The notes beneath the pieces were generated by a model, which worked only from the letters and a program-made list of their open reading frames with translations, did not search any database and was not told the origin of the DNA. Positions 1 through 64,000 of a DNA stretch of 64,000 bases are shown here, piece after piece. Where the stretch lies: the NCBI GenBank assembly GCA_003249935.1, contig QKHT01000214.1, positions 1 through 64,000 of the forward strand, written 5' to 3'. This stretch comes from Bacteroidota bacterium (GTDB lineage: Bacteria; Bacteroidota; Bacteroidia; Bacteroidales; UBA5342). The number at the start of each line of letters is the position of its first letter. Position 1 is the stretch's first letter. The translations under genes and the position numbers were made by a program.

Positions 1-44
1 ACTGCGTAAAAGTGGGAAAGTAGATAGCCGCCGTTTTAAGCGAA

Positions 45-75
45 AGCCGTTCACCAAAAGTGAACGGCTTTTTTG
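45..75 (+). terminator. Rho-independent terminator at left edge
   Basis: Ten-base perfect arms AGCCGTTCAC / GTGAACGGCT (45-54 and 60-69) with a CAAAA-type loop are followed by a run of T. It probably ends a rightward gene lying left of the window; a reading frame open from base 3 stops with TAG at 20-22, which would fit such a gene's last codons, but only a few residues are visible. Confidence 0.75.
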
Positions 76-158
76 TGTTAAATCGGTTACGAACGGGGCA
101 AATGGGTCGCGAATGAGGACGAATTGGGATTAGCTGACCGTGATAGAATTCTCCAAAA

Positions 159-521
159 TGAGAGAATTTTTGGTGCATCACAATGTACAATGCTTCAATC
201 GTACTGGACTTGAAAGTGATATTCTTTTTGAAAACTAAAAAATTAGTGGAGCTGATAAAATTGAGTTTATTTACAATGACAGCATTGTAGCAAAATTCAA
301 AAATCAGTGATTTGAATTTAAAACCGCATTTAGCTTATGTTGAGCATAAATTAAATAATTTGATTCTTTTTGGTGGTAATGAATGCTATAATTCATTAGG
401 ATTTCATTCTACTATATTGACTCGCTCACCAAAATTTGTTGATTATTTAAAAAATGAAATTAAAAAAATTACACATACGCAATTAGTTGATCATCATTTT
501 CGTTCCTCAAACAGATTGTAG
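159..521 (+). pseudogene. Possible degraded gene, AT-rich
   Basis: I do not recognise this stretch. From the ATG at 159 a reading frame runs about 26 codons to a stop; coding-like sequence continues after it in the same frame, is interrupted again, and then resumes in another frame as a 69-codon frame starting with TTG at 312 (contains the segment ILFGGNECYNSLGFHS) and ending at 521. The base composition is clearly more AT-rich than the neighbouring genes. This looks like an old gene broken by stops and frameshifts, but it could also be non-coding sequence with chance open frames. No family assignment is possible. Confidence 0.25.
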
Positions 522-534
522 TCTAAATGTTGGA

Positions 535-680
535 CGTTTTTTCCGGCATGATACAACGGTACTACTTATTGAAATTGAATACGGTGGGGTGGGTTTATCG
601 GGTTTGGCATTGGGTTAAATACACAGCTGAAAATGCAAATAAAACGATCGCAAGCACTTGAGCTGTATGCCGGAAAAACG
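535..680. repeat. Inverted repeat pair, 14-15 bp arms
   Basis: CGTTTTTTCCGGCAT at 535-549 is the inverse of ATGCCGGAAAAACG at 667-680, with one extra T in the left arm and weaker matching outside. The 117 bases between hold no convincing gene. The arms could be the ends of a decayed mobile element or a long hairpin; the sequence alone does not decide. Confidence 0.45.
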
Positions 681-747
681 GACACTGACTGTTCCGACTA
701 TGGGGATTCGATTCTTCCAAATATGTTATTTAAATTTAAACAAAAAA

Positions 748-772
748 AGCCGCTTCAAAAAGTGAAGCGGCT
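748..772 (-). terminator. Terminator of the 4.5S RNA/tRNA-Thr operon
   Basis: Perfect 9-base arms AGCCGCTTC / GAAGCGGCT (748-756 and 764-772). Read leftward, the hairpin is followed by seven T, so it ends the leftward tRNA genes that stop at 785. A shorter T-run on the other side could let it work in both directions. Confidence 0.8.
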
Positions 773-784
773 TTTAATATTTTG

Positions 785-858
785 AGCCTCCAGAGGGATT
801 CGAACCCACGACCCCGAGATTACAAATCACGTGCTCTGGCCAACTGAGCTATGGAGGC
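785..858 (-). tRNA. tRNA-Thr (anticodon UGU), copy 2
   Basis: On the minus strand the sequence folds as a tRNA: acceptor GCCTCCA / TGGAGGC, D arm GCTC...GAGC, anticodon loop TTTGTAA giving UGU (Thr, codon ACA), T loop TTCGAAT. The CCA end is not encoded (TCAAA follows). One U-U mismatch is visible in each of the anticodon and T stems. It is identical to the copy at 905-978 and is followed by a strong terminator. Confidence 0.95.
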
Positions 859-880
859 AAATGTTTTATTTTCAAAATAA

Positions 881-900
881 TACCGCATCGTTATGCGGTA
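881..900 (-). other. Hairpin between the two tRNA-Thr genes
   Basis: TACCGCAT (881-888), loop CGTT, ATGCGGTA (893-900) is a perfect 8-bp hairpin in the 46-base spacer. Leftward it is followed by TATTATTTT, so it may be a weak terminator or an RNA-processing signal separating the two tRNAs. Confidence 0.5.
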
Positions 901-904
901 GATG

Positions 905-978
905 AGCCTCCAGAGGGATTCGAACCCACGACCCCGAGATTACAAATCACGTGCTCTGGCCAACTGAGCTATGGAGGC
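905..978 (-). tRNA. tRNA-Thr (anticodon UGU), copy 1
   Basis: The tRNA body is base-for-base identical to 785-858, so it has the same cloverleaf, UGU anticodon and unencoded CCA. It lies directly downstream of the 4.5S RNA gene with no recognisable promoter between them, so it is probably cotranscribed with that RNA and released by processing. Confidence 0.95.
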
Positions 979-980
979 AA

Positions 981-1079
981 GTGGGTAAGCTTACCATATC
1001 GCACCGCTACAACCGCCTACCCTTGCTGCCGTCAGGCCCTGGGGGAGTTCAGCAGGAGCTGGTCGTACGGGACTTACCC
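981..1079 (-). ncRNA. ffs: Signal recognition particle 4.5S RNA
   Basis: The minus strand carries the conserved bacterial SRP RNA domain IV: CTGCTGAACTCCCCCAGG on one side and GACGGCAGCAAGGGTA on the other of the tetraloop region. The outer helix is closed by GGGTAAG at the 5' end and CTTACCC at the 3' end. About 99 nt is the usual size of the small bacterial form. The RNA binds Ffh and is needed for cotranslational membrane targeting. The 5' end is placed from the promoter just upstream; the 3' end is approximate. Confidence 0.93.
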
Positions 1080-1084
1080 GGGCG

Positions 1085-1115
1085 CAAAAGTAGATAATTT
1101 TCTTATTCTGGCAAA
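1085..1115 (-). promoter_or_regulatory. Bacteroidota consensus promoter of ffs
   Basis: On the minus strand TTTG (1112-1115), exactly 19 bases, then TACTTTTG (1085-1092). This is a perfect match to the Bacteroidota primary-sigma consensus TTTG-N19-TAnnTTTG. Initiation a few bases downstream would give an RNA starting with GGGTAAG, which fits the 4.5S RNA. Confidence 0.85.
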
Positions 1116-1247
1116 TAGTGCAGCTATATTTTTCGAAAAAATGTGTTTTGAACCATCATTGCCGTGATTTTGAGTCGATTCATCGCCAATTTCTTCAAAA
1201 TTCACTATCTTTAGAGGCATTTTTTAACGCAGAAAGATTGAGTAATT

Positions 1248-1826
1248 ATGGCAAATGAGAATTCGATAGTATACCGGGCGATAAATTTCGGTGCAATTTT
1301 TGGCGGTGTATTAGTTATATTAGCAATGTTAGACATTATGGTTGGGAGACCTGGCGATTTGACGTGGGCTATAACCAATTTCTTCATCACATTAGTGGTC
1401 TATTTCGGTGCACTTACCTTTTTAGGCATTACTTACCGCAAAAAGGTACGCGAAGATGCCATGTCGTTTGGCGAATCGTTCGCCTTTTTGCTCATGCTTA
1501 TCATTTTCGGGACCATAATTGCCGCTTTGTTTCATTTTGCCTTTACACAATGGATCGATCCCGAATATTTGCGCATTAAATTGGAAGCCACCCGCGAAAT
1601 GACTTTAAAATTTTTGTATGAACATAAAGCTAAGCAAGCTGATATTGACGATGTATTGAAGAAATTGGATGAGGCCGGTGTGCCTACTCCAGCAAAATAT
1701 ACCTGGGCAATTTTATATCAAAATTTTATTTTTGGTGTAATCGCATCGCTCATTGTCTCATTTTTCATAAAAAAAGAGGCTCCAATGTTTGTCGACAACA
1801 GTAGCGACAACAAAGCCGACAATTAA
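1248..1826 (+). CDS. DUF4199 family membrane protein
   Basis: This 192-residue protein has four hydrophobic segments (about residues 10-30, 40-60, 75-100 and 155-175), in the arrangement of the Bacteroidota DUF4199 family. The loop between the third and fourth segments is charged (about 105-150). DUF4199 proteins have no known biochemical activity. The start ATG at 1248 follows a short leader. The next gene, a polyprenyl-phosphate-type glycosyltransferase, begins 15 bases after its stop; the pair is probably one transcript, and the same pairing is common in Bacteroidota, which suggests a role linked to envelope glycosylation. That role is inference. Confidence 0.85.
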   Translation: MANENSIVYRAINFGAIFGGVLVILAMLDIMVGRPGDLTWAITNFFITLVVYFGALTFLGITYRKKVREDAMSFGESFAFLLMLIIFGTIIAALFHFAFTQWIDPEYLRIKLEATREMTLKFLYEHKAKQADIDDVLKKLDEAGVPTPAKYTWAILYQNFIFGVIASLIVSFFIKKEAPMFVDNSSDNKADN

Positions 1827-1841
1827 TATACTCTTGTTGAA

Positions 1842-2798
1842 ATGGATATTTCGGTAGTTGTACCTTTATATAATGAAGAAGAATCGTTGGTTGAGCTAAC
1901 CAACTGGATTGAACGCGTATTGGTTGAAAACAAGCTTACAGGCGAACTGATTTTTATCGACGATGGTAGTAACGACAATTCGTGGGAGATGATTCGCACG
2001 ATTTGTGCCGAACCACGTACGCTCCACTGCAAAGCCATCGGGTTCAGACGGAACTATGGTAAATCGGCCGCCTTGCATTGTGGCTTTCAGGAAGCCAACG
2101 GAAAGGTGGTGATTACCATGGATGCCGATTTGCAGGACAGCCCCGAGGAGATACCGGGACTTTACAGAATGATTACCGAAGAGGGTTACGATATGGTTTC
2201 GGGCTGGAAAAAGAAACGATACGACCCGGTATTTACTAAAAACCTGCCCAGTAAATTTTACAACGGCACAGCACGGCTCATGACCGGCATTAAGCTCAAC
2301 GATTTTAACTGTGGATTAAAAGCCTATCGGTTAAGGGTGGTTAAAAGCATTGAAGTATATGGCGACATGCACCGCTATATTCCGGTATTGGTAAAATGGG
2401 CCGGATTTAAAAAAATTGGCGAAAAAGTAGTGATTCATCAGGAGCGCAAATACGGCGTGACCAAATTTGGTATCGAACGGTTCATTCGGGGTCCGCTCGA
2501 CTTACTTTCGGTAATTTTTATATCAAAATTTGGTAAACGCCCAATGCACCTGTTTGGCGTATTGGGTATGCTGATGTTTATACTCGGATTTATTGCTGCC
2601 GGTTGGGTAGGGGCATCTAAACTTATTGCCCTTTCGCATGGTAAAATGGCTCCATTGGTTACTAACAATCCGTTTTTTTACATCGCGCTTACTTCAATGA
2701 TTATCGGATCCCAACTCTTTTTATCGGGTTTTGTAGCCGAATTGGTTTCGCGCAGTGCCAGTGAACGCAACCATTACCTGATTGCCGAAAAATTGTAA
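1842..2798 (+). CDS. Family 2 glycosyltransferase, DPM1/GtrB-like
   Basis: The 318-residue protein opens with the GT-A fold of family GT2: a nucleotide-binding start (VVVPLYNEEESL, residues 5-16), IDDGSNDNSW, and the metal-binding MDADLQD near residue 87. Two transmembrane helices close it (about 235-258 and 280-300). This is the architecture of enzymes that move a sugar from a nucleotide donor to undecaprenyl or dolichyl phosphate (GtrB, ArnC, Dpm1), working on the cytoplasmic face of the inner membrane. The donor sugar cannot be told. It follows the DUF4199 gene and precedes the small membrane protein at 2802 by three bases, so it lies in an operon. Confidence 0.9.
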   Translation: MDISVVVPLYNEEESLVELTNWIERVLVENKLTGELIFIDDGSNDNSWEMIRTICAEPRTLHCKAIGFRRNYGKSAALHCGFQEANGKVVITMDADLQDSPEEIPGLYRMITEEGYDMVSGWKKKRYDPVFTKNLPSKFYNGTARLMTGIKLNDFNCGLKAYRLRVVKSIEVYGDMHRYIPVLVKWAGFKKIGEKVVIHQERKYGVTKFGIERFIRGPLDLLSVIFISKFGKRPMHLFGVLGMLMFILGFIAAGWVGASKLIALSHGKMAPLVTNNPFFYIALTSMIIGSQLFLSGFVAELVSRSASERNHYLIAEKL

Positions 2799-2801
2799 CG
2801 C

Positions 2802-3317
2802 ATGGAATTTTTAGAAATATTAAAAATCGCACTGCCTGCCATATTAGTTATTGTGGTGGTTTATCTGATGCAGAACCATGCGTCAAAGCAGTTGGACAAA
2901 ACGCTGCTGCGTATGCAAAACCTTAAACCCGATGTGGCCCTGCCAATTATTTTAAGTGCACACGAGCGGTTGGTATTGGTTTTGGAACGAACCTCGCCCG
3001 AAAACAGCCTTCAATTTGCACTAAAGCCCGGCATGACGGCGGGTGAGTTGCATATGGTACTGCTCGATAAAATACGAACCGAATTTGATCACAACGTATC
3101 GCAGCAATTGTATATCTCCAACGAAACATGGGATGTGATAAAAACGGCGCGAACCTCGTTGGTGGCCTTGGTGAACCAGTGTGCCTCGATGGTTTCACCC
3201 GAACAGGATGCCATGGTACTGGCTACGCATTTACTCGAAGTTTTTCAGGCAACTGAAATAAATCCGGTAGAGATGGCCATAAGTAAAATCAAACACGATT
3301 TATCGAAACTTTTTTAA
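2802..3317 (+). CDS. Membrane-anchored protein of unknown function
   Basis: A 171-residue protein with a single N-terminal transmembrane helix (about residues 8-24, ALPAILVIVVVYLM) and a soluble, mostly helical remainder. I recognise it only as the kind of conserved small protein found beside GT2 and nitroreductase genes in Bacteroidota. It has no catalytic motif that I can see. Its start lies three bases after the glycosyltransferase stop, and its own stop overlaps the next start by one base (TAATG), so it is translationally coupled in the same operon. Confidence 0.75.
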   Translation: MEFLEILKIALPAILVIVVVYLMQNHASKQLDKTLLRMQNLKPDVALPIILSAHERLVLVLERTSPENSLQFALKPGMTAGELHMVLLDKIRTEFDHNVSQQLYISNETWDVIKTARTSLVALVNQCASMVSPEQDAMVLATHLLEVFQATEINPVEMAISKIKHDLSKLF

Positions 3318-3853
3318 TGAGGGATATGGATTTTTTATCACTTGCAAAAAATCGGATGTCGGTACGCGACTACCAGCGTACACCACTGAGTACCGAACTT
3401 ATTGAACAATTGTTGGAGGCCGGCCGTATGGCACCTTCGGCGGTAAATTTTCAGCCGTGGCATTATGTGGTTATTCGGTCTGAAGCGGTGCTTGGCCGGC
3501 TTTATGCCTGTTATCCGCGCGAGTGGTTTAAAACTGCACCTTGTGTAATCGCCATTTGTGGCGACCATAACGAAGGATGGCATCGTACACGGGATGGCAA
3601 GGATCATACCGACATTGATGTGGCCATTACGGTTGATCATCTTACCCTTATGGCTACCGAAATGGGTTTGGGCAGTTGTTGGGTGTGTAACTTTGATGCT
3701 GAAAAATGTAGCGAAGTGCTTGGTCTTCCGGCACATATAGAACCCATTGTGTTGTTGCCGGTTGGATTTCCGGCCAATCACAACAACCATGGTTCAGCCG
3801 AAAAAAAAAGAAAGCCATTACACAGTATAACACACTGGGAACGGTTTGATTAA
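3317..3853 (+). CDS. Nitroreductase family protein
   Basis: The 178-residue sequence matches the small FMN-dependent nitroreductase fold: an early FMN-phosphate-binding segment (NRMSVRDY, residues 12-19), MAPSAVNFQPWHYVVI (36-51), and a late glycine-rich segment (EMGLGSCWVCNF). These enzymes reduce nitro compounds, quinones or flavins with NAD(P)H as soluble dimers; the physiological substrate is unknown. The start overlaps the previous stop; a second in-frame ATG at 3326 is equally possible. It is the last gene of the 1248-3853 cluster; the secreted protease starts 46 bases later. Confidence 0.9.
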   Translation: MRDMDFLSLAKNRMSVRDYQRTPLSTELIEQLLEAGRMAPSAVNFQPWHYVVIRSEAVLGRLYACYPREWFKTAPCVIAICGDHNEGWHRTRDGKDHTDIDVAITVDHLTLMATEMGLGSCWVCNFDAEKCSEVLGLPAHIEPIVLLPVGFPANHNNHGSAEKKRKPLHSITHWERFD

Positions 3854-3899
3854 TAGCCGTTTGCCAATACAATATTTATTAACCTCTACAATACACATC

Positions 3900-5441
3900 A
3901 TGAAACATCTTTCTTTATGGCTATGCCTGTACCTTTATTTACCTTTTTTTACAAGTATAAGCCAAACACCGGCAAGGGTTAATAATGCTGAATTGCCTTA
4001 CTTCAGGCCGGTGTTTAATCAAAACAATCAGGAGTGTTCGCAGGCTGCGGCCATTGGATATATATTTACTTACGAAATAAATGCAGCCCGGCAGGTAAGT
4101 GGTCAACTTGCCGCTAATCAATATCCAAGTTTTTTTACCTACAACTTTTTGAACAATGGCGATGGCAGTCAGACCGGGTTATCGGATTTGGCCTGGGAAG
4201 TGGCAATAGACAATGGCGTGCCGAACATGGTCGATTACGGCGGCTCGATGAATGCACTGGGGCTGAAGGGGTGGATGACAGGGTACGATAAGTATTACCA
4301 TGCCATGCAAAACAGGGCTAAGTCGTGGTTTAAGTTTTCGTTGGGTTCGCAGGCAGCACTTCAGAACATGAAAAACTGGCTCTACAATCACAATGGCACA
4401 ACGCCGGGTTATGGTGGATTGATTGTAACTAATACGTGGGTGAGCAGTTGGAAGTTTAGCTCCATTCCTGCTGCGGACTACGAAGGCGGGAAACAGGTAT
4501 TGTATATTACCACCAAAACGCTCACTAACGGACACACCTTTACGATTGTAGGATACGACGATAATATTGAGTACGACATAAATGGCGATGGGAAAATTAC
4601 CACCGATGTTGATGTGAATGGCGATGGTAAAGTAGACATGAAAGATTTGGAAAAAGGGGCTTTTATTGTAGCCAACTCGTGGGGAAAATCATGGAAGGAT
4701 AATGGATTTGTGTATATGATGTATCAGGCCTGTGCAACGTTCTCGGCGGGCATTTACGGGGTGGAAATAGTACCCGATTACAAGCCGGCATTAACCATCA
4801 AAACAACCATTTCCTGTAATAAACGCAAACGCATAAATATTGTGGCCGGTATTTCGGCCGATGCCAATGCCACAACCCCGGCATACACAAAAGAATACCA
4901 GGCTTTTTCGATGAAAAACGGGGGCGATTTTAATATGATCAGCGATGTAAACAGTGCGCCAATAGAGTTGGGGCTTGATATTTCGGATTTGGCCCAAAAA
5001 GTGCCGTCGCTGGAAAATGCGCGTGTTTTTCTAAATGTTGTAGCCGACAATACTACCGGACTGACCGGTTCGGTAAATTCAATGGAATGTATTGATTATG
5101 TGGCTAATGAAGCAGGAATTTCGGTTGGAAGGAATATGAACAAAGCCGACATTTTACCGGGAAACACAACCACAATGTTTGTAAATATTAACAGAGAAAC
5201 AAGTACCGAAACAATGGTGCAGCCTGCGGTTGGCATTGTAAGTCATGGGAGTGTGTTATCGATAAGCGGGTTGAACCCCAATAGTTCTATTGTAGTTACT
5301 GATTTGTGTGGCAGGAACTTAGTGGCAATAACCCATAGGAGCAGAGCACTCGATTTAAATTTGCAACCATTTAAGGGTATGGCCATTGTTAAAATAACGA
5401 TGGGCGCAACAAAAATTGTTCGTAAGGTACTGGTAGACTAA
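3900..5441 (+). CDS. Secreted papain-like protease, EF-hand insert, T9SS sorted
   Basis: I start this gene at ATG 3900 (513 residues), which puts a signal peptide first (KHLSLWLCLYLYLPFF). Catalytic residues of a C1 peptidase can be placed: Cys46 in NNQECSQAAAIG, His212 in NGHTFTIVGYDDN and Asn259 in IVANSWGKSW. Between His and Asn sit two EF-hand/dockerin-type loops (about 224-250), DINGDGKIT and DVNGDGKVDMKD, each with calcium-ligand spacing. The last 65 residues look like a T9SS type A sorting domain (ISGLNPNSSIVVTDLCGR... to a basic end), predicting export by PorU-type secretion and surface attachment or release. The protein probably digests extracellular peptides; calcium may gate folding outside the cell. 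The upstream in-frame TTA..ATG start at 3846 overlaps the preceding gene and hides the signal peptide, so I rejected it. Confidence 0.85.
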   Translation: MKHLSLWLCLYLYLPFFTSISQTPARVNNAELPYFRPVFNQNNQECSQAAAIGYIFTYEINAARQVSGQLAANQYPSFFTYNFLNNGDGSQTGLSDLAWEVAIDNGVPNMVDYGGSMNALGLKGWMTGYDKYYHAMQNRAKSWFKFSLGSQAALQNMKNWLYNHNGTTPGYGGLIVTNTWVSSWKFSSIPAADYEGGKQVLYITTKTLTNGHTFTIVGYDDNIEYDINGDGKITTDVDVNGDGKVDMKDLEKGAFIVANSWGKSWKDNGFVYMMYQACATFSAGIYGVEIVPDYKPALTIKTTISCNKRKRINIVAGISADANATTPAYTKEYQAFSMKNGGDFNMISDVNSAPIELGLDISDLAQKVPSLENARVFLNVVADNTTGLTGSVNSMECIDYVANEAGISVGRNMNKADILPGNTTTMFVNINRETSTETMVQPAVGIVSHGSVLSISGLNPNSSIVVTDLCGRNLVAITHRSRALDLNLQPFKGMAIVKITMGATKIVRKVLVD

Positions 5442-5459
5442 TGTATCAATTCGTTTGCA

Positions 5460-8400
5460 TTAATCTTCACTCCGCAGCCCCTGGCGGTATTCGCTTGGCG
5501 ACACACGATACAATTTTTTAAACAACTTACTAAAATAGTTTGGATCGTTGAACCCGGTAGCGTAGGCTACCTCCGAAACGGTGAGTACGCCGCCATCCAA
5601 TAGTTTGCAAGCTTCGGCCAATCGCAGCGTATTAATAAATTCGGTGGCACTCATATTGGCCAATTTTCTCAGTTTTACGTGAAGCATCGTGCGACTTATG
5701 CCCGCTTCGCGGGTTAAAAATTCGACATCGAGTGCCCCATCGTCTAAATGATTATGAACAATTTGTGTTAGTTGGTTTATAAAACTACGGTCTCTGATCG
5801 ACATATTGTCTTCGGCAGTTGATGGGGTTTTGCCTGCAACAAGATTGTTTTTTATAATATTTCGGCGTCGCATCATGTTTCGGAGCAACAGAGACAGTTC
5901 CTGTATTTCGAATGGTTTGGCAATGAATGTATCGGCACCAGCTTCGAGGGCATCGATACGGGCTTCGGCGGCCGATTTTGCCGATAGCATAACAATGGGT
6001 ATATGGCTGGTTTCCAGATTGTTCTTAAGCGATTTACAAAACGTCAGACCATCCATCTCCGGCATCATTACATCCGAAAGAATAATATCCGGCTGAACCG
6101 AGGTGAGTAAAGTGAGTGCTTCGCGTCCGTTTTCGGCCACCTTAACAATATAATTGGCCGAGAAATGGTCGTTAAGAAATTGCGACAATTCGGAACTGTC
6201 TTCAATAATAAGGAGCGTTGGTTTTTCTTGAGATTGCGTTTCTTTAAAAGTGGGATCCATGTTGCTATTTATATGCTCATTTGCAGTAAGTGGTTCAGCC
6301 AAAATATTTGAGTGGTCGCTTAATGCCAATGGTATAACCACAGTTACCATGTTACCATGTTCGATGGTGCTGGTAAAATGGATGGTTCCTTCCAATAAAC
6401 TCACCATGTTTTTTACCAACGCAAGTCCGATTCCGCTGCCCGACAGCAAGGTTTTGGTGTCGCTACTGCTGTCGAAAAGCACAAAAGCATTGGCTATTTG
6501 GTCGTGTGTGAGGAGTTTTCCGGTATTTTGCACAATAATTTGCAGTTGGTGTGTATCTTGTGTATGGTTAAGTTTAATGCCAAACGATACCATCCCTTCC
6601 ATTTTTGCATAGGTAAATGCGTTGGTTAGCAGGTTCGAAACAATTTTCATGAGTTTATCGCCGTCGAAAAATGCATACAGCTCGGTTTCGGATGAACCAA
6701 ACGAATAAGTAAGCCGTTTTTCGTTAAACAATGGGATATATCCCTTGAATATATCGTGCAGAAAACCAATGAGTTCGCCTTCGGCCATTTTTACTTTTAT
6801 ATCGTTGGTTTCAATTTTACGAAAGTCGATGAGTTGGTTGATGAGTTGCAGTAAGCGGTGGCTGTTCCGGCGAATGTTTGTTAAAAATGTGATATCACTT
6901 TCGCTGTTTTCGCGTCCGAGTAGCTTATCGGCAGAGGCCAGAATAAGCGTTAGCGGAGTTTTGAGCTCGTGAGAGATGAGCGTATAAAAATTTAATTTCT
7001 GACGGGTGAGTTCGATACTTTTCTCTTTTTCGATGGTGGCTAATTCGAGTTTGTGTTTTTCGCGCTGACGAAATAGAATAAATCGGCGCGAGAATATGAG
7101 CAGTATGATACCAATAATAAAGTAGACAATATACGCCAACCAGGTAAGATAAAATGGTGGTTTTACGGTAATATTCAATGTGGTTTCGGGTGAAATCCAA
7201 AGTCCGTCGGCATTGTTTACTTCTATTTTGAACCGGTAGTGGCCGGGCGGAATATTGGTATAAGTAGCCGTGGTAGATTGAGCCAGATTGTGCCAGCCAT
7301 TGTCGAACCCTTCGAGTTTGCAGCGATAACGGTTGTTTTCGGCCGATAGATAGTTGATGCCGGTAAACGAAATGGCAAAAGTGTTCTGTTCGTATCGAAG
7401 GGTAATATTATCGGGATAGTTATTGTTACTGAAAATAACTTCCTGACCAAATTTTACCTTGGGATTAGCGGCGGTCATTTGAACCACACAAAAGGGCATA
7501 GTTTTTGGCTCACCAATAATTTCGTTGGGGTTAAACATGGTTAATCCGTTTACAGAACCAAAGTAGAGCATCCCGTTTTGATCTTTGTAAGCCGATCGGA
7601 AATTAAACTGGTTGGCCGATAACCCATGAGCCTGTGTAAATTCGTTTATTTTGCCGGTTTGCGGATTAAGCCGGCCCAGCCCTTTATTTGTGCTGAACCA
7701 GATATAACCGGCATTGTCTTCTAAAATACTGTATACGGTACTGTTTTGTAATCCGTTATCGGTGTTATACCCGGCAATAGTATTGGTTTTGGGGTCGTAC
7801 ATTACCATACCCGATTCCTGAAATCCGAACCACAAGCGGTATTTACTATCTTCTATACCATAAATACACTGCCGTCCAATTATATTCTTAAGGTCGTCGT
7901 TAAGGTATTTTAATGCCCCGGTTGATGGGTTGTACTGAAAAATGCCCCGGTTATTGGTACAAATCCATATATTTTTTAAGTGGTCTTCGAATAAGTGGTA
8001 GGCGAACACATTAGATAATTCTGGTTGAGATGTGCCCGATAGTTTACCCGTTGCGGGGTCGTAAAGGTTTATCCCGTTCATGGTACCAATCCATATTTTG
8101 TGATCGAAGCCGGATTGTAGTAACGAATATACCGAATTGTTTGCCAATGAATGATCATCTCCGGGTATATTCACATATTGTTTGGTTATATTGCCTTCGG
8201 CACTAAATACATTAAGCCCGGCCATAAAGGTGCCACACCATATTTTGCCGGTATTATCTTTAAGCAGGGCATGTACATTATTGCTCGAAATAGAGTTATG
8301 CGAATTGTTGTGTACAATGTGCGTAAACTGATTATTGGTTTTGTTGTATCGTGCAATGCCGGCATCTTCTGTGGCAATCATCAGTTCATTTTCCGATAGG

Positions 8401-9470
8401 CCAATTATTTGGCTGAGTGCTTTACCTTTGAGTCCGAATGCCACACTCGATGGCATAATTTTTTGAAATTTAGGGTATTTTAGATTGACGTAATTGACGC
8501 CACCAAAATAGGTTCCTGCCCACATAATGTTATCGCGACTAAAGTACAGGGCGTAAACCGATTTGTCGTTTAAACCGTTGGCTTCTTCCGAAAACTGTTG
8601 ATTACAAGAGGTAAAGCGGTGTGTGTTACTATCGAAAATATAGATACCATTTTCGGTGCCAAGCCAAACATTACCCGATACATCGTAAGCCATTGCCCGG
8701 ATAAAATTGTCTTCCAACGGATTACGGAGATTTTCGGCCTGAAAATTCTGAAAAGTACCGGTTTTTACGTTTACCTGCACTAATCCGCTGGTGAACGTTC
8801 CGAAATAGAATGCCTCATCGCTGATGCGTAAAAAACAACCCGAAAAGTTATGAAGATATGTTTGGTTAACCTGTGCCAGCGTTATTTGGGTATTACCTGT
8901 GCTATCGATGATGCTGATACCGGCGGGCGACTGTATCACAAAACGATTGTCGTTTAATTTTAAAATGGACAAACATTGCCGCTGAAGGCGTTGTATTACT
9001 TCGCCTGTGCCGGGATTATATAAGAATAGGCCACGTCCGCATCCAAGGTATAGATTGCCATTCGGGCCATTTTCTAATGTATTTATTTTACCGGTAGGTT
9101 GGCTTAATTTTACCTGAAGCAGTTTATCGGCTATTGGGTCGAACCGGTATAAAAAGTCGTTGGTGCCGGTATACAGCGTGCGGTCGGCAGCTACAAATAC
9201 CATCCTGAATAGTGAAGAAACGGTACGGTTCATACTATCTTTTGGCGGATAATATACCGAAATATGTGTGCCATCGAAACGGTTCAATCCATCGCGGGTA
9301 GCCAGCCACATATAACCGGTATAATCCTGGGTAATTGCATACACAGTATTGTGCGATAATCCGCCGGTAGAGGTAAGATGTTTAAACTGCAAAGATTCGT
9401 TGGCAAAGCCACCCCACGACAAAGTAAGCCATGCAAGGGTTATTATCGTTTTAAAAAAAAGCCTGTTCAC
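5460..9470 (-). CDS. Hybrid two-component sensor/regulator (HTCS)
   Basis: At 1336 residues this is a full HTCS, the Bacteroidota one-protein sensor and transcription factor. Domains in order: signal peptide; periplasmic double beta-propeller of Reg_prop repeats (about 25-690); Y_Y_Y domain (about 700-765); transmembrane helix (about 772-796); HisKA with phospho-acceptor His near 833 (ISHELKTPL); HATPase (about 930-1050, GSGIGLALVKNM); response-regulator domain with Asp near 1131 (ILSDVMMPEMDG); AraC-type DNA-binding domain (about 1237-1336). HTCS proteins bind an oligosaccharide in the periplasm and switch on adjacent glycan-degradation genes. It is divergent from the lamin-tail/GH43 genes at 9767-17769, which are the likely targets. 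The ligand is not known; arabinan or xylan fragments would fit the GH43 neighbours. Confidence 0.95.
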   Translation of the reverse strand: MNRLFFKTIITLAWLTLSWGGFANESLQFKHLTSTGGLSHNTVYAITQDYTGYMWLATRDGLNRFDGTHISVYYPPKDSMNRTVSSLFRMVFVAADRTLYTGTNDFLYRFDPIADKLLQVKLSQPTGKINTLENGPNGNLYLGCGRGLFLYNPGTGEVIQRLQRQCLSILKLNDNRFVIQSPAGISIIDSTGNTQITLAQVNQTYLHNFSGCFLRISDEAFYFGTFTSGLVQVNVKTGTFQNFQAENLRNPLEDNFIRAMAYDVSGNVWLGTENGIYIFDSNTHRFTSCNQQFSEEANGLNDKSVYALYFSRDNIMWAGTYFGGVNYVNLKYPKFQKIMPSSVAFGLKGKALSQIIGLSENELMIATEDAGIARYNKTNNQFTHIVHNNSHNSISSNNVHALLKDNTGKIWCGTFMAGLNVFSAEGNITKQYVNIPGDDHSLANNSVYSLLQSGFDHKIWIGTMNGINLYDPATGKLSGTSQPELSNVFAYHLFEDHLKNIWICTNNRGIFQYNPSTGALKYLNDDLKNIIGRQCIYGIEDSKYRLWFGFQESGMVMYDPKTNTIAGYNTDNGLQNSTVYSILEDNAGYIWFSTNKGLGRLNPQTGKINEFTQAHGLSANQFNFRSAYKDQNGMLYFGSVNGLTMFNPNEIIGEPKTMPFCVVQMTAANPKVKFGQEVIFSNNNYPDNITLRYEQNTFAISFTGINYLSAENNRYRCKLEGFDNGWHNLAQSTTATYTNIPPGHYRFKIEVNNADGLWISPETTLNITVKPPFYLTWLAYIVYFIIGIILLIFSRRFILFRQREKHKLELATIEKEKSIELTRQKLNFYTLISHELKTPLTLILASADKLLGRENSESDITFLTNIRRNSHRLLQLINQLIDFRKIETNDIKVKMAEGELIGFLHDIFKGYIPLFNEKRLTYSFGSSETELYAFFDGDKLMKIVSNLLTNAFTYAKMEGMVSFGIKLNHTQDTHQLQIIVQNTGKLLTHDQIANAFVLFDSSSDTKTLLSGSGIGLALVKNMVSLLEGTIHFTSTIEHGNMVTVVIPLALSDHSNILAEPLTANEHINSNMDPTFKETQSQEKPTLLIIEDSSELSQFLNDHFSANYIVKVAENGREALTLLTSVQPDIILSDVMMPEMDGLTFCKSLKNNLETSHIPIVMLSAKSAAEARIDALEAGADTFIAKPFEIQELSLLLRNMMRRRNIIKNNLVAGKTPSTAEDNMSIRDRSFINQLTQIVHNHLDDGALDVEFLTREAGISRTMLHVKLRKLANMSATEFINTLRLAEACKLLDGGVLTVSEVAYATGFNDPNYFSKLFKKLYRVSPSEYRQGLRSED

Positions 9471-9766
9471 AGTATGATGTATTTAAAGCAAATATAGCAA
9501 CTTTTATGTTTACCGAACCTGAGTTTTAACGATTGGAGGATATGAACTTTAATTATATTCCGAATTTAAAAAATAGAAAATCAATGTGTTAACGAATTTT
9601 TGTACGCAAGATATATTCAGTGCTGAACATATGTCTTCGCTTTGCGAACATAATTCATGACGAAATATTTGAATGATAAATACCTTTACAAAAGACTGTA
9701 ACAAATGCAATGAGTTTACAATAGGAGCTAATACAATTTATTACTAATCATTCTTATTATTTTATT
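9471..9766. promoter_or_regulatory. Divergent control region with HTCS promoter
   Basis: This 296-base gap separates the HTCS gene from the divergent lamin-tail gene. On the minus strand TATATTTG (9489-9496) matches the Bacteroidota -7 box TAnnTTTG, about 18 bases before the HTCS start; the -33 element is weak. No clear consensus is visible before 9767, as expected for a promoter that needs an activator. I see no gene, but an AraC-type HTCS binding site would be expected here. Confidence 0.5.
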
Positions 9767-12700
9767 ATGAAAACCAGTTTTTCGTTTAAGTTTTTCAAGC
9801 CGGTTGTCACGGCACTGATGCTGATGTTTGCAGGAAACATCATGGCACAGTATTTCGTGGCATATCCGAAGCTGGCTCCGGCCGACACGGTGCCCAACGA
9901 CAGTGTAATTATTTCGGAGGTTTTGCCAACAAACAGTGGTTCGCACGGGTATCTCGAAATAACCAATAATTGTTCGCGAACCATTAATTTGGCTAACTTC
10001 TTTTTTCAGGGTCGCTATCCGTTCAGAGGCGAAGATTTTTTGTCGCCATCGGCCAACAGGGCCAACCTTACCGGCACACTGGCCCCCGGAAAATCGTTTA
10101 TTCTCTTATTGCCAACACCAAATGGCGCATTAGATCCGTTCAACAACTTTTTGTACCCCGGTGCATATTTTTCGCCCAAGGCGTTGTATGAGGCATCGGA
10201 TATGATTTATGTAGGGGAAAGTATGCGCTATTTTAATCAGTATGCCTTGTACTCGAGGTATTTGAATACAGCCACTCAAAAGATAGATAGTGCTATCATA
10301 GATGTGTTTAATGTAAAGGCTAACGATGTGGCCTCTAATGCCCCCATAGCGGGGTTTAGTGGTTCAAACATCACAAAGGTATGGGTTCGGAAATCAAATA
10401 TTGTTACAGGAAATAGAACCAATTGGGATCTTTCGCGCGGAACCGATTTAGTGGATTCAGAATGGTTGCCTTTGCCGCGCAGCAGTGTGGGAAAATATTA
10501 CGATATGCAATATTCTACACTAAAAAATTTTAAAATGGGTAACATCGCAACCATTAAACCACTAAACGGTATACAAACAGATTTTGCCAACAAAAGGGTT
10601 ACTTTACCCTATGGAATTTCGCGCGATTCGGTTTTTCGTAAATTTAACTATGGCCCCGGCATTGGCTGGGAATTTGCTTTTGGTCCGTTAGATTCGGCCA
10701 ACCATTATGTTCAAAACGGCGATACGCTTATATTTTACGAATTAACAAATACGCTTTCCACGTATAAGTTGGTCGCAACGGTAAATGCACCGGACAACGG
10801 ATTTAACAAAGTGCGCCCGGTTCGGTTACCAAACGGCAACCGTACACTGTTTTCGCCTGTATACCATATTAGCGATGGTTATTCGCCCGATAGTATAAGC
10901 GGAATGCCATTTGCAATTAGAACAGATACTTTGCTTAAATATGTTGTGGTTGAAGCTGGTTGCAGCTACATCTGGAATTTTGTGGATGGTGTAACACGGC
11001 CCGACCTTAAATATGGCGATCAGTTAATTGTGAGTGCGCCTAACGGCAACAAAAAGGTTTACAAAATTACACCCGATGCCTATTTCCCATCGCACGAGGC
11101 TATGTTGAAAACGGTTGTCTTTCCGGGGGTAAATGTGTTTGTAAATCAAAAAACATACGATGTAACCGACACACTATATACATTTATCAATACGCAACCA
11201 AATTACAATATTGCTTTGCCATCGGAAGTAGAGCAGGTGCCGCCGATGATTGTGACCTTAATGAGCGATAAAGCCCGATACAAAATTGAGAGGGCAAAAA
11301 ACCTTACAGGCACAGTAGCAGAGCGAACCACTAAGGTCGTAGTTACTGCCGAAGACGACACCACAAAATTTACGTACAACTTTGTTTTTGAGTTGAAAAG
11401 AGAAGAACCGGCATTGGACTACACTTTGTTTTTTAGTGACCTTGCTACGGACTGGGGAAGTTTTATTAATGGATATACCACTCAGATATACAATCCTTTT
11501 GATGAACCGGTTGATTTTTCGGAGTACTTTTTATGTAATGCCAACGACAATTCGTTTAATGCAACAACTTTTATGACCGCCAAGGTAAAAAACAATGCCA
11601 ATCCCGACCAGTGGATTTTCCGTCCGGGGTTCAGGCCAATAAAAGATATTACCGGCGAAGTATTTTGGCAAATTGATCCATATCAGTCGCGTACCAACAT
11701 AATGCCCAAGTCGGTGTTTAATATTACGCATGCCAGGGGGTATCCTTTCGAGGGCAATGGTGCCAGTGTCGAATTGTACGATAAGGTCGATTTGCGCGTT
11801 TTTGGGCCTAACCTGCCATATTACGATAATTTGCTCAAGCAGACTATTCCGGATATTTACGGCACAAAAAAATCGGTTTGGCACAATTTTACGACCTGGC
11901 ATTGCGGGCAGTTAGGTAAATCGTACTGGTTATACAAAATTAAAAACGACTCGGTAAAAGATGGTTTAAAACCAATATACGATCTTAAAAACGATTACGA
12001 AGTGGTCGATGTAATTAATGGCTGGAGTTTCCAAAGCAAATCGTGGTTAATCTTCGACCGCGTTAATGGTCGCGATACGGTTTACGACGGAGCATACAAA
12101 CCTTGGGTTTCTACATCCAATTTGTATCGCAAACCCGAAGTGTACAAAGGAAATCCTGTGGAGCATGGTTCGTTCGGATATGGTGACATTGATGGAATTA
12201 CCAAAAAGGTAACTGTGGGACAGGTTGGTGAATGGGTCGACTACTCTGGCGAAGCCATTGTGGTTGCAGGCGACCGCAGCGACCAAAACCGGCCGGATGC
12301 AACATCGCGGAAGCGATTTGGTCATCATACCATGAATTATTCGGGACATATTCCGTATGTAACATCGAATGTCTATCTCGTATCGCTTGGAATAAGCGAT
12401 GTACAAACTATTTCGGGGATGCCGCAAACCACTACTGTGGGCGAATTGCTTGCCAATTTAAACAAGCCGAACAGCAATATGAAATTGGTTGTACGTAATG
12501 CATCGAAACTGCCCAAGCAAAACAACGATGTGCTTGAATCTACCGACATGCTTACGAGTTATTCGGCTCGCGGATTAGACAGTGTGGTTTATAAGTTTGT
12601 ATTTGGTTTGCTCGATAACAATATTACGATTTCGTCTTCAAAGTATGTTATAACAGTATCGTCCGACAAAAAAACGGGGGTGATCTCAGGCATCGAATTT

Positions 12701-13438
12701 GGTTCGACCCTTAAAGCTGTTTTCGAAGCGTTGCAAAAACCGGCTTTGGCTAAAATGTATGCCACCGATGGTGCTGCTGGTATTGTACCTTTTGAAACAA
12801 CCACGTTCGATACGCTGTTAATAAAACAGGGACTCAGGGCACAAACAAAGGCAACATCGGCCACGTTTGCAGAAGTAGTGGCTCAAAATGGCGATAAATG
12901 TATTTATTCGCTGCAATTCAAGGCCGCTTCGTTGCCAATATTGTTATCCAATGTGTATACGGTAAATAATGCCGGAAAATTTGTGGATGCGGTTATACTT
13001 ACTTCGGTTCAAAACTTGTTATCCAAACTTTATACAATGCCGGGTTACAAACTGAAGGTAATCAATAAATTAGGACAGGACCGGCCTTCGGGAGGTATTT
13101 TCAGCGACGATAAAGTGGTGATGTACAACGAAAATAATCCACAAGAACAATATGCTTATTATTTGAACTGTTTTAATGAGCAAATTTTTGATGCTGTGGC
13201 AGAAAACAGAGTCTCTTTGGTTTCGGTATTTCCTAACCCCACCTCGGGAAAGATTACCGTTTCGGCCAAAGGATTACAGCATATAAAAATTCTTGATTTT
13301 TCGGGAAGAGTTGTCTGCAACATTGCCGCAAAGGGTAATGCCATGAATGTATCTTTGCCAAAAGTTGGGGGCGTATATTTTGTGACCGTTAAATATAGCG
13401 ACAAAACAGAAACGCATAAAATTGTGAATATCAACTAA
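9767..13438 (+). CDS. Large secreted lamin-tail protein, T9SS sorted
   Basis: The 1223-residue protein has a signal peptide (residues 1-27, ending MFAGNIMAQ). An N-terminal lamin-tail-like (LTD) beta-sandwich follows (VIISEVLPTNSGSHGYLEITN, about 46-130). A second LTD-like unit starts near residue 560 (YTTQIYNPFDEPVDFSEYFLC). The last 75 residues form a T9SS type A sorting domain (VFPNPTSGKITVSAKGLQ, ending in KIVNIN). The rest is beta-rich and unfamiliar. LTD proteins often bind surfaces or nucleic acid or join to hydrolases, but no catalytic domain is visible here. The gene is divergent from the HTCS, ends in a strong terminator, and precedes the GH43 genes, so a surface glycan-binding or scaffold role is plausible but not shown. 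Confidence 0.75.
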   Translation: MKTSFSFKFFKPVVTALMLMFAGNIMAQYFVAYPKLAPADTVPNDSVIISEVLPTNSGSHGYLEITNNCSRTINLANFFFQGRYPFRGEDFLSPSANRANLTGTLAPGKSFILLLPTPNGALDPFNNFLYPGAYFSPKALYEASDMIYVGESMRYFNQYALYSRYLNTATQKIDSAIIDVFNVKANDVASNAPIAGFSGSNITKVWVRKSNIVTGNRTNWDLSRGTDLVDSEWLPLPRSSVGKYYDMQYSTLKNFKMGNIATIKPLNGIQTDFANKRVTLPYGISRDSVFRKFNYGPGIGWEFAFGPLDSANHYVQNGDTLIFYELTNTLSTYKLVATVNAPDNGFNKVRPVRLPNGNRTLFSPVYHISDGYSPDSISGMPFAIRTDTLLKYVVVEAGCSYIWNFVDGVTRPDLKYGDQLIVSAPNGNKKVYKITPDAYFPSHEAMLKTVVFPGVNVFVNQKTYDVTDTLYTFINTQPNYNIALPSEVEQVPPMIVTLMSDKARYKIERAKNLTGTVAERTTKVVVTAEDDTTKFTYNFVFELKREEPALDYTLFFSDLATDWGSFINGYTTQIYNPFDEPVDFSEYFLCNANDNSFNATTFMTAKVKNNANPDQWIFRPGFRPIKDITGEVFWQIDPYQSRTNIMPKSVFNITHARGYPFEGNGASVELYDKVDLRVFGPNLPYYDNLLKQTIPDIYGTKKSVWHNFTTWHCGQLGKSYWLYKIKNDSVKDGLKPIYDLKNDYEVVDVINGWSFQSKSWLIFDRVNGRDTVYDGAYKPWVSTSNLYRKPEVYKGNPVEHGSFGYGDIDGITKKVTVGQVGEWVDYSGEAIVVAGDRSDQNRPDATSRKRFGHHTMNYSGHIPYVTSNVYLVSLGISDVQTISGMPQTTTVGELLANLNKPNSNMKLVVRNASKLPKQNNDVLESTDMLTSYSARGLDSVVYKFVFGLLDNNITISSSKYVITVSSDKKTGVISGIEFGSTLKAVFEALQKPALAKMYATDGAAGIVPFETTTFDTLLIKQGLRAQTKATSATFAEVVAQNGDKCIYSLQFKAASLPILLSNVYTVNNAGKFVDAVILTSVQNLLSKLYTMPGYKLKVINKLGQDRPSGGIFSDDKVVMYNENNPQEQYAYYLNCFNEQIFDAVAENRVSLVSVFPNPTSGKITVSAKGLQHIKILDFSGRVVCNIAAKGNAMNVSLPKVGGVYFVTVKYSDKTETHKIVNIN

Positions 13439-13444
13439 TTTACA

Positions 13445-13484
13445 AAAGGGATTAATGCGTTATAACAGCATTAATCCCTTTTTA
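13445..13484 (+). terminator. Terminator after the lamin-tail gene
   Basis: AAAGGGATTAATGC and its exact inverse GCATTAATCCCTTT (13445-13458 and 13468-13481) with a 9-base loop, then a short T-run. It separates the lamin-tail gene from the GH43 gene, which begins 12 bases later, so read-through or a second promoter is needed for the enzyme genes. Confidence 0.85.
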
Positions 13485-13495
13485 TATGATTTTGA

Positions 13496-16400
13496 ATGAA
13501 TTTAAAGATAACAATATTTTTAGCCTTTGCATTACTTGGTATTCTGCAGGTAAAACCAGTAGATAATCCGGTAGTAACCATATACGATGGGTGCATTATG
13601 CGGTTTGGCGGTAATTTTTATGCCATGGGAACCGGTACATCCGGCAATATATACTGGTCGGCCGATCTGGTCCATTGGTCGGGGCCTAAATTGGTGGCTT
13701 ATTCCAACGAAGCACAATGGCTGTCGAATACCAGTTACCAGGGATACGACGAATATCCACGCATTGGTGCGGGCGATTTGTTATATTACAATGGCTTATT
13801 TCATATTTACTTTAATGGTATTGGCCATTCGGTTTCATTGTGGCCAACCGAAAAATTTAAAGAGACTTCGATTACCGAACCGTTTAATGTATGGGATATC
13901 GATCCGCAATTGTTTATAGACGACGATGGTTCGCCCATATTTATAAAAAAAGTACAGTCTGTAAATCCAATTACCGGTGCCAATCTTGGTTCAGACCCAA
14001 AACAAACCTGGATGTTTCCGCTCAAAACGCCATTTAGTTTTGGTGCCAACCCCGTTACCGGCGACAAACAGGGCGTTTTTCTCAATTCCGGCGAAAAAGG
14101 CCGCAACGATTTGATTGATAAAAATAATTTTGAAGGCCCCGAGCTTTACAAATACCGCAATTGTTACTATTTGCTCAATGCTGCAAATTGCATGAGTGCA
14201 CGAACCGGACTTTATAATTCGTATCTCACAACGGCACCTTCGCTGGCTTCGTTACACAATAATCAAAAGTATCCGCTGCCACCATTAGAGCGGAATCTCG
14301 AACGGTTTCACCGACAGTACAAAGTATTGGCCCCATTTGCCGAATATGGCGAGTGGAAAGGTCGCATGGTAACCACTTCTCCATCGGCCAATTGGGTTAA
14401 TCCCGATTTCGACGACAGTACCTGGCCTCTGAAAAGCATGGGCATCGGTGCGCCAAAGCAGGATCGTGCAGTAGACATTCGCCATGTACGTACACTTTGG
14501 AACGATACATGGGCTCAGGTATGGATACGACGCGAATTTACAATAGACGAACTACCGGCAAATCCGTTTCTGCTTTACCATCTCGAGGGTGGAGCCGAAT
14601 ATTATCTTAATGGGGTAAAAATTTTTACCGAAACGGGTTCGTGGAATGCCTACCGCACAAAAGAAATTCCAGGTTCGGCATTTGTTAAAGGGCGAAATGT
14701 TTTGGCCATAAGGTGTACACCAGCCAGTAATACGCGATATATGGATGTTGGTGTTTACGATGCCGGTTCACTCAAAACAGAACAGCCGGTTGTAGGTCCA
14801 TCGCAGCCAAACCTTTTTACCGGCCTTAACGGATTCGAACAGTTTGTGGCATACAAAGCTTTTTGGAACGGCGTTTCGGGGCAGGGTGTCGACAGGGTTT
14901 TTTATTACAACAAGGAGATGGTTATGGACGGACCAACAACTGCTTCGTCCAATGGGATACATTACAATCCGTCGCGACCATCACTTTACGAGAGTTTTGC
15001 CACTGTGCCCGATACAAAATTTTGGGAGTATAAACTATCGGATTGGAAGGTATCGGCCGATAAGCTGCTACCACAAAGTGATTATTCGCAAGTCATTACC
15101 AAAGGCAAAACCGGTAATTATTTTATCGAAGTATCATTTTCACTGCCAAAATTGATTGACGCTAATGCGGGGCTGTTTGTAGCGTATGCCAACGAACGCA
15201 ACAATGTATCGGTCGTTATTTCCCGAAAGAACAATACCTGGGCTGTACGCACACTAACCGATTCGGTTTTAAATACAAAAACGTTTGCACTTCCCGATAA
15301 TTTTATGTTTTTTGAACCCAATACCTTCCTTCAGGAAACGACTCCCGCTATTCACGAACTGAGGGCTTACCGCAACGGTACACATTTATCAATTTGGCTC
15401 GATCATTTCTTGCTCACAAAAGATTCTGATGTTTTGTTGCCATCGGCCGATGCGATGAAAACCGGTATATTTCAATCGGGAAAACAAGCCGTGTTTGAGC
15501 ATCTTACCATGACAAAAGGCTGGGATGAGTGGGATAAAAATATTACAGGCTGGGATAATGTTGAGGAAAAATGGAGCGTTTCCGAAAATGGATTGTCGCC
15601 AATAGACACCAATACAACCACAAACATTATAACGAAAGGCGATTTTCTTACCAATTACAATTTCGAATGTAATGTCGATCTGAAATACATTACCGATACC
15701 AATGTCGTTAATATTTTTCCGGTTTATACCAATGCCGATAACTTTGTTAAGGCATCTTTCGATACAAAACGCAATAGTTGGGTCGTGTCGGGTAAGGTAC
15801 AAGGTGCCATTTTCGATACACAAACGCTGCCGCTTGCCACCAAAGTAATGCGTGGACATGAACTGGATGCCACATACAATGGTACACCACCGCCGGTATA
15901 CAGGTACAAACTGAAAGGCGAAAGCAAAATATCGCAAATCGCTATACTGTGGATGGAAGGTAGCTATCCGTTTCTTACAGCCACTTTCGGCTTGCCACAA
16001 AAAGTAGCGGTTCAGTATAAAAACAGCAAGGGCCTCTGGCAAACTGTGACCAATCAGTATGGTAGAGCTCAAAAATTCTCGGAATACAATACCATCACTT
16101 TCGATCCCGTAGTTACATCCGAATTCAGGGTTGTAATTACGCAAAATGGTGCAACACCATGCCGGCCTTATGATATTGAAGTCACGGTAGATCAACCCTC
16201 CACCTTCTTCTTTCGCTCGGTTCGAACCGGAAATCGGCTTCAGCTTTTTTATAATAATGAACCACTTGCTGTTGTTAATGGCGCATTTCCGGCATCGGGA
16301 GTGGCTTTGGCGGCCAATACCGCCAACTGTACCTTTAACGGCATAATGTGCTACCAAAACACCTTAATGGATGTGTCCGAAATTTCGACAAATGTGATTG

Positions 16401-16642
16401 CAACAAATCAAGTAAACAGCGATTTTGAAGTAGTGGCAGTAAACCAAAAACTAACGATTAAAACTGCATCTTCCATGCCGTATACGGTGGAAGTTTATAA
16501 TCAACGCGGCTGTAAAATCTGTCAATTTGGTGAAATGGTTGGCAGCAAGCAGTTAAAAATAAATGAATTGAATCACAATCTGTATATTGTAAAAATTAAA
16601 ACTATTGATAATAAAGTCATTACAAGAAAAATAATTATTTAA
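13496..16642 (+). CDS. Multidomain GH43 glycosidase with inserted binding domain, T9SS sorted
   Basis: A 1048-residue secreted protein. After a signal peptide comes a GH43 five-bladed propeller (about 25-310): WDIDPQLFIDDDGS holds a candidate catalytic Asp and NFEGPELYKYRNCYYL the candidate acid Glu. A beta-galactosidase-type jelly-roll sugar-binding domain follows at about 315-425 (NPDFDDSTWPLKSMG, HLEGGAEYYLNGVKIF). After it the propeller appears to resume (NGFEQFVAYKAFWNG, about 443-495), so the jelly-roll looks inserted inside the catalytic fold. Two laminin-G-like sandwiches follow (about 505-670 and 680-930), one interrupted by a discoidin-like stretch, and a T9SS sorting domain ends the protein. 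GH43 enzymes cleave arabinofuranose or xylose linkages. It precedes a second GH43 gene by two bases. Confidence 0.82.
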   Translation: MNLKITIFLAFALLGILQVKPVDNPVVTIYDGCIMRFGGNFYAMGTGTSGNIYWSADLVHWSGPKLVAYSNEAQWLSNTSYQGYDEYPRIGAGDLLYYNGLFHIYFNGIGHSVSLWPTEKFKETSITEPFNVWDIDPQLFIDDDGSPIFIKKVQSVNPITGANLGSDPKQTWMFPLKTPFSFGANPVTGDKQGVFLNSGEKGRNDLIDKNNFEGPELYKYRNCYYLLNAANCMSARTGLYNSYLTTAPSLASLHNNQKYPLPPLERNLERFHRQYKVLAPFAEYGEWKGRMVTTSPSANWVNPDFDDSTWPLKSMGIGAPKQDRAVDIRHVRTLWNDTWAQVWIRREFTIDELPANPFLLYHLEGGAEYYLNGVKIFTETGSWNAYRTKEIPGSAFVKGRNVLAIRCTPASNTRYMDVGVYDAGSLKTEQPVVGPSQPNLFTGLNGFEQFVAYKAFWNGVSGQGVDRVFYYNKEMVMDGPTTASSNGIHYNPSRPSLYESFATVPDTKFWEYKLSDWKVSADKLLPQSDYSQVITKGKTGNYFIEVSFSLPKLIDANAGLFVAYANERNNVSVVISRKNNTWAVRTLTDSVLNTKTFALPDNFMFFEPNTFLQETTPAIHELRAYRNGTHLSIWLDHFLLTKDSDVLLPSADAMKTGIFQSGKQAVFEHLTMTKGWDEWDKNITGWDNVEEKWSVSENGLSPIDTNTTTNIITKGDFLTNYNFECNVDLKYITDTNVVNIFPVYTNADNFVKASFDTKRNSWVVSGKVQGAIFDTQTLPLATKVMRGHELDATYNGTPPPVYRYKLKGESKISQIAILWMEGSYPFLTATFGLPQKVAVQYKNSKGLWQTVTNQYGRAQKFSEYNTITFDPVVTSEFRVVITQNGATPCRPYDIEVTVDQPSTFFFRSVRTGNRLQLFYNNEPLAVVNGAFPASGVALAANTANCTFNGIMCYQNTLMDVSEISTNVIATNQVNSDFEVVAVNQKLTIKTASSMPYTVEVYNQRGCKICQFGEMVGSKQLKINELNHNLYIVKIKTIDNKVITRKIII

Positions 16643-16644
16643 CA

Positions 16645-17769
16645 ATGAAACATAAATTAGTCTTTTCACTTCTTATTTTCAGTGCATTAACCATTAATGG
16701 TTGCAAGGCTCAGATAAGCGATGCGTATGCTCCGGTTGGCAGCAAATTACTTACTGTACCACCATGTGTAAAACCAATTTTAAACGAGTGGATGCGCGAC
16801 GCTTTTGTAATGTATGGCGACAACGGGTACTATTATCTTATTGGAACAACCGCCACTCCGGGGCGAACCTTTCCGGGGCAGGTGCATTGCTGGGACTGGA
16901 ACGATGGGATTTATCTCTGGCGATCTAAAGATATGAAAAATTGGGAATCGCGCGGGCTAATCTGGTCGTATCAAAAAGATGCAACTTGGCAAAAAACAGG
17001 TAAACCTGTTAAGCCCAAGGCAAAATCGGTCAATAACGATCCGCTCGACTCGATCTATCGCGCTTTGTGGGCACCGGAATTGCATTACATCAAAAGTAAA
17101 AAACAATGGCTTATTGCAGCGTGCCAAAATGGAGGCGCGGGGTCATTTATACTCAAAAGTACATCGGGCAATCCCGAAGGGCCTTATGTAAATATCGAAG
17201 GTAATCAAAGCGGTCCACTGTTTCCGAATATCGACCTTAGTTTGTTCGAAGACGACAATGGCGATGTATATGCCGTTGGGCATAACCATTATATTGCCAA
17301 AATGAAACCGGATTTGAGCGATATTGCCGAGCCCTTTAAAAAATTCGTTGAAACACCTTATAAGCCCGAGCCCTACATCGAGGGGGTATATCTGTCTAAA
17401 AACAACGGCAAATACCAGCTTTTACAAACCGTGTGGAGCATAAAACAAAAGGACGGTTCGTACAAATACAACCGCGATGGCGAAAACCAAGGCAAGGAAG
17501 TACATAGCTACGATGTGGTTGTGGCCGAAGCCGATAATATTTATGGTCCTTATGGCAAACGTTACCCGGCCATTCTCGAAGGCGGGCACAACAACCTGTT
17601 TCAGGACCCTGCCGGCGAATGGTGGAGTACCACGTTCTTCAATCCGCGTGGCGAACGTGGCAAAACTTTTCCAGTAACCTGTAGGCCTGCCGTTGTTGCT
17701 GTAAAATGGAACAATGGCAAATTAATGCCCGACATCGAACGCAACGAAGCCTTTTATAAAGGCATGTAA
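16645..17769 (+). CDS. GH43 family lipoprotein
   Basis: The 374-residue protein starts with a lipoprotein signal (ALTINGCKAQ, Cys near residue 20), so it is probably anchored in the outer membrane. The rest is one GH43 propeller. Candidate catalytic residues sit in WMRDAFVMYGDNGYYYLIG (Asp base, near 53), the middle Asp in SLFEDDNGDVYAV (near 198), and the Glu acid in EPYIEGVYLS (near 239). A likely substrate is an arabinose- or xylose-containing polysaccharide or the oligosaccharides released by the larger GH43 enzyme just upstream. The start ATG is two bases after the previous stop, so the two enzymes are one transcript. A terminator follows within 25 bases. Confidence 0.88.
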   Translation: MKHKLVFSLLIFSALTINGCKAQISDAYAPVGSKLLTVPPCVKPILNEWMRDAFVMYGDNGYYYLIGTTATPGRTFPGQVHCWDWNDGIYLWRSKDMKNWESRGLIWSYQKDATWQKTGKPVKPKAKSVNNDPLDSIYRALWAPELHYIKSKKQWLIAACQNGGAGSFILKSTSGNPEGPYVNIEGNQSGPLFPNIDLSLFEDDNGDVYAVGHNHYIAKMKPDLSDIAEPFKKFVETPYKPEPYIEGVYLSKNNGKYQLLQTVWSIKQKDGSYKYNRDGENQGKEVHSYDVVVAEADNIYGPYGKRYPAILEGGHNNLFQDPAGEWWSTTFFNPRGERGKTFPVTCRPAVVAVKWNNGKLMPDIERNEAFYKGM

Positions 17770-17778
17770 AACATAGCA

Positions 17779-18813
17779 TTACAATGTATTGCGAAGGCTG
17801 GTTCTCTTTTGGGGCCAGCCTTTTTTTAGTGCCAGTGCCGGCTTTTCGATAAAGTGCCACGAAAGTGTAGCCAGAAAAAGCGTAACCACCACCGACACCA
17901 ACAAATGCAAACCAAACCGCGTAAGGCCCAAAAGAAACACTGTTTGCTGAACCGGAAATGCATACAAATAAGTGCCGTACGAAATATCGGTTTTTTGGCT
18001 GAACCATACCGGTAGCCCGAATGGGGTAAAGGCCACAAAAAGTGTAGTATAAGCCAGAAACGGTGCCAGGAGTATATGGTATTGCAACCTAAGCAACACC
18101 ATAAATATGATGGCCGAACCTATGGCTAAATATCGGTTCAAAGGCACTTGTCCGGCAAACTTTGCAAAAAACACCCCCCAGTAAAAATATGAAACAAAAC
18201 GGGCCGAGGCCTTGTGGTTCAACCAAAAACAAGCAATATTAATAGCAACAAAAAGCACCAAAAAAACTTTGTTTTTTTTCATGAAATCTGTCGCGAAAAC
18301 AATGGGCAATGTGGCATACATCATCATTTCCCGGGGCAATGTCCACAACGATGCATTGGCAAAAGGTATAGGATTATAAGTAAACAACCCTTCGATAACA
18401 GGGTTCATCTCTTTGTTAAGGAGCGAACCATGCCGGAACATATAAGCGTAAAATGAACGGTTAGTGAAAAAAACGTCCATCGGAATGGTTGAGATAAACA
18501 ATGATAAAAGGGTCATGACCACCAGACAAATCCATAGAGCAGGGTAAATTCTCAGCACACGGTTTCGGGCAAAAATCAATATATTTTGGTTGAACCACAA
18601 GCTGCGGCTCACCAAAAATCCCGAGATGACAAAAAACACATTAACCGCTACATGACCAAAGGTTACGCCAAAAATACGTTTTAAAGGTTCTGTATCCTCA
18701 ACGCCATACAATACCGGCCACGTATGGCTAAAAAGCACGGCTAATGCCATTGTTAATCGTATGATATTGAGATTGTTGTTTCGATTGTTGCTATGGGCTT
18801 CAAATGTTTTCAA
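17779..18813 (-). CDS. Acyltransferase 3 family membrane protein
   Basis: About ten hydrophobic helices and the family opening NNLNIIRLTMALAVLFSHTWPV identify the acyltransferase-3 (OafA/NodX/WecH) fold; the His of SHTWPV is the conserved active-site His. These inner-membrane enzymes add acetyl or other acyl groups to surface sugars. The reading frame is open up to 18972, but that longer form would run into the divergent isochorismatase gene and its promoter. A TTG at 18813, 15 bases after a TAnnTTTG box, gives 344 residues and starts just before the family core; I prefer it, with the ATG at 18942 as alternative. The sugar it modifies is unknown. Confidence 0.82.
   Translation of the reverse strand: MKTFEAHSNNRNNNLNIIRLTMALAVLFSHTWPVLYGVEDTEPLKRIFGVTFGHVAVNVFFVISGFLVSRSLWFNQNILIFARNRVLRIYPALWICLVVMTLLSLFISTIPMDVFFTNRSFYAYMFRHGSLLNKEMNPVIEGLFTYNPIPFANASLWTLPREMMMYATLPIVFATDFMKKNKVFLVLFVAINIACFWLNHKASARFVSYFYWGVFFAKFAGQVPLNRYLAIGSAIIFMVLLRLQYHILLAPFLAYTTLFVAFTPFGLPVWFSQKTDISYGTYLYAFPVQQTVFLLGLTRFGLHLLVSVVVTLFLATLSWHFIEKPALALKKGWPQKRTSLRNTL
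17794..17827 (+). terminator. Terminator of the GH43 genes, inside the opposing gene's 3' end
   Basis: AAGGCTGG (17794-17801) and CCAGCCTT (17815-17822) flank a 13-base loop and run into seven T. It begins 25 bases after the GH43 stop. The same bases encode the last residues of the leftward acyltransferase (KKGWPQKRTS), so a working terminator is embedded in an opposite-strand coding region. Confidence 0.8.
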
Positions 18814-18827
18814 TGCCGTTTTTTTTA

Positions 18828-18887
18828 CAAATATATTGTTATCGAAGTTCAATGTGGCTTTTTTCACGGTAGAAATCAATAACTTTG
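18828..18887. promoter_or_regulatory. Divergent promoter boxes
   Basis: TAACTTTG at 18880-18887 (plus strand) precedes the hydrolase start by 17 bases. TATATTTG at 18828-18835 (minus strand) precedes the TTG start of the acyltransferase by 15 bases. Both match TAnnTTTG; I see no good -33 element for either. Their placement is the main argument for the shorter acyltransferase start. Confidence 0.5.
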
Positions 18888-18904
18888 CTGTAAAAAATGT
18901 AATT

Positions 18905-19447
18905 ATGCGAATCAATGCAGAACATACAGCGGCATTAATCATCGACGTACAAGAGCGATTATTGCCTGCCATGAGCGAAAACGGTCAACTTTTGGCTAAC
19001 ACCATTAAATTGCTCAAAGGGTTGCAAATCCTCGAAATTCCAAGCGTGTTCACCCAACAATACACCCGTGGATTGGGCGATACAGTGGCCGAAGTAAAAG
19101 GTTTATACAGCGATTTTGAATTTACCGAAAAAACAACATTTAGTTGTTGCGGCGAACCTGCGGTGGATGTGAAACTGAATCAACTGGGTAAAAATACGGT
19201 CATTGTGGCTGGTATCGAAAGCCATGTTTGCGTATTGCAAACGGTAACCGACCTTGTTGACCTTGGTTTCGAAGTGGTTGTGGCGGTAGATTGTATCGCA
19301 TCGCGCCATCCGTTCGATAAAAAATATGCTTTGAAAAGAATGATGAAGGAAGGTGCCACGCTCTCTACAACGGAATCTATTCTGTTCGAATTACTTGGCA
19401 AAGCCGGTGGCGACAAATTCAAGGCTATATCGGCATTGGTAAAATAA
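18905..19447 (+). CDS. Isochorismatase-like cysteine hydrolase
   Basis: From ATG 18905 the protein has 180 residues, the usual length of the family. The catalytic triad can be placed: Asp14 in LIIDVQERLL, Lys76 in TEKTTFSCC, and Cys109 in VAGIESHVCVLQT. Members hydrolyse amides or enol ethers (nicotinamidase, N-carbamoylsarcosine amidase, isochorismatase, YcaC); this compact form with SCCGEP is closest to the YcaC-type or mitochondrial-ISOC-type group, whose substrate is unknown. The 48 codons upstream of 18905 are open too, but they overlap the divergent promoter. It is cytoplasmic and monocistronic, with a large hairpin 124 bases downstream. Confidence 0.88.
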   Translation: MRINAEHTAALIIDVQERLLPAMSENGQLLANTIKLLKGLQILEIPSVFTQQYTRGLGDTVAEVKGLYSDFEFTEKTTFSCCGEPAVDVKLNQLGKNTVIVAGIESHVCVLQTVTDLVDLGFEVVVAVDCIASRHPFDKKYALKRMMKEGATLSTTESILFELLGKAGGDKFKAISALVK

Positions 19448-19570
19448 AAATGCCCATTATTTTTTTAACAGACAGTAGGGATTACGGCCTTTGGTGCGGT
19501 ATAACTTTGTAAAGGGTTCAACCAAAATTACGGGTTAATAATTCTTCGTAAACTGTTTTGCAATAAGAAG

Positions 19571-19626
19571 TTGAGGTTTTCAGTTCCGGTGTTTCCGGAA
19601 ATAGCAAAACCTCAATTTGTTTTTGG
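19571..19626 (+). terminator. Nested hairpin with T-run after the hydrolase gene
   Basis: TTGAGGTTTT (19571-19580) pairs exactly with AAAACCTCAA (19606-19615); inside sits a second hairpin, TCCGG-TGTTT-CCGGA. T-rich sequence follows. It is probably the terminator of the hydrolase gene, although it begins 124 bases after the stop. The rest of the 295-base gap to 19743 shows nothing I can name. Confidence 0.65.
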
Positions 19627-19742
19627 CTCAATCCTTTATTTAAATCATGGTGTCCGACGCTGTAATTTATGGTAACTTAACACACTTAAAAAGTAGGGTC
19701 GAACCAATGCTATGCGGTATACTACTGTAACTGGCAGGGGAG

Positions 19743-20288
19743 TTGGTAGGCGTGGAGACAAAGTCCGATGATTATAATGGTTACAAAACTGAAACGAAAG
19801 TGACGCAACCAGAGTTTAAGAAATTGTTTGATAAATACTTCGACGAAATACGAAGGTTTATTTACTATCGAAGTGGCGACGAAGCTTTGTCGACCGATGT
19901 GGCACAAGAGGCGTTTATACGGTTATGGGAAAAGCGGGCAAACATAACCAACGATAACATAAAGGGATTGCTGTATAAAATGGCTTCCGACAATTTTGTG
20001 AGTCAAACACGAAGGCAAAAAGTATTTCAGGGAATAACGCTCAAATTAGGCGAAAATGGGAATGGCGAATCGCCCGAAAATATTCTCGAACATCACGAAC
20101 TTAAAATTATGATTGAAAAGGCTCTGGAGAACCTGCCCGAAAACCAACGGGTTGTGTTTTTAATGAGCCGCCATGAAGAACTAAAATATAACGAAATAGC
20201 CGAAAGGCTGGATATAAGCGTAAAAGCAGTGGAAAAAAGAATGTCCGTTGCCTTGAACACACTTCGAAAAGTTTTAAATTATAAATAG
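19743..20288 (+). CDS. ECF RNA polymerase sigma factor, FecI-like
   Basis: This 181-residue protein has the two ECF regions: sigma-70 region 2 (about 25-95, FDKYFDEIRRFIYYRSGD... DVAQEAFIRLWE) and region 4 (about 125-178, LPENQRVVFLMSRHEELKYNEIAERLDISVKAVEKRM). It directs RNA polymerase to a few promoters, normally those of the receptor operon beside it. The start is uncertain: TTG at 19743 or GTG at 19752. FecR-type anti-sigma and a TonB-dependent receptor follow, the classical FecI/FecR/FecA surface-signalling order. Bacteroidota use such sets for siderophore or glycan uptake. Confidence 0.9.
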   Translation: MVGVETKSDDYNGYKTETKVTQPEFKKLFDKYFDEIRRFIYYRSGDEALSTDVAQEAFIRLWEKRANITNDNIKGLLYKMASDNFVSQTRRQKVFQGITLKLGENGNGESPENILEHHELKIMIEKALENLPENQRVVFLMSRHEELKYNEIAERLDISVKAVEKRMSVALNTLRKVLNYK

Positions 20289-20322
20289 CAACATTTGGTT
20301 AAACAGATATACCACCTCAAAG

Positions 20323-21171
20323 ATGAACAGCGAAAACAAACATAATATTATGGAAAAGGTCGATACCTTGCTTGGCAAGGCGGATATTGGCTTTACCAAA
20401 ACCCCCGTCGATGCATGGGCCTTTGTGGAAGCACGAATCAACGACGAAACGGCGACCAAAGTGGTTCAACTTAAACGATTTAATAACCATTTGCTGCGTA
20501 TTGCCGCTGTAATGGTTATTATGTTTGGCATTCCGTCTGTTATGAAAACCTATCGGGTAACCGTGGTATCAAATAATAATGGCTATGCTGTTACGCTGCC
20601 CGATGGATCCGAAGCCAGATTGTCGGCAGATGCCGAACTGCAATACTATCCGCTCTGGTGGAATATTTCACGGCGGCTCACACTAAGGGGCAAGGCCTAT
20701 TTTTCGGTTGTAAAAGGTAATCGGTTCGAGGTAAAATCGCATAACGGAGTAACCAAAGTGCTTGGAACCAGTTTCACAATTAACAGTAAACCGGATGTTT
20801 ATAGTGTGCTCTGTATCACCGGAAAAGTGTCGGTATACAACAGCACTGCCGGCAATGTAATTCTACTGCCAAACCAGCAGGCGGTAATAGAGCATGGCAA
20901 GATAAAGGTAACCAATGCTGAACCGGCATGTAGCGATAATCTGCACCCGGCATTATTCACGTTTACCTCTGAACCTATCGGCAAAGTTTTCGAAAACCTT
21001 GCCGAAGTGTATAATGTAAAAATAGACCTCCAAATTGCCGACACAATGCGATATTCCGGCAGCTTTACACGGCAGCGCGATGTGGCCGAAACCTTAAATT
21101 TGGTATGTAAGCCATTCAATCTTACATTTGTTCAAAAATCGAAAGGTGAGTTTATTATTGGGTACAAGTAA
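20323..21171 (+). CDS. FecR family anti-sigma factor
   Basis: The 282-residue protein has a short cytoplasmic N-terminus, a transmembrane helix at about 55-75 (LLRIAAVMVIMFGIPSVM), a periplasmic FecR domain (about 85-190, VTLPDGSEARLSADAELQYYP... TKVLGTSFTI) and a C-terminal DUF4974 domain (about 208-282). It would hold the sigma factor inactive until the receptor's signalling domain touches the periplasmic part. It starts 34 bases after the sigma gene and ends four bases before the receptor gene. It is typical for Bacteroidota in every respect. Confidence 0.92.
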   Translation: MNSENKHNIMEKVDTLLGKADIGFTKTPVDAWAFVEARINDETATKVVQLKRFNNHLLRIAAVMVIMFGIPSVMKTYRVTVVSNNNGYAVTLPDGSEARLSADAELQYYPLWWNISRRLTLRGKAYFSVVKGNRFEVKSHNGVTKVLGTSFTINSKPDVYSVLCITGKVSVYNSTAGNVILLPNQQAVIEHGKIKVTNAEPACSDNLHPALFTFTSEPIGKVFENLAEVYNVKIDLQIADTMRYSGSFTRQRDVAETLNLVCKPFNLTFVQKSKGEFIIGYK

Positions 21172-21175
21172 TCAT

Positions 21176-23662
21176 ATGCTCAGATTGTGGCTCGTTTGGG
21201 TCTATTTTTTCGGTTGTTTTGTTGTTTCGGGTCAGGCTGTGCGAATTGATGAAAACGAGGCATTACTGAGCGATGTGGTGATGAAAATTTGTAAAGAGGG
21301 CCATTTACAAGTTTCATTTAACGACAGGCAATTGTCTCAGTACAAAGTTACCTGCCATGGCAATTTTAGTTCGCCCGACGAAGCACTTCGTTTTGTAATC
21401 CAAAATTTTCCTTTGGCTATTGAACGAACCGGTGATGTATACCTCATCCTTCAACACCGGGTTCAGCCAAAATACCTGTGTTCGGGTCTGGTGGTCGATA
21501 ATGTTTCGGGCGAGGTATTGCCATTTACGCATATACAAACATCCCAAACTTCGCTTAATTCCGATGTACGCGGGGCATTTTCATTTTTGGCCGATAATGC
21601 GGGTCCGGTTGGGGTTACAGCTACCTATCTTGGTTATAAGCCATTGGATACCACGCTTATAATGCAACCCGGTGTAATTATTAAACTTAGTCCGCTGCAA
21701 ACCCAACTCAGCGAAATAACGGTGCTGAGCCATGTGGGGCCGGTGGCAGGGCCTTTGGCCGGCGAAATGCAACTTAACCAAAAAGTAAGTAGTGCTTTGC
21801 CCGGCGGCGGCCAAGATGCTCTGTTTAACATCCTCAGGCTTCAGCCGGGTATTATGGCCGCCGGAGAATTGTCGCAGGATTTGGTTATATGGGGTAGTTA
21901 TAGCGGGCATAGTGAGGTAAAATTCGATGGTATTACACTTTACGGACTAAAGAATTTTAACGACAATATCTCCATAATAAACCCAAACACAGCCAAATAC
22001 ATTAAGGTGCTTAAAGGCGGTTATGGTGTCGAAAACGGCGATAAAGTAGGCGGTGTGGTGGATATTACCGGCATAGATGGCAATTATACCCGCACCGAAA
22101 AGTTGGTAAATATCAATAATACCACGGCAACCGGACTGATTTCGGTGCCGGTTTCCAAGTTCACTTCGGCTTATGTGGCGTTCCGAAAAACTTATTATAA
22201 TCTGTACAACCCCATTGCTGAAAAGTTTACAGAAGGTAGAGGTCAAAATCAAAGTACGGTTAATATTTATCCCGATTATAATTTTAACGATCTCAACTTC
22301 AAAGTTTCGCACCGGGATAGTGCCCATAATATGTTTTATCTTTCGGCTTTTGGCAGTGGCGATAATTTTGCTTACAATATCAACGAGTTAGTCGAAAAAA
22401 ACCCCGCAAATTTTCATACATCATCGGGTAATGAAGTAAACAAACAGAATGGTGTCGCATTGTTTTGGGGCAGAACCTTTAGTAACGGGTTCATTTCGAA
22501 CCTTATGATAAGTAATACTAAATTTTCGAATGTGTTTTCTCAGGCTCAAAATGTAAGCACCACAGACAGTATTAATGAACAATCGAACAATGTAATTCAC
22601 GATTTTTCGATAAAGCTGAAGAATAAACACATTTCGCAACAGGGATTTAAATTTGAATCAGGTGTCGAATTTGAACGTTATCTGCTCTATTTGGACATTA
22701 CTTCGCTTAGCTCTTTCGACCTGAACAGAAACGCCAGGTCGGCCATTTTTGCCGGTTATATTTCGCAGGAATATACGACCAAAACCTTTATTCCGGTTAC
22801 CATCGAAACAGGTTTACGTGCCAATTATGCAGCTATTGCTAACAAAATATTTTTGCAACCCCGTGTATCATTGTCTGTTAAAACCGGGAAAAACAGTATC
22901 TTAAATGTGGCATACGGTCGGTATCACCAGTTTACATCGCACACACCCATTGTCGACGATTTGGGAAATATAAGGTATGTGTGGAACCTTAGCGATAACA
23001 AATTTGTACCGGTTCTTTCATCTAACCATTATGTAGCCGGTTGGAATTTTACCAAAGCGGGATTTTCGGCCGTGTTAGAGGGGTATGTAAAACAAACCGA
23101 CGGGTTAATCCGTATTCTGCGTTATCCCGATTTTCAAAGTCAGTACAACGGCAACAGTATTAGCCGGGGGCTGGATATGTGTATAAAAGGCGAACACGGG
23201 CCTTTAACCGCCTGGATTAGCTATTCGCTATCCAATTCCGAAGAGCATTTTGGGTATATGAACCCCGGCGAATACCGGCCGGCAATCCATAACCAGCGTC
23301 ACGAAGTAAAAACAGCAGCCATATGCCGCTCAGGATCCTTTTCATTATCGGCTGCTTACGTCTATGGCACCGGAATTCCCGATCCCGGCACAATAATTTA
23401 TCCCAAATTATTTGAAACAACTATCGCACCGCGCAAAGTTGATTACCACAATTATAAAAGATTGGATGTAGCCCTGAATTACCGGAAAGTGAAAAGGAAT
23501 TTTATTTTCGAGGGAGGTTTGTCGCTGCTTAATATCACCAACGATATTAACATTAAATACGAAAACAACATTCGTGTATCTAAAAACAACAATGCCGTTA
23601 TCAACCTCTATTCCGAAGCCATCCCCTTTACACCATTGCTTAATTTGAGCATCAGGTTTTAG
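21176..23662 (+). CDS. TonB-dependent outer-membrane receptor with STN signalling domain
   Basis: I start at ATG 21176 (828 residues), which gives a signal peptide (LRLWLVWVYFFGCFVVSGQ) and clears the FecR stop. Domains: secretin/TonB N-terminal (STN) signalling domain (about 30-90), carboxypeptidase-regulatory-like domain (about 100-180, GLVVDNVSGEVLPFTHIQ), plug (about 195-310, ALPGGGQDALFNILRLQPG) and 22-strand barrel ending in an aromatic residue (LNLSIRF). The STN domain is the part that contacts FecR in this class. No SusD partner follows, so the substrate may be a small ligand such as a siderophore or peptide; a glycan is not excluded. Its TAG stop directly abuts the stop of the opposing rel gene. 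Confidence 0.9.
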   Translation: MLRLWLVWVYFFGCFVVSGQAVRIDENEALLSDVVMKICKEGHLQVSFNDRQLSQYKVTCHGNFSSPDEALRFVIQNFPLAIERTGDVYLILQHRVQPKYLCSGLVVDNVSGEVLPFTHIQTSQTSLNSDVRGAFSFLADNAGPVGVTATYLGYKPLDTTLIMQPGVIIKLSPLQTQLSEITVLSHVGPVAGPLAGEMQLNQKVSSALPGGGQDALFNILRLQPGIMAAGELSQDLVIWGSYSGHSEVKFDGITLYGLKNFNDNISIINPNTAKYIKVLKGGYGVENGDKVGGVVDITGIDGNYTRTEKLVNINNTTATGLISVPVSKFTSAYVAFRKTYYNLYNPIAEKFTEGRGQNQSTVNIYPDYNFNDLNFKVSHRDSAHNMFYLSAFGSGDNFAYNINELVEKNPANFHTSSGNEVNKQNGVALFWGRTFSNGFISNLMISNTKFSNVFSQAQNVSTTDSINEQSNNVIHDFSIKLKNKHISQQGFKFESGVEFERYLLYLDITSLSSFDLNRNARSAIFAGYISQEYTTKTFIPVTIETGLRANYAAIANKIFLQPRVSLSVKTGKNSILNVAYGRYHQFTSHTPIVDDLGNIRYVWNLSDNKFVPVLSSNHYVAGWNFTKAGFSAVLEGYVKQTDGLIRILRYPDFQSQYNGNSISRGLDMCIKGEHGPLTAWISYSLSNSEEHFGYMNPGEYRPAIHNQRHEVKTAAICRSGSFSLSAAYVYGTGIPDPGTIIYPKLFETTIAPRKVDYHNYKRLDVALNYRKVKRNFIFEGGLSLLNITNDINIKYENNIRVSKNNNAVINLYSEAIPFTPLLNLSIRF

Positions 23663-25912
23663 TTACAATGTACTACCGTTATTATGGCCAATACGTGCTA
23701 CCGACTGAATCCCTTTTACCGCTAAGAGTTTTTTAATAATACCATTCAGTGCACCAGTGTCGAAAACCGAAAGTGAAATAGTGCCTGTAAACGAACCATT
23801 ATCGGTTTCGATATGAACCGAACGCATGTTAACCTTTTCTGTACCACTAATGGCCGCCGAAATATCGTTCAGCATACCTACCCTGTCCAAACCGTCAATT
23901 TTTATAGTTCCTACATAAGCATTTATCTTGTGCGAAGTCCAAATTGCATCGGTCGTCCGATTGCCGTAAGTGGCCAGTAATTCAATGGCCTGATCGCATT
24001 TGCGGTGGTGAAGTATCAATTGATCCTGTTCATCGAAATAGGCAATAACCGGATCGCCGGGAATTGGATTGCAACAAGCGGCTACCTTGAAACTAAAAAC
24101 AGATGTATCGTCGGAAATAACTATGGCTTCGCGATTGCCCGGTGTGATGCCCGGTTTTTTGTTTGGCTGAACCTTTTTGTCCGATCGGGCAAAAGCCGAA
24201 AATAGTCGCTGGCTGAGTGTACGGTCGGGCTTGGACTGAATAAACAGATGATTTATTTCTGCCATGTCAATCTTCTCTTTGCCAATTAAAAACAATAATT
24301 CTTCGCGCTTTTGAATTTTGAAATGAGCCAGCAACGTTTTCATTGTTGGCGAATTATCGGTAAGATTTAGTTTTGTTAGTGTATCCTGAAGTATTAGCTC
24401 GCCTGCTTTTATTACGGTGCGTCTTACATCTCTGAACGCATCTTTCAGCTTGGCTTTCGCACGTGCAGTAACAACAAAATCGAGCCATTCCTCGCGGGGC
24501 TGCTGTTTGGTCGAGGTTAGTATTTCTACCTGATCACCACTTTGTAGTTTATACGATAGTCCTACGGTTTTATGGTTTACCTTGCCGCCAATACAATGTG
24601 TGCCGAGATGCGTATGAATTTCATATGCAAGGTCGAGAATGGTACTGCCGGTTGGCATCGTCTTCATTTCTCCTTTTGGGGTAAACACCATTATTTCGGT
24701 AGCAAACAAATTGGTTTTAAAGTCATCCAAAAACTCTATCGCATCGGCTTGAGGATTGTCTAAAAATTCCCTCAACCGCTTGAGCCATCTTTCAAGTTCA
24801 TTTTCTTTGGCGTTTGCATCGGTATCCGATTTATATTTCCAATGTGCGGCATATCCTTTTTCGGCAATTTCATCCATCCGCCGGCTTCTTATCTGAACCT
24901 CAAACCAAAGGCCATCGGGTCCCATCACCGTAGAGTGCAATGCTTCGTACCCATTGGCTTTGGGTGTACTAACCCAGTCACGCAGCCTATCGGGGCGCGG
25001 ACGGTAAATATCGGTTATGGCCGAATAAATATTCCAGCATTGGGTCTTTTCTGCAATGTTAGGTTGAGGTTCAAAAATAATACGTGTGGCTGTAATATCG
25101 AAAATGCTGTCAATTGTAACATTCTTCTCCTGCATTTTACGGTATATACTGTAAACCGATTTCAACCGGTGTTTAATCTCAAACTCAATGCCGAGACTGT
25201 TTAGTTTGGTTTTTATTGGTTCCGAAAACCGATTAAACAGTTCGTCGCGTTTCGTGTGTGCCTCCTCAAGCGTATTAAAAATTGAGAGATAGGCCTCGGG
25301 TTGTTCATATCTGAAAGCCAAATCCTCAAGTTCTTGTTTAATGTTGAAAAGTCCGAGCCGGTGAGCCAATGGTGCATAAATATAAAGCGTTTCGGCCGCA
25401 ATGCGATATTGTTTTCGGGCCGGCATCGATTCCAACGTGCGCATGTTATGCAAACGGTCGGCAATTTTTATCAGAATAACCCGTATGTCTTCGCTCATGG
25501 TAAGCAGCAGCTTTTTGAAATTCTCTGCCTGTAACGATTTTTCCTGAAAGGTGGTCGCACCCTTAAGTTTTGTAAGTCCCGAAACAATGGATGCAATTTT
25601 TTTTCCAAAAAGGGCTTCAATTTCTTCCGAGGTGTGTTGCGTATCTTCTACTACATCGTGCAACAGTGCACACGAAATAGAGGTGGCACCAAGGCCAATT
25701 TCGTTAGCTACAATCATCGCCACCGATATCGGATGGAAAATATAAGGTTCACCCGATCTTCGCCGCATACCGTTATGGGCATCCAATGCAAATGCATAAG
25801 CCCGCCGTACTACATCCTCGTTGCCATTGGGATTCGATTGCATATATACGGCCAACATGCGCTCGAATTCGCTGTTAATATAATCTAATTCCTTTGGTGT
25901 ATATAACGACAT
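23663..25912 (-). CDS. Bifunctional (p)ppGpp synthetase/hydrolase
   Basis: All Rel/SpoT domains are present in 749 residues: HD hydrolase (about 45-150, with IFHPISVAMI and LLHDVVEDT carrying the metal-binding HD), synthetase (about 230-350, VYSIYRKMQEKN, ANGYEALHSTVMGPDG), TGS (about 405-465, VFTPKGEMKTMPTGST) and C-terminal ACT (about 675-745). The intact HD motif suggests both making and breaking of the alarmone during starvation. This is the usual single long RSH of Bacteroidota. It is transcribed alone. A 13-bp inverted repeat lies 39 bases upstream of the start, and the stop touches that of the convergent receptor. Confidence 0.95.
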   Translation of the reverse strand: MSLYTPKELDYINSEFERMLAVYMQSNPNGNEDVVRRAYAFALDAHNGMRRRSGEPYIFHPISVAMIVANEIGLGATSISCALLHDVVEDTQHTSEEIEALFGKKIASIVSGLTKLKGATTFQEKSLQAENFKKLLLTMSEDIRVILIKIADRLHNMRTLESMPARKQYRIAAETLYIYAPLAHRLGLFNIKQELEDLAFRYEQPEAYLSIFNTLEEAHTKRDELFNRFSEPIKTKLNSLGIEFEIKHRLKSVYSIYRKMQEKNVTIDSIFDITATRIIFEPQPNIAEKTQCWNIYSAITDIYRPRPDRLRDWVSTPKANGYEALHSTVMGPDGLWFEVQIRSRRMDEIAEKGYAAHWKYKSDTDANAKENELERWLKRLREFLDNPQADAIEFLDDFKTNLFATEIMVFTPKGEMKTMPTGSTILDLAYEIHTHLGTHCIGGKVNHKTVGLSYKLQSGDQVEILTSTKQQPREEWLDFVVTARAKAKLKDAFRDVRRTVIKAGELILQDTLTKLNLTDNSPTMKTLLAHFKIQKREELLFLIGKEKIDMAEINHLFIQSKPDRTLSQRLFSAFARSDKKVQPNKKPGITPGNREAIVISDDTSVFSFKVAACCNPIPGDPVIAYFDEQDQLILHHRKCDQAIELLATYGNRTTDAIWTSHKINAYVGTIKIDGLDRVGMLNDISAAISGTEKVNMRSVHIETDNGSFTGTISLSVFDTGALNGIIKKLLAVKGIQSVARIGHNNGSTL

Positions 25913-25950
25913 ACGCTGTGCTTCTTATTTATTTTATTCCTCCTGCTTTC

Positions 25951-26020
25951 TGAGAATTTAAACCCGACAAACTTTTTATGGAATATAACCGTGCCGGACA
26001 ATGTTCTGTTTAAATTCTCA
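25951..26020. repeat. Inverted repeat upstream of rel
   Basis: TGAGAATTTAAAC (25951-25963) and its exact inverse GTTTAAATTCTCA (26008-26020), 44 bases apart, lie in the 361-base gap between rel and the lipoprotein gene. They could form a long 5'-leader hairpin in the rel transcript or be protein-binding half-sites. No gene is visible in the gap. Confidence 0.5.
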
Positions 26021-26238
26021 AGAGCATTAGTATCAATCAAAAACTGATTTTCAGGTTATGAACCATGTTTTATTTCGGTTCAACTGCAAATATAGCTTTT
26101 TTGTTTGGCGGTTGGTTCGATGTTGTTCTGTTTTTATGGATAACCATAACGTTTGTATTGTTTTTGGGATCCCGCTTAACAATATAGGAATCAAATACAA
26201 TAAGCCTGCTGTGATGTGGTAATGTGCACAGCTTTTTC

Positions 26239-26246
26239 TACCTTTG
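26239..26246 (+). promoter_or_regulatory. TAnnTTTG box before the Ig-like lipoprotein
   Basis: TACCTTTG at 26239-26246 matches the Bacteroidota -7 consensus and lies 27 bases before the ATG at 26274. The -33 element is not clear. It would drive the 26274-29085 operon. Confidence 0.55.
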
Positions 26247-26273
26247 CCCTGTTTAATCCAATTTGGTGATATA

Positions 26274-28082
26274 ATGCGGTATTTAATCTATATGGTTATG
26301 GCTTTTACAGCCTTTTCGTGTGCAAATGTGGGCAACCCCGACGGAGGGCCTAAAGATATTGAACCACCTTATGTTGTTAAAAGTGAACCTGCGATGAATG
26401 CGCTCAATTTTACGGGACGAAAAGTACTTTTAACCTTTAACGAATTAGTTGTATTAAAGGATCTTAACAAGAATTTTGTGGTTTCTCCCCCTTTGCTCAG
26501 GGAGCCGGTTGTTAAGGCTTTGGGAAAAGTACTGAGCATCGATTTAAATAACGATTTGCAACCAAATACAACGTATACGCTGTACTTTGGTAATGCCATT
26601 GTAGATAATAACGAGGGTAATGTGCTGCAAAACTATGCCTTTTCGTTTGCAACAGGTAATGTAATCGACACCCTTATGGTTTCGGGGTTTTTATTAAATG
26701 CCGGCAACCTCAATCCGGTAAAAAATGCCACCATTGGTTTATACCGCAATTTAAGCGATACAGCATTTACTAACGATGTGCCGGTGCGTATTGCCCGCAC
26801 CGACGATAAAGGTCACTTTATTGTACGCAATATAAGCGAAGGCCAATACAAAATTCGGGGACTCAAAGAAATGGTGGTAAACTATCGGTTCGATCAGCCA
26901 GGCGAAGAAATCGCTTTTTCCGATACCATTTTTAAGCCGTTTCATACCATCGCTGCATGGCCCGATACCGTATTTAAAGACTCGATAACCATAGACTCTG
27001 TTGTTTTTCGGGATACCCTGCTCTTTAAACCCGATAGTCTGCTCCTGTTCAGTTTTGTCGAAAAAGACCGTCAGCAGCGATTAATAAAAAAAGATAGGCC
27101 AAAACCCTATCAAATGGGGTTTTATTTTAGTAATCACATCGGCGACAAAATGAGGCTCAGATTTGTCGATTCATTAACTTCCACACCGTTTTTGTACGAA
27201 CCATCGATCACAGGCGATACGGTTTCTGTTTGGATTACCGACAGTACTGTTTATAACAACGATTCACTTGAGCTTATTTGCCGCTACCAAGCCACCGATT
27301 CGCTTTTCAACCTGCAATGGCGCGAGGATACTTTACCATTCAATTACCGCCGACCAAAAGTTGCTAAGAAAAATAAGGATAAGGATTTGGCGAATCAGGC
27401 CCCCGAATACGAAGTTAAAAACCTGTTTTCTACTACCTTGCCACCCGGCGACAATTTTCTCCGTTTTTCTTTGGCCGAACCACTACTTTCGGCCGATATG
27501 CAGTCGTTCAGAATTTTTTTATCTACCGATACGCTTAAAACGCCCTTGCCTGTAACAATAACCGGCGATACACTCTACTCCCGCGAAATGGCCGTTTATA
27601 CCGTTTTTAAACCGGGCCTTACGTATAAAACCCAGCTCGATAGTGGTGCACTTAAATCAATATATGGGTTATGTTCAAGCAAATTAGACCTTACACTCAA
27701 TATAAAAAAAGTCAGCGATTACTGTTCGCTCAAATTTAGTCTGAAACATCTTACCTCCAATGGTATTCTGCAAATACTGGGGGCCGACGACAAACCAATT
27801 CGCAGTCAAATAGTTACATCCGGTAAACCTTTGGTTCAGTTTAACCTGCTCGACCCGGGAACCTATTATGCCCGTATAATTCTCGATACCAATAACAACG
27901 GGGTTTGGGATACCGGCGATTACCGTCAACAATTGCAGCCCGAAACTGTTTTATACTTTGGCAAGAGTTTTGATACAAGAGGTAACTGGAGTTACGACGA
28001 GGTGTGGGACATTACCGAATTACCGGTGCTGGACCAAAAACCCGCCAAACTCCGGAAAGTTAAGTCGGAAAAGGAGAATTAG
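26274..28082 (+). CDS. Ig-like domain lipoprotein
   Basis: From ATG 26274 the protein has 602 residues and a lipoprotein signal with Cys near residue 16 (MAFTAFSCANVGNPDGGPKD). This N-terminus, followed by a bacterial Ig-like (SbsA-type) domain (about 27-130, PPYVVKSEP... LQPNTTYTLYFGNAI), is typical of a conserved Bacteroidota lipoprotein of unknown role. The middle is beta-rich, and a prealbumin-like segment closes it (ARIILDTNNNGVWDTG). It probably sits in the outer membrane. The upstream in-frame start at 26244 lies inside the promoter box, so I rejected it. The next gene overlaps its stop by one base. Confidence 0.85.
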   Translation: MRYLIYMVMAFTAFSCANVGNPDGGPKDIEPPYVVKSEPAMNALNFTGRKVLLTFNELVVLKDLNKNFVVSPPLLREPVVKALGKVLSIDLNNDLQPNTTYTLYFGNAIVDNNEGNVLQNYAFSFATGNVIDTLMVSGFLLNAGNLNPVKNATIGLYRNLSDTAFTNDVPVRIARTDDKGHFIVRNISEGQYKIRGLKEMVVNYRFDQPGEEIAFSDTIFKPFHTIAAWPDTVFKDSITIDSVVFRDTLLFKPDSLLLFSFVEKDRQQRLIKKDRPKPYQMGFYFSNHIGDKMRLRFVDSLTSTPFLYEPSITGDTVSVWITDSTVYNNDSLELICRYQATDSLFNLQWREDTLPFNYRRPKVAKKNKDKDLANQAPEYEVKNLFSTTLPPGDNFLRFSLAEPLLSADMQSFRIFLSTDTLKTPLPVTITGDTLYSREMAVYTVFKPGLTYKTQLDSGALKSIYGLCSSKLDLTLNIKKVSDYCSLKFSLKHLTSNGILQILGADDKPIRSQIVTSGKPLVQFNLLDPGTYYARIILDTNNNGVWDTGDYRQQLQPETVLYFGKSFDTRGNWSYDEVWDITELPVLDQKPAKLRKVKSEKEN

Positions 28083-28291
28083 TGGAAAATTTAAGAAAAT
28101 ATCTGTTTATTGCAGGTATAGGCCTTATTGTTATAGCCGTTTTGTGGCCCTGGCTGGCTAAGCTAAATGTAGGTAAACTGCCGGGAGATATTCTTATAAA
28201 AAGAGGACAAACTACATTTTACTTTCCTATTGTTACTTCGGTTATTGCAAGTATTGTTTTAAGTATCATCTTATGGTTAATTCGAAAATGA
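28082..28291 (+). CDS. DUF2905-like small membrane protein
   Basis: This 69-residue protein has two transmembrane helices (about 8-24 and 48-66) around the conserved segment GKLPGDILIKRGQTTFYFP, the signature of the DUF2905 family. Function unknown. The start is GTG, overlapping the previous TAG by one base, with AAGGAG in front as a ribosome-binding site. Its own stop overlaps the next ATG by four bases (ATGA), so three genes are translationally coupled. Confidence 0.85.
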   Translation: MENLRKYLFIAGIGLIVIAVLWPWLAKLNVGKLPGDILIKRGQTTFYFPIVTSVIASIVLSIILWLIRK

Positions 28292-29085
28292 AAAAAATAA
28301 GCTTCATCCTGTTGGTTTTGTCGCAAATAGTGGCACTTGCAGCGTCGCCCGTAAAGTTTCAAACGGGCGAAAAAGTTGTGTATCATGCATCGTATAACTG
28401 GGGTTTCATTTGGGTAAATGCCGGTTTGGTAGAATTTACCGTCAACGATGCGCCCTACGACTCCAATGCCTATCTGTTTAAAGCCATTGGCAGTACATAC
28501 AAAAAGTACGATATGTTTTTTAAGGTACGCGATACGGTTTCGAGTGTGGTATCCAAAAATAACCTGTTGCCCATTTATGCGCGAAAGGCCACCTTCGAAG
28601 GCTCTTATTACGATGTCGAACGGTATAGTTTCGACCATCATAAAAAAAATATTCTGGGCTGGAAGAAAACCAAAACACGAGATGCAAGGGATACGCTTAT
28701 TGCAATGCCTGCCAATACGTTCGATATTCTCTCTGCTATATATCAAATACGCGAATACAATTTCGATTTGTTTACGCTCGGTCAAAAGTTGCCGCTCAAT
28801 CTTACCATCGACAATGGTATTTACAACATGTATATTAAGTATAAAGGAAAAACCGTAGTTAAATTACCGGGTGGCAGGCGTTTTCGTGTAATTCAGTTTT
28901 CGCCTATGCTAAAAGAAGGTTCGGTATTTAAAGGTGGCGAAGGAATGAATATTTATGTAACCGACGATAGAAACCACTTACCTGTACTTATCGAATCGGA
29001 AATAAAAGTTGGGTCGGTAAAGGCCATTCTTCTAACCACCGAAAACCTGAGATATCCGTTAGATGCCGAAATATTCCGGGATTAA
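28288..29085 (+). CDS. DUF3108 periplasmic protein
   Basis: From ATG 28288 (265 residues) a clear signal peptide (KKISFILLVLSQIVALAAS) leads into a DUF3108 beta-rich domain beginning KFQTGEKVVYHASYNWGFIWVNAG. DUF3108 proteins are periplasmic or outer-membrane-facing and have no firm function. Here they follow the Ig-like lipoprotein and the DUF2905-like protein in one operon, which suggests a joint envelope role. The longer frame starting at 28273 would place extra residues before the signal peptide. Confidence 0.87.
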   Translation: MKKISFILLVLSQIVALAASPVKFQTGEKVVYHASYNWGFIWVNAGLVEFTVNDAPYDSNAYLFKAIGSTYKKYDMFFKVRDTVSSVVSKNNLLPIYARKATFEGSYYDVERYSFDHHKKNILGWKKTKTRDARDTLIAMPANTFDILSAIYQIREYNFDLFTLGQKLPLNLTIDNGIYNMYIKYKGKTVVKLPGGRRFRVIQFSPMLKEGSVFKGGEGMNIYVTDDRNHLPVLIESEIKVGSVKAILLTTENLRYPLDAEIFRD

Positions 29086-29096
29086 ACAAAATAATA

Positions 29097-29783
29097 TTAT
29101 TTTACATACACATCCACATTACCGGTAGAGCGTATAATACGCTGTATGCCACCGGCTGTGGGTGGGCAAATCATGCGTTGGGTGGTGGTTCTTTCGAGTA
29201 TAAACCGGGCCGAACCATGTTTTAAAAGTTTGGTGGTTTGAACCGGGAGTTGCAGGCTGTGGCTGCTTTCCGGTGCTATTTCAGACTTAAATCTTATGGT
29301 ATCGTTCTGGTAAACTTTAAGCACAAGTGTTTCGTTTTCTTTTAGTGCGGAACCTTTCCATTCAAATTGCAGCGGTTCGAAACGGTTAATGGTGTCGGGT
29401 AGCACCGAAAATTCTGCGGTCTCTGCATCGTCTATCATTGCAATGTTAAAATATGCACCGCCATATCTATCGTTCATACGGTATTCAAGCACTTTTTCTT
29501 TCGATTTAAATACTTTATTATAGGTCGGCCTCCGTTCACTGTTATTGAGCGGCATCGGCAAATAATTGAGAATCATTTGTACATCGTTAATCATCGACAC
29601 GACCTGACCGTCGGCTACATCGCGATGTATTCTGGCACGGGCAATGGTAATGTCTTCGGCCTGCCTGTATTCAGTTTCTATTTCGAGGAAGAGCATACGT
29701 GGTGCACCGGGCCCTTCTTCGGCCGATTCGCACGCTACCATCAATAATGTGATGATACAAAATATAAACAACAATTTTATCAT
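29097..29783 (-). CDS. Lipoprotein of unknown function
   Basis: From ATG 29783 the protein has 228 residues and a lipobox (IITLLMVACESAEEGPGAP, Cys near 18). The mature part is beta-rich and I do not recognise it. It is transcribed leftward, convergent with the DUF3108 gene (11 bases between stops) and divergent from the BlaI-type regulator. Two palindromes lie just upstream (AACACTT-TATC-AAGTGTT at 29821-29838 and ATATGTTT-TT-AAACATAT at 29848-29865), so it may be controlled with, or by, the neighbouring regulator; this is inference. Confidence 0.7.
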   Translation of the reverse strand: MIKLLFIFCIITLLMVACESAEEGPGAPRMLFLEIETEYRQAEDITIARARIHRDVADGQVVSMINDVQMILNYLPMPLNNSERRPTYNKVFKSKEKVLEYRMNDRYGGAYFNIAMIDDAETAEFSVLPDTINRFEPLQFEWKGSALKENETLVLKVYQNDTIRFKSEIAPESSHSLQLPVQTTKLLKHGSARFILERTTTQRMICPPTAGGIQRIIRSTGNVDVYVK

Positions 29784-29880
29784 TTCTCTCCTGATCGAAA
29801 TATAAAGATAGTTGTGTTTTAACACTTTATCAAGTGTTAAATGCGAAATATGTTTTTAAACATATAAAAAATTGCATTCG

Positions 29881-29921
29881 AACTAAAATATTAGTTATAC
29901 ATTTGAACTATAATATTAGTT
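29881..29921 (+). promoter_or_regulatory. Twin palindromic operators around the blaI-type promoter
   Basis: AACTAAAATATTAGTT (29881-29896) and AACTATAATATTAGTT (29906-29921) are near-identical palindromes, centres 25 bases apart. Exactly between them is TACATTTG (29898-29905), a TAnnTTTG -7 box. BlaI/MecI repressors bind paired palindromes over their own promoter, so these are strong candidates for the autoregulatory site of the gene starting at 29933. Confidence 0.72.
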
Positions 29922-29932
29922 GAAGCAATAAT

Positions 29933-30301
29933 ATGAAAGATTTAACAAAAGCCGAAGAACAGGTAATGCAGGTGATATGGGATAAACAAAAGACAACGGT
30001 AAAGGATATTTTGGCCGAAATGCCCCATCCGAAGCCTGCTGTGAATACCGTATCTACCATAGTTCGGATTCTTGAAACCAAAGGATTTGTTGGCCACGAA
30101 GCTTTTGGTCGCGGATACATTTATCTGCCATTGATTTCGAAACCCGATTACACCCGGAAGTATATGCAGAACTTTTTGGGAGGCTATTTCGGAAATTCTT
30201 TTAAAGAGCTGGTTTCCTTTTTTGCTCGAGATCAAAAGATGGATCTGCACGATTTGGAGCTAATGATGCAAGAGATAAAAAACGATTTAAAAGAGGAATA
30301 A
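29933..30301 (+). CDS. BlaI/MecI family transcriptional repressor
   Basis: The 122-residue protein has the BlaI winged helix at residues 1-75 (LTKAEEQVMQVIW, VNTVSTIVRILETKGFV) and a helical dimerisation tail. BlaI repressors are released when their membrane partner (BlaR1 type, M56 peptidase) cleaves them or has them cleaved. The M56 partner starts one base after this stop, so the two form the standard two-gene unit. The stimulus need not be a beta-lactam: the M56 protein here has TonB domains instead of a penicillin-binding sensor. Confidence 0.93.
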   Translation: MKDLTKAEEQVMQVIWDKQKTTVKDILAEMPHPKPAVNTVSTIVRILETKGFVGHEAFGRGYIYLPLISKPDYTRKYMQNFLGGYFGNSFKELVSFFARDQKMDLHDLELMMQEIKNDLKEE

Positions 30302-30302
30302 A

Positions 30303-32549
30303 ATGACAACGGTTATACAGTATCTGGCAGAGTCGGTATTGTGCGCCACTGCAGTGGCCGTGCTCTATTTTGGGTTGTTCAGATGGTGGTCGTCGCCTGG
30401 TTTTAACCGGTGGTACTTACTGTTCGGTGCGCTGTTTTCGGCAGTTGTACCGTTTTTACGAACCGATATTACTGCCGGTAATGCCGATACAGTGTACGCC
30501 GTACTTTTACTCGACGAGGTTGTTATAAGTAGTGTGGCAAGCTACCACACGGTAGTGGACAATAGCCTTGTTCCGTTTTTAAGTCGTTTTGCAACATTAA
30601 ATTATCTCTATTTTTTCGGTTTTGTTGTGTTGTTTGTCCGTTTTCTCTGGTCGCTCAAGCTGTTTTCGGTATTGGCCCGAACCGGCGTGATTGAACGTTA
30701 CGAAGGATTCCGTTTAAAAATTGTCGACCAATTGTTTAAACCCTTTTCGTTTATCCGCACTATTTATATCGATAAGGCTACGCGTGAGAGTAATATGTTT
30801 CGTGTAATTGTTAAGCACGAAGCAGTACATATCCGGCAGCGTCATTCAATAGATATATTATTGTACGAACCGTTGCTCATTATTCAGTGGTTCAATCCAA
30901 TGGTTTGGTTGCTTCGCCATGCCATTCGCGAGAACCACGAATTTTTGGCCGACAGGGGCGTTATTTCATCTGGTATTTCGCGTCCTGAATATTGTAAGGC
31001 GTTGCTTTACACTGCAATGGGTGCCACTTTCGAGTTAGGAAATAATTTTAGTTATTCGCTCACAAACAAACGATTTAAAAAAATGAAAAAGCATAGTTCA
31101 GTTAAAAATACAATGGTATCGGTACTTATTGCGGGTGCTCTCTTTTGGAGCTCGTTTACCATTGTTACCGGAAATGTAATTGCAAACGAAGTGCAAAGTA
31201 TTACGGTACAGAATATTACGCCACCACCCCCACCTCCGCCTTTAGCTCCGCCCCCACCGCCACCGGTTCAACCCGAAGATAAAATTTACGAAGCGTGCGA
31301 AACCGCACCCGAATATCCCGGAGGAGAAAAGGCTTTATTGGATTATTTGGGAAAATCTGTCAGGTATCCGGAGGTCGCGCGGGATCAGGGGATTACTGGC
31401 AGCGTATTGGTAACTTTTGTGGTCGATAAAACTGGTAGGGTAACCAATGCCCATGTAAAAAACAAAGTCGACACATTGCTTGCCGCCGAAGCACTGCGCG
31501 TAGTAAACAGCATGCCAAGCTGGATTCCGGGTAAGAATCATGGCCGGCTGGTGAATGTAAGATTTACGTTGCCAATAAATTTTGCACTGGAAAAATCGGC
31601 CAATGCGCATAAATCTATCGCACAGTTTCCGGGAGGGATGGCGGAATTGATGAAATTTATGAGACAAAATGTAAAATACCCAAAAAATGCATTGGAAAAA
31701 GGTATTGGCGGCAAAGTGTTTGTAAAATTTGTGGTTGCGGAAACAGGTAAGGTACAGGATGTTGCCATTGAGCGTGGGGTCGATTCGCTACTCGATGCCG
31801 AAGCACTAAGGGTGGTTTCGATAATGCCGAAGTGGGTTGCTGCACAAGAGAACGGGCAAAGCATATCGAGCACAATGACATTGCCGGTTATGTTTGCCTT
31901 AGATAATGGGAAAAGTGGTGGCGAAGCGGTGTTTATGGTGGTTGAAGAGATGCCCAAATTTGTTGGTGGGAATGAGGAACTTAGCAGGTTTATGAGGTCT
32001 AATCTTAAATATCCCGAACAGGCAAAAAAAGAGAAATTGGAAGGGATGGTTTATATTAGTTTTGTTGTAACCAGTACCGGAAGTATTTCGGATGTAAGCG
32101 TTGCTAGGGGTGTTTGTACGTTGTTGGATGCCGAAGCTGTGCGTGTGGTAAAAAGCATGCCCAATTGGATTCCGGGCAAACAACGCGGTAAAGCAGTGAG
32201 TGTTAGCTATATGCTGCCGATAAAGTTTGAATTGACGGACAAAGGTGAGGGTGTATCTGCTGAAAAACCCTTGGTTTCGGAGGATGTGATGAAAATTATT
32301 CACCTCAAATACACCAACAGCACCACAGGCAAAGAAATTTCGGGACAATTAGTTGATTCACAGCAAAAACCGATTCAAGGCGTAAGTATTATCTCACTAA
32401 GTACCGATGCCAAAAAAGGATACAATAAGGGCACGATGTCGGATAAATCGGGCAACTTTAAGATGTTATTGGATAAAAATTCCGATGCTGTCGTTTTTTC
32501 TTTTATAGGAAAGAAGACTATTAAGCTTGTAGTCCCTGCAACAGAATAA
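30303..32549 (+). CDS. M56 peptidase with three TonB C-terminal domains
   Basis: At 748 residues this BlaR1-like membrane protein is longer than usual. It has transmembrane helices near 12-28, 36-54 and 98-122, then the zinc-peptidase motif HEAVH at 172-176 with a further ligand candidate in ENHEFLAD (210-217). Another helix lies at 270-290, then a proline-rich linker (307-323) and three tandem TonB C-terminal domains (about 337-428, 441-533 and 551-644), each with RYP/KYP, a DAEALRVV-like helix and a closing TLPI/MLPI strand. A carboxypeptidase-regulatory-like domain ends the protein (679-745). One TonB domain is common on Bacteroidota M56 proteins; three is unusual. It may link cell-envelope energy transfer or receptor state to release of the BlaI-type repressor. 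Confidence 0.88.
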   Translation: MTTVIQYLAESVLCATAVAVLYFGLFRWWSSPGFNRWYLLFGALFSAVVPFLRTDITAGNADTVYAVLLLDEVVISSVASYHTVVDNSLVPFLSRFATLNYLYFFGFVVLFVRFLWSLKLFSVLARTGVIERYEGFRLKIVDQLFKPFSFIRTIYIDKATRESNMFRVIVKHEAVHIRQRHSIDILLYEPLLIIQWFNPMVWLLRHAIRENHEFLADRGVISSGISRPEYCKALLYTAMGATFELGNNFSYSLTNKRFKKMKKHSSVKNTMVSVLIAGALFWSSFTIVTGNVIANEVQSITVQNITPPPPPPPLAPPPPPPVQPEDKIYEACETAPEYPGGEKALLDYLGKSVRYPEVARDQGITGSVLVTFVVDKTGRVTNAHVKNKVDTLLAAEALRVVNSMPSWIPGKNHGRLVNVRFTLPINFALEKSANAHKSIAQFPGGMAELMKFMRQNVKYPKNALEKGIGGKVFVKFVVAETGKVQDVAIERGVDSLLDAEALRVVSIMPKWVAAQENGQSISSTMTLPVMFALDNGKSGGEAVFMVVEEMPKFVGGNEELSRFMRSNLKYPEQAKKEKLEGMVYISFVVTSTGSISDVSVARGVCTLLDAEAVRVVKSMPNWIPGKQRGKAVSVSYMLPIKFELTDKGEGVSAEKPLVSEDVMKIIHLKYTNSTTGKEISGQLVDSQQKPIQGVSIISLSTDAKKGYNKGTMSDKSGNFKMLLDKNSDAVVFSFIGKKTIKLVVPATE

Positions 32550-32636
32550 AAACATTCCAATCACAAGGCAGTAATTGATGCATTTTCATTATTTTCGCAA
32601 CGAATTATTTATTCTGTTTTACGAAAATTGAAAAAA

Positions 32637-33443
32637 ATGAAAGTGTTATTCTTATCTGCCTTGTTGGTTGTATTGGTTCTATTCCCGAGCGTTTCTTTTG
32701 CTCAGGATTCTGACGAGATTGTTGTTACTGGTTTGGGCCATCATTCATCCGATAAAAAACTTATTGGGGATTTGTTTCAGGTGGTAGAACAACAACCTGA
32801 GTTTGTTGGTGGAACTAAAGCCATGTATAAATATTTGTCGGAAAATTTGCAATATCCCGAAGATGCCTATTACAAAAATATTCAGGGAAAGGTTTATGTG
32901 AATTTTGTGGTGACCAAAACCGGCGAAATAGCCAATGCCGGGATTTTGCTTGGTGTCGATTCGTTACTCGATGCCGAAGCACTCAGGGTTGTAAAAGGCA
33001 TGCCGGCATGGGAACCCGGCAAACAAAGAGGCGAGCCACAGAATGTAAAAATGACGCTACCTATTAAATTTGCTATAAAACAACCTGAAACTACAGCTGA
33101 GATATCAGATACCGTGGTACAAGATGTAGAGGTTTTTCAGCAAGTGGAGGAACCTCCCATGTTTCCCGGCGGAGATAAAATGTTGATGAATTTTTTGTCC
33201 TTAAATATCAGATACCCGCATGAAGCGCAGGAATCAAGGATACAGGGAAGGGTCTATGTGAAATTTGTAGTGCGATACGACGGCACAATTACAAATGTCT
33301 CAATAGCAAAAAGTGTTCACCCAATACTTGATGCTGAAGCTTTGCGTGTGGTAAGTGCTATGCCGCTTTGGATACCCGGCCGCCAACGGGGTAAGTCGGT
33401 TAATGTAAGCTATATGCTGCCGATCAATTTTGTAATGATGTAG
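32637..33443 (+). CDS. Periplasmic protein with two TonB C-terminal domains
   Basis: From ATG 32637 (268 residues) it has a signal peptide (VLFLSALLVVLVLFPSVSFAQ) and no further membrane helix, so it should be free in the periplasm. It consists of two TonB C-terminal domains (about 45-145 and 165-268) resembling those of the M56 protein: both share DAEALRVV, GKQRG or GRQRG and a closing MLPI or TLPI strand. Without a membrane anchor or proline-rich spacer it cannot act as an ordinary TonB; it may bind receptor TonB boxes or the M56 protein. It follows the M56 gene by 87 bases, same strand, and probably arose by duplication of its TonB part. Confidence 0.85.
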   Translation: MKVLFLSALLVVLVLFPSVSFAQDSDEIVVTGLGHHSSDKKLIGDLFQVVEQQPEFVGGTKAMYKYLSENLQYPEDAYYKNIQGKVYVNFVVTKTGEIANAGILLGVDSLLDAEALRVVKGMPAWEPGKQRGEPQNVKMTLPIKFAIKQPETTAEISDTVVQDVEVFQQVEEPPMFPGGDKMLMNFLSLNIRYPHEAQESRIQGRVYVKFVVRYDGTITNVSIAKSVHPILDAEALRVVSAMPLWIPGRQRGKSVNVSYMLPINFVMM

Positions 33444-33557
33444 CTTAGGTTCAACCAATAAAGCCAAAAAATGGATAATATGCACGTTTGGTTATTGTTT
33501 TCATGGGTCTTGGCTTTTGGGGCGACCCGGGAATGTATGCATCTTATAAAGTAGAGA

Positions 33558-33944
33558 CTACTCGACCATGTAAATATTGGCGTTTATTTTTAGCCAATTG
33601 TTTTTCCGTTTTTTGGAAACTACTCTGCAAAAGAACAATTTGCCTGCATCCATCAATCGGGAGCACACCACATTCATATCGGCGGGTACAAATCCAATAC
33701 GAATGTTGTCGCAATAAATTGCAATCGCAAATTCGTCGAATTTATTTTTCGGATCTCTTTTCATGGTTAATACTTTCTCCGAAATGATTTTGTCCTCAAC
33801 AGATTCAAGATCATTGCAATAACTTGTGCCTGCAATCACAATTTCCAATAAAAAGATCTCCTGCGTAAATGGCCTAATACCGTTTTCAACATTACTCAGC
33901 AGGGCCAGTAAACCCGGAGTTACCGGTAGTATCGAACTATTCAT
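33558..33944 (-). CDS. HIRAN domain protein
   Basis: This 128-residue protein is essentially one HIRAN domain (about 31-127): FLLEIVIAGTSYCND, the hallmark LTMKRDPKNKFDEFAIAIY (60-77) and IRIGFVPADMN (81-91). HIRAN domains bind single-stranded DNA 3' ends and damaged or stalled forks in HLTF/Rad5-type proteins, and stand alone in bacteria. Its start overlaps the end of the J-domain gene by eight bases, so the two are coupled. Base use is more AT-rich than in the flanking genes. A DNA-repair or defence role is possible but unproven. Confidence 0.85.
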   Translation of the reverse strand: MNSSILPVTPGLLALLSNVENGIRPFTQEIFLLEIVIAGTSYCNDLESVEDKIISEKVLTMKRDPKNKFDEFAIAIYCDNIRIGFVPADMNVVCSRLMDAGKLFFCRVVSKKRKNNWLKINANIYMVE

Positions 33945-34740
33945 CTGCTATAATATTTATGATATACAAATATTTAACGATCTCTTCCTCAGCTATTTTT
34001 ATCTGAATTCGCAATTCATCCTGTTCGCGTTCGATATAGTTTTCGTCGAGAATCAATGCTTTAATACTAAAAGGAAAGCTTTGTTTTAATTGGTCGATTT
34101 TCGATTTTAAACGTTCAACCTGTTGTTCAAGATGTTTAATCCGCTCAACTTTTTCATCACTTGAAATGAGTTTCAGTTTTTCGTTATTAGAATGATCCAG
34201 ATAGAGAAGGATGTTTTGCAGATCGCTTAATCGTTGCAAATCGTAAGCAGCTTTAACTTTGATGAACAAATCTTTTTCTTCCTCCGTTTGATTTGGATTC
34301 AAATCCGGATGCAATCTTTTGCATAGTACTCGAAAAGTTTCTTTTAACTTTTGAATTTCATCGTCCGAAATCAAGTGAGAAAGGACCTGTTTTGCTTCAT
34401 CCAGAGCGGCCGATTGAGCCTGAATCTGCGCATAATAATGTTGTAAACGTGCATTTATCTCTCGTTCAATGGCTTCGAAATCGGGCTGTTCATTCCGATT
34501 GATCGCGGCCTGTATCATGTTCATTTTCATTTTAAGTCGAGCCGATTCGGTTTGCTTTTCAAGCAATTCGAGTTGAAGACAACCTAATTTTTCAAGATAT
34601 ATCGATGTGAGAATAACAGACTCATTTTCAACCATGTCTTTGTGACGGGTAAAGAGGTCTAAAAATTCTGAATGCAAAAGTTCCAATCGCTTGGTAAGTT
34701 CTTCGTTTTGCTCAGTAAAAGTGGGTACACTGTTGCTCAT
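33937..34740 (-). CDS. Coiled-coil protein with J domain
   Basis: The 267-residue protein starts with a long helical segment (about 10-120), then a J-domain-like core at 126-178 containing HPD (144-146) in FRVLCKRLHPDLNPN. A second strong coiled coil runs from about 190 to 255. The HPD motif is what stimulates Hsp70 (DnaK), so the protein could recruit the chaperone to a partner, presumably the coupled HIRAN protein. No zinc-finger or G/F domain of DnaJ is present, so it is not a general DnaJ. It reads leftward and is the first intact gene of the pair. Confidence 0.82.
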   Translation of the reverse strand: MSNSVPTFTEQNEELTKRLELLHSEFLDLFTRHKDMVENESVILTSIYLEKLGCLQLELLEKQTESARLKMKMNMIQAAINRNEQPDFEAIEREINARLQHYYAQIQAQSAALDEAKQVLSHLISDDEIQKLKETFRVLCKRLHPDLNPNQTEEEKDLFIKVKAAYDLQRLSDLQNILLYLDHSNNEKLKLISSDEKVERIKHLEQQVERLKSKIDQLKQSFPFSIKALILDENYIEREQDELRIQIKIAEEEIVKYLYIINIIADE

Positions 34741-34760
34741 ATTTTTAAATTGTTATCCTA

Positions 34761-34901
34761 TCAATTTCTTTCATCAATCTGTACGTTTCGTATAACGCAA
34801 CAATTAATTGTGGGAAAGTACAAAACATCTTCAAATTCGGGTTTACGATCTTCATGGTCCATCAACCATTTTTGGCTGATAGGTATATACCAACGTTTAT
34901 T
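34761..34901 (-). pseudogene. Probable C-terminal remnant of a lost gene
   Basis: An open frame of 46 codons ends with TGA at 34761-34763, 20 bases before the J-domain gene. It reads like coding sequence (RWYIPISQKWLMDHEDRK, then FEDVLYFPTINCC) but lacks a plausible start; an in-frame stop lies at 34902-34904. It is probably the tail of a decayed upstream member of the HIRAN/J-domain operon. A short functional peptide from the ATG inside it cannot be ruled out. Confidence 0.3.
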
Positions 34902-35096
34902 TTATGTTGTATGAATATGATAGAATTAGATTTTATTTTCCACATTATATATCAATTCAATAGCTTGTTAAGTTTTTATAAACCATTGATGTTAAGTGCA
35001 TTATATAGAACCATGGATTTTATAAATTACTGTATATGTGCCTGCTTAGTTTTGTCGAACATCTTGAATCTAACAATCTATTGCATGCATTTTATG
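34902..35096. other. AT-rich gap without recognisable gene
   Basis: The rest of the gap between the J-domain and acetyltransferase genes is very AT-rich. The open frames on the plus strand show no family features. A 42-base segment at 34967-35008 is 31/42 identical to 44588-44629, another gap just downstream of a leftward gene, so it may be part of a decayed dispersed repeat. Confidence 0.35.
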
Positions 35097-35588
35097 TTAA
35101 GCCAGCTCTTTCTGGTAAGCAACCACGTCGAGGATTTTACCGAATTTTTCGCCTACATTTTTAAAATGGGCACATTTTTCGTAGCCGCATTTTTCAAAAA
35201 GGATAATGCTTTCGGTATTGTCGCCCGAAATAATCCCTAAAAGGGTTTTAATGCCGCGCTCCGGAGCCAGGGCTTCAATAAAATTTAGCGTGGTTTTTCC
35301 TATGCCTTTGCCACAAAATTCGGGTTTCAAATACAGGGTCACCTCGGCCGACCGATAATACGCCTGACGCTTTTTGTATGGCCCCATGTAACAGTATCCG
35401 GCTACTTCGTTATTGAAATAGATGAGGTACGATTTGTACCGATCTTCGTTGATTGGCAAAAAATCCAACAGTGCTTCGTTGGTAATTTCGCCAATGTGAA
35501 ACGTGGCGGTCGAATTTTGAATATAGTATTCGTAAATCGTTTTAACTATTGGCAAATCGTTATACGTCAGTTCTTTAAATTCAATCAT
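35097..35588 (-). CDS. GNAT family N-acetyltransferase
   Basis: In 163 residues the GNAT fold is clear: IEFKELTYNDLPIVKTIYEYY at the start, the acetyl-CoA pyrophosphate loop in PEFCGKGIGKTTLNFI (about 90-105), and FEKCGYEKCAHFKNVG near the end. The last motif (GFEKVGHFKEVGYKFG in relatives) is that of the phosphinothricin/methionine-sulfoximine acetyltransferase branch, although the natural substrate is often unknown. It lies seven bases downstream of the Nudix gene on the same strand, so the two are cotranscribed. Confidence 0.9.
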   Translation of the reverse strand: MIEFKELTYNDLPIVKTIYEYYIQNSTATFHIGEITNEALLDFLPINEDRYKSYLIYFNNEVAGYCYMGPYKKRQAYYRSAEVTLYLKPEFCGKGIGKTTLNFIEALAPERGIKTLLGIISGDNTESIILFEKCGYEKCAHFKNVGEKFGKILDVVAYQKELA

Positions 35589-35595
35589 GCTATTG

Positions 35596-36132
35596 TTATT
35601 TGTTGTTATTCAGTATTTGTTTTATAACGGTTTGAACCGATGTTAAGCCAAACAATTCGGGTATTAAGTCTTCCGGTTCAACCCAAAAAAAGCGCGCCAC
35701 ATCGTCGGCCGCAGTAATTGGAAGTATATCTTTCACCGTAACTTCCATTACCATATCTGTTGTATGTACGTAAAATCCACTCCATGGATATTTGTTGGTG
35801 ACCGAAAAAAGGTAACGCATCGAATCAATTTCGAGGTTTAACTCTTCGTGCACTTCGCGGCGGGTGGCTTCTTCGAGTGTTTCGCCGGCATCGATAAAGC
35901 CGCCCGGCAAATCGAGGGTGCCCTTGGCCGGCTCGGTGCCGCGTTCGACCACAAGCAGTTTACCATGATGTGTAATTACGCAAATCATGGCACACGATGC
36001 ATTAAAATAGTAGTGAAAACCGCAATTATGGCATTTTACCGAATTGCCCCCTCCTTTTTGTAATGGGCTTGAACCGCATTTGGGGCAAAATTCGAAAGTG
36101 TCTGCCAATTCCTTAATCTGGGTCGAATGCAT
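35596..36132 (-). CDS. Nudix hydrolase with N-terminal zinc ribbon
   Basis: The 178-residue protein has a zinc ribbon at residues 16-40 (CPKC...CHNC) and a Nudix domain with the box GGFIDAGETLEEATRREVHEELNLEID (starting about residue 76), all the metal-binding Glu residues intact. Zinc-ribbon Nudix proteins include NudC-type NADH pyrophosphatases and ADP-ribose or nucleotide-sugar pyrophosphatases; the shorter length here does not fit full NudC. It is the first gene of a two-gene leftward unit with the GNAT enzyme. The substrate cannot be told. Confidence 0.9.
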   Translation of the reverse strand: MHSTQIKELADTFEFCPKCGSSPLQKGGGNSVKCHNCGFHYYFNASCAMICVITHHGKLLVVERGTEPAKGTLDLPGGFIDAGETLEEATRREVHEELNLEIDSMRYLFSVTNKYPWSGFYVHTTDMVMEVTVKDILPITAADDVARFFWVEPEDLIPELFGLTSVQTVIKQILNNNK

Positions 36133-36300
36133 CGTGTTTGATTATATAGTACAAAAATATGGTTTTAATTTAATCTTAAAATCGAATTTATTATTTGTGT
36201 GCAAAAATTGTTTTGGAACCTCATGGTTTTTTCATCCTTCAGGGCATGGTTATGTTTTGGCATTTGTGTATATTCGCATCAATAGTGGTAAAAGATATAT

Positions 36301-36308
36301 TAATTTTG
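36301..36308 (+). promoter_or_regulatory. TAnnTTTG box close to the NlpC/P60 start
   Basis: TAATTTTG at 36301-36308 matches the Bacteroidota -7 box, only six bases before ATG 36314. If it is used, the message would be nearly leaderless, or translation would begin at a later codon. The 181-base gap from 36133 shows no gene. Confidence 0.35.
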
Positions 36309-36313
36309 GAAAA

Positions 36314-37138
36314 ATGATGACAATTGGCACAGTGTTGTGTGGCGTTATTTCGGTAAGGGCCGAAAGATCGCATTGTTCGGAGATGCTTACACAAATACTT
36401 TTTGGCGAAAGGTTTATGATTCACGAATCGAACGGTGAGTGGTTATTTGTGGAGTGTCTTCACGATGGTTACGAGGGGTTTATTGCCTCCAATCATCTTT
36501 TTGTAAGCGAACAATGCGACAAGCCAACAGCCGATGTAATGGCTGTTACCACCGCACCATTGGCCATTGCCAGCAAATTGTCCGATGGGTCCAATGTGTA
36601 TCTTCCGGCAGGATCGTTACTTCACAATTACGATGCAGCTACCGGCATCTCAGAAACTGCGGGTCTTAAACTTCAACACGACCCCAATACGGTTATTTGC
36701 GGTTCATTCATGAAGCCCCTTGCTGCGATGACAGTGGCATACTCCTGGATTAACAGTACGTATCTATGGGGTGGTCGAACCGTTTTTGGTGTGGATTGCA
36801 GTGGTTTTGTGCAACTTATTTACAGGCTTTCGGGATTGGAATTGCCGCGCGATTCGGCACAACAAATGATTATGGGCGAAGAGGTCCCTTTTGTACAACA
36901 AGCTAAGGCCGGCGATTTGGCCTTCTTTCAGGAAGAGGATGGACGCGTTTCGCATGTGGGATTAATAACCGGGCCGGGAAAAATCATTCATTGTTCGGGT
37001 TCGGTTCGTGCCGATTTGCTCGATCAGCAAGGTATTTTTGATGCAACTACCGGAAAATACACCCATAAACTCCGTTTGATTAAACGTGTAGAGCTAAATA
37101 CCCGCACAATGATATCGCAACAGGTTTTTACCAAATAA
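36314..37138 (+). CDS. NlpC/P60 (C40) endopeptidase with SH3-like domain
   Basis: I start at ATG 36314 (274 residues; ATG 36317 is in frame too). An N-terminal SH3-like region (about 10-140) precedes the NlpC/P60 domain, whose catalytic Cys is in VDCSGFVQLIYRL (about 157) and His in RVSHVGLITG (about 217), followed by IIHCSGSVR. Such enzymes cut the D-Glu-diaminoacid bond of peptidoglycan peptides (YkfC type). No clear signal peptide is seen from this start, so it could act in cytoplasmic recycling. The frame is open upstream to 36044 but overlaps the Nudix gene. Its stop overlaps the convergent M23 gene by 11 bases. Confidence 0.85.
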   Translation: MMTIGTVLCGVISVRAERSHCSEMLTQILFGERFMIHESNGEWLFVECLHDGYEGFIASNHLFVSEQCDKPTADVMAVTTAPLAIASKLSDGSNVYLPAGSLLHNYDAATGISETAGLKLQHDPNTVICGSFMKPLAAMTVAYSWINSTYLWGGRTVFGVDCSGFVQLIYRLSGLELPRDSAQQMIMGEEVPFVQQAKAGDLAFFQEEDGRVSHVGLITGPGKIIHCSGSVRADLLDQQGIFDATTGKYTHKLRLIKRVELNTRTMISQQVFTK

Positions 37139-38816
37139 AACCGGCTTTGTACGATTTTGTGTTACCGCAATTGTCGGTAACGTTTATCTCCAAAGTGTGC
37201 TTTTTCCCTTTTTGTAAGCGCGATTTATCGAACGTATACCTAATGGTTCGTGTTTTTCCATCGAGTTCGAATAGTGCCCATTCGCCATCAATCGCCCCTT
37301 CGTAAGTGTCTATGCCACTTTCTCCATCGCCAATTCTGAACGAAATGGACTTTGTTCCGGCATAATTTTTCCCCGATACAAAATTTATTGGCTGAACCGA
37401 TGGTGCTGTATTGTCTTGCGTTAAGGCAAAACGGCCAAATGTATTTACTGCCGCTACCACTGTTGACCGGTATGGTGTTACTTTATATCCTCCAGATTTT
37501 ACGCCCTTGCTGTTGATTGCAGCCAGATAAACTTTCGAAATATCTTTCACCTCGGGCATTGGCAGATGCAAGAAATAGTTTTTAGCCAAAGGCACTTTTG
37601 TATTATGAATGGTGTAAACAGGTGAGAGAAATGCCGATTTCGGGCCTTTGGCCAATTCAAGGTCAAGGTCGTTATAGACCGTACCGGCCGGAAATTCGAG
37701 ATGCAGATCTTCAAAATTGATTTCCTGATTGAGATTACAGCGGATTAAATGTTCGGGCTCCTTTTTCTCAACAGGTGCAATATCCTTTTTCTCCCCTTTT
37801 AATGCAATAAGTGCTTCGGCTCTGTTCCCTTTCGAATCGTAGACATGCAATGCATAGTTGAAGAATTTTTCTTCGTCGATATTCAGAATGCCGTTATTTT
37901 TAACATACTCTACGTTACTTAAATTATTTATTTCGTTGGCTTTAAAGGTATATATAAATTGTTTGCCCGAAGTCATTAGCTCGGCATAGTCGATATTGGC
38001 ATTAATATAACGGCTTTCATCAAAGGCTATTTGCGAAGTATTGTATTTAAAAATGGAGCCGTTTTCGTCTTTAAGCTCAGCACGGGTGTAAGCACATTTG
38101 GCCGTGTTGCCGTCTACATAGTCCACCGCACTAAATCCAATGGCTATTTTGCCCCAAACCGATACCGAAAGTTTGTAGTATCCGCCTTTATCTGAAATTG
38201 GCAGAATAAGCGGTGTGCTTTTCCCGTTGATGAGTCCTTCTCCCGGCATGGGGTATAGTTTAATGGCTGTGATTGTGGGTTTTCTTTTGTCGTTAGCTTG
38301 AAATCCAAATGCAGCGGGGTCGAGCGCATGTTCGCTTTCGGTGTCGCGTATTTCAAAATGAAGGTGTGGTCCTCCACTGCTTCCTGTATTACCACTGTAT
38401 GCAATAAGCTGACCTTTACCTATTTTAATGGCCCCTGTTTTAAAAATATGATCGATTCGAAACGATTTGGCATTGTATTGTAACTGCCTGATAATACTGT
38501 CCAATGGTGGGGCAAAAGACTCTAAATGTCCATAGCACGATGTTTGTCCATTGGGATGCGAAATATAGAGCATGTTGCCGTAACCGGTTGGAGAAACGGA
38601 TACACGTTGCAGATATCCATTGTCCACAGAAAATACTTTTTGCCCGGTTCGCCCTTGTGTTCTAATATCCAGGCCGGTATGAAAGTGGTTTGGCCGTAGT
38701 TCGCCAAAACTGCCCGATAAATTGAGTGGTAAATCCATCGGCATTCGATAATTTTGTCCGTATACAATCCCACTCGCTACAATAATTGCATTCGCAATTA
38801 ACCACTTCAACCTCAT
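37128..38816 (-). CDS. M23 family peptidoglycan endopeptidase
   Basis: The 562-residue protein has a signal peptide (ending ASGIVYGQ) and an M23 (lysostaphin-type) domain near the N-terminus (about 35-180). Its zinc ligands are visible: His and Asp in NHFHTGLDIRT and the HxH of GPHLHFEIRD. A long C-terminal region of beta-sandwich type follows. It should cut peptidoglycan cross-bridges in the periplasm during growth or division. The C-terminal 11 bases overlap the convergent NlpC/P60 gene, so two wall-active enzymes share a 3' end. A TAnnTTTG box lies just upstream. Confidence 0.9.
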   Translation of the reverse strand: MRLKWLIANAIIVASGIVYGQNYRMPMDLPLNLSGSFGELRPNHFHTGLDIRTQGRTGQKVFSVDNGYLQRVSVSPTGYGNMLYISHPNGQTSCYGHLESFAPPLDSIIRQLQYNAKSFRIDHIFKTGAIKIGKGQLIAYSGNTGSSGGPHLHFEIRDTESEHALDPAAFGFQANDKRKPTITAIKLYPMPGEGLINGKSTPLILPISDKGGYYKLSVSVWGKIAIGFSAVDYVDGNTAKCAYTRAELKDENGSIFKYNTSQIAFDESRYINANIDYAELMTSGKQFIYTFKANEINNLSNVEYVKNNGILNIDEEKFFNYALHVYDSKGNRAEALIALKGEKKDIAPVEKKEPEHLIRCNLNQEINFEDLHLEFPAGTVYNDLDLELAKGPKSAFLSPVYTIHNTKVPLAKNYFLHLPMPEVKDISKVYLAAINSKGVKSGGYKVTPYRSTVVAAVNTFGRFALTQDNTAPSVQPINFVSGKNYAGTKSISFRIGDGESGIDTYEGAIDGEWALFELDGKTRTIRYTFDKSRLQKGKKHTLEINVTDNCGNTKSYKAGFIW

Positions 38817-38832
38817 TATCCCAAATTTTGTG

Positions 38833-38840
38833 CAAATGTA
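38833..38840 (-). promoter_or_regulatory. TAnnTTTG box for the M23 gene
   Basis: On the minus strand TACATTTG (38833-38840) lies 16 bases before the M23 start and matches the Bacteroidota -7 box. No TTTG at the expected -33 distance. Confidence 0.5.
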
Positions 38841-38866
38841 TATCTTTTTCGAACCGTTTGGTTCAT

Positions 38867-40141
38867 TTATCCCGCAACAATGGTAATCTGTTTGGCATTT
38901 TTAAGATATTTAGTCGCCAAATCGGCTATTCGATCGGGCGAAATAGTCTGAAGTTCATTTAATACGCGGTCGTAATACGCAAAATCGAGATTTTGCTCAT
39001 ACAGTGCACGGTAGCTTTCTGCGGCGGCAAATGGACCATCAAAACTACGAAGTAACTCGCCCGACATATATCTTGTTGCAGCTTCGAGTTCACTTAATGC
39101 TACCGGTTCGTTACACAATGTAACTATTTCTTTATTAATTTCTTCCAGTACATTTTCAACATAATCTGCCGAAGCTTCAGTTTGTATGGTCCATAATCCG
39201 GTTTCTTTGTAAGGTATTATGCCCGACGAAATGCCGTAAGTATACCCTTTGTCTTCTCTGATGTTTTTCATTAAGCGGCTGCCAAAGTAACCGCCAAGTA
39301 ACATATTAACCACCGAAAGTGCCGGAAAATCGGGGTGATGGCGCGAAATGGTTAAGGCTCCGGTTCTTATACCTGCCTGCACTGCACCTTTTTTTTCGAT
39401 GTTGATACGTGTTTTGGTTGCCGTTTCGGGTGTATATTGTTTTATTTCGGGCAGAACCGATGGTATTTGGTAACCAAAGTGTTTTTCTATTTCGGCAATA
39501 GTGGCTTCGTTGGCATATCCCGAAACGTAAATATTCAGATTGTTGGGATGATACCACTTGTTGTGGAAATCCTTCAGCATTCGGGTTTCGAGGTGCTTAA
39601 AATCATCTTCGCAAATTTGTACCCCATAGGGGTGGTGTATCCCGAAAATGGCCTTGTTTAAGGCTCGCGAGGCCAAAATTCGTACTTTTTCCGATTCGGT
39701 TTTGTACTCCTCAATCCAGCGTGTTTTCAGGTTTTCGAGTTCATCGGCCGGAAACGTGGGCTGATACAGTATTTCGCATACCACAGGAAGCAATTCGGGC
39801 AAGTAGCGGTTCAGACAATATAACGTAAACGTGGAAGTATGATGCGAATTGCCCGAGCTGATGTAAGCACCGTATCCGTCGAGTTTTTCGGCGAGAGACT
39901 GACTGTCAAATGTTTGTGTGCCTTCGCGTAAAAGTCGCAAGGTCGATCGCGCCACTAAAAGCTGCGATTGATGCCAGGTACTTGCACCAAATACAAAGTC
40001 GATGCGAACCACTTCTTCGGTACCATCGTCGAAAATATGAATACGTGTTTGGTTGTTTAATAAGCGTACTTTGGCCTTAGGCAAATTTAATTTGGTGGGG
40101 ATCGATACCAGTGGTTTTTGCGATCGGTTTAACGTATTCAT
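38867..40141 (-). CDS. M16 peptidase, non-catalytic partner subunit
   Basis: This 424-residue protein has the M16/pitrilysin fold, including the late conserved segment LGGYFGSRLMKNIREDKGYTYGISS (about 287-311), but lacks an HxxEH zinc motif where the partner has one (residues 55-70 read ASTWHQSQLLVARS). M16B enzymes often work as a pair in which one subunit has zinc and the other carries the R/Y substrate-binding pair (here RED...GYTYG). Its ATG overlaps the upstream catalytic gene by four bases. It is probably a periplasmic or cytoplasmic peptide-degrading complex; no signal peptide is visible. Confidence 0.92.
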   Translation of the reverse strand: MNTLNRSQKPLVSIPTKLNLPKAKVRLLNNQTRIHIFDDGTEEVVRIDFVFGASTWHQSQLLVARSTLRLLREGTQTFDSQSLAEKLDGYGAYISSGNSHHTSTFTLYCLNRYLPELLPVVCEILYQPTFPADELENLKTRWIEEYKTESEKVRILASRALNKAIFGIHHPYGVQICEDDFKHLETRMLKDFHNKWYHPNNLNIYVSGYANEATIAEIEKHFGYQIPSVLPEIKQYTPETATKTRINIEKKGAVQAGIRTGALTISRHHPDFPALSVVNMLLGGYFGSRLMKNIREDKGYTYGISSGIIPYKETGLWTIQTEASADYVENVLEEINKEIVTLCNEPVALSELEAATRYMSGELLRSFDGPFAAAESYRALYEQNLDFAYYDRVLNELQTISPDRIADLATKYLKNAKQITIVAG

Positions 40142-41382
40142 TTTTTTCGAAGATATATAAGTGTATTGCTGTTACTTTCTGTAAGGTATTGTTGTGCTGC
40201 ACACCGAATATGTTCGGGGGTAACAGCTCGGTAGTGTTCGCCTTCATTATTGAGGTCGTTGGCGTTGCCAAGTATTTCGGCATGAGCCAGTTGTGTCGCC
40301 TTTCCGAGATAGTTCGATAATCCGAATATACGTTCTGTTTCTACTTTGTTCAGTACTTTTTCGAGTTCTGCCGAAGCAATTGTTTCACTGCAAAGTGCAT
40401 AAATGGTGTTGTTTAGGGCTTCGAGTGCTTTTTGTGGATTTTTGTCGGGGTGAACCATCCCGCTGAAATACATCAGCCCGGCATCGTGCGTTCCCGATAC
40501 CGAGGCATCAATTTCGGTAAACATCTCCTGCTCTTTTACAAGCGACTGGTACAATCTCGAAGAACTTCCCCGCGAAAACAGGTCGGAAATGAGATCGGTA
40601 GCATAGTAGTTCGCGTGCTTTCGATCGCAAATATGGAACATTTTGGTTATGGCATCTTGTGGTACTTTACCAGTCATTTCTAAGTACCTGGCTTCTGTTT
40701 GAACCGGTTCCCGGGGCAAATTACGGGTTGTAATGTTGCGCTGCGGAATCGGGCCAAACCACTTTTCTGCCAATCGAATCGCTTGGTCGCTGCTAATATT
40801 ACCGCAAATGCACAGCACCGCATTATTTGGCGCATAATGCGAATAGTAAAATTCGCGGAGTTGGTCGAGATTAATGGTTTCTACACCTTTCATGTCGGCA
40901 CCAATAGCCTGCCAACGGTAGGGGTGCACTTTGTAGGCCAAAGGCATCATACACAGCGACATATCGCCGTATGGCTGGTTAATATATCTTTGATTAAACT
41001 CTTCGACAACCACTTTGCGTTGTACATCGAGGCTTTTTTGCGAAAATTCGAGCGACAGCATCCGATCCGATTCGAGCCAAAGTGCCGTTTCGATATTGTT
41101 GGCGGGAAGTGTGATGTAGTAGTTGGTAAGATCGGTGCTGGTCCAGGCATTGTTTTCGCCCATCGCCAGTTGAACCGGTTCGTCAAAATCGGGGATGTTC
41201 ACCGAACCGCTAAACATGAGATGTTCGAACAAATGAGCAATTCCGGTCATCTCCGGATTTTCATCGCGCGATCCCACATCGTACATTACATTAATGGCCA
41301 CCATTGGTGTTGAACCATCAAAATGGTGAACGATGCGCAATCCGTTTGATAATGTTGTGCGATTGGTTGTTATCATTTGCAA
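40138..41382 (-). CDS. M16 zinc peptidase, catalytic subunit
   Basis: The 414-residue protein carries the inverted zinc motif HLFEH (about 46-50, in GIAHLFEHLMFSGS) and the downstream Glu region of active M16 enzymes (ENNAWTSTDLTNYYITLP). It pairs with the motif-less subunit encoded just downstream with a four-base overlap. Processing or degradation of short peptides is the usual role. It starts after a terminator that ends topA transcription, so the pair has its own promoter. Confidence 0.93.
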   Translation of the reverse strand: MQMITTNRTTLSNGLRIVHHFDGSTPMVAINVMYDVGSRDENPEMTGIAHLFEHLMFSGSVNIPDFDEPVQLAMGENNAWTSTDLTNYYITLPANNIETALWLESDRMLSLEFSQKSLDVQRKVVVEEFNQRYINQPYGDMSLCMMPLAYKVHPYRWQAIGADMKGVETINLDQLREFYYSHYAPNNAVLCICGNISSDQAIRLAEKWFGPIPQRNITTRNLPREPVQTEARYLEMTGKVPQDAITKMFHICDRKHANYYATDLISDLFSRGSSSRLYQSLVKEQEMFTEIDASVSGTHDAGLMYFSGMVHPDKNPQKALEALNNTIYALCSETIASAELEKVLNKVETERIFGLSNYLGKATQLAHAEILGNANDLNNEGEHYRAVTPEHIRCAAQQYLTESNSNTLIYLRKK

Positions 41383-41396
41383 AAATGGTTGTTTGC

Positions 41397-41436
41397 TAAA
41401 AATTCCCGGAAATTACAGATGTAATAACCGGGAATT
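41397..41436 (-). terminator. Terminator of topA
   Basis: AATTCCCGG (41401-41409) and CCGGGAATT (41428-41436) with a nested ATTAC-AGAT-GTAAT hairpin between them. Read leftward the hairpin runs into TTTTT, 29 bases after the topA stop. Confidence 0.8.
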
Positions 41437-41464
41437 CAGAATTTAGTTTATTTGTTGTAATATC

Positions 41465-43882
41465 TTAACTCTCTTTTTTTGTTGCCGGTTTGCCTTTGGC
41501 CTTTGCAGGCGTTTTGGCCTTCGCTTTGGCTGTAGCCTTAGTTTTTGATGTGGCCTTTGCCGGGGCTTTGCGCGAAGGTTTAGCATCCGGTTGCGAAGCG
41601 ATAATTTCGAGACACTCTTCGAGTGTTAAATCGGCCGGCACTTTACCTTTCGGAATTTTGTAATTGCTGCGTTCTTTGGCTATATAAGGGCCATATCGGC
41701 CGTTAAGCACCTGAATTGTTTCATCTCCGGCAAAAGTTTTTATCACTTTTTGTTTTTCGGCTTCCTGCTTTTTTTCTATCAATTCAATGGCGCGTTCGAG
41801 CGACACAGTAAATGGGTCGTCTTCTTTTGTAAGGCTCACAAACAATTTTGCAAATTGTACGTAAGGGCCAAAACGACCGGTGTTGGCTTTTATTTCGGTT
41901 CCGTTGTAAACACCAACCACGCGCGGTAATTTAAAAAGCGTAAGTGCTTCTTCGAGAGTTATTGTATTTATACTCTGTCCTTTAAGCAGGCTGGCAAAAC
42001 GAGGTTTATCTTCGTCGTCGGCCGTACCTATTTGTACCATCGGGCCAAACCGGCCTATCTTTACCGAAACCTGATGTTTTGTTTCGGGGTGAACCCCAAG
42101 TATCCGTTCGCCCACTTTTTGTTCGGTTCGTTCGTTATTTGCCGAAACAACCTCGTTGTGAAAACCGGTATAAAATTCGCCAATGGTTTTTTGCCATTCC
42201 ATTTTGCCTTCGGCAATAATGTCAAATTCCTCTTCGACTTTGGCGGTAAAGTCGTAGGACATGATGTTTTTAAAGTGGTCGCTCAAAAAGTCGCATACCA
42301 CCGAACCTATATCGGTAGGAAACAGTTTGTTCTTTTCTTGCCCGGTATTTTCTATTTTATTTTTTTCGGTTATTGCGCCATTCTTTGTCAATGTAAGCTC
42401 TGCGAATTCACGTGGTTCGCCCGGCCGGCTTTCTTTAAGCACATATTCGCGTTGTTGTATGGTCGAAATGGTTGGGGCGTATGTCGACGGGCGGCCAATA
42501 CCCAGTTCCTCGAGTTTGCGAACCAGACTGGCTTCATTGTAGCGGTATGGTTTTTGGCTGAACCGTTGTGTGGCAATTGCCTGAACAAATTCCGGATTCT
42601 GTCCTACTTTTAACGGGGGTATCAGCGTAGTTTCATCGTCGTTTTGCTCATCGTCGGTCGACTCTATATACAATTTAAGAAACCCATCGAACTTTATCAC
42701 TTCGCCAGTTGCAGCAAACCAAATATCAGGATTTCCAAATCCTATACTTATTGTGGTGCGTTCCAGTTCGGCATCAGCCATTTGACTGGCCACTGTGCGT
42801 TTCCAAATAAGTTCGTAAAGTCTTTTTTCCTGCGATGTGCCATCTATTTCGTGTGCACTAATATAGGTAGGTCTTATTGCCTCATGTGCTTCCTGAGCTC
42901 CTTTGGAGGAGGTGGTAAACTGACGGCTTTTTGAATAGCGCTCGCCTGCCATGGAAATGATTTCGCTTTTGGCTGTATTTATGGCCATTTGCGATAAATT
43001 CACCGAGTCGGTACGCATATAGGTAATTTTACCCGATTCGTAAAGCTTTTGTGCAACCATCATAGTTTGTGCAACGGTAAAGCCGAGTTTACGGCTGGCT
43101 TCCTGTTGCAGTGTAGAGGTTGTAAAAGGCGGTTGTGGCGTTTTTCTGGCCGGTTTAACCACAATATCGTTGATTGTAAATGTTTTACCTTTTATCGATT
43201 CGAGAAATGCAATGGTTTCTTCCTTGGTGTTAAATTTTTTAGAGAGTTCGGCCTTTAGCACCGCTTCGCGACCATCGGTACCCACTACATTAAAGGGGCT
43301 GATGGTTCGGTACCAACTTTCGCCGTTAAACTGTTCTATTTCGCGTTCGCGGTCAACAATTAGTTTTACCGCCACACTCTGAACGCGACCTGCCGACAGT
43401 GCCGGTTTTACTTTGCGCCACAAGATGGGCGAAACTTCAAACCCAACAATACGGTCCAGTACGCGCCGGGCTTGTTGGGCATCCACCAAATTCTGATCGA
43501 TAGCTCGTGGATTTTGTATGGCATGTAATATCGCTTCTTTTGTAATTTCGTGAAATACAATGCGTTTTGTGTTTTCGGGTTTCAGGTTCAATGCCTGAAA
43601 CAGATGCCATGATATGGCCTCTCCTTCGCGGTCCTCGTCGGACGCGAGCCAAACCATTTTGGCTTTGGTTGCTAAATCTTTTAGTTCCGAAACTAATTTC
43701 TTTTTATCAGCGGGAATCTCGTACTGCGGTTCAAAATTATTGGCGACATCTATACTGAAATCTTTTGGCTTTAGATCCCGAATATGGCCATAGCTCGACT
43801 TAACAACAAAGTCCTTACCGAGAAATTTCTCGATAGTTTTTGCTTTTGCAGGTGACTCAACAATGACCAAATTTTCGCCCAT
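41465..43882 (-). CDS. topA: DNA topoisomerase I
   Basis: At 805 residues this is a type IA topoisomerase, relaxing negative supercoils. It has a TOPRIM domain at the start (NLVIVESPAKAKTIEKFLG), the active-site Tyr in GKITYMRTDSVNLS (about 290), and three C-terminal Topo_C repeats with GRFGP or GRYGP (about 610, 670 and 735) in place of the four-cysteine zinc fingers of E. coli TopA. The final 45 residues are almost only Lys, Ala, Pro and Thr (PAKATSKTKATAKAKAKTP), like a histone H1 tail, and probably bind DNA. The start ATG at 43882 is followed directly by the conserved MGENLVIVESPAKAK. Confidence 0.96.
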   Translation of the reverse strand: MGENLVIVESPAKAKTIEKFLGKDFVVKSSYGHIRDLKPKDFSIDVANNFEPQYEIPADKKKLVSELKDLATKAKMVWLASDEDREGEAISWHLFQALNLKPENTKRIVFHEITKEAILHAIQNPRAIDQNLVDAQQARRVLDRIVGFEVSPILWRKVKPALSAGRVQSVAVKLIVDREREIEQFNGESWYRTISPFNVVGTDGREAVLKAELSKKFNTKEETIAFLESIKGKTFTINDIVVKPARKTPQPPFTTSTLQQEASRKLGFTVAQTMMVAQKLYESGKITYMRTDSVNLSQMAINTAKSEIISMAGERYSKSRQFTTSSKGAQEAHEAIRPTYISAHEIDGTSQEKRLYELIWKRTVASQMADAELERTTISIGFGNPDIWFAATGEVIKFDGFLKLYIESTDDEQNDDETTLIPPLKVGQNPEFVQAIATQRFSQKPYRYNEASLVRKLEELGIGRPSTYAPTISTIQQREYVLKESRPGEPREFAELTLTKNGAITEKNKIENTGQEKNKLFPTDIGSVVCDFLSDHFKNIMSYDFTAKVEEEFDIIAEGKMEWQKTIGEFYTGFHNEVVSANNERTEQKVGERILGVHPETKHQVSVKIGRFGPMVQIGTADDEDKPRFASLLKGQSINTITLEEALTLFKLPRVVGVYNGTEIKANTGRFGPYVQFAKLFVSLTKEDDPFTVSLERAIELIEKKQEAEKQKVIKTFAGDETIQVLNGRYGPYIAKERSNYKIPKGKVPADLTLEECLEIIASQPDAKPSRKAPAKATSKTKATAKAKAKTPAKAKGKPATKKES

Positions 43883-44096
43883 AATATTATTTTGTTTTTA
43901 TTTTCCGGTGCAAATTAAAGAAAATCAAGGCGTAAATTCAAAGACAAATGAATTATTTTAAAAAAACCATTGTTGTAAACACTATGATACAGGTTAATTT
44001 TACAAATATTAAAGTTTTTTCATGGTGTTCAAGGCGGCCATTGTTTCCAAATACAAAACTTAACTGTAAATTTACGATTATAGAAATGTGTTTATT

Positions 44097-44531
44097 ATGT
44101 TAAGTGAATTGCAAATATCAGAAATTGCCGAAAATCTGGTTATAGGTTTGGTGGCTTTTGTAAATAAAGATACCTTAGAGATTAAATCTTTGCCCGATAT
44201 TAGTTTGGCTTTAGACAACGATTGGATTGATTCTGAAATTGAACTTATACATAAAGACTGGGCTCATTATTGTCGTATTGACCTCCCTTCGCACGATGAG
44301 GTGCTTAACTATATGCATGAGTTTTTGGTTGATATGGATGAATCTGAGTTGAAAGAAATGCTTAAACAATCTTTCAAGCACTTTAATCCGGTTCACGACT
44401 TTAAACTTATCATCGAACATTCGCCATATCGCGATGCTTGGATTCATTTTCGCAATGGTAAGTATTTCGACTATGCGGTTCAGACATTAAAAGCCCATGG
44501 ATTGATTATGAGGCCTAAGGTTTATAAATAA
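44097..44531 (+). CDS. UPF0158-like small protein
   Basis: I start at ATG 44097 (144 residues); a GTG nine bases upstream is also in frame. The sequence (acidic, with LVAFVNKDTLEIKSLPD near the start and HDFKLIIEHSPYRDAWIHFR near residue 105) resembles the UPF0158 family, small cytoplasmic proteins of unknown function. It is a single gene ending in a strong terminator. The 200-base gap between it and topA shows nothing I can name. Confidence 0.7.
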   Translation: MLSELQISEIAENLVIGLVAFVNKDTLEIKSLPDISLALDNDWIDSEIELIHKDWAHYCRIDLPSHDEVLNYMHEFLVDMDESELKEMLKQSFKHFNPVHDFKLIIEHSPYRDAWIHFRNGKYFDYAVQTLKAHGLIMRPKVYK

Positions 44532-44536
44532 AAGTT

Positions 44537-44574
44537 GAGGTGCAAATGAGTAAATTTTGCACCTCTTTTTTTTT
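44537..44574 (+). terminator. Strong terminator after the UPF0158-like gene
   Basis: GAGGTGCAAA (44537-44546) and TTTGCACCTC (44556-44565) form a 10-bp stem followed by nine T, five bases after the stop codon. Confidence 0.92.
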
Positions 44575-44686
44575 ATATTAATAGTTCGTTAAACTTTTAT
44601 AATGCATTGATATTAAGAACACTATGTGAGGCGTGAAAGTTGGTAAACAACTCTATATAAGCTTCTGACGTTCTATTGTAAAACCT

Positions 44687-45709
44687 TTAATAAATGATGA
44701 TTTGCTCGTTGAATGTAGGGCCGGTGGCGACAATTTTTCCATCCACAAAGTTAATAGGATCAATCATCAGTGCCGGGGTAGGGTTGCTTTTGGCAATGCC
44801 ATGGCACGAAATCCAGTAGCGGCCATCGGGTCCTTTCCACAGCGCATTATGTCCCACCTGATTAAATGGCACCTCTGAAGATTGAGTGTAACGCATGTTA
44901 TTTTTGGCGCATGCCGGTTTGCTTTGGGCCCCGTATATGGGGTTATTTATATATTTGAACCAGGGGCCAAGCGGGTTACTTGCTCTTGCATAACCAATTT
45001 CGTAGCCCCGTGTCCACGAGCTGTAAAACAGATAATAGGTGTCTTCGTGCTTTACGCAATATGGCCCTTCTATGCCGGCCATATCCCATGTATTTGAATC
45101 GGGCGTAAAAATAACCCGGTAGGTTTCAGGAATTAGACTGATAGAATCCATATTTATTTTGGCAACATTCATTCGTTTATCGCCATTCCAAAATGCATAT
45201 ACTTCGCCATTGGTGTCCTCGAAAAGTGATAAATCGTTGCCATTGGCCAGTGGCTGGTCCTTTGTTATAATATCGTATGGACCAAGTATATTGTCGGCCA
45301 CTGCAATGCCACAGCCCTGTGCATGCAAGCTGCCCGGTGTGGTTTCATTCCGGCAGTTAAATGTTAGATAGTATTTATCTGCTATTTTGGCTATTTCAGG
45401 AGCCCAAAATCGATCGAGATACCATGCGTTGCTGTCGATATCGTTTCTGTTTATCAGAAATTTTTCGAATTTCCAATTCAATAAATCGTCTGACGAGTAG
45501 ATTTTTACTCCCGGATTTTTTCCATCTTTTGGCCAAAATGGTGCACATGTTCCTACAAGATAATACTTTCCGTTGTCGTTTATTATTTGTGCATCGCGTA
45601 TTCCAGCCTCAATACCATTACGAATGGGGTTGGTGTATCTGAACTCTTTTTTTTTGGTACATGCTGAAGCAATAGCAACAAAAACCACAATCATTGAAAT
45701 ATACTTCAT
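44687..45709 (-). CDS. GH43 family lipoprotein
   Basis: From ATG 45709 (340 residues) a lipoprotein signal is visible (VVFVAIASACTKKKE, Cys near 17). The mature part is a single GH43 propeller: GIRDAQIINDNGKYYLVGT holds the candidate catalytic Asp, FWAPEIAKIADKYYL follows, and AGIEGPYCVKHEDTYYL the candidate Glu. GH43 enzymes act on arabinan, xylan or their fragments. It belongs to the same broad family as the proteins at 13496 and 16645 but lies 27 kb away and is not a close copy. The longer frame to 45751 would add 14 residues before the signal. Confidence 0.88.
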   Translation of the reverse strand: MKYISMIVVFVAIASACTKKKEFRYTNPIRNGIEAGIRDAQIINDNGKYYLVGTCAPFWPKDGKNPGVKIYSSDDLLNWKFEKFLINRNDIDSNAWYLDRFWAPEIAKIADKYYLTFNCRNETTPGSLHAQGCGIAVADNILGPYDIITKDQPLANGNDLSLFEDTNGEVYAFWNGDKRMNVAKINMDSISLIPETYRVIFTPDSNTWDMAGIEGPYCVKHEDTYYLFYSSWTRGYEIGYARASNPLGPWFKYINNPIYGAQSKPACAKNNMRYTQSSEVPFNQVGHNALWKGPDGRYWISCHGIAKSNPTPALMIDPINFVDGKIVATGPTFNEQIIIY

Positions 45710-45760
45710 TTTGTATCTTATGTATTTGGATGATAATGATTTAAACGGCACGCTTGTGAC

Positions 45761-46234
45761 TTAATTGGGTACAACTCTCGTAAATTTTATGGGTTCTTTT
45801 TCGAAAAAGAACGACAGATTTTTGTAGCGGATAAAATAATCCTTCATATCCGATTGGCTTGGAAATGTATCAGTAATATAGCTGCTTACGCCACGAAGTT
45901 CGAAGTTGTTGTCGTCTATTGCCACAAGTTTAAAAAACAGATACTGATTTGTTGTAATACTTCTTGAATTTACAAAAATATCCTTATCTAATTTACTCAG
46001 AAACCCTTCGTATATATCTTTATTATACGAATCGCTAATATTTTCGGCTTTGAAGTGAAATTCGTTGGGACGTGTAATTTTGTATGTGTCTGTCTCATAC
46101 AGCCAAATTCCGGTATAGTTTCGTGGAAATTTCATCGAAGGCGTGTTTTCAATTGGATTGTACGACGAATACGGGCATCCTGTGAGTAAGATGGCCGATA
46201 GCGCGAGAATGAACATACGAAAAGTGCGTTTCAT
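45761..46234 (-). CDS. Small lipoprotein of unknown function
   Basis: From ATG 46234 the protein has 157 residues with a clear lipobox (ILALSAILLTGCPYSSY, Cys near 20). I do not recognise the mature domain, which is small and mostly beta. It starts 68 bases downstream of the DUF3109 gene and ends 51 bases before the GH43 start, all leftward. The open frame extends upstream into the DUF3109 gene, but a signal-peptide start at 46234 is far more likely. Confidence 0.72.
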   Translation of the reverse strand: MKRTFRMFILALSAILLTGCPYSSYNPIENTPSMKFPRNYTGIWLYETDTYKITRPNEFHFKAENISDSYNKDIYEGFLSKLDKDIFVNSRSITTNQYLFFKLVAIDDNNFELRGVSSYITDTFPSQSDMKDYFIRYKNLSFFFEKEPIKFTRVVPN

Positions 46235-46302
46235 CTTATCAATTTGATACAAATATACCAAATAATTTGTGATTTTGAAGGTTTTAGGTGTTTGGCCAAA
46301 CC

Positions 46303-46881
46303 TTAAAACTGTTCGATGATTCCCGATTTTACAGCTTGGTCCACTTCGTGATACCAATCTTCGCCAAATTTTCGTATAAGTGCCTCTTTAAGAAATACAT
46401 AAACCGGTACACCTTCTTTCCGTCCAAGTATCCGTGCTGCGCTGCAAATATGCCAGTTGTTGTAGTTTACGGCAAGATAATTTTTTAATTGGGTGAGCCG
46501 GATAGGGTAGAGGTGGCACGAAATTGGCTTACGGAACGGAATTTTTCCTGCTGCCCATGCTTTCTCGAAGGCACAACCTATGGTGCCATCGGGTTCAAAC
46601 ACAGTAAACACGCATTCGCGGCCATTTATGATTGAGGTTACGGTATCGCCCTCATCGTCGATATAGGTGGTGCCATTGGCTTTAATTTCTGCTTTTGCGG
46701 CATCGCTCAGCATTGGCCAAACTGTTTCTATCGATTGTTCAATTTGTTCTATTTCGTCGGCCTCTACCGGGGCACCGCTGTCGCCTTCAACGCAGCATAC
46801 CCCATGGCAAGCACCAATATCGCAGATAAATTGCTTTTCGAGTACATCGAGGCTAATTAATGTTTTTCCAACCTGAAGCAT
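46303..46881 (-). CDS. DUF3109 family cysteine-rich protein
   Basis: The 192-residue protein matches DUF3109: an early cysteine cluster (CDIGACHGVCCVEGDSG, residues 20-36), a central ECVFTVFEPDGTIGCAFEK and CHLYPIR (about 122), and ICSAARIL near 145. Eight or so conserved cysteines suggest bound metal, zinc or an iron-sulfur cluster; relatives are annotated only as putative zinc-binding (YkgJ-like). Function unknown. A hairpin separates it from gpmI upstream. Confidence 0.88.
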   Translation of the reverse strand: MLQVGKTLISLDVLEKQFICDIGACHGVCCVEGDSGAPVEADEIEQIEQSIETVWPMLSDAAKAEIKANGTTYIDDEGDTVTSIINGRECVFTVFEPDGTIGCAFEKAWAAGKIPFRKPISCHLYPIRLTQLKNYLAVNYNNWHICSAARILGRKEGVPVYVFLKEALIRKFGEDWYHEVDQAVKSGIIEQF

Positions 46882-46896
46882 ATTGTAAAAATAATA

Positions 46897-46922
46897 GCCG
46901 CTGCAAACAATTTTGCAGCGGC
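46897..46922 (-). terminator. Hairpin terminator of gpmI
   Basis: GCCGCTGCAAA (46897-46907) and TTTGCAGCGGC (46912-46922) form an 11-bp stem; read leftward it is followed by TATTATTTTT. It ends gpmI transcription 20 bases after the stop and reaches almost to the DUF3109 start. Confidence 0.78.
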
Positions 46923-46942
46923 CTGTTATATTTTGATATTAC

Positions 46943-48472
46943 TTAAAACTCAATAAGGTTTTTCCCGGTAATTTCTGCGGGTTGCTCAAGGCCCATTATT
47001 TTGCAAAACGAAGGTGCCACATCGGCAAGTATGCCGGCGGTAAGTTTCACATTTTGTTTTTCTGTAACATAAATAAACGGCACCGGATTGAGTGAGTGAG
47101 CCGTATTGGGTGAACCATCGGCATTAATGGCGTTGTCGGCATTACCATGGTCGGCAATGATAACTGCTTCGTAACCATTGGCTTTGGCGGCCTCAATTAC
47201 CTCTTTAAGGCAATCGTCAACTGCTTTTACAGCTTTTTCGATGGCTGGTTTTATACCTGTATGACCCACCATATCGCCATTTGCAAAGTTAAGACATATA
47301 AAATCGTGCGTGCCGGTGTTGAGTTCGGCTACCACTTTATCCTTTACTTCGTATGCGCTCATTTCGGGTTGCAAATCGTATGTAGCCACTTTTGGTGAGT
47401 TAACCAAAATACGTTCTTCACCGGGGAAAACCGCTTCGCGACCACCAGAGAAGAAGAATGTTACATGGGCATATTTTTCAGTTTCGGCAATGCGTAATTG
47501 CTTTAAGCCTTTAACCGAAAGGTACTCGCCAAATGTCATATTTACGTTGTCCTTATCGAAAAGGATATTTAATCCTTTGAATTTTGAATCGTAAGGGGTC
47601 ATGGTACAAAAGTACAAGGGCAGTTTTTTCATGCCAAACTCCGGCATATCTTCCTGAGTAAGCACCAACGTAAGTTCTTTCGGGCGGTCGTTGCGGAAGT
47701 TAAAGAAGATGACCATGTCGCCCTCTTCAATTTTGCCAACCGGTTTGCCATCGGCATCAACACAAACCATTGCTTTAATAAATTCGTCAGTAACACCATT
47801 GTCGTACGATGCTTGCATGGCTTCCTGTACATTGGTTATGGCTACACCTTCGCCTTTTACCATTACGTTATAGGCCTCCGAAACGCGATCCCACCGTTTA
47901 TCGCGATCCATCGCAAAATAGCGGCCGGTAACCGTAGCTATTTTACCAGTGGTTTTAGCCAAATGGTCTTCGAGTTGTTTCAGAAATCCTTTGCCACTTT
48001 TTGGGTCGGTATCGCGACCATCCATAAAGCAGTGCACAAATGTGTTTTCAATACCGTAATCGGCCGAAATTTCGGTGAGTTTAAAGAGATGATCCATCGA
48101 ACTGTGTACACCACCATCGGATACCAAACCCATAAGGTGCACCTTTTTGCCATTCGCTTTGGCATATTGGTATGCTTTTACTACTTCGGGGTTTTGTTTA
48201 ATCGTATTCTCGCGACAGGCTTTATTTATTTTTACCAAATCCTGATAGACCACACGACCGGCACCAATATTAAGGTGACCAACTTCGCTGTTTCCCATCT
48301 GACCATCGGGCAACCCAACATCTTCGCCCGAAGCAAGTAAATGCGAAAAGGGATATGTTGTTGTGAGATAGTCGTAATATGGTGTGGGTGTGTTGTAAAT
48401 TATATCGGCAGCGTCTTTGTTGCCAATTCCCCAACCATCAAGAATAACTAAAATTGCTTTTTGAATGCTCAT
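46943..48472 (-). CDS. gpmI: 2,3-bisphosphoglycerate-independent phosphoglycerate mutase
   Basis: In 509 residues the two-domain iPGM is complete: the metal-binding DGWG at the start ([17 protein letters not shown]), the catalytic Ser in [16 protein letters not shown] (about 60), and metal ligands in [15 protein letters not shown] and [10 protein letters not shown] near the end. It interconverts 3- and 2-phosphoglycerate in glycolysis using manganese. It is transcribed alone, with a candidate promoter about 100 bases upstream and a hairpin terminator after. Confidence 0.97.
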
Positions 48473-48571
48473 TTTGATATGATTTTTATATTTACTTCCT
48501 TACTAATTAATTGCCTACACTAAACGCGGCAGCTATGCAATTGTTTGAGATACAACATTTTTTAACCGGCG

Positions 48572-48579
48572 CAAAATTA
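48572..48579 (-). promoter_or_regulatory. TAnnTTTG box for gpmI
   Basis: On the minus strand TAATTTTG at 48572-48579 matches the -7 consensus and leaves a leader of roughly 95 bases before gpmI. The -33 element is poor. Apart from this and the terminator at 48691, the 291-base gap before gpmI shows nothing I can name. Confidence 0.45.
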
Positions 48580-48690
48580 GTGTTTTCAATTTTAAATACA
48601 GCATTTTGCGGTAATGGCATGCCGCTATTTTAACAAAAAGTAGGAAAACAGCCCTGTTAATTTTAATTGTATTGGTTCTGAACCCATATA

Positions 48691-48735
48691 AATAAGAATC
48701 CGGAATTAACAATTGGTCAATTCCGGATTCTTATT
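48691..48735 (-). terminator. Perfect 17-bp inverted repeat, terminator
   Basis: AATAAGAATCCGGAATT (48691-48707) and its exact inverse (48719-48735) with an 11-base loop lie 28 bases after the stop of the DUF5060 protein gene. Read leftward T-rich sequence follows; it probably ends that gene's transcript. Confidence 0.8.
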
Positions 48736-48763
48736 CTTAGTTTTTTAAACAACCTTTTTGTCG

Positions 48764-51700
48764 CTATTTTCTTGCTACAATAACCACCCAATCCTGAGGT
48801 GTTTTTGTTGGGGCATTGCCAAGTGCAACAATATTGCCACCTTTTACCGTTTTTACCGAACCATTTTGTAATTTACCACCTTTTGCCGGGTTGAACCACT
48901 TAATGGCGTAAGTGCCGTCAATGCCTGTTAAGTCGAGTGTAGATGTGGGAACGTATGCCAGATACACCATATACATTTCACCGGATTTGGCCAGACAAAA
49001 TTTGTCTTCGGCTTTTTCTGTTTTCCCTAATAATGCATCGGCCGAAACCATATCGTAAAATGGTATTTTGTTCTGTTTTAAAAAGTTAATCGCAATAGCG
49101 CAGTAGTCCCACGACTTATCACGGCTGCGGAAATCCTCGCAAATCAGGTCGTTTTCAGGGAGCTGGTAACCAAAGTAATATTCCACTCCGGCACCTCCGG
49201 CCATCAGATTCCCCCATAATGTTTGTTTGCGCACATCTTCTATACTATAGCCTACCTTACCGGCATCGTAGCCTTTGTAGCCGGGGTCGGCCGGTACGCC
49301 TTTGCCGGCAGAGCCTTGTTCGTCGTTGGCCACAACCCACGGTTTACCTGCTTTATCCGATTCGGTAACCCATTTTAATGTTTTGGCATGAACCACATCC
49401 CATTCGTTTTGTAACGAAACGCCGGTTAATGCCGATTTTTCCCCAATGAGTGCTGTATATTTATCCTGTTCGCCGGGGAAGGTGTGGAGTACAATATTGT
49501 GCTTATACGGATCGTTTTTAGCAAAAAAGTCGGCCATTGCCTTTTCCTGTTCAGCGGTTTGTGTATTTTCCTCACCAAGGTTCCAGTTTAAGGCCAGCTG
49601 ATAACCATATCTGGCAATCAGTTCGCGATAGTACAACCGCCGTTCGGGGCCTAAATCGCCACCATCGAGTGCTTCGGGAATAAAGTTAATCCCTTTGCCT
49701 TTTACGTTATCATCGTTTTCGTTTTCCTGCGTTTTAAAGTGAAGGTATAACCCTTTTGCCTGTGCATAATCGAAAACAACACCCCATTGGTCGAGCTTGG
49801 AGCAGTCGTAATGCAATTTTGCATCGCGGCTTGTAAAGGGCCACACATTGTCGCCATCGCCACCGGCGTTGTAGGTAAGAAACGAGATAGAGTTTATGCC
49901 TTTTGAGGCCAAATAGTTGATGGCACCAATCATGCCTTTGCCTTTGCCATTTTTCCAGGTTGGGTCGCCGGCTTTGTAGTCGGCAAGGTGCGGTTCAAAC
50001 TTTTTTAATGGCACATTTGGCTTCAGGGCAATGGTGTTGTCGAAGTCTTCGTATGCCAGCAAAGTTTCGGGAGCATCGGTTCCTGCTTTAAAAAAATATT
50101 CGCCGGTGCCTTTAAATTGCAAATGGTGTTTGCCCACATATTCCAATCGGCCCGCAGCCCTGAAATCGCGGCCGGTTTTGTCGGTAGCTGCTACGGTAAA
50201 CGATCCCGAAGCACCATTAAACGGTTCAACCAAAATGGACCATGGCATTTCGGCAACAGCACACAAAGTGCCCTTTTTAAACGAAATCTCATAATGCCAC
50301 ACCCCTGTTTTGTCGGGCGAAAGATGTGCACGCCATTTGTTGCCGGCAGATGCACCGGTTTCGCCGGCGTTACCATCGGCCGCAAAATAACCGGGAACAG
50401 AGTAACTTGGGGAGCCCGATTCATGGGTGAATTTTACCATCATGTTATAATCGGTAAATGGATTTGGGCGCATATCGGCTTCGTCGGCCCGGGGGCCTGC
50501 GAGCGTAAGGGTTACCTTATGCCACTGTTTCAGTTCGCCGGATATTTGTACAGTTCCGTTTCCATCTTTGGACTGAACCATTTCTACTGCTTGCTTTTCC
50601 GGTTGAACCGCAGCAGGGGCATCGGCAAGGTTTTTTGCATGTTCGAGTACGTCTTTGCCTTGCGTCATCGAGGCCACCACAATACCGCTCCAACGGCCAC
50701 GACTAAACTCCTTACCGTCGGCACTGCCGATTTTGGCTGTTACCGATATTTTATCGCCCTTTTTAATATTGATGCTTTCCCATAAATCGAGATATTCAAC
50801 ACCTTCTTCGAACGTGGTTTTGCTCAGAGCAACGGTATAATGTCCGACCTCTTTGCCATTAACCGTTACAACGTACGACGATTGACCATCGTTTTCGCCA
50901 ACGCCTGCAAAAATAAGATCGTAAGTGCCACTCTCGTAAGGAAATACCATTTCGGCCGATGCTTCTTTGTATTTTGCCGGATTAATGGCTAACCACTTGC
51001 CGTTATCGTTGTAGTAGTTCGTTCCATCTATTTTAAAGTCGGTGGCTTTCAGAGCTTTATTGTCGGGCAAGGTATTCACAAGTTTGTCGAAATACAATAC
51101 AGATTTTACTGTATTGCCTGCTTTAAACGGTTCGGGTATTTCACCCGAAAACACGACTGATGCGGGGCCGGATTCTTTTGGTACATAGTTACTGTCGGTG
51201 GTAAGTATAAATTTATCCATCTCAAAGCCGTCTTCGCGCATACTGAACTGTATATCGTGCAGCCCGGGTTTCTCAATATCGAGATATATCTCTTTCTTTT
51301 CGCCGCAGTGGGCTTTTTCGGTACGTTGTGCACTGGCCCATGTCCATTGGTTTTTGCCTTCGCACCATTGCATTCTCATGCCATGTTCGGGCCAGGTGTC
51401 GTCAAAACCAACATGCAGCCCATTGTCCTCGGCACCGGCCGAATATACCCGCGCCCAAACATAGTATCGGCCTGGTTTTTCGATATGTACTTTATAATGA
51501 ACCACAGCCACAGCACCCGGAGTTCCCGAAAAATTATCGCCTTCAATGAGTTTATCGGCTGCGGTAACACGGGTATCGGGGAGTATCTCAATATATGCAT
51601 TGCCACTGGCACCATCTGTATGTATTGGATCCGAATCGGGTTGAATCGCATTTGCACTTTTTGAAGGCTGTATGTACCATTGACGCTTGTCTGTTTTACT

Positions 51701-51865
51701 CTGTTTGTAAAAATGCTCGGCTTCAACAGCCACAATGCCGTTTTTTTCGGCAAACACAAGGTCTGTTTTTGCTATTGGTTTTTGGGCGGTAAGCATTACA
51801 CTGCTCAATAAAAAAATGGCCAAAACTGACATCGTTTTAAACGTACATAATCTGGATCTCATCAT
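48764..51865 (-). CDS. DUF5060 glycoside-hydrolase-like secreted protein
   Basis: I start at ATG 51865 (1033 residues; TTG 51874 and ATG 51862 also in frame). A signal peptide (VLAIFLLSSVMLTAQ) leads into a CBM6/35-like or GH115-C-like carbohydrate-binding domain (about 38-225, GIVAVEAEHFYKQ). A second sandwich (about 280-410) and a DUF5060 domain (about 435-535, ISGELKQWHKVTLTLAGP) follow. Then comes a TIM-barrel-like region (about 600-900), with NWNLGEEN near 760 as a candidate acid/base Glu. A closing beta domain of about 80 residues ends it. DUF5060 proteins are often polysaccharide hydrolases of uncertain family. No T9SS sorting domain is seen, so it is probably periplasmic or outer-membrane secreted by another path. 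The substrate is unknown. Confidence 0.82.
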   Translation of the reverse strand: MMRSRLCTFKTMSVLAIFLLSSVMLTAQKPIAKTDLVFAEKNGIVAVEAEHFYKQSKTDKRQWYIQPSKSANAIQPDSDPIHTDGASGNAYIEILPDTRVTAADKLIEGDNFSGTPGAVAVVHYKVHIEKPGRYYVWARVYSAGAEDNGLHVGFDDTWPEHGMRMQWCEGKNQWTWASAQRTEKAHCGEKKEIYLDIEKPGLHDIQFSMREDGFEMDKFILTTDSNYVPKESGPASVVFSGEIPEPFKAGNTVKSVLYFDKLVNTLPDNKALKATDFKIDGTNYYNDNGKWLAINPAKYKEASAEMVFPYESGTYDLIFAGVGENDGQSSYVVTVNGKEVGHYTVALSKTTFEEGVEYLDLWESINIKKGDKISVTAKIGSADGKEFSRGRWSGIVVASMTQGKDVLEHAKNLADAPAAVQPEKQAVEMVQSKDGNGTVQISGELKQWHKVTLTLAGPRADEADMRPNPFTDYNMMVKFTHESGSPSYSVPGYFAADGNAGETGASAGNKWRAHLSPDKTGVWHYEISFKKGTLCAVAEMPWSILVEPFNGASGSFTVAATDKTGRDFRAAGRLEYVGKHHLQFKGTGEYFFKAGTDAPETLLAYEDFDNTIALKPNVPLKKFEPHLADYKAGDPTWKNGKGKGMIGAINYLASKGINSISFLTYNAGGDGDNVWPFTSRDAKLHYDCSKLDQWGVVFDYAQAKGLYLHFKTQENENDDNVKGKGINFIPEALDGGDLGPERRLYYRELIARYGYQLALNWNLGEENTQTAEQEKAMADFFAKNDPYKHNIVLHTFPGEQDKYTALIGEKSALTGVSLQNEWDVVHAKTLKWVTESDKAGKPWVVANDEQGSAGKGVPADPGYKGYDAGKVGYSIEDVRKQTLWGNLMAGGAGVEYYFGYQLPENDLICEDFRSRDKSWDYCAIAINFLKQNKIPFYDMVSADALLGKTEKAEDKFCLAKSGEMYMVYLAYVPTSTLDLTGIDGTYAIKWFNPAKGGKLQNGSVKTVKGGNIVALGNAPTKTPQDWVVIVARK

Positions 51866-52007
51866 TTTAATCAATTTTTTGTTGTTTTATAGTTCAAAAA
51901 TGGATAAAAATTTCTTTAATGGCAAATTTTAGAATACTGTATACAAAAAATAACCCCAAGTATGTACGAAATTGTAACTTTTTTGAACCAAAAGTGGCTC
52001 TGATTCA

Positions 52008-52184
52008 TTAATCCCAATTAGGAGGTTTAATACCTTTCACAATAATCAATTCGTTGCAGTTAGGGCAAATGTAGCGCTCGCAACCGGTGCAACCAAAGCA
52101 GTTGCTGCAATACCGTTCGAGCGAACTAACCGCAAAACGTTGTTCGCAAATATTGCATTGAACCATTATTTCTTCCTTTTCCAT
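52008..52184 (-). CDS. 58-residue cysteine-rich zinc-ribbon protein
   Basis: A small gene not obvious by length. ATG at 52184 opens 58 codons ending in TAA at 52008. The protein holds eight cysteines in four CxxC-like pairs (CNIC at 10-13, CSNC at 26-29, CTGC at 32-35, CPNC at 40-43), enough for two zinc sites, between a charged start (MEKEEI) and a short tail (KGIKPPNWD). The Cys spacing and sense codons argue that it is real. It resembles small zinc-ribbon proteins of unknown role. It lies between the DUF5060 gene (142 bases to its start) and the divergent ispG (120 bases to its start). Confidence 0.75.
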   Translation of the reverse strand: MEKEEIMVQCNICEQRFAVSSLERYCSNCFGCTGCERYICPNCNELIIVKGIKPPNWD

Positions 52185-52272
52185 TATTTTATTGACGTAA
52201 ATTAACCCAAATGAAACACATTTGAATGAGTTATTATTTCAAATGCAGTTACATTTGACACGGTTAATTTAC

Positions 52273-52280
52273 TAAATTTG
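52273..52280 (+). promoter_or_regulatory. TAnnTTTG box for ispG
   Basis: TAAATTTG at 52273-52280 matches the -7 box, 24 bases before the ispG ATG. A TTTG at 52254-52257 is present but only 15 bases upstream, not 19, so the -33 contact is uncertain. Confidence 0.55.
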
Positions 52281-52304
52281 TGCCATTGCAAGTATGGCTA
52301 CAGT

Positions 52305-54131
52305 ATGAAAACTATAAAATTCAGAATCAATTTAAGTACTTATCAACGTCGGAAATCGGGCATGGTAACCATAGGTGGCCTGAAATTGGGTGGAGATGCA
52401 CCAATCAGGGTTCAAAGCATGACCAATACCAATACAAACGATACCGAAGGTTGTGTGGCTCAATCGATAAAAATAATTGAAGCAGGTGGCGAGTTGGTTC
52501 GGCTAACGGCTCAGGGAGTTAAAGAGGCCGAAAATCTAAAGCATATCAAAGCCGGCTTAATAGCCGCCGGATACCATACCCCGGTTGTAGCCGACATACA
52601 TTTCAATGCACGGGCTGCCGAAGTTGCTGCCTTGTATGCCGATAAAGTGCGCATAAATCCGGGAAATTTTGTCGATCCGGTGCGTAAATTCGAAGATACA
52701 AATTACACCGACCTTGAGTATAAAGCCGAGGTGGAAAAGATTCGCAATAAGTTTGTTCCTTTTCTCGACATTTGCCGACAAAATAATACAGCCATACGTA
52801 TTGGGGTGAACCATGGTTCGCTTAGCGACAGGATTATGAGTAAATACGGCGACACACCCGAAGGCATGGTCGAAAGTTGTATGGAATATTTGCGCATAGC
52901 TAATGCCGAAGATTTTCACAACATTGTAATTTCGATTAAGGCCAGCAACACCCGTGTAATGGTTCATACCGTAAGGTTACTGGTGGCTCAAATGGAGGCC
53001 GAAGCCATGTATTATCCACTTCATTTGGGTGTTACCGAAGCTGGCGAAGGCGAAGACGGGCGCATAAAATCGGCCGTAGGCATTGGTGCATTACTTGCCG
53101 ATGGCATTGGCGACACCATTCGTGTATCGTTGAGCGAATCGCCCGAAAAAGAGATTCCGGTGGCTCGATCTATTGTGCGTCACATCAATAGATTAACCGA
53201 TATAAAAACAGTTCAAAAGGTTACGGGTAAAACCTATAGTCCGTTTGCGTATGTAAAACGCACCACGGTTGAGGTTTTTGGTATTGGCGGAACCCGGCAG
53301 CCGGTGGTTGTACTCGGAGCCGAATCGCCCTGCAAAGCCTGCCCCGAACCATTTGCCGATGTGGCTTTTACTACGGTTCACACAAAAAAAGTACTTGCGC
53401 CAATTGTCGATGGTAAATGTCAAACGGCCGGTGCAATTCCGGTATTCAGCTATCGCGATAATTTGCCCCCTGATGATCGGACCTTTGCAATTTTGGTTGA
53501 AGCCAACCGTGTAGACGAAGCCTTCGCCGGTTCAATAAAAAACAAAAAAGCCGTTGTACTGTTATCCGATAATACAGATAATGTTTATGCATCGCTTCGT
53601 GCAGCTATTTTAATGCTCGACGAAGCCGGATGCCAATGCCCCGTAGTGGTATGCCGTAACTATACGGGTTCAACCGAAGAGATGCAACTGGGGGCTGCAC
53701 TCGAAACAGGCGGGCTCTTTCTTGATGGGTTGGCCGATGGTTTAATGATTACAAATACAATGGTTGAACCGGGTGTGTGCATTTCGTCGGCTTTTGCTGT
53801 ATTGCAGGCAGCAAGGGTACGTATGGTGAAAACCGAGTTTATCTCGTGCCCGGGCTGCGGACGTACGTTGTTCGATCTCGAAGGTACCATTGCCGGAATA
53901 AAACAGGCGACCGGACATTTAAACCATCTGAAAATTGGTATTATGGGATGCATCGTAAACGGACCCGGCGAAATGGCCGATGCCGATTACGGCTATGTTG
54001 GTGCAGGCCGTGGAAAAGTATCGCTGTACAGAGGTAAAAACTGCGTGTTAAAAAATATTCCGGAAGAAGATGCATTGCCAAATCTTATTGAACTTATAAA
54101 AACAGAAGGAGATTGGGTAGAGCCTAAATAA
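52305..54131 (+). CDS. ispG: 4-hydroxy-3-methylbut-2-enyl diphosphate synthase
   Basis: From ATG 52305 (608 residues) this is the long IspG (GcpE), which converts MEcPP to HMBPP in the MEP isoprenoid pathway. The N-terminal TIM barrel begins IRVQSMTNTNTNDTEG. The C-terminal reductase-like domain carries the [4Fe-4S] ligands: CPGCGRTLFDLE and MGCIVNGPGEMADADYGYVG. A large middle domain (about 270-500, absent from E. coli) is shared with plant, chlamydial and Bacteroidota enzymes. A pair of extra cysteines (ESPCKACPEPF) sits in it. The frame is open 27 bases further upstream, but the promoter box lies there. It is followed by ppk1 after eight bases. Confidence 0.96.
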   Translation: MKTIKFRINLSTYQRRKSGMVTIGGLKLGGDAPIRVQSMTNTNTNDTEGCVAQSIKIIEAGGELVRLTAQGVKEAENLKHIKAGLIAAGYHTPVVADIHFNARAAEVAALYADKVRINPGNFVDPVRKFEDTNYTDLEYKAEVEKIRNKFVPFLDICRQNNTAIRIGVNHGSLSDRIMSKYGDTPEGMVESCMEYLRIANAEDFHNIVISIKASNTRVMVHTVRLLVAQMEAEAMYYPLHLGVTEAGEGEDGRIKSAVGIGALLADGIGDTIRVSLSESPEKEIPVARSIVRHINRLTDIKTVQKVTGKTYSPFAYVKRTTVEVFGIGGTRQPVVVLGAESPCKACPEPFADVAFTTVHTKKVLAPIVDGKCQTAGAIPVFSYRDNLPPDDRTFAILVEANRVDEAFAGSIKNKKAVVLLSDNTDNVYASLRAAILMLDEAGCQCPVVVCRNYTGSTEEMQLGAALETGGLFLDGLADGLMITNTMVEPGVCISSAFAVLQAARVRMVKTEFISCPGCGRTLFDLEGTIAGIKQATGHLNHLKIGIMGCIVNGPGEMADADYGYVGAGRGKVSLYRGKNCVLKNIPEEDALPNLIELIKTEGDWVEPK

Positions 54132-54139
54132 TACATATT

Positions 54140-56221
54140 ATGGCAAATTTCGAACAATTTAATCGCGATTTAAGCTGGTTAAGTTTCAATCACAGGGTTT
54201 TGGAGGAGGCAAAAGACGATTCGGTTCCACTTTACGACCGCATAAAGTTTTTGGCTATTTATTCCAATAATCTCGAAGAGTTTTATAGGGTAAGGGTAAG
54301 TTATTACCGTAATTTGATTCGTGGTATCGACGAAAGAAACCCTTTAAGGCAAAAGGTAAAACCCGAGGAGATTATTGCCGAAATTACCCGTATTCTGATG
54401 GAATACCGCACAGAATTCAGTAATGTGTACCGAACCGGCATTGTGCCCGCATTACATAAGAATCTTATTTTTCCCATAAGGCCAAAAGATAAACTAAGTC
54501 CTGAGCAACAGGCATTCGTTGGCAAAATATTCGACACTGTAATTTTGCCGTATCTTCAGCCCGTATTATTAAAAAGAAAAAGAATAAAACCCTTTTTAAA
54601 AACCGGACAGTTATATATTGCCATCAAGTTTTATAAAAAAGGCATTCCGCAATTTGTGCAAATGCCTTCGTATGGCATAATAAAAGTACCTACCGATCAC
54701 GATATTCCTCGGTTCTTCGAACTGCCAAATACTAAATCCGGCTATTTTGTTATATTTCTCGAAGATATAATAATGCGCAAAATTGGTTCTATTTTCCCGG
54801 GATACCATGTGGTATCGTGGCACAGTATTAAAGTAACGCGCGATGCCGATCTGGATTACGACGATTATACCGGCGATAACCTTATAGAAGCCATAGAAGA
54901 TATTGACAGTAATCGCGAGGTTGGTTTGCCAAATCGTTTTCAGTACGATTACCATATGCCAAATCACATGGTTGAATTTCTGCGCGATACTTTCGACCTT
55001 AGTGCCGAAGACATGGTGCTTGGTGGTTCAATCCATAATTTCCGCGATTTCTTTTCGTTTCCAAACCCCCTGGCACCGCAACTCGAATATGAATCGACGG
55101 TACCACTTCGATTACAGGCCGTAGATAAGGCCGATTCTTTTCTGAACGAAATTTCGAAAAAGGATTTTCTTGTCCATTATCCTTACCAATCGTACAATTA
55201 TGTCATTAGATTTTTGAACGAAGCCGCCAACGACCCATTGGTTGAAGCAATAAAAATTACACAATATCGTGTAGCTTCGAACTCTGCCGTAGTGAACGAG
55301 CTGGTAAGAGCTGCCGAAAATGGCAAAAAAGTGACCGTATTTGTCGAACTAAAAGCCCGCTTCGATGAAGAGGCTAATCTCCAATATGCAAAGGATATGA
55401 CCCGTGCCGGAATCCGGATTATTTACAGCATTCCCGGCCTGAAGGTTCATGCCAAAATTGCATTAATTGTACGAAAAAACTCCACACTTGGACCACAAAA
55501 TCTGGCTTACGTAAGTACCGGTAATTTTAACGAAAAAACAGCACGAATTTATGTCGATCATGGCTATTTTTCGGCTGAACCAATTCTTGTAAACGATATT
55601 GGTAAGTTGTTTAACTACCTCGAAAACCAGTCGAAAAGACCTGAATTTAAACATATTCTGGTGCCGGGTTTTAATATGGTCGAAACATTTTTAGCTTTGA
55701 TAAAACGCGAATCGGAAATTGTAAAAAAGGGTGGTACTGGCTATATTTTTTTAAAAATGAATGGTTTGGAAGAACCAACTATGATTGATGCATTGTATAA
55801 AGCCAGTAGCAATGGCGTAAAAATCGATATTTTGGTGCGCGGTGCCTGCTGTCTTATTCCAAATAAATCATACAGCAAAAATATAACGCTTCGGCGTATT
55901 GTAGACCGATACCTCGAGCACGATCGCCTGTATTTGTTTGGAAACAAGGGCGAAAATGATTTGTATATGGGTTCGGCCGATTGGATGAAACGCAATTTAC
56001 GCCGACGTATTGAGTGCGTCGTGCCCATTAAAAACAAAAAACTGAAACAGGAAATGCTCGATCTTATCGCAATTCAACTTTCCGATACCGACAAAGCCCG
56101 ATTGATTACCAGTCCCATGGAAAATCAAAAAATAGAAACCAAAGGGAAAAAATTGCGAAGTCAAACAGCGATATATCAGTATTTAGCTGATGCAGAGGCA
56201 AAACGACAGTTAAAGCAGTAA
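54140..56221 (+). CDS. ppk1: Polyphosphate kinase 1
   Basis: In 693 residues the four PPK1 domains are present: N-terminal NRDLSWLSFNHRVLEEA, head domain, and two phospholipase-D-like C-domains. The autophosphorylated His lies in PGLKVHAKIALIVRK (about 436) and the second in YLEHDRLYLFGNKGENDLYMGSADWM (about 595). It makes polyphosphate from ATP as a membrane-associated tetramer. The start ATG at 54140 is eight bases after ispG, so the two share a transcript; this pairing is incidental as far as known. The C-terminus ends 13 bases before the convergent DUF2721 gene. Confidence 0.97.
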   Translation: MANFEQFNRDLSWLSFNHRVLEEAKDDSVPLYDRIKFLAIYSNNLEEFYRVRVSYYRNLIRGIDERNPLRQKVKPEEIIAEITRILMEYRTEFSNVYRTGIVPALHKNLIFPIRPKDKLSPEQQAFVGKIFDTVILPYLQPVLLKRKRIKPFLKTGQLYIAIKFYKKGIPQFVQMPSYGIIKVPTDHDIPRFFELPNTKSGYFVIFLEDIIMRKIGSIFPGYHVVSWHSIKVTRDADLDYDDYTGDNLIEAIEDIDSNREVGLPNRFQYDYHMPNHMVEFLRDTFDLSAEDMVLGGSIHNFRDFFSFPNPLAPQLEYESTVPLRLQAVDKADSFLNEISKKDFLVHYPYQSYNYVIRFLNEAANDPLVEAIKITQYRVASNSAVVNELVRAAENGKKVTVFVELKARFDEEANLQYAKDMTRAGIRIIYSIPGLKVHAKIALIVRKNSTLGPQNLAYVSTGNFNEKTARIYVDHGYFSAEPILVNDIGKLFNYLENQSKRPEFKHILVPGFNMVETFLALIKRESEIVKKGGTGYIFLKMNGLEEPTMIDALYKASSNGVKIDILVRGACCLIPNKSYSKNITLRRIVDRYLEHDRLYLFGNKGENDLYMGSADWMKRNLRRRIECVVPIKNKKLKQEMLDLIAIQLSDTDKARLITSPMENQKIETKGKKLRSQTAIYQYLADAEAKRQLKQ

Positions 56222-56233
56222 CCTTAATTTGCA

Positions 56234-56644
56234 TTAAATGAATTGGTTGCTCTGCTTCTGTAACTCCGAAAGATGTAATTCGAGGGCTTTTGTCGAAATT
56301 TGTATCTCCCATACCGACACCGCAAGCGATGCAATCAGCAAAATCATGCCGGTGCCAAAAGACCAAGCAGCCAGCGTATCCTGGGCAATATAGATAAGAA
56401 ACATTGTTACCACACAAAAAAACAAGCTCAGCACGCCAAGAATTTGCATTGCGCGGGTAAGATAAAGCCTTGTACGCAAATTGTTTATTTGTCCCAAAAG
56501 AATAGAATTCGGGTTCAGGCTAAACTTCTCGTACAAATTTCGTATCAGTTGGGCATAACCCAAAAACCTGTTTGTGTAGGCTAATAAAATGAGTGAAATG
56601 GCCGAAAAAAGTAAGGCCGGTGTGGTAAGCGTAAGTTCGTTCAT
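56234..56644 (-). CDS. DUF2721 family membrane protein
   Basis: From ATG 56644 (136 residues) the sequence has the DUF2721 plan: an N-terminal helix (TTPALLFSAISLILLAYTNRF), a central basic segment, two further helices (ILGVLSLFFCVVTMFLIY and SFGTGMILLIASLAVSVWE, about 68-105) and an amphipathic end (ISTKALELHLSELQ). Function unknown; the protein is small and inner-membrane. The longer open frame to 56737 adds basic residues without a clear start. It is a single leftward gene. Confidence 0.85.
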   Translation of the reverse strand: MNELTLTTPALLFSAISLILLAYTNRFLGYAQLIRNLYEKFSLNPNSILLGQINNLRTRLYLTRAMQILGVLSLFFCVVTMFLIYIAQDTLAAWSFGTGMILLIASLAVSVWEIQISTKALELHLSELQKQSNQFI

Positions 56645-56762
56645 TGCCGTTTTGTTTAAATAGTTTAAATATTTCGGTAAACTTTTAAGACGAAATAGTG
56701 GATATAAGCCTGTTAAAATAGTCGAACATCGAACCATTCATTGAGTTTGAGGTAAAACAAAA

Positions 56763-56791
56763 AATGCCCGGCTGATGTTCAACCGGGCATT
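56763..56791 (-). terminator. Terminator of the DUF5723 gene
   Basis: AATGCCCGG (56763-56771) and CCGGGCATT (56783-56791) form a 9-bp stem. Read leftward it is followed by TTTTTTGTTTT. It lies 12 bases after the DUF5723 stop. Confidence 0.85.
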
Positions 56792-56802
56792 ATTTGGCAT
56801 TG

Positions 56803-58308
56803 CTATTGTATCGCTTTTTCGGGTTCTGTTGTCTCTTCGGGAATTTCCGGTATTTCAACCGGTACTTCGGGTGGCGTAACCTCCTCGTAATATTTTGGAT
56901 ACCCTTTTTTCTGGTGTTTTCGCCCGAAAAGCATATTCAAACCAAAGGAAACATTGCTTGTTTTCCCGGGTGGAAAGCTTTTCATTACCGAAATATTGTC
57001 GGTCGACACATACAACTGCATACAGCCAACCCTTACCGATGCTCCTAAGCCCAAATAGCTATCACCATTTGTATTAACATAACCCGTACTCAGCGAAAGG
57101 AATCGAGCCAATTGCGTAGAAGCACCCACAGTGAAGGCATTTCGACTAAACGCATTATTTTTGGCCAGCCGTTCCATGGCATAAACCGATATGCCTTTTG
57201 TAAGTGCATAATTTGCTGTAAGATAGGTTTGAACCGGTAGCTTTTGTGTATAAGCATTGGTCGAACCTTTGGGCTTGAAACTCTTTTCCATATCATCCAG
57301 AATGTCCTGCATTAAATCATCAGGTTTTTTGTACGTCGGGCTATTGTCGTCAATCGAGTTGCTAATATCTATTCCGCTATAAGAGTAGGAACCATTTTGA
57401 ACCAAGGTGGTTAAATGGTTTTCCCATTTAATCTTTGCCCCCAAATCAATAAATCCCGCACTTACGGTAAGATTTGGAATTGGTTTGTATACAACACCCA
57501 GGTCAAATGCCATACCCTTGTTGGGTTTTTCGTTGTAATATTGTAATGGATCGAGGTCATCAATCGCTTTTACATCTTCAATATAGCCCTCTGCATCGTA
57601 AGTAAAATTTACAGGAGCCGAAACAAACATTTCACCCGAAGTTGTAATGTCAATGGTTTGTCCTCCGGCCGCGGTATGCAGATTTACACCAAGATTGTTG
57701 CCCCGAGCTGTTGCTAAACCTCTTAGAAATTTAATATTCGCACCCACGGTTAGTTTTCTATCGAAAAAGTTTCTCGAATAACCTAATGATGTTTCTAAAA
57801 ATGCCGAGGTATTAATCCCAAACATCCCACTTTGGTTTTTTTCGGAAGTTGTACTGTTGCCCTGCGTAAGCAACTCAACCAATCCTTTATCGAACATAAA
57901 ATCGGACATCATTCGTTCCCGGAGTCCAAACGAAAAACTGTTACCCTTCTTCGACATGATCGAAAACGACAATGCCGGCATCTCCTGCAAAAAATACAAA
58001 CCATTACCGTTAGCTGTAGCCATCGAATTCAGTTTGTTTAAATCAATCATTGTTTTTTCTGAACCACGGCCTAAGGTTACAAAATCGCCAAAGGCAAAAG
58101 TTGTTCCTACATCTACCGATGGCCTTAAGAAACTGACGAAAAATGCACTCGAATCGCTGTGATATGCCGGATTGTATGTTGTTAAGCCGGGCATTCCCTT
58201 CATGTTCATTAATGTAAGTTCCTGTGCATTCACTCCTGTCGAAATGGCTGCAATGCAACCAACTCCAACAACCGCTTTCAAATATTTTGTATTTAATATT
58301 GTTTTCAT
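56803..58308 (-). CDS. DUF5723 family outer-membrane-type protein
   Basis: The 501-residue protein has a signal peptide (AVVGVGCIAAISTGVNAQ) and then repeated amphipathic beta strands (GNSFSFGLRERMMSDFMF, SVSAGFIDLGAKIKWE, STGYVNTNGDSYLGLGASVRVGCMQLYVSTDN). The order fits DUF5723, a Bacteroidota family predicted to be a beta-barrel of the PorV or OmpA-like type. A Glu/Pro-rich tail (EVTPPEVPVEIPEIPEET) closes it. The gene follows the lipoprotein at 58324 by 15 bases; the two are probably one unit for an outer-membrane complex. The role is unknown. Confidence 0.85.
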   Translation of the reverse strand: MKTILNTKYLKAVVGVGCIAAISTGVNAQELTLMNMKGMPGLTTYNPAYHSDSSAFFVSFLRPSVDVGTTFAFGDFVTLGRGSEKTMIDLNKLNSMATANGNGLYFLQEMPALSFSIMSKKGNSFSFGLRERMMSDFMFDKGLVELLTQGNSTTSEKNQSGMFGINTSAFLETSLGYSRNFFDRKLTVGANIKFLRGLATARGNNLGVNLHTAAGGQTIDITTSGEMFVSAPVNFTYDAEGYIEDVKAIDDLDPLQYYNEKPNKGMAFDLGVVYKPIPNLTVSAGFIDLGAKIKWENHLTTLVQNGSYSYSGIDISNSIDDNSPTYKKPDDLMQDILDDMEKSFKPKGSTNAYTQKLPVQTYLTANYALTKGISVYAMERLAKNNAFSRNAFTVGASTQLARFLSLSTGYVNTNGDSYLGLGASVRVGCMQLYVSTDNISVMKSFPPGKTSNVSFGLNMLFGRKHQKKGYPKYYEEVTPPEVPVEIPEIPEETTEPEKAIQ

Positions 58309-58323
58309 ATAATGCTTCCTCCC

Positions 58324-60441
58324 TTATTTATTGCCGTTTAAGTTTAGTTTCGAACGTAATAGCAAATTCAGTTTTAAATCGGAACTGGTATACAATGTGC
58401 CGGGTAGTGTGCCGTTTTCGGGCGATTTTAGTCCGATTTTCATTATGATGGCACTCGCTTTTTTAAATTCGGTTAGTTGGGCTTCCGTAAGCGTTATGGC
58501 ATGCGAACTAATTACCCGTTCTTTAAGCGATCCATCGGCATTTACTTTGCAAGCATCCAACAACAACGAGCGAATGGTTTCACCATATTGCTGATAACTG
58601 TTTTTGTCGACAAACGAAAGAGAAACCTCCAGTGAAAGCGGTATCGCATTGTCGGCAAACAACACCAATTCTGCTGCAAGCATTTGATCAAGGTCTTTAC
58701 CCGAAAATTCGATGGTATCGGTCTTTCCTAAATTCGAGGTTTTGATAGACATCGGTATTTCCATTTGCATTCCAATGGTAAACACATCAGTTTTTCTGAT
58801 AAAATTGTCGATACCATTATTGCCCAATGGATTGAGCTTAATTGAACCGCCGTAGGTAATCTTCTTTTCCGGTGGCAGCGACATAAATTGAGATATAGAC
58901 GAATTTGAGCTGTTAATTTTTATGGTATCACTTATTGAACCCGATTGCATTGTTGCAGGCGTTTTAAGTGTGTGAACCGGCGGATTCAGAGCCTGAACCT
59001 CACCTTTATTGTTAAACCCTTTTATGTCGAGATTCATTTGTACCGGCACACCAACCGAACTGTTTAAAACCAGATTGATGAGCGGATTGTTAAATGCCAT
59101 TTTCCCCTCGAATTGACTCCAAAAATCAAGATTAAAATCTTTGGTTCCATTTGCAATGGTTATGGTTCTTTGGCCAAAGTAGCCGGTTGCTTCACTGATG
59201 TCTATATCGGCTAATTGGCCGGTTACTTTAAAATTATCTGTCGATTCGAAAGTTACCATGCCGTTAGATTTGTATATCTGTGTCGAATATGTAACCGGCA
59301 GCCGGTTGAATGGGTTTTCGGCAACTGCATTAAGCAATAATTCGTTATTTGTTAAGTCAAACTCATAATCTCTTTTCAAATCATTTGCCGAAAAGTCTAA
59401 GTTGTAGGTTACAATATTATTTTGATATTTGATTGATGGAAAGTTTAATATGACTTTGCCCGATACGCCGACGGATTTCTCAATTGAGATTCGCAATTTC
59501 CCTTTCGATAATTTTGCGTACTTCAGTTGCTCTCCGTTTGCAAAATTTAACGCGATCGTATCTTTGCTATCCGATAGATTTTTTAATGGAATATTGGCCG
59601 TGCCACCTGTTGCAACAAAATTCTCCATAATAGTGCTGAATGCCAAAGTATTTTCGAAATTTATCAGTGCCGATGGTGCCGATGCGCACCAAAAATGTTT
59701 AAGTTCAACATTAAAGGTCGAACCAAGCGTTTTATTCGCTAAAGTCACAGTCTTAGTCTCCGAGTTCCCACTGGCAATACCATTTGGCAACGCATATCCA
59801 AATTTTATACTGTCTAATAAGTTTTTTAGGGGATTGTTAGTGTATAAATATATCGTTGTTTTGATGCCGGTTGGAAAATTATTTTTGAGTGTTACCCTAA
59901 GATTTCCTGATTCAAGCTTCAAAAGAGAAAAGACATCGTTCGTAATTTGCATATGAGGCAACGGATTATCAACTGTTTCGGACAAGTCCACTTCAGGAAA
60001 AGGTACTGTCTGTCCGTCACTTCCCGAAATGTCAAACCCTTTTGTCTTAAACGGCCCGGTCATCTCGCTAAATTTAACCTGACTGTTTATCGTTTTATTA
60101 TCGATGTTTATCTTCCCGACTTTTATTTGTGTGGGATCAAGATATTGCGAAGTTGAAAAATTAAAATAGTCACTTATTTTGTATGTGCCAAAGTTATCCT
60201 GATTGTACATAAGCCTTATAATACCATCTTTGGCCGAGCTGTTTATCATGCCATCAGGATCATCCAGTGATTTGACCAAATCTCCTACTACAATGGTTCC
60301 CTTTACAAGAGGGATACTCATTTCCGGTGAACCAACAACCTCAATATCATTGAAGTTGTAGTCGGTATTCATACAGCTGCTAAATGCCGCAAACAATATG
60401 AATAATTTCAAATTTCTAATTAATTCGTTATTCATAACCAT
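58324..60441 (-). CDS. Large lipoprotein of unknown function
   Basis: From ATG 60441 (705 residues; ATG 60435 also possible) the protein has a lipobox near residue 24 (LFILFAAFSSCMNTD). The mature part is beta-rich, with a series of similar strands (FKVTGQLADIDISEATGYFG) and no enzyme motif. I know it only as a Bacteroidota hypothetical type paired with DUF5723 proteins. It lies upstream of and close to the DUF5723 gene, so both are likely made together and assembled at the outer membrane. Confidence 0.75.
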   Translation of the reverse strand: MVMNNELIRNLKLFILFAAFSSCMNTDYNFNDIEVVGSPEMSIPLVKGTIVVGDLVKSLDDPDGMINSSAKDGIIRLMYNQDNFGTYKISDYFNFSTSQYLDPTQIKVGKINIDNKTINSQVKFSEMTGPFKTKGFDISGSDGQTVPFPEVDLSETVDNPLPHMQITNDVFSLLKLESGNLRVTLKNNFPTGIKTTIYLYTNNPLKNLLDSIKFGYALPNGIASGNSETKTVTLANKTLGSTFNVELKHFWCASAPSALINFENTLAFSTIMENFVATGGTANIPLKNLSDSKDTIALNFANGEQLKYAKLSKGKLRISIEKSVGVSGKVILNFPSIKYQNNIVTYNLDFSANDLKRDYEFDLTNNELLLNAVAENPFNRLPVTYSTQIYKSNGMVTFESTDNFKVTGQLADIDISEATGYFGQRTITIANGTKDFNLDFWSQFEGKMAFNNPLINLVLNSSVGVPVQMNLDIKGFNNKGEVQALNPPVHTLKTPATMQSGSISDTIKINSSNSSISQFMSLPPEKKITYGGSIKLNPLGNNGIDNFIRKTDVFTIGMQMEIPMSIKTSNLGKTDTIEFSGKDLDQMLAAELVLFADNAIPLSLEVSLSFVDKNSYQQYGETIRSLLLDACKVNADGSLKERVISSHAITLTEAQLTEFKKASAIIMKIGLKSPENGTLPGTLYTSSDLKLNLLLRSKLNLNGNK

Positions 60442-60775
60442 AAAGTTTAATAAGTTGACCTTGTTCTTATTGCGAATATCTACCTGTCGCAAAAATACAT
60501 TCAAAATTACGCAAAAATGTATAATAATCCAAGCTTGGTGATATTTGTTCAGGGGCTATCGCATTTAAAACTATTTACCACGAAATACATTATTCTTTGT
60601 GCAATGGTGATCGTAGAATTTTTTACATGGTATCGACATGTGCCTTTTCGTTGTTTCGTGTGTTTTGAGGTTGAAACGCCATGTTTCGTGATTCAAACCG
60701 TTAAATGCAGTTGTCCTGATTCCGTGAATCGGTCCACTATGATCCCGAAAGAATTTTTGCTTTGTCAACCAGATG
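60442..60775. other. Gap with no gene recognised
   Basis: The 334 bases upstream of the leftward lipoprotein gene hold its presumed promoter, but no clear TAnnTTTG box with -33. The open frames on either strand show no family features. It runs into the 41-bp repeat array. Confidence 0.4.
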
Positions 60776-61060
60776 TTCAAAAGCTGCAACATTTTTGCAA
60801 ACGTGAATTGGTTCCCGGTTTGCCCTTGCAAAACTTTTGCAAACGTGAATTGGTTCCGGTTTGCCCTTGCAAAACTTTTGCAAACGTGAATTGGTTTCGG
60901 TTTGCCCTTGCAACATTTTTGCAAACGTGAAATGGTTCCGGTTTGCCCTTGCAAAACTTTTGCAAACGTGAAATGGTTCCGGTTTGCCCTTGCAACATTT
61001 TTGCAAACGTGAATTGGTTCCGGTTTGCCCTTGCAAAACTTTTGCAAACGGAAATTGGTC
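60776..61060. repeat. Tandem array of a 41-bp unit, six full copies plus partials
   Basis: Units begin TTGCAAACGTGAA at 60795, 60837, 60878, 60919, 60960, 61001 and 61042 (spacing 42, 41, 41, 41, 41, 41); the last is partial and degenerate. Each contains GCAAAC, 14 bases, GTTTGC (an inverted pair) and the self-complementary TTGCAA twice. Copies differ only at a few places: GTGAATTGG or GTGAAATGG, and GCAAAACTT or GCAACATTT in the tail. The variants are mixed along the array, as after unequal exchange. All three minus-strand frames stay open because 41 is not a multiple of three; the peptides are not credible proteins. There are no unique spacers, so it is not CRISPR. Confidence 0.88.
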
Positions 61061-61120
61061 GAAAATCCTGATAGGTTTATCGGCGAGAGAGTTAGGAAGC
61101 CTGTTGGTTTTGAAAAGAGA

Positions 61121-61254
61121 TAATGCCGCCGCGATGCGGCTTGTTGTTTTATTGAAAATGGCTTTCTACCAAAATACCGCCGCTATGCGGCTATTGTTTT
61201 TCTGCAACCATGCTGCGGCATATCTAACTTTTTAGCCGCATCGCGGCGACATTA
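61121..61254. repeat. Inverted-repeat element with internal copies
   Basis: TAATGCCGCCGCGATGCGGC and the next T (61121-61141) match the inverse of 61234-61254 at 20 of 21 bases. A related copy, ATACCGCCGCTATGCGGCT, sits at 61174-61192 in direct orientation, and a weaker one near 61292 (CCGATGCGGC). Both direct copies are followed by TTGTTTT-type sequence. The plan fits a small REP- or MITE-like element. Confidence 0.6.
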
Positions 61255-61494
61255 TGGTATTATTTTGCATTGCAGCAAAGTCAATGGCCTGGCAGCACAC
61301 TCCGATGCGGCCCGATGTTTTTTGTTTTCCGGGCTCCGTCCGTTGCGTGAGTGATTGCAGCGGGTAGCCCGCAGTGCCGCCAAAGGGGATGGAGAGAGAT
61401 TGAAGGAGAATGAAATGGACTTAAGGCAATGGACTTAAGGCACGAGGACTACGAGCGGAAAGCACGACGGGAGCCCGAGGCGAGCGGCACGCCC
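61255..61494. other. Non-coding tail of the repeat block, with a 14-bp tandem duplication
   Basis: Purine-rich sequence without a gene. AATGGACTTAAGGC occurs twice in a row (61414-61427 and 61428-61441). A GC-rich segment (GGGAGCCCGAGGCGAGCGGC) follows just before the hydrogenase terminator. I cannot assign a function. Confidence 0.5.
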
Positions 61495-61533
61495 ACACAA
61501 AAAAACGAGACCCTTTGTAGAGCCTCGTTTTTT
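61495..61533 (-). terminator. Terminator of the [FeFe] hydrogenase gene
   Basis: AAAAACGAG and CTCGTTTTT face each other (61501-61509 and 61525-61533) around a loop with further partial pairing. Read leftward the stem is followed by a run of T, 20 bases after the hydrogenase stop. Confidence 0.8.
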
Positions 61534-61552
61534 GTATTGTAATTTGTGGCGG

Positions 61553-62971
61553 TTAGCCTTTGCGAAGTGTTGAAGCGAGTTTGTCCATACGTCCTTTGGC
61601 AACGGCTGGCTTGGTGCTCATGTAGCATCCGCCCACGCAACCGCCTTCGCAGCTCATGCCTTCGATAAAGTTGTAGGCATTGCCTTTGGTGGCGGCTTTG
61701 AGCTGGGCAATGGCTTTTTTGTTGATGCCGTTGATGACTAACGGATTGAGGACAAATTCGCCGGGAATGTGTTTTTTTACCGCTTCGAGTACGCCACCCG
61801 ACACGGCAAAGTTCCACCCTTCGGCCGATGCCGGGATTTTGCCGTCGATTGCGATAGATGCAGGTTCGATGCCCTTTGCCAACAGCATGGCTTCGAGTTC
61901 TTCGAAATTGATGACCATATCGATGCCGCCCACCCTGAACGATTCGGCTTTTTTTGCCATACATGGCCCTACAAACAGTAGCCGCGCATCGGGATGTTGC
62001 TCCTTGGCCAACCGTGCGGTGAAAACCATTGGCGATGGGGTGTGCGAGATGTTTCCGGCCAGTTGCGGCACATGTTTTTCGACCACATTTACAAAGGCGG
62101 GGCAACACGAGGTGGTGAGCAATCCGGTAGTTTCGAGCAGTTCGTGGGCCTCTTCGCTGGCGGTTTGGTCGGCGCCCAAAGCCACATACACCACATCCGA
62201 AAAGCCCATTTGAAGCATGGCTTCGCGCAATTGCGGCAGGGTGCACTTAAATTGTGCCGCCACGGCCGGCGCAAGCATTGCCACTACTTTTTTGTTGCGT
62301 TTTATGGAAAATATGGCATCGAACAGGTGGCTCTCTTCGACAATGGCACCAAACGGACAGGCTACCATACATTTGCCGCAATAGGTACATTTGTCGAAAT
62401 CGATGGTTTCCTTTCCGCGTTCGTTTTTGGTGATGGCGTTTACAGGGCAAGCCTCTTCGCAGGGTACCGGATTGTAAATAATGGCATGGTAGGGGCACAC
62501 CGACTCGCAAATACCGCAGGTAATACACTTATCGGCATTAATGGTGGCGCGTGCACCTACAAATTCGATACAGTCTTTGGGGCAGTTTACCTCGCAGGGC
62601 CGCCCCACACAGCCTCGGCACATGTTGGTTACAATGTAGTTGTTTTGTGCACATCCGTGGCAGGCAGCCTCAACCACACGAATAATTTCGCGATCGCTGG
62701 CTGCTTTTACAAACGACTGCAACACGTAATCGGACAACGGCACCATCTCCTCCTCGTCGGTATTGCATTCGTACCCGAGCATAGCCATGATTTTCATTTT
62801 TATGAGTGCCCTGTCGCGGTAAATGCAACACCGCGAACTCTCGCTGCCACGCGGCCGCATTTGCAACGGAACTTTATCAATTTCAACCAAAAGCGTTTCG
62901 TCGAAAACCAGTTTAGCAATGCGGGTAAGAATCTCCCGCCTGATGAGCATTGTTTTGTTTACTGCTGCCAT
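61553..62971 (-). CDS. Monomeric [FeFe] hydrogenase, group-B-like
   Basis: The 472-residue protein has a cysteine-rich N-terminus (CHGCAQNN, CRGCVGRPCEVNC), two [4Fe-4S] ferredoxin clusters (CITCGICESVCP at 149-160 and CTYCGKCMVACP at 195-206) and the H-cluster domain. Its three signatures are TSCCPAF (287-293), GPCMAKKAE (335-343) and EGMSCEGGCVGGC (437-449). TSCCPAF, rather than TSCCPGW, and the shape of the third motif point to group B. Such enzymes produce or use H2 with ferredoxin in anaerobes and are widespread in gut Bacteroidota. The maturases HydE, F and G are not in the window. The start follows the phosphatase gene by 37 bases, same strand. Confidence 0.92.
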   Translation of the reverse strand: MAAVNKTMLIRREILTRIAKLVFDETLLVEIDKVPLQMRPRGSESSRCCIYRDRALIKMKIMAMLGYECNTDEEEMVPLSDYVLQSFVKAASDREIIRVVEAACHGCAQNNYIVTNMCRGCVGRPCEVNCPKDCIEFVGARATINADKCITCGICESVCPYHAIIYNPVPCEEACPVNAITKNERGKETIDFDKCTYCGKCMVACPFGAIVEESHLFDAIFSIKRNKKVVAMLAPAVAAQFKCTLPQLREAMLQMGFSDVVYVALGADQTASEEAHELLETTGLLTTSCCPAFVNVVEKHVPQLAGNISHTPSPMVFTARLAKEQHPDARLLFVGPCMAKKAESFRVGGIDMVINFEELEAMLLAKGIEPASIAIDGKIPASAEGWNFAVSGGVLEAVKKHIPGEFVLNPLVINGINKKAIAQLKAATKGNAYNFIEGMSCEGGCVGGCYMSTKPAVAKGRMDKLASTLRKG

Positions 62972-63008
62972 ATCACTTCCTAATTCTTAATTGTTCTACT
63001 TTATAACC

Positions 63009-64000
63009 CTATAAATAAACCACTTCGATGGTTTTTTGATACTTATTGGTGAGCACATTGGCCAGACGTTTTACCACCAAACGTCGCATTTCCACGTCGG
63101 TGTTTATGCCTTCGGCATAGTTTGCCGGGTTGAACCGCGTGCCTGCAAGGATACAAATGTGGTCGTTGGCCTGCAACATGGCGGCCAATTGTGCGGCCGG
63201 TGTTTCGGGTTGAACCGGCTGCTGCGGATGTTCGAGCATTTCGGTGCAGCGACTAAGGGTCAGTGCCCCTTCGGTTACCAGTTTTACCTGCGATGGAAAC
63301 CCTTCGGTACTGTTTTTGGGCACCACAGCACTAAATTTAGCACCAAGCCCTTTGGCCACAATACGCGCGGTGGTGCCGCCGCAAATGGCCACATCGCCGC
63401 CATGTGATTCTACCTTTTGGGCCAACATGCCATCGTTGGCCATGTCTACCGGCGGACCGGTAATTACGAGCATTTGGCGCGGTTTCCGCACCAAAATAGC
63501 GCAACAGGTCATGTCGTCGGCCGGCTGCCAGTGTTCAATCTGGTTGGCCTTCGCCACCACGCTCCGGCAAAGTTCCACGGCTTCCACGCCGGGGTTCAGC
63601 CGTAAATAATTTTCGACAAACAACGCCAACCCTGCCATGCCCCATCCCGTGGGATAGTGTGCCGAACCGGTGCCTGCCTGCGAAATGCCATCGCTCACCA
63701 ACACCACCAAACTACCGGTATTTAAAGCGATTTCGCAGGTGGTAAGCGGCGAAAAATCGTTCGCGTACCCGTTGTGTATTTGCCTTGCCACCCCTTTTTC
63801 GCTGCCATTTTCGAACAGCAACGCGGGCGGATTGCCATACTCCATTAACCGCAGCCGGTGTTTGTTTACCACTTCGGCCACCGACAATGTGGCGTAGGGC
63901 AGGCTTTGTTTGGCCGTATCGGGCATGGCCCTTTTTACTGCATCCAGCGCCTGTGTGGCGCTGCAATCGTTTTGCAGCAACGTAATGCCCATATTGGCCG
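63009..64000 (-). CDS. SpoIIE/PP2C-type phosphatase, 5' end outside window
   Basis: The visible frame covers at least 327 codons and remains open to the window edge, where it reads ...AN-MGITLLQND, so the true start is beyond 64000. The PP2C/SpoIIE C-terminal half is clear: LSVAEVVNKHRLRLMEYGNPPALLF, VVLVSDGISQAG and the metal-binding DDMTCCAILV (about residue 160 of the visible part). The N-terminal DGMG-type motif should lie outside. After it comes an extra domain of about 150 residues (LVITGPPVDMANDGMLAQ, ICGGTTARIVAKGLG) that is not part of PP2C. Such phosphatases stand next to [FeFe] hydrogenases in several anaerobes and may control them or a partner switch. The role here is inference. 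Confidence 0.83.
   Translation of the reverse strand, partial: ANMGITLLQNDCSATQALDAVKRAMPDTAKQSLPYATLSVAEVVNKHRLRLMEYGNPPALLFENGSEKGVARQIHNGYANDFSPLTTCEIALNTGSLVVLVSDGISQAGTGSAHYPTGWGMAGLALFVENYLRLNPGVEAVELCRSVVAKANQIEHWQPADDMTCCAILVRKPRQMLVITGPPVDMANDGMLAQKVESHGGDVAICGGTTARIVAKGLGAKFSAVVPKNSTEGFPSQVKLVTEGALTLSRCTEMLEHPQQPVQPETPAAQLAAMLQANDHICILAGTRFNPANYAEGINTDVEMRRLVVKRLANVLTNKYQKTIEVVYL

What the first reader, a model, noticed from the sequence alone, without database searches (positions are those of the whole stretch)
33558..34740. Coupled HIRAN protein and J-domain coiled-coil protein
A stand-alone HIRAN domain (stalled-fork or ssDNA 3'-end binding in other proteins) is encoded with an eight-base overlap after a J-domain protein with two long coiled coils. 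The pair is AT-rich relative to neighbours and preceded by a gene remnant. It suggests an Hsp70-recruiting DNA-related complex, possibly repair or phage defence; I know of no described system of this exact composition.
Basis: partly seen in the sequence, partly recalled or inferred. Interest (0 to 1): 0.55.

Follow-up and report, generated by a model that had tools for sequence, protein, structure and literature searches.

The report
Mobile co-chaperone and HIRAN gene pair
Two overlapping bacterial genes, one for a helper of the Hsp70 chaperone and one for a probable DNA-binding HIRAN protein, move between distant Bacteroidota as one unit, often land beside phage-defence genes, and in close relatives carry an enzyme domain that removes ADP-ribose, so they probably protect the cell in conflicts over DNA; nobody has tested this.

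Summary
The pair is real and is more than a local oddity. HIRAN (33558-33944, -) and a J-domain protein with helical flanks (33937-34740, -) overlap by 8 bases. All 7 relatives found in 84,980 species genomes are J-HIRAN pairs, as are 10 of 10 in an order-wide search. The 12 strong J hits in the phylum sample all have the HIRAN gene beside them, one with an internal stop. J and HIRAN divergence agree (r=0.94) but neither follows RecA (0.35, 0.39): the pair moves horizontally as a unit. One insertion is seen directly: tpiA-[pair]-prmA in one genome, tpiA-prmA empty in a relative, and a candidate defence gene (Fic) beside prmA in another. Neighbours are enriched in defence genes (11 of 27 loci against 1 of 17 controls), including a cas9-cas1-cas2-J-HIRAN-CRISPR locus. 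In the branch next to the window's, J is fused to an ADP-ribosylglycohydrolase. Best reading: a mobile conflict or repair module in which HIRAN finds abnormal DNA and J recruits host DnaK there. Composition and mobility are shown; function is inferred. The "gene remnant" is not supported.

The parts
33937..34740 (-). J-domain protein, 267 aa, first gene of the pair
   Evidence: Pfam DnaJ 2.2e-6; 61-77% identity over all 267 residues to 7 relatives
34237..34359 (-). J domain core (residues 128-168: helix II, HPD loop, helix III)
   Evidence: Pfam match, profile 13-52 of 63; PDB profile matches to DNAJB6/DNAJB8 and E. coli DnaJ J domains
34303..34311 (-). HPD motif (residues 144-146), the Hsp70-stimulating tripeptide
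   Evidence: kept in 29 of 29 paired loci; read directly from the sequence
34498..34713 (-). N-terminal helical, probably coiled-coil region (residues 10-81)
   Evidence: AlphaFold helices, low to medium confidence; heptad test
33943..34161 (-). C-terminal helical hairpin, probably coiled coil (residues 194-266)
   Evidence: AlphaFold helices, several blocks pLDDT 83-88; heptad test
33937..33944 (-). 8-base overlap: HIRAN start inside the end of the J gene
   Evidence: 18 of 29 paired loci have exactly 8 bases, the rest range from 44 bases of overlap (start codon uncertain) to a 19-base gap
33558..33944 (-). HIRAN protein, 128 aa, second gene of the pair
   Evidence: Pfam HIRAN 7.7e-12; 68-80% identity to 7 relatives
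33567..33854 (-). HIRAN domain (residues 31-126)
   Evidence: Pfam; profile matches PDB 3k2y 1.4e-11 and HLTF HIRAN 0.003
33855..33944 (-). conserved N-terminal extension of the HIRAN protein (residues 1-30), typical of the paired form
   Evidence: alignments A2 and A4

Best explanation
A horizontally mobile, translationally coupled two-gene module serving the cell in conflicts over DNA (phage, plasmid or DNA damage). The small HIRAN protein recognises single-stranded DNA or DNA ends. The J protein, probably an oligomer through its coiled coils, works with it and uses its HPD to bring the host's own DnaK (Hsp70) to the marked site, where DnaK strips or remodels the proteins bound there. In one sister branch the J protein also carries an ADP-ribosylglycohydrolase, which suggests that ADP-ribosylated DNA or proteins are among the targets. 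SHOWN: composition, conserved pairing, invariant HPD, purifying selection, transfer as a unit, insertion at an occupied/empty site, defence-gene neighbourhoods, the glycohydrolase fusion. INFERRED: DNA binding, complex formation, DnaK recruitment, protective effect.
For: Pairing: 7 of 7, 10 of 10, 12 of 12 J hits of 150 bits or more in the phylum sample, 4 of 4 further class-level hits. Paired J proteins separate from the solo J proteins in the tree, with no solo tip inside, though the basal node is weakly supported, 0.02. HPD 29 of 29. J-HIRAN identities correlate 0.94 over 153 genome pairs, against 0.35 and 0.39 with RecA. Empty site between tpiA and prmA in G1147; PDC-S04 Fic gene (PADLOC 6.3e-164) beside prmA in G1131. 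Patchy within one genus: 9 of 61 genomes, one copy broken. Defence neighbours: at least 11 of 27 loci against 1 of 17 controls, Fisher p 0.015: type IIG RM, Hma, type III restriction, PDC-M19, Cas1. cas9-DUF6155-cas1-cas2-J-HIRAN-CRISPR array in G230. Glycohydrolase-J fusions followed by HIRAN.
Against: No nuclease, toxin or other effector in the usual pair. The window copy itself sits among housekeeping genes, and so do many others. The defence enrichment weakens to p 0.054 when the genus g261 loci are counted once, and the controls come from other lineages. The pair was not found on plasmids or phages, and viral contigs held only unlike HIRAN or J stretches. The glycohydrolase fusion is known from 3 genomes in one family. 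DNA binding is untested.
Confidence: 0.42

Rival explanations
1. A DNA-repair or replication-stress adaptor for the cell's own chromosome, spread by horizontal transfer but not a defence system: HIRAN marks stalled forks or broken ends, and J-DnaK clears stuck protein complexes.
For: HIRAN in eukaryotic fork remodellers (passages of PMC7804152); housekeeping contexts such as the window, L010, L014, L027-L029; 16 of 27 loci have no individually confirmed defence neighbour.
Against: Presence is patchy even within a genus (9 of 61); the inheritance does not follow RecA; it exchanges sites with a candidate defence gene.
Confidence: 0.3
2. A service module for neighbouring nucleases: after Cas9 or a restriction enzyme cuts, HIRAN binds the end and J-DnaK evicts the enzyme or protects the host from self-damage.
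For: Direct adjacency to type IIG RM genes (L008, L009, L025, L080, L081), cas genes (L024), Hma and type III restriction (L074, L076, L077).
Against: No constant partner system; many copies have no nuclease nearby.
Confidence: 0.12
3. A counter-measure against ADP-ribosylation by phage enzymes, like the ARG-centred systems proposed in PMC9503650, where the J protein handles modified proteins and the glycohydrolase is supplied in trans when it is not fused.
For: Fusion in the branch next to the window's own (tree support 0.935); that paper links ARG systems with chaperones and a HIRAN protein with ARPP (section read).
Against: No glycohydrolase motif in any other held locus; no Nudix/WYL regulator recognised.
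Confidence: 0.08
4. A toxin-antitoxin pair with HIRAN as antitoxin, as proposed for HipN.
For: HIRAN matches PDC-M03B (9.4e-10); HipN carries a HIRAN domain (passages of PMC8262856).
Against: No kinase or toxin domain in the J protein; the HipS-like half of HipN is missing. HIRAN is found alone (G678), and an intact J beside a HIRAN gene with an internal stop (G577), which a simple toxin would not allow.
Confidence: 0.05

Closest known systems
HipIN (HipI kinase with HipS-HIRAN antitoxin HipN), probably the PADLOC candidate PDC-M03
   Same: Two-gene unit with a HIRAN protein; HIRAN proposed to sense phage DNA ends (PMC8262856, passages)
   Different: Here the partner is a J protein, not a kinase, and the HIRAN protein lacks the HipS-like half; the identification of PDC-M03 with HipIN is my inference from the profile layout
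ARG-centred systems and the ARPP-HIRAN pair (PMC9503650, section 3.8)
   Same: Link HIRAN, ADP-ribosylglycohydrolase and chaperone-like proteins in conserved neighbourhoods
   Different: That paper has no hit for 'dnaj'; most J-HIRAN pairs have no glycohydrolase
bNACHT25 with host DnaJ (PMC12169576, abstract and Discussion read)
   Same: A J-domain protein and its DnaK contact are needed for phage defence
   Different: Uses the host's general DnaJ and a separate NACHT effector; no HIRAN
HLTF/Rad5 HIRAN domains
   Same: Same domain family; N..D..A and G..P core conserved
   Different: Fused to SNF2 helicases; Rad5 HIRAN binds ssDNA without needing a 3'-OH (PMC7804152, passages)
Stand-alone J-domain co-chaperones (class C/III, label recalled)
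   Same: HPD, helices II and III, no zinc finger or DnaJ C-terminal domain found by Pfam
   Different: J domain lies in the middle between helical regions and is almost always paired with HIRAN

Membership tests
HIRAN domain family (PF08797) | profile match above the curated cut-off | tested here: met
   45.3 bits against 24.7
HIRAN domain family (PF08797) | DNA-end or ssDNA binding | not testable with these tools
   Core N67/D70/G84/P87 invariant in 16 of 16; the HLTF tyrosines (positions recalled) appear replaced by V/A; Kile 2015 not held
J-domain proteins | HPD between helices II and III | tested here: met
   29 of 29 paired loci; Pfam 28.1 bits against 27.8
J-domain proteins | stimulates a DnaK ATPase | not testable with these tools
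   none
PDC-M03 / HipIN | HIRAN preceded by a HipS-like N-terminal half | tested here: not met
   best match covers only profile positions 128-202 of 250; protein is 128 aa
PDC-M03 / HipIN | adjacent HipA-like kinase | tested here: not met
   partner is a J protein with no PADLOC match below E 0.3
ARG-centred anti-ADP-ribosylation systems | ADP-ribosylglycohydrolase domain | tested here: not met
   absent from the window pair; present by Pfam in 2 of 2 scanned fusions, a third by sequence
ARG-centred anti-ADP-ribosylation systems | Nudix or WYL transcription factor | tested here: inconclusive
   none recognised by eye near the fusions; no systematic scan
anti-phage defence systems | location among defence genes | tested here: met
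   at least 11 of 27 loci against 1 of 17 controls, p 0.015; 8 of 23 with one genus collapsed, p 0.054. None recognised at the window locus itself
anti-phage defence systems | protects against phage | not testable with these tools
   none
CRISPR-Cas accessory genes | constant association with cas genes | tested here: not met
   one locus only, G230

The most novel reading that the evidence does not exclude
A new mode of prokaryotic immunity: a dedicated co-chaperone aims the host's Hsp70 at foreign or damaged DNA ends through a HIRAN reader and dismantles the replication or packaging complexes bound there, with an ADP-ribosylglycohydrolase added in some lineages to undo phage ADP-ribosylation. 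The weapon would be the host's own chaperone rather than a nuclease or toxin.
Probability: 0.18. Interest if true: 0.85.

Novelty: new variant of a known kind. Interest (0 to 1): 0.6.

Why it matters
It gives bacterial stand-alone HIRAN proteins, whose role is open, a constant partner with a known biochemical handle (the HPD-DnaK contact) that one point mutation can switch off. If the module protects against phage, it would be a defence that uses the host Hsp70 machine as effector. If it serves repair, it would tie protein quality control to DNA ends. The glycohydrolase fusion also links both to ADP-ribosylation.

Tried and rejected
Gene remnant upstream: no support. Window-specific curiosity: rejected by conservation. 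HipIN-type toxin-antitoxin: no kinase, no HipS half. Phage- or plasmid-borne element: J and HIRAN searches in plasmids and phages gave no paired match; one plasmid HIRAN at 30% identity. The viral-contig scans gave none, 3 short J-domain matches and 52 loci with unlike HIRANs, with no J beside HIRAN among those 55 loci. Conserved ends of its own: flanks of 8 close pairs share nothing except L011/L013, which share an upstream gene. Empty site for the window itself: the sister genomes G001 and G002 are not syntenic here. Structures: the HIRAN model failed (pLDDT 39); the J model was weak (67) and had no PDB match at E<=0.001. Solo J relatives (112 bits or less in the phylum sample) have no HIRAN in the loci inspected, and those read sit in housekeeping contexts.

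Not done: search beyond Bacteroidota with the distant profile (the one genome-contig scan, reaches close relatives only); prediction of the J-HIRAN-DnaK complex.

Full report
WHAT IS THERE. On the minus strand of the window, 33937-34740 encodes a 267-aa J-domain protein and 33558-33944 a 128-aa HIRAN protein; the second starts inside the last 8 bases of the first. Pfam gives DnaJ 2.2e-6 and HIRAN 7.7e-12, both above the curated cut-offs. The J domain lies in the middle (residues 128-168, HPD at 144-146) between helical regions. The helices are a low- to medium-confidence prediction (pLDDT 67), and a crude heptad test picks the regions starting at residues 1 and 195. The pair is AT-rich (37.1% against 42.4% G+C). 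The upstream 'gene remnant' is not supported.

CONSERVED PAIRING. A scan of 84,980 species genomes with the J protein gave 7 loci, in Gillisia (Flavobacteria), Mariniphaga, Tangfeifania, other Prolixibacteraceae and unnamed Bacteroidota; all 7 have the HIRAN gene next to it at 68-80% identity, with the same 8-base overlap. In an order-wide sample 10 of 393 genomes have J, and 10 of 10 have HIRAN beside it. In the phylum sample J matches 46 of 395 genomes; the 12 best (150 bits or more) all have HIRAN beside it by the coordinates, one with a stop inside HIRAN (G577), whereas the weaker matches (112 bits or less) have none in the loci inspected. A 13th full-length HIRAN (G678) has no J, and G490 has a broken J and no HIRAN. 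The class sample gives 14 of 395, of which the 4 strong ones beyond the window are paired. In the J tree no solo protein falls among the paired ones, but the basal node has almost no support (0.02). HPD is kept in 29 of 29 tabulated pairs; this table leaves out L015 (a copy of L014), the G577, G490 and G471 loci and the fusions. Against Gillisia dN/dS is about 0.12 for J and 0.10 for HIRAN.

IT MOVES AS A UNIT. For 18 genomes (153 pairs) J and HIRAN identities correlate at 0.94, but only 0.35 and 0.39 with RecA. The window J is 62% identical to that of G440, whose RecA is 69% identical, yet only 34% to that of G299, whose RecA is 80%. Within genus g261 only 9 of 61 genomes carry J, one of them broken. 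In Prolixibacteraceae LaCa_MAG_6 (L010) the pair lies between tpiA and prmA. In G1147 (prmA 80%, tpiA 88% identical) the two genes are 231 bases apart with no pair between them, and several further family members have tpiA next to prmA without the pair. In G1131 (prmA 86%) a Fic gene matching the candidate defence family PDC-S04 at 6.3e-164 stands beside prmA instead; its tpiA was outside the fetched stretch. No shared ends were seen. No empty site could be shown for the window itself.

NEIGHBOURHOOD. I took the two nearest ORFs of at least 100 aa on each side: 102 proteins from 27 pair loci (L075 and L079 dropped as near-duplicates, L082 because the ORF caller missed the pair, and one long L083 protein), and as control 64 proteins from 17 solo-J loci (2 of 19 dropped for the same ORF reason). 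PADLOC at 1e-15 matched 154 models in the first set and 1 model in 1 protein in the second. Of the 102, I scanned individually only 14; 13 of them pass, in 11 loci (L008, L009, L011, L024, L025, L074, L076, L077, L080, L081, L088), so 11 of 27 is a lower bound. Fisher p is 0.015 by locus, 0.010 by protein, and 0.054 when genus g261 counts once. The control loci come from other lineages, so this is suggestive rather than strong. In G230 the order is cas9, DUF6155, cas1, cas2, J, HIRAN, then a CRISPR array of 22 repeats starting about 131 bases after HIRAN; cas9 and cas2 were named by eye. The window copy sits among housekeeping genes.

A TELLING FUSION. Searching the family of G230 (3 of 61 genomes) and the genus of G1187 (3 of 39) showed J proteins whose N-terminus is an ADP-ribosylglycohydrolase: G1204 and G1187 (PF03747, 4e-36 and 5e-36) and G1229 (by sequence, not scanned by Pfam), each followed at once by HIRAN; a fourth, G1228, is cut by the contig end. 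The motifs TDDT and GGDSDT are kept in the two scanned. The two fused J proteins placed in the tree fall next to the window's own subfamily (support 0.935). No such motif occurs in the other loci then held.

MECHANISM. HPD means that J can very probably stimulate DnaK. The HIRAN core is conserved, and the profile matches a bacterial HIRAN structure (3k2y) and HLTF. Rad5 shows that HIRAN can bind ssDNA without needing the 3'-OH (PMC7804152, passages), which fits the apparent loss of the HLTF tyrosines here (positions recalled). I therefore propose that HIRAN marks abnormal DNA and J brings DnaK to it. Precedents: DnaJ and its DnaK contact are needed for bNACHT25 defence (PMC12169576, abstract and Discussion); HipN HIRAN proteins were proposed to sense phage DNA ends (PMC8262856, passages); ARG-centred systems with chaperones, and a HIRAN-ARPP pair, were described as candidates to counter viral ADP-ribosylation (PMC9503650, section 3.8). 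Whether the target is phage DNA or the cell's own damaged DNA cannot be decided from sequence.

NOVELTY. Searches for HIRAN with DnaJ, J-domain, phage defence, defence island, operon and ADP-ribosylglycohydrolase, for J-domain or DnaJ domain with anti-phage or defence islands, and for PDC-M03, in the open-licence PMC library found no description of this pair (listings seen, and passages of the likeliest papers). Most subscription papers were not available, and Iyer 2006, which first described HIRAN, is recalled and was seen only in reference lists.

Noticed in passing
   Followed up: partly
L024:8974-18102: Type II CRISPR locus with the J-HIRAN pair between cas2 and a 22-repeat array; DUF6155 gene between cas9 and cas1.
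   Followed up: partly
L168:301-1185: Fic-domain gene (PDC-S04) directly upstream of prmA, where a relative carries the J-HIRAN pair: the tpiA-prmA gap may be an insertion hot spot.
   Followed up: partly
L108 (G577) and L087 (G490): Decaying copies: HIRAN with an internal stop beside an intact J, and a broken J without HIRAN.
   Followed up: no
L116 (G678): Paired-type HIRAN without a J gene, in a genome of the genus where G471 has the pair.
   Followed up: no
L074-L080 (genus g261): The pair lies beside a phosphoglycolate-phosphatase-like gene and pstS in several genomes, with different defence genes (Hma, YhcG, type III restriction) on its other side; looks like a defence hot spot.
   Followed up: partly
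window 30303-33443: BlaR1-like peptidase and the following gene carry repeated TonB C-terminal-like domains (named by eye).
   Followed up: no
window 60571-61047: ORF made of a short repeated peptide; possibly a non-coding tandem array.
   Followed up: no
L002 (G001): A genome of the same family carries a different 111-aa HIRAN gene (39% identity); no J match in that genome.
   Followed up: no
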